A program made the translations under genes and the position numbers. Source: Isoptericola halalbus (lineage in GTDB: Bacteria > Actinomycetota > Actinomycetes > Actinomycetales > Cellulomonadaceae). From it: a stretch of 33,917 bases of DNA. Below are positions 1 to 33,917 of this stretch, piece after piece. Below the pieces are notes generated by a model. That model was given only the letters and a program-made list of their open reading frames with translations, ran no database searches and was not told where the DNA came from. The number at the start of each line of letters is the position of its first letter. The first letter of the stretch is position 1. Where the stretch lies: NCBI GenBank assembly GCA_009663185.1, contig VJZX01000028.1:4996-38912 (forward strand). Reading direction: 5' to 3'.

Positions 1-1
1 G

Positions 2-676
2 GGGGTGCTCCCGCTCCACGAGCCCGAGCACAACGACGTCGACCTCATGGGGCGCCCCGAGGCGTACGGGCCCATGAAGGTGGCGTGCGAGCAGCTCGTG
101 CGCGACGGCGCGGCGAGCTCCGTCGTCGTGCGCCCCGGGCTGATCGTCGGCCCGCGCGACCCGAGCGGGCGCTTCGCGTACTGGCCCGCGCGCCTCGACC
201 GCGCCGCCGACGGCGACGACGTCCTGTGCCCGGGCGACCCGGCGGACCTGGTGCAGGTGCTCGACGTGCGCGACCTCGCCGGCTGGATCGTCGACCTCGC
301 GGAGGCGCGCACGCGGGGCGTCCTCGACGCCATCGCGCCGGCCGTGCCGATCGCCACGATGCTCGACGACGTCGCGGCGGCGTGCGGCGTCGCGCCCCGC
401 TGGCGCTGGGCGTCGCACGAGCGGCTCACCGAGCTCGGTGTCGTGCCGTGGACGGGGGAGCGGTCGCTGCCGGTGTGGCTGCCACGGCCCGCCTACGACG
501 GGATGCTCGCGCACGACGCCGGCCCGGCGCTCGCAGCCGGGCTCGCGCCGCGTCCGCTCGTGGCGACCGCGCGTGACACCCTCGCCTGGTGGCGGTCCGA
601 GCCCGGTGCCGCGGTCACCGGGCTGACGGCCGCGCAGGAGGCGGAGGTCCTCGCCGCGCTCGACGGGTCGGCCTAG
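2..676 (+). CDS. NAD-dependent epimerase/dehydratase family protein, 5'-truncated by window edge
   Basis: C-terminal part of an extended-SDR (epimerase/reductase) protein; the frame is open to the window edge, so the Rossmann glycine motif and true start lie upstream. The YxxxK catalytic pair is visible as YGPMK at bases 65-79, followed by the VRPGLIVGP stretch that typically follows the active site in this family. The remainder fits the substrate-binding half (VLDVRDLAGWIVDLAE, then a Trp-rich C-terminus). A GTG at base 5 could start translation, but it would give a protein without a nucleotide-binding fold, so it is unlikely to be the real start. It ends 7 nt from the convergent SRPBCC gene, with no visible terminator in the gap. 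Substrate cannot be told. Confidence 0.8.
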   Translation, partial: GVLPLHEPEHNDVDLMGRPEAYGPMKVACEQLVRDGAASSVVVRPGLIVGPRDPSGRFAYWPARLDRAADGDDVLCPGDPADLVQVLDVRDLAGWIVDLAEARTRGVLDAIAPAVPIATMLDDVAAACGVAPRWRWASHERLTELGVVPWTGERSLPVWLPRPAYDGMLAHDAGPALAAGLAPRPLVATARDTLAWWRSEPGAAVTGLTAAQEAEVLAALDGSA

Positions 677-683
677 CCGGACA

Positions 684-1190
684 TCACACCCGGCGCTCGT
701 CGGCAAGCTCGAGGGCGAGCTCCTCGGCGAGGTCGAAGCCCTCCTGCATCCCGACCTCCATGCCCGAGTCGACGATGGCGTCGCGCACCTCCTTGCTCGG
801 TGCGTGGGTGCGCAGCTCGAGGGTCGTGCGGCCGTCGCGCTCGGTGAAGGTGTAGGTGTTGAGCGTGGGCGGCGAGTCCCCCTCGGGCGTGCCCTCGAAC
901 ACCTCGGTGTGCACGAGCCGCTCGGTGGGCACGACGTCGACGAACTCGCCGTGGAACGCGACCTCGAACCCGTCGGAGTCCTGCACGTAGCGGTAGCGAC
1001 CGCCGGGGCGCAGGTCGATCTCGACGCTCGTGACGGGACCCTGCTTCCCGCCCCACCAGCGCCGGATGTAGGCGGCCTCGGTGAAGACCCGCCAGACGGC
1101 GAGCGCGGGGGCGTCGAACTCCCGGGTGACCAGGATGTCGGTGTCGTTCGGCAGCGTCAGCACGGCGCTGCCCTGGCTCATGGTGGCCAT
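684..1190 (-). CDS. SRPBCC / AHSA1-like domain protein
   Basis: 168-residue single-domain SRPBCC (START-like, Activator of Hsp90 ATPase homologue) protein. The family signature is clear: REFDAP near residue 23, VWRVFTEAAYIRRWWG with the paired Trp, then RPGGRYRYV and a C-terminal helix. Such domains bind hydrophobic ligands in a helix-grip fold; the ligand here is unknown. The start is the ATG at 1190, preceded by a strong AAGGAG Shine-Dalgarno about 6 nt upstream and lying one base after the ArsR stop, so the two genes are translationally coupled. ArsR-SRPBCC pairs are a common actinobacterial arrangement, probably with the ArsR protein controlling both. No signal peptide or membrane segment. 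Confidence 0.88.
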   Translation of the reverse strand: MATMSQGSAVLTLPNDTDILVTREFDAPALAVWRVFTEAAYIRRWWGGKQGPVTSVEIDLRPGGRYRYVQDSDGFEVAFHGEFVDVVPTERLVHTEVFEGTPEGDSPPTLNTYTFTERDGRTTLELRTHAPSKEVRDAIVDSGMEVGMQEGFDLAEELALELADERRV

Positions 1191-1191
1191 G

Positions 1192-1542
1192 TCAGTCTCC
1201 TTGGTGGTTGTCTGGTTCCTGCTTCGCCTCGTCGAGCAGCTCGTCGATGAGCTCGAACCGCTCGTCCCACGCGCGCGCGTACCGGCCGACCCAGTCGTGG
1301 ATCTCCCGCAGCGGCCGACCGTTCACCCGGTACAGCCGGTGCCGTCCGTCCTCGCGCACGTCCACCAGGCCCACCTCCCGCAGGACCTTGAGGTGCTTGG
1401 ACACCTGCGGCTGGGCCAGGCCGAGCAGCTCGACGAGGTCGCTCACGGTACGTTCCCCGTCGCCGAGGGCGTCGAGGATCTCGCGGCGCCGGGGCTCGGC
1501 CACCGCGTTGAACGCGTCCGTCGTCGTCGCTGCTCGTGCCAC
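1192..1542 (-). CDS. ArsR-family winged-helix transcriptional repressor
   Basis: Short ArsR/SmtB-type regulator (116 residues from GTG 1542). It shows EPRRREILDALGDGERTV, then the helix-turn-helix LAQPQVSKHLKVLREVGLV and the wing DGRHRLYRVN, followed by an acidic C-terminal helix. No CxC or His/Asp metal site is visible, so it belongs to the non-metal SdpR/YczG-like branch usually paired with SRPBCC genes. GTG 1542 is chosen because TTGACA-16-TATGTT lies 7 nt upstream, which fits a leaderless transcript. An in-frame ATG at 1554 lies within the -10 region and would add four residues. The SRPBCC gene follows after one base. Confidence 0.87.
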   Translation of the reverse strand: MARAATTTDAFNAVAEPRRREILDALGDGERTVSDLVELLGLAQPQVSKHLKVLREVGLVDVREDGRHRLYRVNGRPLREIHDWVGRYARAWDERFELIDELLDEAKQEPDNHQGD

Positions 1543-1549
1543 GGAACCC

Positions 1550-1577
1550 AACATATACCTATATGGGAATGTGTCAA
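1550..1577 (-). promoter_or_regulatory. Promoter of the arsR-SRPBCC operon with embedded palindrome
   Basis: Read on the minus strand, TTGACA (1577-1572, perfect -35) is followed after 16 nt by TATGTT (1555-1550, 4 of 6 to TATAAT), 7 nt before GTG 1542. Between and overlapping these is the perfect inverted repeat CATATA-CC-TATATG (1552-1565), a strikingly AT-rich island in this GC-rich DNA. It is a good candidate operator for autorepression by the ArsR protein. The -35 hexamer covers the TGA stop of the upstream lipoprotein gene. Confidence 0.7.
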
Positions 1578-2389
1578 GACGTCGGGTTGCAACCCGTGGC
1601 GAGCACGGCGAAGAGCCCGACGTCGGGCCGCCACGGCTCGAGGTTCCACGTCGGCTTGTCCGGTGCGCCCACCCCATGGCACACGAGCTGGTCGTGCACC
1701 GTCGCGGTGTCGACGGACGGGTCGGCGGCGACGAGCTCGGCCCACGCGAGCGTCCAGCCCGCCTCGCCCGCTCGCCGTGCCCAGTCGGTCGGCTCGACGG
1801 CGAGCGACCGGCCGCCCTCACGCTTGCCCCAGCTCGTGCTCGCGACGGCGGAGGTCCCGAGCGTCGTGGTGGTCGCGCCGGGAGGCGTCGCATCCGAGAC
1901 GCCGCCCGCTGCGTCCGGAGCGACCACGCGCACGGTCCGCTCGTCGACGGGGTCGAACGTCGCACCGTCCGTCGGCGCGGTGAGCCCGCCCGCGGCGGTG
2001 CCGGCGTCGTCCAGGACGGTGAGGCTGCCGTCCGCGTGGCGGACGAGCCGGCCGCTCGTGGAGATCGTCACCGACGACGGCCCGTGCTCCGCCGGACCCA
2101 GGTCGAGCGTGATCTTCGCCGTTCCCGTGACATTCCTGGTGACGTCGACCAGCACCTCGTCCGCCGTCGAGTCGGGGGCCGTCACGACGAGCGTCACGTC
2201 TCCCGACCTCACGAGCGTCTCGGCCTGCGCCGACGGGGAGGGCGTCGCGCTCGCGGCCGGGGTGGATGAGCCTGTCGCGGGGGTGACGGGTGTCGCCGTC
2301 GGACCCTGGTCGCCGCCCGTCGTGCACGCGCCGAGCGTGAGCGCGACGGCGAGCGCGAGCCAGCCGGCGTGGGGAGCGGGGCGGGGCAC
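1574..2389 (-). CDS. DUF2599 lipoprotein
   Basis: Predicted exported lipoprotein of 271 residues from GTG 2389. A short hydrophobic segment (WLALAVALTLGAC) ends in the lipobox LGAC with the lipidated Cys at about residue 22, followed by a Thr/Pro/Ser-rich linker. The C-terminal ~90 residues carry the DUF2599 pattern: SWGKREGGRSL, a WARR helix, HDQLVCHG and WNLEPWRPDVG, ending GCNP. The two late Cys (DQLVCHG, TGCNP) may form a disulfide. Function of DUF2599 is unknown; these proteins are surface-anchored in actinobacteria. A GGAGG lies 11 nt before GTG 2389; ATG 2413 in frame is an alternative with a longer n-region. It follows the aminopeptidase gene after 31 nt. Confidence 0.78.
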   Translation of the reverse strand: MPRPAPHAGWLALAVALTLGACTTGGDQGPTATPVTPATGSSTPAASATPSPSAQAETLVRSGDVTLVVTAPDSTADEVLVDVTRNVTGTAKITLDLGPAEHGPSSVTISTSGRLVRHADGSLTVLDDAGTAAGGLTAPTDGATFDPVDERTVRVVAPDAAGGVSDATPPGATTTTLGTSAVASTSWGKREGGRSLAVEPTDWARRAGEAGWTLAWAELVAADPSVDTATVHDQLVCHGVGAPDKPTWNLEPWRPDVGLFAVLATGCNPTS

Positions 2390-2420
2390 GCCACCAGTGT
2401 CCTCCACGAGCATCGCCGGG

Positions 2421-3566
2421 CTACGCCACGACCAGCAGCTCGCGGGGCGACGTGTTGAGCCGCACAGCGGCCTCGGGTGCGTCGTCGAGCCCGGGCACAC
2501 CCTGCGGGAACGCGACGACGATGTCCTCGATCCGCACGCCGAACCGCCCGGGCAGGTAGATCCCGGGCTCGACGGAGAAGCACATGCCCGGGGCGATCGG
2601 CGTCGTCTCGCCCGCGACCATGTACGGCGGCTCGTGCGTCGTCAGCCCGATCCCGTGGCCCGTGCGGTGGATGAACCCCTCGCCGAAGCCGGCGTCGTCG
2701 ATCACGGCCCGCGCCGCGCGGTCGACGTCCTCGCACGTGGCGCCCGGGCGCACCGCGTCGACGCCCGCCTGCTGGGCCGCGCGCACGACGTCGTGCACCT
2801 CGCGCTCGGCAGCCGTGGGCTCGCCCACGTGGACGGTGCGCGTCGTGTCCGAGCCGTAGCCGTCGGCCAGCCCGCCGAAGTCCAGGACGACCATGTCCCC
2901 TTCACGGATGGCCCGGTCGGACGCCTCATGGTGCGGGTCGGCGCCGTTCTCGCCCGCGCACACGAGCGTGAAGTCGACCTGCTCGTGGCCGTGCGCGAGC
3001 AGCAGCTCGGCGAGATCGGCCGCGACGTCGCGCTCACGGCGGCCCGCGAACGGCCGCCGCACGATCTCCCGGAAGGCCGCGTCGGCCCCGGCGCCCGCGG
3101 CCGCCATGCGGGCGATCTCCTCGGGCGACTTGCTGGCGCGAAGCATCGGCAGCGCACGGGTGAACGCGGCGAACGACGCCGACCGCAGCGTCCGCTGCAG
3201 CCCGAGCAGGTGCAGCGCCCACGCGGCGTCGCTGATCGCGTACCGGCCCCCGTCGCGCAGCAACCGCGCCGCGACCGCGTGCTCGTCCTCGCCGTCGGAC
3301 CATGGACGAGCCTCGATCCCGCCGACGGCCCCGAGCTCCAGGTCGTGCGCCTCGAGCCGGGGCACGACGACGGCCGCGGCGTCCGGGTCCTCGGCGCCGA
3401 TCACCAGCAGCGTGAGCCGCTCGGTCACGGCCGCGGGCGTGTACCCGAGGAAGTACACGAGGTCGGGCCCAGGCGTTACCAGGACGCCGTCGAGCCCGGC
3501 CTCGGCAGCCTGGATCGCGGCCCGACGGCGGCGCTCGGCGTAGACGTGCGCGGCGAACGGGGTCAT
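2421..3566 (-). CDS. M24 metallopeptidase, Xaa-Pro aminopeptidase type
   Basis: 381-residue peptidase with the two-domain creatinase/aminopeptidase P layout. The N-terminal domain (about 1-140) contains GPDLVYFLGY; the C-terminal pita-bread domain follows. All five metal ligands are visible: D229 (VVLDFGG), D240 (YGSDTTR), H304 (RTGHGIG), E333 (SVEPGIY) and E347 (VRIEDI), so a dinuclear Mn/Co-type enzyme cleaving X-Pro dipeptide bonds is expected. No signal peptide, so cytoplasmic. The start is ATG 3566; the open frame extends upstream only through ligD sequence. It is in tandem with ligD (29-nt gap) and the lipoprotein gene, but a functional link is not evident. Confidence 0.93.
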   Translation of the reverse strand: MTPFAAHVYAERRRRAAIQAAEAGLDGVLVTPGPDLVYFLGYTPAAVTERLTLLVIGAEDPDAAAVVVPRLEAHDLELGAVGGIEARPWSDGEDEHAVAARLLRDGGRYAISDAAWALHLLGLQRTLRSASFAAFTRALPMLRASKSPEEIARMAAAGAGADAAFREIVRRPFAGRRERDVAADLAELLLAHGHEQVDFTLVCAGENGADPHHEASDRAIREGDMVVLDFGGLADGYGSDTTRTVHVGEPTAAEREVHDVVRAAQQAGVDAVRPGATCEDVDRAARAVIDDAGFGEGFIHRTGHGIGLTTHEPPYMVAGETTPIAPGMCFSVEPGIYLPGRFGVRIEDIVVAFPQGVPGLDDAPEAAVRLNTSPRELLVVA

Positions 3567-3595
3567 GGCGCCAGCGTGCCATGTCGTCCGAGGGG

Positions 3596-6178
3596 TCACT
3601 CGACGGCGATGTCGTCCGGTTCGCGGTCGTCGCGCCAGCCGCGCCACACGGCGGCGCGCAGCCGCGCCTCCGCGACCAGGTCGGGGTCGGTCGGGTCGGC
3701 CGTCCAGTCCGCGTACTCGACCTCGCCCACGAGCCGCGGCGTGACCCAACGCGTGTACCGGGCCTCGAGGCGCGGGACTCCGTCGAGCGGGGGAGTGGCG
3801 CGCTGGATCGCGCGCAGCCGGGACGCGATCTCGCGGCGCTCCTTCTCACGGAACCCGGTGCCGACCTTGCCCACGTAGCGCAGCGCCCCGCCGTCGGTCC
3901 CGGCTCCGTCGGCCGCCGGCTCGGGGAGGGCGAGCAGGAGCGCGCCCATGGTGCGGTCGTCCTCACGAGCGTCGCCGGCATGCATGGGCCGCCAGCCCAC
4001 GACGACGACCTCCTGCATGCGTGAGTGCTTGAGCTTGAGCCACTGGCGCGAGCGCCGCCCCGCCGCGTAGGTCGAGTCCCGGCGCTTGGCCAGCACGCCC
4101 TCGAGCCGCAGCTCGCGCGAGGTCTTGATCGCGGCGTCGAGGTCGCCCTCGAACGCGGGCGGCACATGCACGGGACGTTTCGGCCGCACCACCTGCTCGA
4201 GCAGCTCGCGGCGCTCGTCGTACGTCCGGTCGGTCACGGGCTCGCCCGCGAGCGCCACGACGTCGAACAGCATGAGGTCGACCTTCACCTTGCGTCGCGC
4301 GGCCTCGACGTCGCCCTTGCGCTGCAGGTTCGCGCGCTGCTGCAGTCGGCGGAACTGCGGGCGGCCGCGCGCGTCGAGCGCCACGATCTCGCCGTCGAGC
4401 ACCGCGGGCAGGTCGTCGGGGTCGAGCATGCCGGCGAGCGCCTGCAGCTCCGGATAGGTCACGGTCATGTCGAGGCCCGCGCGGCTCGTCAGCCGCACCT
4501 CGGGCTCACCGTCGGCCGGTCCGTCGGTCGGTCTGGCGACGGTCGCGAGGGTGCGGAAGCCGTCCCACTTCATCTCGAACGCCCACGCGTCCGGGTCGAG
4601 ACCGCGCAGCTCGCGCGGCGTCGCGGAGGTCGCGAGCATGGGCCGGCCCGGCAGCCAGGCCTTCGTCTCGCGGCCCGACGCCGGCCGTCGGGTCGGCCGG
4701 TCGTGCCCGGTCGCGGGGCGCTCGTCGGGCGGGGCGTCGCCGGGCTGGTCCTTGGTGCGGTGGATGAGCCAGCTGTTCTCGTCGCCGTCCCGGCCGCCCG
4801 TCTGGATGAGGGCGAGGCGGCGCGAGCCGCGACGCTCCGAGTGCAGCGTGACGATGACCTCCTTGCCGTCGACCCACTTCTCCAGCTCGTAGGTGCCCGC
4901 GTCCCAGATGGTGACCGCGCCGGCCCCGTACTCACCGGCGGGGATCGTGCCCTCGAAGCCGCCGTACTCGAGCGGGTGGTCCTCGGTCTGCACCGCGAGG
5001 TGGTTCTTGGCCGGGTTGGTCGGCTCGCCCTTGGGCAGCGCCCAGCTCACGAGCACGCCGTCGTGCTCGAGCCGGAAGTCCCAGTGCAGGCGGCGCGCGT
5101 GGTGCTCCTGGATGACGAACGTGGCGGCGTCGGTGCCGTGCCCGTCCCCGCCGTGCGGCGCGTCCGGGCCGAAGGGCTCTGGCGTCTTGCCCGGGTCCCG
5201 CTTGGACCGGTAGATCTCGAGCCGCTCGAACGTCGCCATGCGCTCGGGCGTGGGCTCGAGCGCCGCGAGGTGGCCCTGGGTGAGCTCGGCCAGCAGGTCT
5301 CCGTCGCGCTCGACGCGCTCGAGCACCTCGGGGTACTCGAGGTGGCGCAGGTCAGGGTCGTCGAGCTCGTCCCAGGTGCGCGGCGCGGCGACCGTCGGGT
5401 GGTCGCGGCCACGCAGCGAGTAGGGCGCGATCGTCGTCTTGTTCTCGTTGTTCTGCGACCAGTCGACGAGCACCTTGCCGCCGCGCAGGGACTTCTTCAT
5501 GTCGCTGACCACGAGGTCCGGGTGCTCGGACTCGAGGTACCGCGCGAGCTCCTTGGCGACGGCCGAGACGGCGTCCGACGACAGCGACTCGGAGCCGCCC
5601 CCGACGCCGAGCGCCGCGTACAGGTGGATGCCCTTGGACCCGCTCGTCACGGGCATCGGGTCGAGGCCCATGCCGACGAGGATCGCCCGCGCACGCCGCG
5701 CGACCTCCGCGCACTCGGGCAGGCCGGCGCCCGGGCCGGGGTCGAGGTCGAGCACGAGCCGGTCCGGGTCGTGGTGCACGCCCGTGCGCCCGAACTGCCA
5801 CTGCGGCACGTGGATCTCGAGCGTCGCGGTCTGGCCGAGCCACGTCAGGGTCGCCAGGTCGTTGACCAGCACGTAGTCGTTCGCGCTGCTCTTGTGCTGG
5901 ATGCGTCGCGTGCGCACCCACGACGGCGTGGAGCTCTCGGCGTTCTTCTGGAAGAACACCTGCCCCTCGACGCCGTCGGGCCAGCGCTTGCGCGTCGCGG
6001 GGCGGTTGGCCGCGTGCGGGATGAGCACGGGGGCGATCTGCGCGAGATAGTGCAGCACCTCGCCCTTGGTGGTGCCCGTGGCGGGGTAGAGGACCTTGTC
6101 GAGGTTGGTCAGCTGGAGCCGGTGCCCCTCGACGGTCACCGTCTGCGGTGCGCCGGTGGAGGCGGAGGACCGTGCCAT
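3596..6178 (-). CDS. ligD: Multifunctional ATP-dependent DNA ligase D
   Basis: 860-residue non-homologous end-joining enzyme with the mycobacterial domain order. The polymerase/primase domain (about 10-300) has catalytic D144 and D146 in LVLDLDPGPG and a third Asp near 239 (VLVDWSQN). The 3'-phosphoesterase domain (about 350-480) has H359, H365 and D367 in EHHARRLHWDFRLE and H401 in TEDHPLEYGG. The ATP-dependent ligase domain (about 510-860) has nucleotidyl Lys537 in FEMKWDGFR. It fills, trims and seals broken ends with Ku, which is encoded 7 kb away at 13180. ATG 6178 is divergent from the mycoredoxin remnant with only 33 nt between them. No obvious -10 is seen for ligD. Confidence 0.96.
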   Translation of the reverse strand: MARSSASTGAPQTVTVEGHRLQLTNLDKVLYPATGTTKGEVLHYLAQIAPVLIPHAANRPATRKRWPDGVEGQVFFQKNAESSTPSWVRTRRIQHKSSANDYVLVNDLATLTWLGQTATLEIHVPQWQFGRTGVHHDPDRLVLDLDPGPGAGLPECAEVARRARAILVGMGLDPMPVTSGSKGIHLYAALGVGGGSESLSSDAVSAVAKELARYLESEHPDLVVSDMKKSLRGGKVLVDWSQNNENKTTIAPYSLRGRDHPTVAAPRTWDELDDPDLRHLEYPEVLERVERDGDLLAELTQGHLAALEPTPERMATFERLEIYRSKRDPGKTPEPFGPDAPHGGDGHGTDAATFVIQEHHARRLHWDFRLEHDGVLVSWALPKGEPTNPAKNHLAVQTEDHPLEYGGFEGTIPAGEYGAGAVTIWDAGTYELEKWVDGKEVIVTLHSERRGSRRLALIQTGGRDGDENSWLIHRTKDQPGDAPPDERPATGHDRPTRRPASGRETKAWLPGRPMLATSATPRELRGLDPDAWAFEMKWDGFRTLATVARPTDGPADGEPEVRLTSRAGLDMTVTYPELQALAGMLDPDDLPAVLDGEIVALDARGRPQFRRLQQRANLQRKGDVEAARRKVKVDLMLFDVVALAGEPVTDRTYDERRELLEQVVRPKRPVHVPPAFEGDLDAAIKTSRELRLEGVLAKRRDSTYAAGRRSRQWLKLKHSRMQEVVVVGWRPMHAGDAREDDRTMGALLLALPEPAADGAGTDGGALRYVGKVGTGFREKERREIASRLRAIQRATPPLDGVPRLEARYTRWVTPRLVGEVEYADWTADPTDPDLVAEARLRAAVWRGWRDDREPDDIAVE

Positions 6179-6198
6179 CCGACCATCGTGGCGCGACG

Positions 6199-6204
6199 TA
6201 GGCT
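6199..6204 (+). promoter_or_regulatory. -10-like box of the mycoredoxin remnant (leaderless)
   Basis: TAGGCT lies 7 nt upstream of ATG 6212, the same geometry as at several other genes here. No convincing -35 is visible. It sits in the 33-nt divergent gap with ligD and would drive both the redoxin fragment and the overlapping SCO4848-family gene. Confidence 0.5.
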
Positions 6205-6211
6205 CGTGCGC

Positions 6212-6355
6212 ATGACCGACCTGACCCGTGAGGCCGCTCCCGACCTCGCCCGCCCGTCGATCCTGACCGTGTACGGCGCCGCGTGGTGCGGCGACTGCCG
6301 CCGCGCGCAGCGCCTGCTCGACGCCGGACTCGACGTTACGGGCCTGCTGTCGTGA
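6212..6355 (+). pseudogene. Truncated mycoredoxin/glutaredoxin-family gene
   Basis: A 47-codon frame starting at ATG 6212 encodes only the first beta-strand, active site and first helix of a glutaredoxin-fold protein: TVYGAAWCGDCRRAQRLLD, with the CxxC pair in WCGDC as in actinobacterial mycoredoxins. It stops after a few unrelated residues. The cis-Pro and C-terminal parts (normally another ~40-50 residues) are absent, and no other frame downstream continues the fold, so this looks like a deletion rather than a single frameshift. Its TGA overlaps the GTG of the next gene (GTGA). It may survive only as a translated leader for that gene. Confidence 0.72.
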
Positions 6356-6573
6356 GGCTGCCCGTCGCCTGGTCGGTCGTCCTGATCGTGACCGCCGTGT
6401 GGAACCTGGTCATCTGGCCGCGGTTCTTCCAGCGGGTGGCGGCCGACCCCCGCGCCCGTGACGCGGGCGGGCGGCGGACCCGCTTCTTCACCGTGCACGC
6501 GGTGCTGATCGCGGTCTCGCTCGCCCTGGCGCTCGCCGTGGGCGTGCTCGGGGCGCTGACGCTGGCCGGCTGA
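6352..6573 (+). CDS. SCO4848-family small membrane protein
   Basis: 73-residue protein starting at GTG 6352, which overlaps the preceding stop by 4 nt. Two hydrophobic segments are visible: residues ~3-19 (LPVAWSVVLIVTAVWNLVIWP) and ~48-72 (FFTVHAVLIAVSLALALAVG), joined by a basic loop (PRARDAGGRRTR). The WNLVIWPRF and FFTVHAVL stretches match the conserved pattern of the actinobacterial SCO4848 family, whose function is unknown. It has no Shine-Dalgarno of its own that stands out and probably depends on coupling to the upstream redoxin fragment. A longer in-frame start exists at 6283, but it would run through the redoxin sequence. Confidence 0.72.
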   Translation: MRLPVAWSVVLIVTAVWNLVIWPRFFQRVAADPRARDAGGRRTRFFTVHAVLIAVSLALALAVGVLGALTLAG

Positions 6574-6580
6574 GACGCAC

Positions 6581-6596
6581 GGCTCGGGCGCGAGCC
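6581..6596. terminator. Hairpin between convergent genes
   Basis: Perfect 6-bp stem GGCTCG / CGAGCC with a 4-nt loop GGCG fills the 26-nt gap between the SCO4848-family stop (6573) and the convergent lacI stop (6600). It lacks a T-tract, as is common in high-GC actinobacteria. A bidirectional terminator is inferred from position. Confidence 0.5.
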
Positions 6597-6599
6597 CCG

Positions 6600-7631
6600 T
6601 CACGCCCCCTTGACCGTCGATCCCCGGACGACCACGGTGCACTCGACCTGCTCGACACCGGCGGTGGACCGCCCCGCGATGGCGTCCACCAGCCGCTGTG
6701 CCGCTCGTCGGCCGATCGTCTTGAAGTTCATGTCCACGGACGTCAGCATCGGCTGGGCGCCGTCCACCATGGGGTCCCAGTTGTCGAAGCCCATGACGGC
6801 CACGTCGTCCGGGACGGCGACTCCGCGGTCACGCAGCGCGTCGAGGACCCCGCGGGCGATCTGGTCGCTGCCGGCGAGGATCGCATCCACCTCGGCGCCA
6901 CTCCCGAGCAGGGAGTTGGTCGCGGCACGCCCCCAGGTCTCGGTCCAGCTCCCGTGGCGCACGGGACCCACGAGCTCCAGGTTGGCGTCGAGCATCGCCT
7001 TCTGCGCGCCGGTGGCACGCTCCCGCGCTGCGGCGTACGTCGACGGGCCGGTGATGTGGGCGACCCGCGTGCGCCCCAGCGACAGCAGGTGCTGGGTCGC
7101 CTGCGTGCCGGCGTTGACGTTGTCCGGGACGACGGAAGCATCGGTGTCGTCCGCCGACGGCGCGTATGCGTAGACCGCCGGCACGGGCAGGGCGTGCCCG
7201 AGCGAGGGCCGCGGGTCGGTGGAGCTGCCGACGACGATCAGCCCGTCCACCCGGCGGCCCAGCAGGGCCTTGAGGTGGTACTGCTCGCGGATCGCGTCCT
7301 CCCGCGCGTCGCACAGCAGGACGGACATCTGGCCGGCACCGAACGCGTCTTCGGCGCCCATGAGGATGGGCAGGCTGAAACGGCCCTCGAGGTCGTTCGT
7401 CAGCAGGCCGACGGTGCCGGTCTGCCCGGCGAGGATCGCCCTGGCAAGACTGTTGGGGGTGAAGGAGAGGCGCTCGGAGGCCTCCACCACGCGCCGGCGC
7501 GTGTCAGGGTGCACGTTGTCGCGGCCGTTGAGCGCCTTGGACGCCGTGGCCACGGAGACCCCGGCGGCCCGGGCCACGTCGCGCAGGGTCACCCCGCGGC
7601 GTCGCGTGACGGCATCCTCGGCGGTGCTCAC
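6600..7631 (-). CDS. LacI-family transcriptional repressor of the arabinooligosaccharide operon
   Basis: 343-residue LacI/GalR regulator. The N-terminal helix-turn-helix is VTLRDVARAAGVSVATASKALNG (about 14-36), followed by the hinge region (RLSFTPNSLARAI) and a periplasmic-binding-protein-like sensor domain (GLLTNDLEGRFSLPI... to VMGFDNWDPM). The start is GTG 7631, with a strong GGGAGG 5-6 nt upstream; an upstream in-frame ATG has no such site. It is divergent from the binding-protein gene, and the 196-nt spacer holds two inverted repeats, so it most likely represses both itself and the transporter/GH127 operon until an arabinose-containing sugar binds. The effector is inferred from the GH127 neighbour, not from sequence. 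Confidence 0.9.
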   Translation of the reverse strand: MSTAEDAVTRRRGVTLRDVARAAGVSVATASKALNGRDNVHPDTRRRVVEASERLSFTPNSLARAILAGQTGTVGLLTNDLEGRFSLPILMGAEDAFGAGQMSVLLCDAREDAIREQYHLKALLGRRVDGLIVVGSSTDPRPSLGHALPVPAVYAYAPSADDTDASVVPDNVNAGTQATQHLLSLGRTRVAHITGPSTYAAARERATGAQKAMLDANLELVGPVRHGSWTETWGRAATNSLLGSGAEVDAILAGSDQIARGVLDALRDRGVAVPDDVAVMGFDNWDPMVDGAQPMLTSVDMNFKTIGRRAAQRLVDAIAGRSTAGVEQVECTVVVRGSTVKGA

Positions 7632-7643
7632 AGGGACCTCCCA

Positions 7644-7657
7644 TTTCGGTAACGAAA
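7644..7657. promoter_or_regulatory. Candidate LacI operator 1 (in front of the repressor gene)
   Basis: Inverted repeat TTTCG-gtaa-CGAAA, 13 nt upstream of the lacI GTG. A TAAGGT box read on the minus strand (7673-7668) could be the lacI -10, placing this repeat just downstream of the start point. It shares the CGAAA half-element with operator 2. Confidence 0.45.
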
Positions 7658-7679
7658 ACCGTGTCACACCTTAGACCCG

Positions 7680-7709
7680 TTGACCTGTCTCTGGCCACGT
7701 TGATATGGT
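7680..7709 (+). promoter_or_regulatory. Promoter of the sugar ABC transporter/GH127 operon
   Basis: TTGACC (7680-7685) and TATGGT (7704-7709) separated by 18 nt form the best sigma70-like promoter ahead of the binding-protein gene. The transcript would have a leader of about 110 nt. Operator 2 begins immediately after the -10 box, covering the expected start point. Confidence 0.55.
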
Positions 7710-7710
7710 A

Positions 7711-7726
7711 CCGAAATCGGTTTCGG
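7711..7726. promoter_or_regulatory. Candidate LacI operator 2 (in front of the transporter operon)
   Basis: CCGAAATCGGTTTCGG is a near-perfect palindrome with the central CG and flanking AAA/TTT typical of LacI-family operators. It lies directly downstream of the proposed -10 box, so binding would block transcription initiation. A further TTTCGG half-site follows at 7731. Confidence 0.65.
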
Positions 7727-7827
7727 CACGTTTCGGACCCGGGTGTCCGGGGACTACCGAGCAAAGCCGGCCGCGGGTAGCGCGCATGCCTGCGCACATC
7801 TGGATCGACGAGGATCGGAGATCGGCG

Positions 7828-9183
7828 ATGACCCCGACAACCCGTAGTGCTCCTTCCCTAGCCGCACGAGCTGCGTCGAGAGCGACGAACACCAGCGAGC
7901 GCGGCAGCGGCAGCCGCAACGGGCGGCGGCGCGCTGTCGGCCTCACCGCGTCAGCGCTCGCCGCAGCGCTCGCGCTCGCCGCGTGCGGCGGCGGTGGCGG
8001 CGACGGCGACACGGGCGGGACCGGCGGCGGCGGGGAAGGCGGCGGCACCGTCACCGTGTGGCACTACTTCAGCGACGACAACCAGGTCCGCCTCATGGAC
8101 GAGTTCGCGGCCAAGTTCGAGGGCGAGCGGGAGGGTGTCACCGTCGAGAACGTCTACGTCCCCTACGACGAGATGAACTCCAAGGTCATCGCGGCGGCCG
8201 GCTCACAGACCGGACCCGACGTGGTCGTCTTCAACGGCGCCGAGACCGCCACGCTGGCTCTCGCCGGAGCGCTCGCGCCGCTGGACGACTACTGGGCCGA
8301 CTACGAGGACGCCGGCCAGTTCCCCGACTCGGTCATCCACCAGGTCGAGGACCAGACGTACGCGGTGCAGGGGTACGTGAACCTGCTGGGCCTCTGGTAC
8401 AACGCGGAGATCCTCGCGGAGATCGGCGTGGAGCCGCCCACCACCATCGAGGAGCTCGAGGACGCCATGGCCGCCGCGACGGATGCGGGCTACTCGGGTA
8501 TCACGCTCTGCGGGCTGCCCCAGGGGCAGGGCGAGTGGCAGGCCTACCCGTGGCTGTCCGCGGAGGGGTTCACCTACGACGCCCCGGACGCCGCCGCCCT
8601 CGAGGCCGGTCTCGCCCGGGTGCGGGGCTGGGTGGAGAGCGGCTGGCTGTCGCAGCAGGCCGTCACCTGGGACCAGACCGTCCCGTTCCAGGAGTTCGCG
8701 GCCGGAGGCGTCGCCTTCGCCGAGAACGGCAACTGGCAGATGGGCACCGCCGAGTCGGACGCGAGGTTCGAGTACGGCGTGGTTCCGCTCCCGCTCGGCG
8801 CGGACGGCCAGGTCTACCTCGGCGGTGAGGGTCAGGGCATCGGCGCCTACAGCCAGAACCCCGACCTGGCCTGGGAGTACCTCACGGCGACCTACCTCGA
8901 CGCCGAGGGCCAGCTCCTCCCCGTCGAGATCGTCGGCTCGATCCCGTCGCGCAGCGACGCGGCCCAGGACGAGATGGTGACCGGTAACGAGCTGCTCCAG
9001 CCGTTCGCGGAGACGATCGAGACGTATGGCGCCAACTACCCCTCGCCGGCGATTCCCCCCGAGAGCGTGGGCGACGTCCAGCTCACCGTCGGCCAGGCAT
9101 GGAGTGCCGCGCTCGGCGGGCAGCAGTCACCCGCCGACGCCGCGCAGAACGTGGTGGGCCAGCTGGAGAGGCTCGGCGGCTGA
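7828..9183 (+). CDS. ABC transporter sugar-binding lipoprotein
   Basis: 451-residue family 1-type extracellular solute-binding protein. ATG 7828 is preceded by a GGAG about 7 nt upstream. A long basic n-region (ending NGRRRAVG) leads to a hydrophobic core and the lipobox LAAC with Cys53, then a Gly-rich linker. The mature domain begins VTVWHYFSDDNQ, the usual first strand of sugar-binding proteins, and continues with LWYNAEILAEIGVEPP. It would capture an arabinose-containing oligosaccharide outside the membrane and deliver it to the two permeases downstream. It is the first gene of the operon; a strong intercistronic hairpin follows. Substrate is inferred from the GH127 gene. Confidence 0.92.
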   Translation: MTPTTRSAPSLAARAASRATNTSERGSGSRNGRRRAVGLTASALAAALALAACGGGGGDGDTGGTGGGGEGGGTVTVWHYFSDDNQVRLMDEFAAKFEGEREGVTVENVYVPYDEMNSKVIAAAGSQTGPDVVVFNGAETATLALAGALAPLDDYWADYEDAGQFPDSVIHQVEDQTYAVQGYVNLLGLWYNAEILAEIGVEPPTTIEELEDAMAAATDAGYSGITLCGLPQGQGEWQAYPWLSAEGFTYDAPDAAALEAGLARVRGWVESGWLSQQAVTWDQTVPFQEFAAGGVAFAENGNWQMGTAESDARFEYGVVPLPLGADGQVYLGGEGQGIGAYSQNPDLAWEYLTATYLDAEGQLLPVEIVGSIPSRSDAAQDEMVTGNELLQPFAETIETYGANYPSPAIPPESVGDVQLTVGQAWSAALGGQQSPADAAQNVVGQLERLGG

Positions 9184-9193
9184 CCTGGTCGGT

Positions 9194-9214
9194 GGGCCGG
9201 CCGCGCGCCGGCCC
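9194..9214 (+). terminator. Intercistronic hairpin between binding-protein and permease genes
   Basis: Perfect 8-bp stem GGGCCGGC / GCCGGCCC with a 5-nt loop CGCGC, starting 11 nt after the binding-protein stop and about 65 nt before the first permease. Such hairpins commonly act as a partial terminator or mRNA stabiliser, giving more binding protein than permease. The role is inferred. Confidence 0.5.
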
Positions 9215-9278
9215 GCCGATCAGCCTGGACCCACGGACCGGGTGACTGTCGGCGACGGCGGTCACCGAGGGGGATGAC

Positions 9279-10229
9279 ATGACCTCACAGCTCGCGCCGA
9301 CGGCGGCGCAGTCGGCCAGGGCAGCGACCGGGGGCCGCCGTCGCGGGCGGGGGGTGAGCCAGCGGAGAGTGCGTCTGCTCTTCCTCGCCCCGGCTGCCCT
9401 CTTCCTGCTCCTCTTCAGCCTTTTCCCGCTGCTGCAGCTGCTGCGCATGAGCGTCAGCGCCGTGACCGCGCGGACGCTCAACGCGGAGTGGTTGTTCACC
9501 GGCCTGGAGAACTTCCGGAGGTCGTTCGACGGCGGGGAGGGCACCGACGCGCTGCTGCGCACCGGCATCTTCGTCCTCGTCGTCACGACCCTCGGCATGC
9601 TCCTGGGCCTGGCCGCCGCGATCGCGCTGCGCACCCGGGGGCGGTGGTCAGCCGCCCTGCTCGCCCTCATGGTGTTCGTCTGGGCCCTGCCGCCGGTCGT
9701 CAACGGCTCCGTGTGGAAGTTCCTGCTCGGTGACCGTGGCCTGTTCAACATGATCGTGCTGGAGCTGGGCCTGCGGGACTCGCCGATGCCGTTTCTCTAC
9801 AGCCAGTACTGGGCGCTGATGTCCGTGGCGTTCGTGAACTCCTTCGCAGTGATCCCGTTCAACGCGCTCGTCTTCCGTGCGGCCCTGATGAACATCCCGC
9901 CTGAGACGTTCGAGGCCGCCGCGCTCGACGGGGTGAACAAGTGGCAGGAGGTGCGGCACGTCATGCTCCCGTCCGTCCGGCCGACGACCCTCGTGCTGCT
10001 CGTCCTGACTCTCGTCTACGGCTTCCGTAGCTTCGACTTCATCTACGTCATGACGTACGGGGGGCCCGGGACCGCGACCAACACGCTGCCGTTCCTGGGC
10101 TACCTGCAGGCGTTCGCCCGGTACGACTTCGGCCTCGGTGCCGCGACGTCCGTGGTCACCGTGCTCGGCGTTCTCATCCTGGCAGCCGTCTACGCCCGCA
10201 GCATCCGCCGCGAGGAGGCCGAGTCGTGA
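9279..10229 (+). CDS. Sugar ABC transporter permease, MalF/UgpA type
   Basis: 316-residue inner-membrane permease with a basic cytoplasmic N-terminus (GGRRRGRG) and about six transmembrane segments, the first at LLFLAPAALFLLLFSLFPLL. The EAA loop that docks with the ATPase is visible at about residues 210-230 (FEAAALDGVNKWQEVRHVMLP). ATG 9279 follows a G-rich ribosome-binding stretch (GAGGGGG). It overlaps the second permease by 4 nt (GTGA). It forms the heterodimeric channel with that permease. No ATPase gene is present in this operon, so it must borrow a shared MsiK-like ATPase encoded elsewhere. Confidence 0.93.
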   Translation: MTSQLAPTAAQSARAATGGRRRGRGVSQRRVRLLFLAPAALFLLLFSLFPLLQLLRMSVSAVTARTLNAEWLFTGLENFRRSFDGGEGTDALLRTGIFVLVVTTLGMLLGLAAAIALRTRGRWSAALLALMVFVWALPPVVNGSVWKFLLGDRGLFNMIVLELGLRDSPMPFLYSQYWALMSVAFVNSFAVIPFNALVFRAALMNIPPETFEAAALDGVNKWQEVRHVMLPSVRPTTLVLLVLTLVYGFRSFDFIYVMTYGGPGTATNTLPFLGYLQAFARYDFGLGAATSVVTVLGVLILAAVYARSIRREEAES

Positions 10230-11044
10230 ACCACGCCAAGGCCGGCCCGGTCACCAGCACGGTCAAGGTGCTGCTGACCTTCATGTACGGCGTGCCGATC
10301 CTGTGGATCGTCCTCACCTCGCTCAAGAGCTCCCGGGACGTCTTCAGCAGCCGGACGTCGCTGCTGTTCCGCCCCGAGATCACTGCCTACGTCGACGCGC
10401 TCGACGGCGCCCTGGCCGACGCGCTCGTCCAGTCGGTCCTCATCGCCACGGGGACGACGGCGCTCGTGCTCTTCATCGCGATCCCCGCGGCGTACGGCCT
10501 GGCCCGCACGAGGGGCTGGATCACGACGCTCGGGCTGGGTCTGCTGATCGTGCTGCAGATGATGCCCCAGACCGCCACGGTCATCCCGCTGTTCCAGATC
10601 TTCGGCGACTGGCGGCTGCTGGACCACACGATCGGCGTGATCATCGCGGACACCGCGCTGCTCACCCCGTTCGCGACACTCCTGCTGCGCCCCTTCTTCC
10701 GTGCCGTCCCGCGTGAGCTGGAGGAGGCGGGCGCGATCGACGGCGCCACGATTCTGCGGACGTTCTGGTCCGTGGTCCTGCCCGTGGCCCGCAACGGAGC
10801 CTTCACCGTCGGTACGCTCGTCTTCCTGCTCGCGTGGGGCGAGTTCCTCTACGCGGTGAACTTCTTCCTTTCCCCAGGCAGCTACCCGCTCAGCGCCCTG
10901 CTCGCCCAGCAGGTGTCCGCCTTCGGCATCGACTGGCCCGGCCTCATGGCGCTCGCGGTGCTCACGTCGATCCCGATCCTGCTCGTCTTCACCGCCACCT
11001 ACCGGCTGCTGCGCGACGGCCTCACCGTCGGCGCGGTCAAGTGA
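10226..11044 (+). CDS. Sugar ABC transporter permease, MalG/UgpE type
   Basis: 272-residue partner permease with six predicted membrane segments. The EAA loop is at about residues 168-190 (LEEAGAIDGATILRTFWSVVLP). GTG 10226 overlaps the preceding stop by 4 nt, with GAGGAGG a few bases upstream, so the two permeases are made in equal amounts. The C-terminus (RLLRDGLTVGAVK) is the usual end of MalG-like proteins. The GH127 gene follows after 62 nt with its own strong ribosome-binding site. Confidence 0.93.
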   Translation: MNHAKAGPVTSTVKVLLTFMYGVPILWIVLTSLKSSRDVFSSRTSLLFRPEITAYVDALDGALADALVQSVLIATGTTALVLFIAIPAAYGLARTRGWITTLGLGLLIVLQMMPQTATVIPLFQIFGDWRLLDHTIGVIIADTALLTPFATLLLRPFFRAVPRELEEAGAIDGATILRTFWSVVLPVARNGAFTVGTLVFLLAWGEFLYAVNFFLSPGSYPLSALLAQQVSAFGIDWPGLMALAVLTSIPILLVFTATYRLLRDGLTVGAVK

Positions 11045-11106
11045 CCGCCGCCGCGAGGCCTCGGCCTTCCGACCGTCCTCGTCCCCACCGTTCCCAGGAG
11101 GTCCCC

Positions 11107-13053
11107 ATGCCCGCCGCAGCCCGGACGCCTACCCCTCGGCCCGACGGCAGCGGTCGCGACCACGGGCTCCCCGTCGCGCCGTCCTCGGGCGCGCTGCGCC
11201 CGCTCGGCCTGGACGACGTCCGGGTCGAAAGCGGCTTCCTGGCCGACCTCCAGTCCCTCAACGCGTCGACGATGATCGGGCACTGCGCCACCTGGGTCGA
11301 GCGCGCCGGCTGGGTGGACAACTTCGACGCCGCTGTGCAGGGCCGGCTGCCGCAGGACCGTCGCGGCCGGGAGTTCTCCGACTCCGACGTCTACAAGCTT
11401 ATGGAGGCGATGGCCTGGGAGATCGGCCGCACGGGCGACGAGCACCTCGATGCGTTGTTCCGCTCCTATGCCGCGCGAATCCTTCCGGTGCAGGAGTCCG
11501 ACGGGTACCTCAACACCATGTTCGGCCGCCCCGGCCAGGGCGCGCGGTACAGCGACCTGCAATGGGGCCACGAGCTGTACTGCTTCGGCCACCTCATCCA
11601 GGCCGGTGTCGCCCGGGCGCGGACGACCGGTGCCGACGACGAATTCGTGCGCCTCGCGATCCGCGCGGCGGACCACGTGTGCGAGGCCTTCGGGCCGGGC
11701 GCGAACCCCGGGGTGTGCGGGCATCCGGAGATCGAGGTCGCACTCGTGGAGCTGCATCGCCTCACCGGCGTGCAGCGGTATCTCGACCAGGCGCGGCTCT
11801 TCGTCGAGCGCCGCGGTCACGGGGTGCTCGGCGACATCGAGCTCGGCGCCCAGTACTTCCAGGATCACATGCCGGTACGGGAGCAGACCGTGTTCGACGG
11901 GCACGCGGTCCGTGCCCTGTACCTGGCCGCCGGCGCTGCCGACCTCGCCATCGAGGACGGCGACGACGAGCTGCTGGAGACCATCACCCGGCAGACCCTC
12001 ACCTCGCTCGCTCGGCGTACCTACCTCACGGGCGGCATGGGAGCGCACCACGAGGGGGAGTCGTTCGGGCAGGACCACGAGCTGCCGTCCGACCGCGCCT
12101 ACTCCGAGACCTGCGCCGGCGTCGCGTCCGTGATGCTCAACCACCGGCTCCTGCTGGCCACCGGATCGGCCCGCCACGCGGACACGGTCGAGCGCACGCT
12201 CTACAACGTCGTGGCCACGAGCCCGGCGGCGGACGGTCGCGCGTTCTACTACACCAACACGCTGCACCAGCGGGTCCCGGGGCGGCCGCCCGACGCGGAG
12301 CACGCGAGCCCTCGGGCCGCGTCGAGCCTGCGCGCCCCGTGGTTCCACGTGTCCTGCTGCCCCACGAACGTCGCCCGCACCGTCGCGTCGCTGGGCGCAT
12401 ACCTCGCGTCGACCTCCGACGACGGTGTCCAGCTGCACCAGTACGCGGGGGCGACCGTCCGGGCGCACCTGCCCCAGGGCGACGTCGTCCTCCGTATGGT
12501 CACGGACTACCCGGCCGACGGCGTCGTGCGCGTCGAGGTCCTCGAGACACAGTCGTCCGCGTGGACGCTGAGCCTTCGGGTCCCGGGTTGGGCCGAGGGC
12601 GCGACGTTCTCGGTCGCCGGCGATCCCGAGGAGACGGTTGCGCCCGGGTATGCCCGTGCCGCCAGGACCTGGGCCGCGGGCGACGTCGCGGTGCTCTCCC
12701 TGCCTGTGGCCGCACGGTGGACGTGGCCCGACCCGCGGGTGGACGCGATCCGCGGACAGGTCGCCGTCGAGCGCGGGCCCCTGGTCATGTGCCTGGAGTC
12801 CGTTGACCTCGGCGCGGACGTCGGCGCGGTGCGGGTGCGGACGGACGGGCCCCCGCGTGAGGAGGGCGGGCAGGTGCTCGTGCCCGTCTCGACCCTGGTG
12901 CTCGGCGACACCGGCTGGCCGTACGGTGCTGAGCCGGGTGCCGGTGCCGTCCAGGGCCTCGGAGACGTTGAGCGTCTGGTCCCCCTCGTGCCCTACCACC
13001 GCTGGGCGAACCGTGGCCCGTCGACCATGCGGGTCTGGATGCCGACCGCATGA
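11107..13053 (+). CDS. GH127 beta-L-arabinofuranosidase
   Basis: 648-residue glycoside hydrolase family 127 enzyme releasing L-arabinose from beta-L-arabinofuranosides such as arabinofuranosyl disaccharides of hydroxyproline-rich glycoproteins. The Zn-thiolate active site known from HypBA1 is preserved: acid/base Glu318 in GESF, Glu334 and Cys336 in YSETCAG, and Cys417-Cys418 in HVSCCPTN, with Cys417 as the expected nucleophile. Spacing between these residues matches the characterised enzyme. An (alpha/alpha)6 barrel is followed by C-terminal beta domains. No signal peptide, so it acts on imported sugar in the cytoplasm. ATG 11107 has AGGAGGT 4 nt upstream. Some GH127 members have other specificities, so the exact substrate is uncertain. 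Confidence 0.9.
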   Translation: MPAAARTPTPRPDGSGRDHGLPVAPSSGALRPLGLDDVRVESGFLADLQSLNASTMIGHCATWVERAGWVDNFDAAVQGRLPQDRRGREFSDSDVYKLMEAMAWEIGRTGDEHLDALFRSYAARILPVQESDGYLNTMFGRPGQGARYSDLQWGHELYCFGHLIQAGVARARTTGADDEFVRLAIRAADHVCEAFGPGANPGVCGHPEIEVALVELHRLTGVQRYLDQARLFVERRGHGVLGDIELGAQYFQDHMPVREQTVFDGHAVRALYLAAGAADLAIEDGDDELLETITRQTLTSLARRTYLTGGMGAHHEGESFGQDHELPSDRAYSETCAGVASVMLNHRLLLATGSARHADTVERTLYNVVATSPAADGRAFYYTNTLHQRVPGRPPDAEHASPRAASSLRAPWFHVSCCPTNVARTVASLGAYLASTSDDGVQLHQYAGATVRAHLPQGDVVLRMVTDYPADGVVRVEVLETQSSAWTLSLRVPGWAEGATFSVAGDPEETVAPGYARAARTWAAGDVAVLSLPVAARWTWPDPRVDAIRGQVAVERGPLVMCLESVDLGADVGAVRVRTDGPPREEGGQVLVPVSTLVLGDTGWPYGAEPGAGAVQGLGDVERLVPLVPYHRWANRGPSTMRVWMPTA

Positions 13054-13179
13054 GGTTCGTGCAGCCCTCCTGCCGGCGTCCGCCCCGCCGAGATCACGAC
13101 GAGCGCCACGGGCCACCGGAGGCCGGGGCGGTCGGGCGCGGCAGTGGCGGGACGGCGCAGGTCGGACGACCATGGAGCA

Positions 13180-14130
13180 ATGAGGGCGATCTGGAAGGGC
13201 GCGGTGACCTTCGGCCTCGTCAACGTCCCCGTGAAGGTGTACAGCGCCACCGAGGACCACGACGTTCCCCTGCACCAGGTGCACGACACCGACGGCGGAC
13301 GCATCCGGTACAAGCGGGTCTGCGAGCTCGACGGCGAGGTCGTGCCGTACGAGCACATCGACCGCGCGTACGACGACGGCGAGCGCACCGTGGTCATCAC
13401 CAAGGAGGACCTCGCGTCCCTGCCCGCCGAGAGCAACCGGGAGATCGAGGTCGTCGAGTTCGTGCCGAGCGAGCAGATCGACCCGATCATGTACGACCGC
13501 ACGTACTACCTCGAGCCCGACTCCAAGAGCGCGAAGGCCTACGTGCTGCTGCGCCGCACTCTCGAGGAGACCGACCGGACCGCCGTGGTGAAGTTCGCCC
13601 TGCGCCAGCGCACCCGGCTCGCGGCGCTGCGCGTGCGCGAGGACGTGCTCGTGCTGCAGACCCTGCTGTGGGCCGACGAGGTGCGCGAGCCGGCGTTCGG
13701 CTCGCTCGACGAGGACGTGCGGGTCTCCAGCACCGAGCTCAAGATGTCGCAGCAGCTCGTCTCGAGCTTCGAGTCGGACTTCACGCCCGAGGACTTCGAG
13801 GACGAGTACCAGGTGCAGCTGCGCCAGCTCATCGACGCCAAGATCGAGCAGGGCGAGGCGCTCGACACCGCGGAGACCTTCGGGGCCAAGGCCGAGGGCG
13901 AGGAAGGCGCCGAGGTCATCGACCTCATGGAGGCCCTGCGCCGGAGCGTCGAGAGCGCCAAGGGTGGAGGCAAGGGCGGCGCCAAGGGTGGAGGCGGCGG
14001 CGCCAAGGGGGAGGGCAAGGCCGCGGGCAAGGGCGGGTCCGGCGGCAAGCCCGGAGTCAAGCAGGCGGGCGGCAAGGGCGGCAGGAGCAAGAGCGCGAGC
14101 AAGCAGTCCGAGGAGCGGGTCGCGCGCTGA
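13180..14130 (+). CDS. ku: Ku homodimer protein of non-homologous end joining
   Basis: 316-residue bacterial Ku. It starts MRAIWKGAVTFGLVNVPVKVYSAT and contains HQVHDTDGGRIRYKRVCELDGE and ITKEDLASLP, all characteristic of the Ku core that rings DNA ends. After about residue 255 the protein has a Lys/Gly-rich low-complexity tail (repeats such as AKGGGKGGAKGG), like the extended basic tails of mycobacterial and streptomycete Ku that bind DNA and recruit LigD. ATG 13180 is chosen because the family motif begins immediately; the ribosome-binding site is weak (GGAG only 3 nt away). It would work with LigD (3596-6178), from which it is separated by the arabinose operon. Confidence 0.95.
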   Translation: MRAIWKGAVTFGLVNVPVKVYSATEDHDVPLHQVHDTDGGRIRYKRVCELDGEVVPYEHIDRAYDDGERTVVITKEDLASLPAESNREIEVVEFVPSEQIDPIMYDRTYYLEPDSKSAKAYVLLRRTLEETDRTAVVKFALRQRTRLAALRVREDVLVLQTLLWADEVREPAFGSLDEDVRVSSTELKMSQQLVSSFESDFTPEDFEDEYQVQLRQLIDAKIEQGEALDTAETFGAKAEGEEGAEVIDLMEALRRSVESAKGGGKGGAKGGGGGAKGEGKAAGKGGSGGKPGVKQAGGKGGRSKSASKQSEERVAR

Positions 14131-14179
14131 CCGGCCGCGTCGGTGGACGCCACCCACCTGGTCGACCACAGTGGACTTG

Positions 14180-15961
14180 ATGAGCCAGACCCCTGCCCGC
14201 CGCCGGCACACCCCGCCGCGCTGGGTCCGGTGGACCCTCGCGTCGGCCGCCGTCGTGCTGCTCTGCATCGGCTTCGGTGTGTCGAGCGCGACCGCCCACC
14301 TGAGCCTCGGCCCGCACGAGGCGGTGTACGAGGTCACCCACGACGGCCTCGTCGTGGCCGACCTCGGCCCGCTCGGGACGCTCGAGATCGACTCGCCGCT
14401 ACCGCTGGGCCTCGGCGTCGACGTGATCGTCAAGGAGATACCCGCCGACCTCGCCGCGATGGACCAGGCCACGACTGCAGCCACCCTCACGGGCGACCTC
14501 GACGGCTACCTTCAGTTCTTCTCGAGCCCGCAGGAGACGATCGGATCGGTCGCGCGTGCCCTGGTCGCCGACGCCGTGCGGCGTGCGCTCCTGGCACTCC
14601 TGGGCGTCGCGGTGGTCGGCACGGGTACGCGGCTCCTGCTCGGGCCGGAACGACGCCGCGAGCTGGCTCGCACGCTCGGCCCGCGCACGTGGCAGATCAC
14701 CGCCGGGGTTGTCGCCGTCGTGCTCGTGACCGTCACGACGTCGGCGTCCAGCCCGGCGCCGCCCGCGCGCGGCCGCCCGGCGTCGCACGTGTTCGACGGC
14801 ACCGCGCTCGAGGGCGCCCGGATCACGGGCCGGCTCGCGGGCGTCATCGACACCTACGGCGGGCAGCTCCTCAATCTCTATGAGGAGAACCAGCGGTTCT
14901 ACGAGGCGGCGCGCGTCGAGGTCGTGGCGGCGTGGAAGGCGTGGGAGATCCGCGATGCCGTCCGGCAGTCGAGCCAGATCGCGGGCCAGGCGCTCGTCGA
15001 CCCCGTGATCCCCCCACCCGCCCCGGGCACCGAGGGCACGCCGGGCGCGACGCCCTCGCCGGACGAGACCCCGGCTGCCGTGGCTTCGCCGACCGTCCCG
15101 GCCGCGCCCGACCCCGAGGAGCTCGTGACCCTGCTCGTCGTCTCGGACCTGCACTGCAACACCGGCATGACCCCCCTCATCCGCGAGGTCGCCCGGCGGG
15201 CCCAGGTCGACGTCGTGCTCAACGCGGGCGACACCACGATGAACGGCACCGAGGTCGAGCGGGTGTGCGTCGACTCGTTCGCGACGACCGTCCCAGCCGG
15301 GGGGCGCATGGTCGTCGCGGACGGCAACCACGACTCGCAGCTCACCTCGGCGCGGGAGGCGGCGCACGGCCAGGTCATCCTCGACGGCGGGGTGGTCGAG
15401 GTCGCGGGGGTACGGATCCTGGGGGACCGGGACGCGCTCGAGACGCGGGTCGGCGGGGGGACGAACGTCGCCCGAGAGGTGACCCCGCTCGAGCAGTCCG
15501 AGGCGCTTGCCGAGACCGCGTGCGCGGACGAGCAGGGCGTCGACCTGCTGCTCGTGCACACTCCCGCGGCCGGCCTGCCCGCGCTCGAGTCGGGGTGCGT
15601 CCCGTTCCAGGTCTCCGGGCACTCGCACCGGCGTGCCGGTCCCGAGCCGGTCGGTCTGGGCATCCGCTATGTCAGTGCGAGCACCGCCGGCGCGGCATCC
15701 GGTCAGCCCACGGTGGGCCCGCTGCGCGGCACGGCCGAGATGACGCTCCTGCGGTTCGACCCGGAGCTGCGGCGCGTCGTCGACTGGCAGCTGGTCGAGG
15801 TGACCCCGTCGGGCTCCGCGACGGTCTACGATCGCCGGCCCGTGCCGTCCGCGGCGGTGCCCGAGGAGGTGCCGCCCGCGACCCTCGAGCGTGGCGACAC
15901 GGGCACGGGCGAGGCGCCCGAGGGCACCGGTCCCGACGCCACGCCGACCGCGACCCCGTAG
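14180..15961 (+). CDS. Multi-pass membrane metallophosphoesterase
   Basis: 593-residue protein with a basic N-terminus and membrane segments at about 18-38, 133-153 and 172-192. A helical extracytoplasmic stretch and a Pro/Thr/Ala-rich linker (about 277-312) follow, then a calcineurin-like phosphoesterase domain with D323/H325 (VSDLHCN), D351 (NAGDTTM), N383-H384-D385 (DGNHDS) and a GHSH motif. The metal-binding set is complete. Three membrane passes with a basic N-terminus inside would place the catalytic domain outside the cytoplasm. The C-terminal tail is Pro/Thr/Gly-rich. The substrate is unknown. ATG 14180 lacks a clear Shine-Dalgarno; GTG 14171 in frame is an alternative. Its TAG stop is part of the next gene's -10 box. 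Confidence 0.82.
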   Translation: MSQTPARRRHTPPRWVRWTLASAAVVLLCIGFGVSSATAHLSLGPHEAVYEVTHDGLVVADLGPLGTLEIDSPLPLGLGVDVIVKEIPADLAAMDQATTAATLTGDLDGYLQFFSSPQETIGSVARALVADAVRRALLALLGVAVVGTGTRLLLGPERRRELARTLGPRTWQITAGVVAVVLVTVTTSASSPAPPARGRPASHVFDGTALEGARITGRLAGVIDTYGGQLLNLYEENQRFYEAARVEVVAAWKAWEIRDAVRQSSQIAGQALVDPVIPPPAPGTEGTPGATPSPDETPAAVASPTVPAAPDPEELVTLLVVSDLHCNTGMTPLIREVARRAQVDVVLNAGDTTMNGTEVERVCVDSFATTVPAGGRMVVADGNHDSQLTSAREAAHGQVILDGGVVEVAGVRILGDRDALETRVGGGTNVAREVTPLEQSEALAETACADEQGVDLLLVHTPAAGLPALESGCVPFQVSGHSHRRAGPEPVGLGIRYVSASTAGAASGQPTVGPLRGTAEMTLLRFDPELRRVVDWQLVEVTPSGSATVYDRRPVPSAAVPEEVPPATLERGDTGTGEAPEGTGPDATPTATP

Positions 15962-15964
15962 GCT
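15959..15964 (+). promoter_or_regulatory. -10-like box of the mntR-like gene (leaderless)
   Basis: TAGGCT sits 6 nt before GTG 15971 and its first three bases are the TAG stop of the phosphoesterase gene. No -35 match is evident. The spacing implies a transcript beginning at or next to the start codon. Confidence 0.5.
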
Positions 15965-15970
15965 CGTGGC

Positions 15971-16705
15971 GTGGCCGCACCGACCCCTGACGCCGCGACG
16001 CCCGGGCCCCTGGGCGCACGCACGCCCGACCCCGCCGAGCTCACCCCCGTGGCCCAGGACTACCTCAAGGCCGTGTGGTCGGCGCAGGAGTGGTCGTCCG
16101 AGCGCGTGACGACGGGCATGCTCGCGGACCGTCTCGGGGTCGGGCCCTCCACCGTCTCGGAGACCGTCCGGCGCCTGACCACCCAGGGCCTGCTCGGGCA
16201 CGAGCCGTACGGCGGGGTGTGGCTCACCGACGTCGGCCGCCGGTACGCGCTGGCGATGGTGCGTCGCCACCGGCTGCTGGAGACCTACCTGGTCTCGGAG
16301 CTCGGGTACGCGTGGGACGAGGTCCACGACGAGGCCGAGGTCCTCGAGCACGCCGTGTCGGACGTGCTCGTGGAGCGCATGGACGCGCGGCTGGGACGGC
16401 CCGTGCGCGACCCGCACGGCGACCCGATCCCCACGGCCGACGGCCGCGTCGTGCGGCCCGACGCCGTGCCGCTCGTCGACCTCGAGGCCGGGGCGTCCGG
16501 CGTCGTGGCACGGATCTCCGACGCCGATCCGGAGGCCCTGCGGTATCTCGCGGGCCTCGGGCTCGACCTCGACGTCGAGGTCCGCGTGGCGCAGCGGCGC
16601 GAGTACGCCGGCACGGTGGGCGTGTCCTTCCGCCACGACGGCGAGGAGGTCGCCGTCGACCTCGGCATGCTCGCCGCCTCGCGCATCTGGGTCGTCCGCG
16701 CGTAA
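15971..16705 (+). CDS. DtxR-family metalloregulator, MntR-like ligand set
   Basis: 244-residue DtxR/MntR-type repressor. The winged helix spans about 22-90 (VTTGMLADRLGVGPSTVSETVRRL), then the dimerisation/metal domain (95-145) and a C-terminal SH3/FeoA-like domain (about 165-244). By alignment to MntR, D30 (AQDYL), H100 (RRHRLLE), E123, E126 and H127 (EAEVLEH) match D8, H77, E99, E102 and H103; the Met10 and Cys102 of iron-sensing DtxR/IdeR are replaced by Asp and Glu. This favours Mn(II) sensing. One MntR ligand, E11, is Lys33 here. GTG 15971 is consistent with a leaderless start. Metal specificity is inferred from residues only. Confidence 0.85.
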   Translation: MAAPTPDAATPGPLGARTPDPAELTPVAQDYLKAVWSAQEWSSERVTTGMLADRLGVGPSTVSETVRRLTTQGLLGHEPYGGVWLTDVGRRYALAMVRRHRLLETYLVSELGYAWDEVHDEAEVLEHAVSDVLVERMDARLGRPVRDPHGDPIPTADGRVVRPDAVPLVDLEAGASGVVARISDADPEALRYLAGLGLDLDVEVRVAQRREYAGTVGVSFRHDGEEVAVDLGMLAASRIWVVRA

Positions 16706-16708
16706 GAT
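16703..16708 (+). promoter_or_regulatory. -10-like box ahead of the MFS gene
   Basis: TAAGAT (5 of 6 to TATAAT) begins with the TAA stop of the mntR-like gene. A start point near 16715 would give a leader of about 75 nt containing a strong hairpin. No clear -35 is visible. Confidence 0.45.
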
Positions 16709-16719
16709 CTGGGCATCCC

Positions 16720-16756
16720 CGACGACGACGTGAGCGCTTCTTGCACGGCGTCGTCG
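16720..16756 (+). promoter_or_regulatory. Stem-loop in the MFS 5' leader
   Basis: CGACGACG-A-CGTG (16720-16732) pairs with CACG-G-CGTCGTCG (16744-16756): 12 base pairs, one A/G mismatch, 11-nt loop. A small alternative pairing, TCGAA (16754-16758) with TTCGA (16763-16767), would compete for the 3' arm. It resembles an attenuator or stability element, but no T-tract follows and no known riboswitch was recognised. Confidence 0.4.
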
Positions 16757-16788
16757 AATCGTTTCGATCAGGACCCGAGAGGAGTGCC

Positions 16789-18003
16789 GTGACGACCTCG
16801 ACCGCACCTCGCCCGACCCGGCCCGCCCCGTCGTCGACGCACGTCCGCGCGGCGCTGTTCGCGCTGGCGCTCGGCGGCTTCACCATCGGCACGACCGAGT
16901 TCGCGACGATGGGGCTGCTGCCGCAGATCGGCGCGGACCTCGGCGTGGGCGACCCTGTCGTCGGGTACGCGATCACCGCGTACGCGGTCGGCGTCGTCGT
17001 CGGCGCCCCGCTGCTCACGGTGGCCGCGGCCCGCATGTCCCGTCAACGCCTTCTCCTGTGGCTCATGGGCTTCTACACCCTCGCCAACGTCCTGTCGGCC
17101 GCCGCTCCCGACGTCACGACGCTCGTGGCCGGGCGGTTTCTCGCCGGCCTCCCGCACGGAGCCTTCTTCGGCGTGGGTGCCGCGGTCGGTGCCGCGGTCG
17201 CCGGTCCGGGTCGGCGAGGACACGCCGTCGCCATGATGATGACCGGCCTCACCGTGGCGAACGTCGTCGGGGTGCCGGTCTCGACCGCCGTCGGGCAGCA
17301 GCTCGGCTGGCGCGTCGCGTTCCTGGTCGTCGGGGTGCTCGGCGCCGCGACGCTGCTCGGCGTGTGGCGGTCCGTGCCGCACGCCGGTGCGGTCGACTCG
17401 AGCAAGCGGCAGGAGCTTGCGGCGCTGCGCAACCGGCCGCTGTGGATCTCCTTCGCCGCGGGCGCGATCGGCTTCGGCGGACTGTTCGCCGTCTACACCT
17501 ACGTGGCGCCGACGGCGATGCGCGTCACCGGGCTGTCGGAGTCGGCCGTGCCGTGGGTGCTGGCCGTCTTCGGGGTCGGCATGACCGTCGGCACCCTGAT
17601 CGGCGGGCGGCTCGCCGACCACGACGTGCTCGGCACCGTGATCGGCGGGTTCGTCGCGACGGCCGTCGCCCTCGTGGTGTTCGGGCTCGTCGCGGCCTCG
17701 CCCGTGGCGGCGGTGGCGGCGCTGTTCGGCGTCGCCGTGACCTCGCAGATCCTGGGCCTGGCGATGCAGACGCGGCTCATGGACCTGTCGCCCGGGGCGC
17801 AGTCGCTCGGCGCCGCGCTGTGCCACTCGGCGCTCAACGTCGGCAACGCGTCCGGGGCGTTCTTCGGCGGGCTCGCCATCGCGGCGGGCTGGGGGTACGT
17901 CGCGCCGACATGGGCCGGGCTCGTGCTCACGATCGCCGGGCTGGGGACGGTCCTCGCCTTCGGGCGGCAGACGGTTCCGCACGGCGGCGGGCACTCAGCC
18001 TGA
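16789..18003 (+). CDS. MFS transporter, DHA1 drug/sugar-efflux type
   Basis: 404-residue major facilitator with about 12 membrane segments. It opens FALALGGFTIGTTEFATMGLLPQIG, the start typical of CmlR/AraJ-like exporters, and has the loop 2-3 basic motif (ARMSRQR) and a GVPVSTAVGQQLGWR stretch around helix 5. It is a proton-driven exporter of an unknown small molecule (antibiotic or sugar). GTG 16789 has AGGAG 5 nt upstream. It has its own -10-like box and a structured leader, so it is probably not simply read through from the metalloregulator. Whether the MntR-like protein controls it is not visible. Confidence 0.9.
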   Translation: MTTSTAPRPTRPAPSSTHVRAALFALALGGFTIGTTEFATMGLLPQIGADLGVGDPVVGYAITAYAVGVVVGAPLLTVAAARMSRQRLLLWLMGFYTLANVLSAAAPDVTTLVAGRFLAGLPHGAFFGVGAAVGAAVAGPGRRGHAVAMMMTGLTVANVVGVPVSTAVGQQLGWRVAFLVVGVLGAATLLGVWRSVPHAGAVDSSKRQELAALRNRPLWISFAAGAIGFGGLFAVYTYVAPTAMRVTGLSESAVPWVLAVFGVGMTVGTLIGGRLADHDVLGTVIGGFVATAVALVVFGLVAASPVAAVAALFGVAVTSQILGLAMQTRLMDLSPGAQSLGAALCHSALNVGNASGAFFGGLAIAAGWGYVAPTWAGLVLTIAGLGTVLAFGRQTVPHGGGHSA

Positions 18004-18008
18004 TGTTG

Positions 18009-18014
18009 TACGGT
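18009..18014 (+). promoter_or_regulatory. -10-like box of the VKOR gene (leaderless)
   Basis: TACGGT lies 6 nt before GTG 18021, in the 17-nt gap after the MFS stop. It has the same geometry as the other leaderless candidates here. Confidence 0.45.
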
Positions 18015-18020
18015 CGCGGC

Positions 18021-18671
18021 GTGACGCACAGCACGGTGAGCGGCGACGAGACCCGCTCGGACGAGGACCTGGTCGCCGCGGCCGGTCCCCGGCCCCTGTC
18101 CACGCGCACGCTCGGGGTGCTCCTGACCGTGCTCGGCGCCGTCGGGCTCGGCGCCTCGGCATGGCTGTCGATCGAGCGGTACCTCACACTGCTCGACCCC
18201 GACCGTGTCGCGACGTGCAGCATCAACGTCTTCCTCAGCTGCGGGGCGGCGATGGGCTCGTGGCAGGGTTCGCTGTTCGGCTTCCCGAACCCGTTCCTGG
18301 GCCTGGCGACGTTCCCCGTCGTGGTGACCTCCGGCGTCGTGCTGCTCGCGGGCGTCCGGCTGCCGCGCTGGTACTCCGGCGGGCTGCTGATCGGCACGGC
18401 CCTGGGCCAGCTGCTCGTCTTCTTCCTCATGTGGACGAGCTTCTACGTGCTGCACAAGCTGTGCCCCGCGTGCATGGTCGTGTGGACCGTGATCTGGCCG
18501 CTGCTGTGGTTCCAGCTCGTGCACGCCGTCGCCGAGCGGCAGGTGCCGGTCGGCGAGGGCCTGCGGAGAGCCGTCATCGGCAACCGCGGGATCATCCTCG
18601 TGATCGGCTACGTGGTCGCCGTCGCGTGGCTGCTGCTGACGGTCGGGCCGGAGCTCGTGCGCTCCTTCTGA
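18021..18671 (+). CDS. Vitamin K epoxide reductase (VKOR) family membrane protein
   Basis: 216-residue integral membrane oxidoreductase with about five hydrophobic segments. The catalytic CxxC is C148-P-A-C151 in [11 protein letters not shown], and the loop pair C66 and C74 lies in [12 protein letters not shown], followed by [12 protein letters not shown], all hallmarks of the family. Actinobacterial VKOR passes electrons from DsbA-like oxidases to menaquinone and so sustains disulfide formation in exported proteins. No thioredoxin domain is fused and no dsbA is adjacent. GTG 18021 is supported by the -10-like box 6 nt upstream. Confidence 0.92.
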
Positions 18672-18710
18672 GGGCCGCAGGACGGCGTCGTCGGGGCCCA
18701 GGCACGTCGG

Positions 18711-18716
18711 TAGACT
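18711..18716 (+). promoter_or_regulatory. -10-like box of leuS (leaderless)
   Basis: TAGACT lies 7 nt before GTG 18724. No T-box, attenuator or other leader structure can fit between promoter and gene. This promoter may also transcribe the jet operon that abuts leuS. Confidence 0.55.
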
Positions 18717-18723
18717 TCCGCAG

Positions 18724-21708
18724 GTGAGCACGCCTGACGCCCAGACCGACGCCGCGGCCCCCGCGGCCGCCGCCCCGAAGGAGCCTTCGTTCCGGTACAC
18801 GCCCGCTCTCGCCGAGCAGATCGAGAAGCGCTGGCAGGACCGGTGGGAGGAGCGGGGCACCTTCCACGCCGCCAACCCGACCGGCGAGCTCACCGACGGT
18901 GACGGCAAGAACGCGGACGCGCTGGGCGACCCGTTCTTCATCATGGACATGTTCCCGTACCCGTCGGGTGCTGGACTGCACGTCGGTCACCCGCTGGGAT
19001 ACATCGCGACCGACGTCGTGGGGCGCTTCCGCATGATGCTGGGCGACAACGTGCTGCACGCGCTCGGCTACGACGCGTTCGGCCTGCCCGCGGAGCAGTA
19101 TGCGGTCGCCACGGGCCAGCACCCGCGCTTCACGACCGAGCAGAACATCGCGAACATGCGCCGCCAGCTGCGGCGCATGGGCCTGGGGCACGACCCGCGC
19201 CGCACGTTCGCCACGATCGACCCCGAGTACGTCCGCTGGACGCAGTGGATCTTCCTGGAGATCTTCGACTCCTGGTACGACCCCGAGCTCGTGCGGCCCG
19301 ACGGCGGCAAGGGCTCCGCGCGCCGCATCGGCGAGCTGCGCGACGAGCTGGCCGCGGGCACCCGCCCGGTTCCTGGCCACGACGGCGACAACGCCGGCGG
19401 CGCGGTCTGGGCCGCACTGTCCGAGGGCGAGCGGCGCGACGTGCTCGACGCGCAGCGCCTGGCGTACGTCGACGAGTCGCCGGTCAACTGGTGCCCGGGC
19501 CTGGGCACCGTGCTGGCCAACGAGGAGGTCACGGCCGACGGGCGTTCGGAGCGCGGCAACTTCCCGGTCTTCCAGCGCAGCCTGCGCCAGTGGAAGATGC
19601 GCATCACCGCCTACGCGGACCGCCTGACCGACGACCTCGAGCTCATCGACTGGCCCGACAAGGTCAAGGCCATGCAGCGGAACTGGATCGGCCGCTCGAC
19701 GGGCGCCAACGTGCGGTTCGACGTCGTCGGCACCTCCGACTACGACGCCGCGGGCGCCGGCGGGCAGCTCGAGGTCTTCACGACCCGCCCCGACACCCTG
19801 TTCGGCGCGACGTTCATGGTCGTGGCGCCCGAGCACCCGCTGCTCGACGAGGTCCCGGCCTCCTGGCCCGACGGGACGCACAGCCCGTGGACCGGCGGTC
19901 ACGCGACCCCGGTCGAGGCGGTCGCCGCCTACCGTGCGCAGGCCGCGGCGAAGACGGCGGTCGAGCGCCAGGCCGACGCGGGCAAGAAGACCGGCGTGTT
20001 CACGGGGCACCTGGCGGTCAACCCCGTCAACGGTGAGATGATCCCGGTGTTCACGGCCGACTACGTGCTCATGGGCTACGGCACGGGCGCGATCATGGCG
20101 GTGCCCGGCGGCGACGCGCGCGACCACGCGTTCGCGGAGGCGTTCGACCTGCCGGTCGTCTACACGGTCGAGCCCGAGGGCGGCTTCGCCGACGGCTTCA
20201 CCGGCGCGTACGCGGGCGAGGGCCGCGGGATCAACTCGGCCAACGCCGAGGTCAGCCTGAACGGGCTGGGCGTGGCCGAGGCCAAGGAGCGCATCACCGC
20301 CTGGCTCGAGGCCAAGGGCGTCGGCGAGGGCACGACGACCTATCGCCTGCGCGACTGGCTGTTCAGCCGCCAGCGGTACTGGGGCGAGCCGTTCCCCATC
20401 CTGTGGGACGAGGCGGACCGCCCGGTCGCGCTGCCCGCCGAGATGCTGCCGGTCGACCTGCCCGACGTGCCCGACTACGCGCCGCGGACGTTCGAGCCCG
20501 ACGACGCGCAGTCCTCGCCCGAGGCGCCGCTGGGCCGCAACGACGAGTGGGTCACGGTCACCCTCGACCTGGGCGACGGTCCGCGGCAGTACCGCCGCGA
20601 CACCAACACGATGCCCAACTGGGCCGGTTCGTGCTGGTACTACCTGCGCTACCTGGACCCGACGGACGCCACGAACGGCTCGCGCGTCGTCGACCCCGGG
20701 CTCGAACGGTACTGGATGGGCCCGCGCCACAACCCGACGTCGGGCCCCGCGGGCGGCGTGGACCTGTACGTGGGCGGCGTCGAGCATGCGGTGCTGCACC
20801 TGCTGTACGCGCGGTTCTGGCACAAGGTGCTCTACGACCTGGGCCACGTGACGTCGATCGAGCCGTTCGGCACCCTGTTCAACCAGGGCTACATCCAGGC
20901 CTACGCGTTCACCGACGCGCGTGGCGCGTACGTGCCCGCGGCCGAGGTCACCGAGGAGCCCGGGCCCGACGGCGAGCCCGTCTTCCGCTGGAACGGCGAA
21001 GTCGTGCAGCGCGAGTACGGGAAGATGGGCAAGTCCCTGAAGAACGTGGTGACGCCCGACGACATGTACGAGGCGTACGGGGCCGACACGTTCCGGGTCT
21101 ACGAGATGTCCATGGGCCCGCTCGACCTGTCGCGGCCGTGGGAGACGCGTGCCGTCGTCGGCTCGCAGCGGTTCCTGCAGCGACTGTGGCGCAACGTCGT
21201 GGACGAGGACACGGGCCGGACCGTCGTCACCGACGGCGCCCCCGACGCCGCGACGCTGCGCGCGCTGCACCGCGCCGTCGCGGACGTGCGCACCGAGATG
21301 GAGCACATGCGGCCCAACACGGCGATCGCCAAGCTCATCACCTACAACAACCACCTGACCGGGCTGGACCGCGTGCCGCGCGCGGCCGTCGAGCCGCTCG
21401 TGCTCATGGTCGCGCCGATCGCCCCGCACATCGCCGAGGAGCTGTGGGAGCGCCTCGGGCACGAGCGGTCGCTCGCGCGCGAGCCGTTCCCCGTCGCCGA
21501 CGCGCGCTACCTGGTCGAGGAGACCGTGACCTGCGTGGTGCAGGTCAAGGGCAAGGTGCGCGGGCGGATCGAGGTGCCGCCGTCGATCTCCGACGACGAC
21601 CTGACCGCCGCGGCGCTCGCCGAGCCCAACGTGGTGCGGGCGATCGACGGGGCGCCGGTGCGCAAGGTCATCGTGCGCGCGCCCAAGCTCGTCAACATCG
21701 TTGTCTGA
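18724..21708 (+). CDS. leuS: Leucyl-tRNA synthetase
   Basis: 994-residue class Ia synthetase charging tRNA-Leu. The HIGH-type motif is HVGH (residues 86-89, in [14 protein letters not shown]) and the KMSKS-type motif is KMGKS (767-771). The CP1 editing domain is present (for example [20 protein letters not shown]). It is longer than the ~860-residue E. coli enzyme because of an Ala/Pro-rich N-terminus and an extra insertion near 190-230, as usual in actinobacteria. GTG 18724 follows TAGACT by 7 nt. The jetA gene begins 12 nt after its stop. Confidence 0.98.
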
Positions 21709-21720
21709 GCACGAGACCTG

Positions 21721-23295
21721 ATGGTGCGGGTCGACGGGGCCTACGAGCGCGCGCGCCGCGCGTTCCAGGGCCCGACGTTGGCGCTGCTGCACCAGCGTCG
21801 GGCTCCGCTCGTCGTCGCGCTACTCGGGGAGTTGTTCACGCCGGAGCGGTCCACCGTGCCCGTCGATGACGCGCACACGGAGGTCGCCGACGCGCTGGCC
21901 CAGCTGCGCGCGGCCGGGCACGAGAACCTGCCCGAGGACTCCGCACGCGACCTGTGCCGCCAGTGGGTCGGCGCGGGCTGGCTCGTGTACCAGGTTGGGG
22001 AGCCGGGTGAGGAGTACCGCCTGACCGCGCATGCGACCGACGCGCTGGACGTCGCGTCCCGCGCGGGCGGCCCCCGGACGAGGGTCACCCGGTCGCGCGT
22101 CCGTACGCTGCTGGACGCCGTCGAGCAGCTTGCCGCGGAGGCCGACCCCGACGTCGAGGCACGGCGCCGGCGCCTCACCCGGGACCTCGAACGGATCCAG
22201 GCCGAGCTCGACGCGCTGGCGACCGACGAGCGCGTCGAGCCCGCGGGCGAGGAGCACCTGCTGGAGTCCGCGGAGAACGTCGTGGCCCTGGTGAGCGACC
22301 TGCCCGCGGACTTCGTGCGCGTCGCGGAGTCGATCCAGACCCTGCAGCGCGACGTGGTGCGCCAGCTGCGCTCGGACGACCGCCCGACGGGCGAGGTCCT
22401 GGGGGCCTATCTGGAGCGCGCCGAGCACCTGCTCGAGGCGACGGCCGAGGGCCGCGCGTTCGCGGGTGCCGTCCGGGTGCTGGGGGACTCCGAGCGCCTC
22501 GACGCTCTCGCGGCGCAGCTCGAGCTCCTGCTCGCGCAGCCGTTCGCCGGCCGCCTCGAGCCCCGGCAGCGCGCAGAGCTGCGCAGCCTCGTCACGCAGC
22601 TCGAGCGAGGCCTGGAGCTCGTGCTCGGCACACAGCGGCGCGCGTCGCACGTGATCGCGACCCAGGTACGGCACCACGACCCGCTGCGCGACCGCCAGGT
22701 CGACGACCTGCTGCGCCGTGCCTTCACGGCGCTCTCCGAGTGGTTCCCGACGACGCGGCGCGGGCAGGACGTCGAGGCGCTGCGACGCCTCCCGCGCGCG
22801 GCACCGGGGCGGCTCCGCACCACCCTCGCCGACCTTCGCCCGCCGGCGCCGCCAGTACCGCTGCGCGACTGGGCCGACGACGACGGTCAGGCCCGCGGCG
22901 AGGGGGCGCAGGGCTGGGGAGGTCCGCGCTACGGCGAGCTGGCGGCGGCCCTCGAGGCCGCGCTGGCCGATGCCGGTGCGTCACCCGGCGCCGACGGCGA
23001 GACGCGCACGGTCGACGTGGCCGCCGTCTTCGAGCGGCTCGGCGACACCGACCGCCGGCCGGTTGACCTGGTCGGCTTGCTCGAGCTGGCGGATCTTCAC
23101 GGCGCGCGCGAGGCAAGCACGGTCAGCACGGTCACCGCCACGCGTCCCGACGGCACGAGAAGGGCCTTCGCGTTCGCCGAGACCGTCGTACCCGTGCACA
23201 ACAGCAGCGAGCCTAAACCGCCCGGTTGCGCGTCTCGAGACGCGGCGCCGTCGGAGGGCGGCGGCCGGGCTGACATCGACGAGGGAGCAGCATGA
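21721..23295 (+). CDS. jetA: Wadjet type I protein JetA (DUF3375, kleisin/MukF-like)
   Basis: 524-residue DUF3375 protein. The N-terminus (ARRAFQGPTLALLHQRRAPLVVALLGELF), the CRQWVGAGWLVY segment, the helical region (about 100-260) and LPADFVRVAESIQTL match the family. In Wadjet, JetA is the kleisin-like bridge of the SMC complex. ATG 21721 starts 12 nt after the leuS stop with only a weak GA-rich ribosome-binding stretch, so it probably depends on read-through and coupling from leuS. It overlaps jetB by ATGA. The last ~36 residues (after VPVHNSSEPKPP) are polar and low-complexity. GTG 21724 is an alternative start. Confidence 0.9.
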   Translation: MVRVDGAYERARRAFQGPTLALLHQRRAPLVVALLGELFTPERSTVPVDDAHTEVADALAQLRAAGHENLPEDSARDLCRQWVGAGWLVYQVGEPGEEYRLTAHATDALDVASRAGGPRTRVTRSRVRTLLDAVEQLAAEADPDVEARRRRLTRDLERIQAELDALATDERVEPAGEEHLLESAENVVALVSDLPADFVRVAESIQTLQRDVVRQLRSDDRPTGEVLGAYLERAEHLLEATAEGRAFAGAVRVLGDSERLDALAAQLELLLAQPFAGRLEPRQRAELRSLVTQLERGLELVLGTQRRASHVIATQVRHHDPLRDRQVDDLLRRAFTALSEWFPTTRRGQDVEALRRLPRAAPGRLRTTLADLRPPAPPVPLRDWADDDGQARGEGAQGWGGPRYGELAAALEAALADAGASPGADGETRTVDVAAVFERLGDTDRRPVDLVGLLELADLHGAREASTVSTVTATRPDGTRRAFAFAETVVPVHNSSEPKPPGCASRDAAPSEGGGRADIDEGAA

Positions 23296-24065
23296 CCAGC
23301 GCACCGGACGGTCCGGCCGTCGACGCCGACGAGCCCGCTGAGCGCGACGGCGAGGCCGCGGCCGATCCGTTCATCCAGCCCGTCCCCGCCGAGGACGACG
23401 AGACGGCGATCTTCCCAGGCGACACCGGGACACTGCCCGCTGCGGTGCGCCAGTCGCTCGTGCGGCTGCTCACCGAACGATATGTCTCGGCGGCTCGTCA
23501 GCCCGCGCTGTGGCGAACCCTGATCGCGAACCAGGCGGTGCTCGAGTCGCGCCTGCACGACCTCTTCGTCCACCTCGTGGTGGACCACGACAGGGGTCTG
23601 GCCTACAAGCGGCAGGTCAGGGAGGCCGCCGGGGAGACGCCGGTGCTGCTACGCGACACGCCGTACACGCGCACGGAGACCGTGATCCTCGTGTACCTGC
23701 GCGCGGAGTACCAGCGCGAGCAGGGTCTCGGCGCCGACGAGGTCCGGGTGGACCTCGAGAGCATCGAAGAGGCGGTGCTGAGCTTCCTGCCCATGGGCGA
23801 CGGCAACCGTGCCGGGCGGCAGAAGGAGGTGCGGAGCGCGCTCGCGCGGCTGGTGCGCGACGGCTTGCTCGTCGAGGAGTCGCAGGGCCGTTACCGCGTC
23901 CTGCCCGTGATCGAGGTGGTACTGAGCGTGCCCAGGCTGGAAGGGCTCGTGTCGTGGCTCACCGCGCAGGTGAGCGAGACCCCGGCCGACAGGGCGACCG
24001 ACGTCGACGACCCGGACGACGTCGACGACGCGGACGAGACGGACGACGAGGAGGACGTGCGGTGA
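23292..24065 (+). CDS. jetB: Wadjet type I protein JetB (DUF4194, MukE/KITE-like)
   Basis: 257-residue DUF4194 protein with winged-helix character. The core runs from LPAAVRQSLVRLLTERYVSA to VIEVVLSVPRL and includes TPYTRTETVILVYLRAEYQRE and RSALARLVRDGLLVEES. In Wadjet it dimerises and clamps the JetA kleisin. The N-terminal ~35 residues and the C-terminus (DVDDPDDVDDADETDDEEDV) are strongly acidic. ATG 23292 overlaps the jetA stop by 4 nt, preceded by GAGGGAGCAGC. Its own stop overlaps the jetC GTG, giving coordinated expression of the complex. Confidence 0.9.
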   Translation: MTSAPDGPAVDADEPAERDGEAAADPFIQPVPAEDDETAIFPGDTGTLPAAVRQSLVRLLTERYVSAARQPALWRTLIANQAVLESRLHDLFVHLVVDHDRGLAYKRQVREAAGETPVLLRDTPYTRTETVILVYLRAEYQREQGLGADEVRVDLESIEEAVLSFLPMGDGNRAGRQKEVRSALARLVRDGLLVEESQGRYRVLPVIEVVLSVPRLEGLVSWLTAQVSETPADRATDVDDPDDVDDADETDDEEDVR

Positions 24066-27000
24066 GCCGGATGGCAGACACGTTGTTCGGGCTGATCCCC
24101 GTCGACTCCACCGGGCAGCAGTGGATTGTCCGGGACCTGCAGCTCGTCAACTGGGGCGGGTACGACGGCGGCCCGCACCGCGTCCGGTTCGCGTCGAGCG
24201 CGACGCTCCTGTCGGGCACGTCGGGATCCGGCAAGTCGACGATGCTCGACGCCTACATCGCGCTCCTCATGCCGCACACCACTCCGTTCAACGGGGCGTC
24301 GAACGGGGGCGTCGTTGGGCGACCTCGTGGCAAGGACCAGCGCAACGTCATCTCCTACGCGCGCGGAAAGCTGGACGAGTCGCGGCACGAAGGCGTCGTG
24401 CGCGAGCGCGTCCTGCGCGGTGACGGCGAGGACACGTGGAGCGCCGTCGCGATGACCTGGGCGGACCAGGCGGGCGAGCTCTTCACCGCGCTGCGCGCCT
24501 ACTACGTGCCGGCCGGCGCCCAGCGGACCGAGGACATCCTGTCCGTGCGCGCTATCGTCCCAGACGCGTTCGACCTCGCCGCGCTGGAACCAGCGGCGCG
24601 GCAGCGGCTGTCCCGTGGCGCCCTGACCGCGCTTGGGCTGACGCACTTCGACACGGACAAGGAGTTCACCGCCCGCCTGTACTCGACGCTCGGCATCGGC
24701 GCGGCGGGCGGCGGCGCCAAGGCTGTCGGGCTCCTCGCGCGGATCCAGGCGGGTCAGCAGATAACCACGGTCGACGCGCTCTACAAGGCGATGGTGCTCG
24801 AGGAGCCCGAGACGCTAGCGGTCGCCGACGAGGCGGTGGACCACTTCGACGACCTGACCAGCACCCGTGAGCAGATGCTCACGGCTCGCCGGCAGGTGCA
24901 GGTGCTCGCCCCGATCCGTGACCAGCGCGCCGGGATTGACGCCGCGACCGACCGGCTTGTGACGATCGACGCCGTCGGCTCGGTGAGTCACGCGGGCAGC
25001 GTCGCGGAACGGTGGCACGACGAACGTCGCCGCGAGCTGCTGGTCGCCCTGGAGGCAGCCACCCGCCGGCGGCACAAGGACGCCGAACGCCGACACATCG
25101 AGGCGCGGGCGCAGCACGCTGCCGCCGCGGAGGAGCTCGACCGGGCGCGCAAGGAGCTCTGGGCCGCAGGCGGCAAGGATGTCGACACCGCCGAGACCGC
25201 CCTTGTTGCCGCTCGAACCCGCTCGGCCGAGACCGAGCGAGCGCGTCGCCGGCTGGACGAGGACCTTGAGCTGCTGGGCGCGCGCGTCCGCACGGCCGCG
25301 GACTTCGAACGGCAGCTGACGGCCTCCCGACAGGCGTTGGCCACGGCCGAGGAGCATCGGAAGGCCGGACGGGACCGGCTGTACGCGGCGCACGACAGGC
25401 AGCGCCGCGCCCGCGCGGAGCTGGACCGCCTCACCGCCGAGCGCGACGGGCTAGGGCGTCGCAGGGGGAACATCCCCGAGAACCTGCACCAAGCCCGCGT
25501 CGCGCTCGCGCACGGCGCCGGCATGACGCCCGAGGAGCTGCCGTTCGTCGCCGAGCTGGTCGAGGTGCGCACCGAGCACGAACCGTGGCGGGAGGCGTTC
25601 AACCTCGCGCTCGGCGGTTTCGCCACGACGCTCCTGGTCGACGAGGAGAGGCTCGGCGCGTTCCGGTCCGTGATCGACGGCGTCGTCATCCGCGAACGGC
25701 TGCATTACGACGGCGTTCCCACAGGGCTTCCTGACGACGTTGCCCGCGACCCGCGGACCATGGCCGGTCGGCTCGACATCAAGCCCGGCCCGTTCGCGGG
25801 CTGGCTCGCGGGCCGCCTGGCCGACGCCTTCTCCCACGTGTGCGTCGAGAGAGCCGACGAGCTGGGCCGCCATCGTCGGGCCCTGACACGGGCCGGGCAG
25901 GCGAGCGACGGGCACCGCGGCGCCCACGGCGGCCACGGGCGCACCAACCTGCTCGGCTTCACGAACGCTCGCCGGCTGGCGCAGCTCGACAACGAGCTCG
26001 CGGCCGCCGAGGCCGAGCTCGTCGCGGCTACCGAGGCGCTGCTCGGCGCCGAGCTCGCGGCCGACGCCTCGGACGAACGCCTTGCCGCCCACCGCCGGAT
26101 GGTGGACGTCGCGTGGGACCGAGTCGACACCGACGCGGCGGCCGCCGAGGTCGAGCGGTGTGAGGCCCAGCTCGCGGAGCTCACAGCGGGCGACGTCGAC
26201 CTCGCGGCGCTGCGTCGCCGGGTGACCACGTTCGACGGCCGGGCCAGCGCCATGCACGCCGAGCTCACGCGCGCCGCGGACGCCGAGCGCAGAGCCGCCC
26301 AGGACTGGGAGCGCGCCGCCGACGAGGGCGACGCCGTCCAGCGACGGATCGACGGCTCTCAAAGCGTGCTCGGAGCCGAGCCGGCTGCCTACCTCGACGG
26401 GTTGCTCGCCGGCGCCCTCACGACGGCGGGAGCGCCGCCACGCGAAGGCGCCGGGTTTCGCGATGCGCTGCCCGAGGATCCGCACGAGGCGCTGACCGCG
26501 TTCGACGGTGCCGCACGCACGCTCGACCGCGCCCGGGCCGCCGAGCGCGAACGTGCCGAGACGGCCGTGCGCACCGGCACCGACGCGCTGCAGCAGGTGT
26601 TCGAACGGTTCCTCGACTTGTGGCCGGACCCCAACCTCGGTACCGACCCGCAGGCTGCGTACGCCGACTTCGAGCGCATCCTCACGGCGCTCGAGACGCA
26701 GAAGCTGCACGAGCTCGAGCAACGGTGGCTCGCGAGCCTCACCCGGCTGTCGGGCAACGACCTCACCGATCTCGACCGGGCGATCGGACGTGCTCTGCGC
26801 GAGATCCGCGAGCGGATCGAGCCGGTCAACGCGATCCTCGCCGGCCTCCCGTTCGCCGACGACCAGCACCGGCTGCGGATCGACCTGCAGGAGATCCGCT
26901 CCGCGGTAGTGCAGCGGTTCCGCCGGGACCTTCGCCAGGTCCGGGAGCTGCTCGCCGGCGATGCGGCTGAGGGAGAGCTCGAGGCGAGATACGCACGGAT

Positions 27001-27448
27001 GCGCTCGGTCATCGACCGCGTGCGGCGCACCAGCCCGGACTTCGCCGAGCTCGTGGACGTGCGTCGCCACGTGCGAGTGAGCGCCGAGAAGATCGACCTC
27101 GACGGCCGCCACGTCGCCCTGTACGACCACATCGGCGAGAAGTCCGGAGGCGAGTCGCAGGAGCTCGTGGCGTTCATTGTCGGTGCGGCGCTCCGATACC
27201 AGCTGGGCGACGCGTCCGCCGACCGTCCCCGGTACGCGCCAGTACTCCTCGACGAGGCGCTCATCAAGGCCGACGCCCGGTTCGCCGGTCGTGCCGTCGG
27301 CGCGTGGCGCGGGCTCGGCTTCCAGCTCATCATCGCCGCGCCTCTCGACAAGGTGAGCGCCTTGGAGCCGCACGTCGACGCCGTCTACGAGATCGTCAAG
27401 ACCGCGGACGGTCGCTCTCGTGCCCTCGCCCTCGTGCCCGTGCCGTGA
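24062..27448 (+). CDS. jetC: Wadjet type I SMC-like ATPase JetC
   Basis: 1128-residue MukB/SbcC-like ATPase. Walker A is GTSGSGKST (52-60), the ABC signature SGGES is at 1028-1032 (GEKSGGESQELVAF), and Walker B is VLLDEA with D1064/E1065. Between them lie long Ala/Glu/Arg-rich coiled coils with a central hinge-like region around the ELPFVAELVEVRTEH segment. It is the motor that loads on DNA and extrudes loops. GTG 24062 overlaps the jetB stop (GTGA) and has GAGGAGG 7 nt upstream; ATG 24071 is an alternative. It ends with a GTGA overlap with jetD. All catalytic residues appear intact, so the system is probably active. Confidence 0.94.
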   Translation: MSRMADTLFGLIPVDSTGQQWIVRDLQLVNWGGYDGGPHRVRFASSATLLSGTSGSGKSTMLDAYIALLMPHTTPFNGASNGGVVGRPRGKDQRNVISYARGKLDESRHEGVVRERVLRGDGEDTWSAVAMTWADQAGELFTALRAYYVPAGAQRTEDILSVRAIVPDAFDLAALEPAARQRLSRGALTALGLTHFDTDKEFTARLYSTLGIGAAGGGAKAVGLLARIQAGQQITTVDALYKAMVLEEPETLAVADEAVDHFDDLTSTREQMLTARRQVQVLAPIRDQRAGIDAATDRLVTIDAVGSVSHAGSVAERWHDERRRELLVALEAATRRRHKDAERRHIEARAQHAAAAEELDRARKELWAAGGKDVDTAETALVAARTRSAETERARRRLDEDLELLGARVRTAADFERQLTASRQALATAEEHRKAGRDRLYAAHDRQRRARAELDRLTAERDGLGRRRGNIPENLHQARVALAHGAGMTPEELPFVAELVEVRTEHEPWREAFNLALGGFATTLLVDEERLGAFRSVIDGVVIRERLHYDGVPTGLPDDVARDPRTMAGRLDIKPGPFAGWLAGRLADAFSHVCVERADELGRHRRALTRAGQASDGHRGAHGGHGRTNLLGFTNARRLAQLDNELAAAEAELVAATEALLGAELAADASDERLAAHRRMVDVAWDRVDTDAAAAEVERCEAQLAELTAGDVDLAALRRRVTTFDGRASAMHAELTRAADAERRAAQDWERAADEGDAVQRRIDGSQSVLGAEPAAYLDGLLAGALTTAGAPPREGAGFRDALPEDPHEALTAFDGAARTLDRARAAERERAETAVRTGTDALQQVFERFLDLWPDPNLGTDPQAAYADFERILTALETQKLHELEQRWLASLTRLSGNDLTDLDRAIGRALREIRERIEPVNAILAGLPFADDQHRLRIDLQEIRSAVVQRFRRDLRQVRELLAGDAAEGELEARYARMRSVIDRVRRTSPDFAELVDVRRHVRVSAEKIDLDGRHVALYDHIGEKSGGESQELVAFIVGAALRYQLGDASADRPRYAPVLLDEALIKADARFAGRAVGAWRGLGFQLIIAAPLDKVSALEPHVDAVYEIVKTADGRSRALALVPVP

Positions 27449-28644
27449 GCGGCTACGTCTCAGTGCCGGACGCGCTCGCACAGGTGGCGCGACAGGTCGA
27501 GGAACGCTGGGCGGAGGCGGTGTGCGGAGGCGCGCCCTTCTTCGGTGTCCGGTCCCTCGGGGCGCCGCGCAGCGACGCAGACGTGACCGACGTGGGCGCG
27601 TTCGAGGCGTGGCGGCAGGAGTGGGTGCGCCTGCCGCGTGACCTCGGCGACGACCGTGTCGTCGTGACATGCCGGGAGGTGTCGGTCGGACGTGTCCGGT
27701 ACAGGGCGCCGACCGTCCTGCGGCTGGCGGACCTGGACACCGCGGTCAGGGTGACCGGGCGGGGTGCCGCGCTCGTCGCCCACGGGCGCCAGGTGCACGC
27801 CCGCCTGGTTGAACAGGGCTGCACCTTGACGCCGGGCCTGCTGCGCGCAGCGACGGCGCTCGCCGATGTGGACCGCGAAGTCCTGGTCGGGGTGCTCGAC
27901 TGGGTGCAGGGGATCGCGGACCTTGGCGCGTGGACCGCGCGCCAGGTCCCGGTCCCGGGCGCCCACTCGAAGTGGCTCGAGACGCACAAGCGGCTGGTGG
28001 ACGGCCTGTCGGGGCGCGCGGCGCTCGCCGAATTGAACCCGCGACCCGCTCACGTCGTCTTCACGTACCTGGACCCCGACCACCGTGGGGCCGGCCGGCG
28101 CAGCCACGACTCGTGGACCGCGGGCGACGTCGTCGACCTCGCGTACGCACCCGACGTTGTGATCGTTGTGGAGAACCGCGACTCCCGCCTGTTCTTCCCC
28201 GATCTGCCGCGCGCGATCGCCGTCGAAGGAGGAGGTACTGCGGCCGCGTCGGCGCTGGCCTCCCTGCCGTGGCTCCCCCGGGTGCGGCACATCGTCTACT
28301 GGGGCGACGTCGACTGCTGGGGGTTCGAGATCCTCGATCGCCTGCGCGGTGCGCTGGGGCCGGACCGAGTATCGAGCATTCTCATGGACCGCGCTGCGGT
28401 GGACCGGTACCGGAACCTTGGCACCTTCCACCACCCCGACGGCAGCCCGATCGAGCCACGCCGTCGGAACCTCGCGCACCTGACGCCGTCGGAGCGCGCC
28501 GCCTACGCTGCCGTGAACGATCTTGCCTCTGGCGCCCCGCCACGGATCGAGCAGGAACGGATCCCGCTCTCGGACGCCGGGTCCGCGCTCGCGCGCACGG
28601 TTGCACGTTCCAGCATGCGATGGCGCAAGGATGCACGTCGATGA
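27445..28644 (+). CDS. jetD: Wadjet type I nuclease JetD (DUF3322/DUF2220, Toprim-like)
   Basis: 399-residue protein with an N-terminal DUF3322 region (about 10-190, containing CREVSVGRVRYRAPT and VPGAHSKWLETHKRLV) and a C-terminal DUF2220 Toprim-like domain. The metal-binding acids are visible: E243 in VVENRDSRLFFP, D288 and D290 in YWGDVDCWGFEIL, and nearby E295. In Wadjet, JetD cuts circular DNA after loop extrusion by JetABC. GTG 27445 overlaps the jetC stop by 4 nt. Directly after the stop comes the remnant of a toxin-antitoxin locus. Confidence 0.92.
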   Translation: MSGYVSVPDALAQVARQVEERWAEAVCGGAPFFGVRSLGAPRSDADVTDVGAFEAWRQEWVRLPRDLGDDRVVVTCREVSVGRVRYRAPTVLRLADLDTAVRVTGRGAALVAHGRQVHARLVEQGCTLTPGLLRAATALADVDREVLVGVLDWVQGIADLGAWTARQVPVPGAHSKWLETHKRLVDGLSGRAALAELNPRPAHVVFTYLDPDHRGAGRRSHDSWTAGDVVDLAYAPDVVIVVENRDSRLFFPDLPRAIAVEGGGTAAASALASLPWLPRVRHIVYWGDVDCWGFEILDRLRGALGPDRVSSILMDRAAVDRYRNLGTFHHPDGSPIEPRRRNLAHLTPSERAAYAAVNDLASGAPPRIEQERIPLSDAGSALARTVARSSMRWRKDARR

Positions 28645-28683
28645 TCCACGGCACGTCGGAAGACGAACCGCCGGCCCAGAGCC

Positions 28684-28773
28684 AGCGCGGCCAGGGAGGG
28701 CGTCTGGCTCTCCGAGCTGGCACTGACCGAGCTGCGCCGCTCACTCGAGAAGGCAGGGACAAGTCCGACTGGT
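28684..28773 (+). pseudogene. Remnant of a ribbon-helix-helix antitoxin (FitA/VapB-like)
   Basis: In the frame that continues past the jetD stop, the stretch SAAREGVWLSELALTELRRS followed by LEKAG matches the second half of a ribbon-helix-helix antitoxin (AAREGxSLSEL...LR pattern). No start codon or N-terminal beta-strand precedes it; the sequence upstream belongs to jetD. It sits immediately before the VapC-like fragment, where the antitoxin gene is expected. Identification rests on a short pattern plus context. Confidence 0.45.
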
Positions 28774-29069
28774 GATCGTCCTCGACTCGTCCGCGGCGGT
28801 TCGAGCGGCTGCCCGGCCGGCAGGGTGCGGCCAGGGTCCACGCGAACCTTGCCCATCCCGACGTCACCGCCCACGCCCCCGCACTCCTTCCGGTCGAGGC
28901 GCTCGCGACCGTGCGCGGTCTGGTCCAAGGCCGGTACGCGTCCGTCGAGCGCGGCGCCGAGGCGACCGCCAAACCTGATCGCGACCGACGTGACGTGTCA
29001 CGACCCGCTCATCCTGCTGGACCGCGCGTGGGAGTCCGCGACATCCTGTCAGTGCACGACGCCGTGTAC
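28772..29069 (+). pseudogene. Decayed VapC/FitB-like PIN-domain toxin
   Basis: Pieces of a PIN-domain ribonuclease toxin follow in the correct order but in changing frames. The start VIVLDSSAAV (GTG 28772) carries the first catalytic Asp. After a shift near 28801 comes VHANLAHPDVTAHAPALLPV followed by EALATVRGL, with the conserved Glu. After another near 28971 comes NLIATDVTCHDPLILLDRAW. After a third near 29033 comes VRDILSVHDAVY with the last conserved Asp. Three or more frame changes in 300 bases mean real decay rather than one sequencing error. It was probably once a cassette with the antitoxin just upstream. Confidence 0.75.
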
Positions 29070-29175
29070 CGCCCGACGTCGTGCTGCTGGCGGTCAAGGA
29101 CGACGGCGGCAGGTCTCGGCTCGTGACACTCGTCGGCGTGTGATGCAATTGGCGGAACTGGCGGTCCACGGCGGG
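29070..29175 (+). other. Unassigned spacer after the toxin relic
   Basis: A short open stretch encodes PDVVLLAVKDDGGRSRLVTL and ends at a TGA at 29141-29143; it does not match the expected end of a PIN protein and could be part of another decayed gene. Nothing else recognisable lies before the glgP promoter. Confidence 0.3.
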
Positions 29176-29204
29176 TCCACAGGCTCGCGCGTGCTGTGTA
29201 GGGT
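29176..29204 (+). promoter_or_regulatory. Promoter of glgP (leaderless)
   Basis: TCCACA (29176-29181) and TAGGGT (29199-29204) are separated by 17 nt, and the -10 box ends 7 nt before GTG 29212. This is one of the better -35/-10 pairs among the leaderless candidates here. Confidence 0.55.
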
Positions 29205-29211
29205 CGTCCCC

Positions 29212-31689
29212 GTGACCGAGTCGACCCCCCTGATCGCCACCCCCGAGCACAACGTGGAGGGGTTCGTGCGGGAGTACCTGCGCGAGCTGAACTTCTCCCA
29301 GGGCACCGTGCTCGAGCGGGCCAGCGTGAACGACAAGTACCTGGCGCTCGCGCGCACGGTGCGCCTCTACCTCATGGCTCGCTGGATGCGCACCACCGCG
29401 GACCAGATCCGCAGCCAGCCCAAGACTGTCGCGTACCTGTCGGCCGAGTTTCTCCTCGGTCGCCAGCTCGACAACGCGCTCATCGCCTCGGACCTCGAGG
29501 AGATCGCGCGCGACGGCCTGACGTCGCTCGGCGTCGACATCGACGAGCTGCGCGGCGCCGAGGTCGAGCCGGGCCTCGGCAACGGCGGCCTCGGCCGCCT
29601 CGCGGCGTGCTTCATCGACTCCCTCGCGACGATGTCCGTCCCCGCGATCGGCTACGGCATCCGCTACGACTACGGCATCTTCCGCCAGACGTTCGTCGAC
29701 GGGTGTCAGGTCGAGGAACCCGACAACTGGCTCGACAACGGCTCGCCGTGGGAGTTCGCCCACCCCGAGCACGAGGTCACCGTCAGCTTCGGCGGGCACA
29801 CCGAGAAGTACACCGACGACGCAGGGCGGGAGCGCTCCCGCTGGATCCCCGGCTGGCAGGTCCTGGGCGTCCCGTACAACTACATGGTCCCCGGCTACCG
29901 CAACGGCCGGGTCAACACGCTGCGGCTCTGGAGCGCCCGGGCGACGCACGCGTTCGACCTGAAGATCTTCAACCACGGTGACTACGCCGAGGCCGTGCGC
30001 GCGCGGACGTTCGCCGAGAACATCTCGAAGGTTCTCTACCCCGAGGACTCGACGCCGCAGGGCAAGGAGCTGCGACTGCAGCAGCAGTACTTCTTCGTCG
30101 CCTGCTCGCTGCGCGACTTCATCGACCAGCTCCTCCCCGAGGGCTTCGACCTGCGCCGGCTGCCCGAGCGGATCATCTTCCAGCTGAACGACACGCACCC
30201 GGTCATCGCGATCCCCGAGCTCATGCGGATCCTCGTCGACGAGCAGGGCTTCGAGTGGGACGAGGCCTGGGCCACCACGAAGCAGTGCTTCGCCTACACG
30301 TGCCACACGCTGCTGCCCGAGGCGCTCGAGGTGTGGCCCGTCGAGCTGATGGGCCGGCTCCTGCCGCGTCACCTCGAGATCATCTACCGCATCAACGACG
30401 ACTTCCTCGACGAGGTGCGCGAGGCCACGGGCGGCGACGAGCAGCTCGAGCGGCGCATGTCGATCATCGCGGAGTACCCCAACCAGGCCGTGCGCATGGC
30501 GTATCTCGCCACCGTCGCGGGCGCGAAGGTCAACGGCGTGGCCGAGCTGCACAGCCAGCTCCTGCGCGACAAGGTGTTGACGGACTTCGCGAACTTCTTC
30601 CCGGAGAAGTTCACCAACGTCACCAACGGCATCACGCCGCGCCGGTTCGTCCGCCTCGCCAACCCGGGCCTGTCCGGCCTCATCACCGAGGCGATCGGCG
30701 ACGGCTGGGTCACCGACCTCGACAGGCTGCGCGAGCTCGAGCCGCTCGCCGACGACGCTGAGTTCCGTCGCCGCTTCCGCGAGGTCAAGGCCGCCAACAA
30801 GGACCGGCTCGTCCGCCTGCTCGCGGCGCGCGACGGCATCGAGATCGACCCGGGCACGATGCTCGACGTCATGGTCAAGCGCCTGCACGAGTACAAGCGC
30901 CAGACGCTCAAGCTGCTGCACGTCGTGACGCTGTACGACCGCATCACGTCGGGCGAGCTCGCCACCCGGGACGTCCCGCCGCGCACCGTGGTCTTCGGGG
31001 CCAAGGCCGCGCCCGGCTACAAGATGGCCAAGGAGATCATCGCGCTCATCAACCACGTGGGGTCGGTCGTCAACGCCGATCCCGAGGTGTCGAAGGTGCT
31101 GCGCGTCGCGTTCCCGGCGAACTACAACGTCACCGTCGCCGAGACGCTCATCCCTGCCGCGGACCTGTCCGAGCAGATCTCGCTCGCGGGCAAGGAGGCG
31201 TCGGGCACCGGCAACATGAAGTTCGCGCTCAACGGCGCGCTCACGATCGGGACCGACGACGGCGCGAACGTCGAGATCCGTCAGCTCGTGGGCGACGACC
31301 ACTTCTTCCTGTTCGGCCTCACCGAGCCCGAGGCGTGCGCGATCGCCGAGGCGGGCTACCGGCCGTCGTCGTACTACGAGCAGAACGCGTCGCTGCGCAA
31401 CGCGCTCGACCTCATCGCCAAGGGCACGTTCTCCGACGGCGACGCCGGGAGGTTCGAGCCGGTCGTGGCGAACCTGCTCGGCGAGGACAGGTTCATGGTG
31501 CTCGCCGACTACCAGTCGTACCTCGACGCCCAGGAGCGGGTCGACGCCGCCTACACCGACGCCGACGCCTGGAGCCGGTCGGCGGTGCTCAACGTCGCGC
31601 GGTCGGGCTTCTTCTCGTCCGACCGCTCGATGCGGGACTACCTCGACCGCATCTGGCACGCCGAATCTCTGCCCGCCAGCGGTCGCTGA
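29212..31689 (+). CDS. glgP: Glycogen/starch/maltodextrin phosphorylase
   Basis: 825-residue PLP-dependent GT35 phosphorylase releasing glucose-1-phosphate from alpha-1,4-glucans. Family landmarks include YLSAEFLLGRQLDNAL, EPGLGNGGLGRLAACFIDSLA, GYGIRYDYGIF, QLNDTHPVIAIPELMRI and KRLHEYKRQ, and the PLP lysine K670 in GTGNMKFALNGALTIGTDDG. Length is normal for the bacterial/E. coli-type branch. GTG 29212 is supported by the promoter 7 nt upstream; the longer open frame upstream only covers the toxin relic. No other glycogen gene is adjacent, so it is a stand-alone unit ending in a GC-rich hairpin. Confidence 0.97.
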   Translation: MTESTPLIATPEHNVEGFVREYLRELNFSQGTVLERASVNDKYLALARTVRLYLMARWMRTTADQIRSQPKTVAYLSAEFLLGRQLDNALIASDLEEIARDGLTSLGVDIDELRGAEVEPGLGNGGLGRLAACFIDSLATMSVPAIGYGIRYDYGIFRQTFVDGCQVEEPDNWLDNGSPWEFAHPEHEVTVSFGGHTEKYTDDAGRERSRWIPGWQVLGVPYNYMVPGYRNGRVNTLRLWSARATHAFDLKIFNHGDYAEAVRARTFAENISKVLYPEDSTPQGKELRLQQQYFFVACSLRDFIDQLLPEGFDLRRLPERIIFQLNDTHPVIAIPELMRILVDEQGFEWDEAWATTKQCFAYTCHTLLPEALEVWPVELMGRLLPRHLEIIYRINDDFLDEVREATGGDEQLERRMSIIAEYPNQAVRMAYLATVAGAKVNGVAELHSQLLRDKVLTDFANFFPEKFTNVTNGITPRRFVRLANPGLSGLITEAIGDGWVTDLDRLRELEPLADDAEFRRRFREVKAANKDRLVRLLAARDGIEIDPGTMLDVMVKRLHEYKRQTLKLLHVVTLYDRITSGELATRDVPPRTVVFGAKAAPGYKMAKEIIALINHVGSVVNADPEVSKVLRVAFPANYNVTVAETLIPAADLSEQISLAGKEASGTGNMKFALNGALTIGTDDGANVEIRQLVGDDHFFLFGLTEPEACAIAEAGYRPSSYYEQNASLRNALDLIAKGTFSDGDAGRFEPVVANLLGEDRFMVLADYQSYLDAQERVDAAYTDADAWSRSAVLNVARSGFFSSDRSMRDYLDRIWHAESLPASGR

Positions 31690-31710
31690 CCCGCCGCGCG
31701 CGCCGGCGGG
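31690..31710. terminator. GC hairpin after glgP
   Basis: Perfect 7-bp stem CCCGCCG / CGGCGGG with a 7-nt loop CGCGCGC, beginning at the base after the glgP stop and lying between two convergent genes. No T-tract. It probably terminates glgP and perhaps the convergent PRC-barrel gene. Confidence 0.55.
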
Positions 31711-31748
31711 CCGTCAGGCACCCTGGGACAGCCCGCCCGTCGCGTCGC

Positions 31749-32528
31749 TCAGCGCTCGTCCTCACCCTGCTCGCCGGACATGTCGGTCTCGATCTCCTCC
31801 TTGCGCACCGTCTCGTCGACCGTCGCCTGGTCGTCGACGGTCTCGGTCTCCAGGCGCACTCGCTCGACCGGGACCGTCTCCTTCTCCACGACCGGCCTCT
31901 CCGCGTGCAGCGTCACCTCGTGCTCGGCCTCGGAGATCTCCGGGCCGGAAAGTGCTTCGTCCCGGCTCTCTTCGGTGATCGGTTCTCGCTCGACGCGGAC
32001 CTCCTCGTGGCTGACCGGCACCGTCTTGGTGACGTGCTCCGTCACCACGTACTTGCGCAGGCGCGCCCTGCCGACCTCCTCGCGCTGCGTGTGGACGTGC
32101 ACCTGCTCCTCCGAGCGGGTCATCGCGTCGTCCGTGCCGGCCTGCGCGCCGGGTACTGCGGTGTCCATACCCGCGCCCGACGGGACATTGGTGTCGACGC
32201 CGCCCACCGGCTCCAGACCGTAGTACCGGTAGAGCTCCATCTCCTCCTGAGGACTGAACTGGCCTTCAGGCTCCACGCGCGGCGCGTCCTTGACAGTGTC
32301 CCTGTCATACGGCACGTGGATCTCTTCGCCCTGGACGGTGGCCTCTCCCGTGAGCGGCACGAACGTCTCCGCCGTGCCGAACAGTCCCATCCTGACGGTG
32401 ACCCAGCTGGGCTCTCGCGTCTGGTCGTCGACGTAGATGTCGGCGACCTGGCCGATCCTGTCCCCACCGGTACCCACCACCGTGGCGCCGGCCTCCATCA
32501 TTGCCCGCAACTGCTCGAATGTGAGCAT
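31749..32528 (-). CDS. PRC-barrel and DUF2382 (YsnF/AvaK-like) stress-type protein
   Basis: 259 residues from ATG 32528. The N-terminal PRC-barrel (about 1-85: GGDRIGQVADIYVDD and EPSWVTVRMGLFG) is followed by a variable, disordered linker (100-140) and a C-terminal DUF2382 domain of charged repeats (EEVGRARLRKYVVTEHVTK, VPVSHEEVRVEREPI, HAERPVVEKETVPVERVRL). This architecture is widespread in actinobacteria and often linked to general stress, but its biochemical role is unknown. ATG 32546 is an alternative adding six residues; ATG 32528 is favoured by a GAGAG stretch upstream and because PRC proteins usually start close to the barrel. It is convergent with glgP and divergent from degV. Confidence 0.87.
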   Translation of the reverse strand: MLTFEQLRAMMEAGATVVGTGGDRIGQVADIYVDDQTREPSWVTVRMGLFGTAETFVPLTGEATVQGEEIHVPYDRDTVKDAPRVEPEGQFSPQEEMELYRYYGLEPVGGVDTNVPSGAGMDTAVPGAQAGTDDAMTRSEEQVHVHTQREEVGRARLRKYVVTEHVTKTVPVSHEEVRVEREPITEESRDEALSGPEISEAEHEVTLHAERPVVEKETVPVERVRLETETVDDQATVDETVRKEEIETDMSGEQGEDER

Positions 32529-32714
32529 GATCGTATCTCTCGCCATCGTGCTGAAAGGGCCGAATTCTTGACCGCATCACCGGTCCGCGAGTGTCTCGCC
32601 GACCACTTTCCACGCAACCACCGCAGTGACCCGCTCGCAATCAAGGCAGCCGCGGGCCGTACGGACGCACGCTCGGACCGCCGGCCGCGGTCTCCACGTT
32701 AGGGTGTGGCTGAC
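32529..32714. promoter_or_regulatory. Divergent promoter region between the PRC-barrel gene and degV
   Basis: On the plus strand, TAGGGT (32700-32705) lies 9 nt before the degV ATG 32715. Two inverted repeats are present: GCGAG-TGT-CTCGC (32587-32599), and CCGCGG (32650-32655) facing GGCCGCGG (32683-32690), just upstream of the degV -10 box. The middle part is less GC-rich than its surroundings (32557-32640). No clear promoter was found for the PRC gene. Confidence 0.4.
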
Positions 32715-33620
32715 ATGCCGAATCCAGCTTCCCGCGCAGAGCCTCGTGTGCGGCTTCCCGGGCCTGCGACCGTGCGGGTGATCACCGACTCGACTGCGTG
32801 CATGCCGGAGACCGGACTACCCGCTTCCGCGGTGCCCGTCGTCGTGCCGCTGCTCGTGCTCGCGGGCGACGACGAGCGGCGCGAGGGTGTCGAGATCAGC
32901 CCGGAAGAGGTGGCGCTCCGCATCGCCGCGGGGGAGCGGCTCACGACGTCGCAGCCTCCGCCGGCCGACTTCCTCGCGGCGTTCCGCGCGGCCGCCGACG
33001 ACGGCGCGCGCGCCGTCGTGTCGGTGCACCTGTCCGGTGAGCTCTCCGGCACCGTTGCCGCGGCCGAGCACGCGGGACATCGAGCGATGCTCCCGGTGCG
33101 TGTCGTCGACTCGCGCACGGTCGCGATGGCGCTCGGCTTCGCGGCGACCGAGGCGGCCAGGTGCGCCGCCGCGGGTCACGACGCCGCGCACGTCGCGGCG
33201 CGCGCGGGCGAGGTCGCGCGCTCGAGCGAGACCGTGTTCCTGGTCGAGTCGCTGGATCACCTGCGGCGAGGCGGTCGCCTCTCGGCCCCGGTCGCCGCGC
33301 TCGGAACGGCCCTCGGCGTGCGCCCGATCCTCGGGGTCAGGGACGGGCGCATCGAGCTGCTGCAGCGCGTGCGCACCCGGGCCGCCGCGATCGACCGCCT
33401 CGTCGAGCGCGTCGTGCGGCGCGCCGACGAGCTCGAGCGCCCGGGCGTCGCCGTACACCATCTCGGCGTGCCCGAACGTGCCGAGGCCGTGGCTCAGACG
33501 CTGCGCGAGCGGACCGGGGCCGACGTCGTGGTGACACCCGTGAGCGCGGTGCTGGGCGCGCACGCCGGGCCGGGGGCGCTCGCGGTCGTGGTCGCCGAGC
33601 TCGGCGGCCACACGCACTGA
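32715..33620 (+). CDS. DegV family fatty-acid-binding protein
   Basis: 301-residue DegV/EDD-fold protein. The opening VRVITDSTACMP, the block LTTSQPPPADFLAAF, VVSVHLSGELSGT and VESLDHLRRGGRLS match the family, which binds a fatty acid; some members (FakB) present it to a fatty-acid kinase, but no fakA gene is nearby. ATG 32715 is chosen because of the -10-like box 9 nt upstream; GTG 32706 in frame directly abuts that box and is less likely. In many actinobacteria degV lies between leuS and comEA; here about 11 kb separates it from leuS. Confidence 0.92.
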   Translation: MPNPASRAEPRVRLPGPATVRVITDSTACMPETGLPASAVPVVVPLLVLAGDDERREGVEISPEEVALRIAAGERLTTSQPPPADFLAAFRAAADDGARAVVSVHLSGELSGTVAAAEHAGHRAMLPVRVVDSRTVAMALGFAATEAARCAAAGHDAAHVAARAGEVARSSETVFLVESLDHLRRGGRLSAPVAALGTALGVRPILGVRDGRIELLQRVRTRAAAIDRLVERVVRRADELERPGVAVHHLGVPERAEAVAQTLRERTGADVVVTPVSAVLGAHAGPGALAVVVAELGGHTH

Positions 33621-33719
33621 CGACACCCCCGACCGCCGCGCCGCCGTCTGAGCCCGCCCCCAGGTAGGCGACGTCCACAGCCGGCCCGTCGCGGCGGCCG
33701 CGGCGTGCGCGGGCGGGCC

Positions 33720-33725
33720 TAGCGT
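33720..33725 (+). promoter_or_regulatory. -10-like box of the final gene (leaderless)
   Basis: TAGCGT lies 7 nt before GTG 33733, repeating the geometry seen at leuS and glgP. The 112-nt spacer after degV shows only GC-rich sequence and no convincing terminator. Confidence 0.45.
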
Positions 33726-33732
33726 CGCGCCC

Positions 33733-33917
33733 GTGAGCACGACGTCTCCCTTCCCGCCCGTACCACAGCCGACCGCGCCGCCCGGCGCCACTCCCGGCGG
33801 CGAGCTGGACGACGCCGTGGCTCGGCTGCACGCCGCCCGGTCGGCGGCCCCGGCGGCCCCGGCGGCTCCTGCGGCGCCCGCCGGGCCTGAGCACGCCGAC
33901 GACGAGCTCGCCGCGCG
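33733..33917 (+). CDS. Start of an unidentified gene, possibly comEA-like, cut by window edge
   Basis: Open frame from GTG 33733 to the window end (61 complete codons). It begins MSTTSPFPPVPQP, then GELDDAVARLHAARSA, then an alanine-proline repeat (APAAPAAPAAPAAP). No domain is visible yet. The position after degV, and the RLHA-type N-terminal helix followed by low-complexity sequence, would suit an actinobacterial ComEA helix-hairpin-helix DNA-uptake protein. This is a guess from gene order. Confidence 0.45.
   Translation, partial: MSTTSPFPPVPQPTAPPGATPGGELDDAVARLHAARSAAPAAPAAPAAPAGPEHADDELAA

Follow-up and report, generated by a model that had tools for sequence, protein, structure and literature searches.

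Among described systems, Wadjet type I, known from solved structures of Escherichia coli (8as8, 8q72), of Pseudomonas aeruginosa JetD (7til) and of JetABC (8dk1-8dk3), shares with the operon considered here its four subunits, gene order and active-site residues, although the proteins of the window (the 33,917 nucleotides of the Isoptericola halalbus contig analyzed here) are remote from the solved type I chains (JetC E 1e-51; JetD E 7e-5 and 5e-4). Studied Wadjet type I systems also differ in setting, as the window operon occupies a fixed housekeeping locus at which its relatives lack jetD. Corynebacterium glutamicum MksBEFG is likewise actinobacterial and made of four subunits, and its MksG (8b7f) is the solved chain closest to the window JetD in both sequence (E 4.5e-15) and fold (Foldseek E 6e-22), but this system, a feature of which is polar, DivIVA-linked localization, lies at a different locus, adjoining adhA (PMC10123090). 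The MksBEF condensin of P. aeruginosa, comprising SMC, kleisin and KITE subunits beside Smc-ScpAB and having no MksG/JetD, parallels the jetD-less operons of the relatives. The window operon departs from it in having jetD, and the actinobacterial operons differ as DUF3375/DUF4194 type I relatives. The relation and interconversion of condensins and plasmid-cutting Wadjets are called unresolved in section 7 of PMC10586767, and a reported survey frequency for Wadjet is 42% among Actinobacteria compared with 7% among others (PMC10482375).

The jet operon and its products

The operon consists of four intact open frames in the order jetA-jetB-jetC-jetD, each overlapping the next (jetB overlaps jetA by 4 bases):

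21,721 to 23,295, forward strand: jetA, kleisin-like subunit (DUF3375), 524 aa; from Pfam, PADLOC and solved chains
23,292 to 24,065, forward strand: jetB, KITE subunit (DUF4194), 257 aa; from Pfam, PADLOC and solved chains
24,062 to 27,448, forward strand: jetC, MukB-like SMC ATPase; from PADLOC, solved JetC and ATPase motifs
27,445 to 28,644, forward strand: jetD, Toprim nuclease (DUF3322 + JetD_C), 399 aa; from Pfam, an AlphaFold model and invariant acids

The jetA product matches Pfam DUF3375 with 371 bits (cut-off 28.6) and the solved JetA chains 8as8, 8q72, 9qxt and 8dk1, and the jetB product matches DUF4194 with 132 bits (cut-off 32.7) and the solved JetB chains 8dk1, 8as8 and 9qxt. JetC scores 75 bits to SbcC_Walker_B and 71 bits to AAA_29 (cut-off 27 each), aligns with solved JetC 8dk2 over residues 18-1106 (numbered from base 24,065), and retains Walker A (GTSGSGKS), signature (SGGESQ) and Walker B (VLLDEA) motifs in its translation. 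The mechanically assigned start at 23,510 is probably wrong, the likely candidates being the GTG at 24,062, which shares a GTGA with the jetB stop codon, and the ATG at 24,071. JetD, which scores 118 bits to JetD_C and 57 bits to DUF3322 (cut-off 22 each), likewise starts at a GTG in a GTGA overlap with the jetC stop (27,445, not 27,304). The best PADLOC matches are all type I models (JetA1 E 7e-180, JetB1 8e-87, JetC1 E 0 with 1472 bits, JetD1 1e-74); in NCBIfam, none of the four proteins exceeded the cut-off.

The preliminary description had taken 21,721 to 28,644 for a complete and apparently intact Wadjet type I jetABCD operon with the order DUF3375, DUF4194, MukB-like ATPase, DUF3322/DUF2220. 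PADLOC, Pfam, the motifs and the nuclease acids bear this out, the order being confirmed by Pfam and the frame positions, and the searches for PF11855, PF13835 or DUF2220, failure of which it had named as grounds for abandoning the reading, returned matches. Its statement that the window has no other clear defence system holds among the 10 other window proteins searched with PADLOC, except that the DtxR-like regulator gave one marginal match (mad1, E 0.001).

Loss of catalytic residues from JetD had also been named as a ground for doubt, but E243, D288, D290 and E371 are invariant in all 15 aligned JetD sequences, a set in which some JetD starts were chosen mechanically and are short. On the pattern of Toprim enzymes we take D288, D290 and E371 to be active-site acids further to E243. 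The counterpart of E243 in E. coli JetD is E248, which PDB 8q72 carries mutated to Ala. An AlphaFold model of JetD (pLDDT 90.7) matches C. glutamicum MksG 8b7f (Foldseek E 6e-22) and P. aeruginosa JetD 7til; although significant, these matches superpose only loosely when the full chain is considered (TM 0.46 for 8b7f and 0.37-0.39 for 7til, rmsd 9-16), so that the arrangement of the two domains is provisional. The nearest JetDs are 42-48% identical to that of the window. JetC and JetD distances are correlated (r 0.88 over 15 pairs and 0.86 over 13 pairs, neither reached in any of 5000 permutations), indicating that JetD belongs with its own JetC.

In the studied system, the N-terminal JetB motif contacting JetD is IFDR (PMC10586767), and window JetB has IFPGD at this position. 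We set the motif aside as an indicator of JetD binding because it does not discriminate, its F being invariant alike in 11 rows with JetD and 70 without (93 of 100 JetB frames could be anchored), and because the trimming anchor is partly circular, demanding the adjacent GD-x-G, the invariance of which is consequently uninformative.

By analogy with its family, we predict that JetC dimers together with JetA (kleisin) and JetB (KITE) would act as an SMC motor that uses ATP to extrude DNA loops. Once a small closed circle had been extruded completely, the stalled motors would switch on JetD, whose Toprim site would cut the circle; the chromosome and linear DNA would be spared. The family is expected to confer resistance to small circular DNA.

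The leuS-glgP site in the genus

Taken alone, the operon is an ordinary Wadjet type I, an already known defence system. The unusual point is that its relatives keep the motor at the same chromosomal site without the DNA-cutting enzyme, whereas the window has the nuclease. The site is bounded as follows:

18,724 to 21,708, forward strand: leuS, flanking gene 12 bases upstream of jetA; from Pfam leucyl-tRNA synthetase domains
28,842 to 29,072, forward strand: PIN-domain (VapC-like) gene remnant in the jetD-glgP interval; from a match to an ORF in genome G050
29,206 to 31,689, forward strand: glgP, glycogen phosphorylase, downstream flank; from Pfam Phosphorylase, 1048 bits

All 17 other genus genomes carry jetABC without jetD at this site. 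LeuS adjoins the operon in 16 of these, the 17th (G015) reaching its contig end, and glgP follows jetC in 16, not being seen in the stretch covered for G012. The preliminary description had proposed natural jet-negative relatives for comparison, but the genus sample contains none (JetC is present in 18/18 genomes, as is ScpA), and the natural contrast is jetD-negative. The congener jetABC genes have intact ATPase motifs and low dN/dS, with purifying selection in nine congener pairs. This conservation of a nuclease-less motor, together with the position of the window operon 12 bases after leuS, would also suit an operon that is silent or non-functional as defence and acts only as a DNA-organizing SMC complex. 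We regard this as quite unlikely for the window, whose jetD is intact, keeps its invariant acids and overlaps the jetC stop codon.

Two places in which the missing nuclease might be sought were considered and rejected. Relocation of JetD within the genus genomes is not seen, as JetD_C was found in 4 of the 18, namely that of the window and three carrying a separate, divergent Wadjet (JetC 31-37% identical to window JetC). Nor does a conserved downstream gene substitute for it: in composition-filtered clustering of ORFs from the first 4 kb downstream of 84 jetD-less or unresolved loci, the one cluster with more than 4 loci was glgP (17).

The spacing between jetC and glgP is ∼1 kb in six congeners, in which the gap is taken up by a convergent gene whose product, judged from its sequence, seems to be secreted and not a nuclease, and 2.4 kb in G014. 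In the window, residues 23-99 of an open piece at 28,776 to 29,123 match a 216-aa ORF in G050 (37%, E 1e-5) that scores 44 bits to Pfam PIN; Pfam detected no PIN domain in the window remnant pieces downstream of jetD themselves.

Origin of the jet block

Comparison of the window with its closest relatives by flanking genes (G015-G017) delimits a segment that looks like an in-place replacement:

21,711 to 29,073, no strand: apparent replacement segment, differing from the same site in congeners; from blastn against G015-G017

Homology on the leuS side stops at 21,710 against G016 (91%) and restarts on the glgP side at 29,074 against all three genomes. Between these points only jetABC aligns, at 67-74% in blastn pieces lying wholly inside the block. 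A sharp left edge is seen only with G016, in whose contig leuS is represented by 512 bases; with G017, one 82% piece passes from the flank into jetA as far as 22,784. The window flanks are closest to G015-G017 (against G017, leuS 91%, glgP 92% and dtxR 89%), and the glgP tree, from which G012 was left out, places the window inside the genus as sister to these three genomes (SH-aLRT 96). The window jet genes are only 44-53% identical to theirs (jetA/B/C 45/44/52% against G017), while G017 jetC is 69-94% identical to jetC of the other 16 congeners. Window JetC falls outside the clade of 17 genus JetCs, and forcing it beside G015-G017 lowers the log-likelihood by 367 units (p-AU 9e-5). Trees were built with FastTree or, for glgP and the position tests, with quick IQ-TREE runs, all without bootstraps.

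These results reject vertical descent of window jetC at the position predicted by its flanks. Plain vertical inheritance, in which the window lineage kept jetD, its congeners lost it and jetABC diverged fast, has in its favour the shared chromosomal site and the likelihood that JetD is ancestral, as JetC and JetD distances match and jetD remnants show loss in relatives. We consider it very unlikely given the conflicting placements of flanks and jetC, and jet genes so dissimilar where leuS and glgP are ∼90% identical.

We conclude that the operon is very probably a complete Wadjet type I anti-plasmid system that replaced, in situ, the jetD-less jetABC of the genus at leuS-glgP, a swap that would have put a nuclease back where the resident operon normally lacks one. 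A foreign donor of these genes is less certain. A single deep clade uniting window JetC with the JetCs of all 17 congeners is not rejected (p-AU 0.49), which limits the claim of a foreign donor and makes an old second allele in the lineage possible. Two ancient operons in the genus ancestor, sorted differently as hidden paralogs or old alleles, would need no foreign donor, and the second, quite different Wadjet of three congeners lends this some plausibility. It is nevertheless unlikely, as every genome would have had to lose one of the copies at this one site, and none of the 18 genomes showed two window-type copies. No close donor operon was found among the genomes compared; the nearest JetCs among the matches listed are 64% identical (G020 and G035), and both lack jetD.

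Misassembly that fused a contaminating Wadjet operon to the contig is extremely improbable. Although the draft assembly comprises 110 contigs, a single contig of 38.9 kb spans the block together with its two flanks, and the changes coincide with gene ends; estimated contamination is 0.46%, and the GC of the block resembles that of the flanks. JetA, JetC and JetD_C each have one match in this genome, and the native genus-type jetC is accordingly not found elsewhere in the assembly.

JetD beyond the genus

The family and order samples are drawn subsets of 150 and 297 genomes. In the family sample JetA was found in 122 genomes and JetD in 22, and the PF09983 profile may miss a very divergent JetD. 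On the JetC tree JetD comes and goes with at least 11 changes. JetCs with at least 46% identity were grouped by us as window type (at least 73 long matches and at least 8 in pieces). In part of the searches, this one among them, scoring covered some of the candidates in each genome, so that a second copy can escape notice, and the weakest matches were not listed. The 80 loci are the best 80 of 197 relatives and are thus biased toward this type, and counts from our two collections are not additive, some genomes being common to both (for example G020 = L023 and G053 = L049). Contig ends do not account for the jetD-less loci, as only 10 of the 80 have <1.3 kb downstream, and these were set aside as unresolved. 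The JetD match of G111 crosses one TAG and was counted as adjacent. With a JetD HMM trimmed of the upstream frame overlapping jetC, the stub at L055 (E 0.08) scored little better than the best match on the reverse strands of the same stretches, which served as control (E 1.0).

We tentatively propose, as a reading that may well prove wrong, that JetD-less JetABC serves Cellulomonadaceae and neighbouring actinobacteria as a core second condensin, domesticated and repeatedly disarmed through JetD loss with its motor under purifying selection, that JetD is a detachable effector, and that the window was rearmed through a JetABCD swap at leuS-glgP. If so, actinobacterial "Wadjet" annotations resting on JetA-C alone would denote something other than anti-plasmid defence. 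Nuclease-less operons may be counted in Wadjet frequencies, which would apply to the survey figures cited above only if the caller used there accepts JetD-less loci. It may be asked whether JetABC without JetD organizes the chromosome, holds plasmids back without cutting them or borrows a nuclease. The proposal would also mean that the same SMC machine occurs naturally at one site in forms with and without a nuclease, and the presence of the motor with and without the nuclease at the same site in close relatives makes the relation of condensins to Wadjets testable.

A four-gene operon beside leuS

The genome is a 4.1-Mb draft in 110 contigs, of which the window covers bases 4996-38912 of contig C32, with a GC content of 68-77% per kb. 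Four jet frames begin 12 bases after leuS. The longer mechanical ORFs for jetC and jetD extend back into the preceding gene, and both genes most likely start at GTG codons overlapping the preceding stop.

Features of the window
3596-6178 (-), LigD-type ligase, full length
13144-14130 (+), Ku gene (bacterial end joining)
21721-23295, jetA, open frame
23292-24065, jetB, open frame
24062-27448, jetC, start most likely GTG 24062
27445-28644, jetD, start most likely GTG 27445
28842-29072, decayed PIN-domain (VapC-like) gene in open piece 28776-29123, within the putatively exchanged block and ending at its right edge

PADLOC assigned each of the four proteins to a Wadjet type I subunit, Pfam gave matching domains in each, and the margins were wide in both; solved chains of the named subunits were matched by all four, and no NCBIfam profile scored above cut-off against them. 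The four-gene Wadjet type I operon named in the preliminary description is thus confirmed by its frames, PADLOC, Pfam and solved-chain matches, and the further claim that it is complete and apparently intact is supported by the ATPase motifs of JetC and the nuclease acids of JetD, which inspection and alignment of the sequences indicate are kept. The operon itself belongs to the already known Wadjet type I. The predicted JetD structure (pLDDT 90.7, pTM 0.68; 14 sequences used) matched only Corynebacterium glutamicum MksG and Pseudomonas aeruginosa JetD at E <0.001, in both cases loosely over the entire chain (TM 0.37-0.46, rmsd 9-16). Elsewhere in the window, the LigD-type ligase and Ku genes flank a sugar-transport-like gene cluster; the proximity of double-strand-break repair genes to a DNA-cutting defence may be chance.

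The leuS-glgP site within the genus

All 18 genus genomes encode a JetC homologue, as well as ScpA, and four match the JetD profile JetD_C: the window genome and the congeners G007, G012 and G017, in which JetD_C adjoins a second, distant JetC (31-37% identity to window JetC). Besides a jetD-less operon at leuS, each of these three has a further, divergent Wadjet that includes a jetD (G007:C18, G012:C10, G017:C1 at ~1.205 Mb), so that the jetD-plus and jetD-minus states occur in one cell. Over the part fetched for each congener, the genes run dtxR-leuS-jetA-jetB-jetC-glgP-degV, with leuS adjoining jetA in 16/17 (G015 meets a contig end) and glgP following jetC in 16/17 (in G012 it lies outside the fetched stretch), at a spacing of ~1 to 2.4 kb in 7 of the 16. 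Searches of the first 1.5 kb 3' of jetC, and of longer stretches with window JetD, found neither jetD nor a jetD remnant in the 17 congeners. In six congeners (loci L113, L114, L116, L117, L118 and L122), the ~1-kb gap between jetC and glgP, where the window has jetD, contains a convergent frame; these frames are related, are 274-332 codons long and begin with what resembles a signal peptide.

The Walker A, signature and Walker B motifs are kept in all 17 congener JetCs, and dN/dS over nine congener pairs is low (jetC 0.09-0.14, jetB 0.04-0.22, jetA 0.09-0.28), compared with 0.07-0.13 over 8 pairs for glgP and 0.09-0.23 over 7 pairs for leuS. These intact motifs and low ratios suggest that the jetD-less operon is maintained in working order.

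The window flanks are nearest to G015-G017 (identity to G017: leuS 91%, glgP 92%, dtxR 89%), and the glgP tree places the window beside these congeners, inside the genus, with a support of 96. Identity to G017 is 45% for jetA, 44% for jetB and 52% for jetC, whereas the G017 jetC shares 69-94% identity with its counterparts in the other 16 congeners. Forcing window JetC to the G015-G017 position costs 367 log units (p-AU 9e-5), and forcing it into a wider nine-row subclade costs 310.5 (p 8e-5). Homology to G016 stops 2 bases past the leuS stop, at 21710, and that to G015-G017 restarts at 29074, upstream of glgP; the left edge rests on G016 because a single blastn piece against G017 continues from leuS into jetA. 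Since a single deep clade uniting window JetC with the 17 JetCs of the genus gave p 0.49, window jetC may be an old divergent allele. No near donor was found: the best JetC, at 64% identity, is in the family genomes G020 and G035, whose sites read leuS-jetABC-glgP without jetD. The simplest account of these sequence comparisons is an in-place exchange of ~7.4 kb, in which jetABC would have given way to jetABCD and a decayed PIN-domain gene. Searches with JetA, JetC and JetD_C each gave a single match in the window genome, and an intact relative of the PIN remnant is present in the family genome G050 (Pfam PIN, 44 bits).

Spread of the jetD-less state

Among 80 loci (the best 80 of 197 relatives), jetD is near full length in 12, broken in three and absent from 55, read over 3 kb downstream or as much as the contig holds; ten end too soon to tell. 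In one of the 12, L022, the match begins at model position 23. The broken copies comprise an internal deletion (L030), a split and partly missing gene (L071) and a weak N-terminal stub (L055). In the 150-genome family sample, JetA occurs in 122 genomes and JetD_C in 22, all within the 122. JetC of the window type, a grouping that we defined as ≥46% identity to window JetC, occurs in 81 of the 150; eight of these have jetD beside it, in another two contig ends may separate the genes, and 64 lack a JetD_C match anywhere in the genome. Of 297 genomes sampled from the order, 123 have JetA and 67 have JetD_C; JetA occurs without JetD in 60, and the reverse holds for 4.

Other, more distant operons, identified by JetA and JetC alone, occur in three genera (g8, g20 and g23), with JetC pieces 24-33% identical to the window. 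No JetD match was found at any of the 11 such loci read (L174-L184, in G036, G056, G071, G095, G039, G073, G086, G024, G048, G064 and G091), and these genera possibly represent several independent nuclease-less lineages. jetABC also occurs on a large plasmid: a 220-kb Mycolicibacterium fortuitum plasmid (L144; CP089609.1, 43316-58606) has jetA, which is annotated in two frames, together with jetB and jetC, and no jetD is annotated beside them.

In a FastTree phylogeny of 100 JetC rows, the copies that have jetD are dispersed over the tree. State changes number at least 11, a count that leaves out broken and unresolved rows and that alone cannot separate gain from loss. Some sister pairs differ: for instance, Cellulomonas phragmiteti has jetD and C. 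avistercoris lacks it, and Myceligenerans indicum has it and M. pegani lacks it. Distances among the JetCs agree with those among the JetDs (Mantel r 0.88 for 15 pairs and 0.86 for 13 pairs; 0/5000 permutations reached either), which fits a long partnership. Given this agreement and the remnants that evidence jetD loss in two clear cases, L030 and L071, the scattered pattern fits loss rather than gain.

Known parallels and predicted phenotypes

Open-licence PMC literature yielded no description of a widespread conserved jetD-less state in the family and its neighbours or of in-place rearming of a jet operon, and nothing on Wadjet together with Cellulomonas. Part of an Actinobacteria survey reports a high Wadjet frequency, and missing JetD goes unmentioned in that part (PMC10482375). 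Our best guess, by analogy, is that the mechanism of studied Wadjets, as described in parts of three reports (PMC10586767; PMC12287153; PMC10123090), applies to the window operon: JetABC would perform loop extrusion on circular DNA and, on small circles, meet itself, after which JetD would cut the circle. The jetD-less operons find their closest worked parallel in the P. aeruginosa condensin MksBEF. In contrast, the four-subunit MksBEFG of C. glutamicum acts on plasmids, not on chromosome folding, according to part of the relevant report (PMC7083940). Taken as models, MksBEF and MksBEFG lead to opposite phenotype predictions for the jetD-minus and jetD-plus states of the leuS-glgP site.
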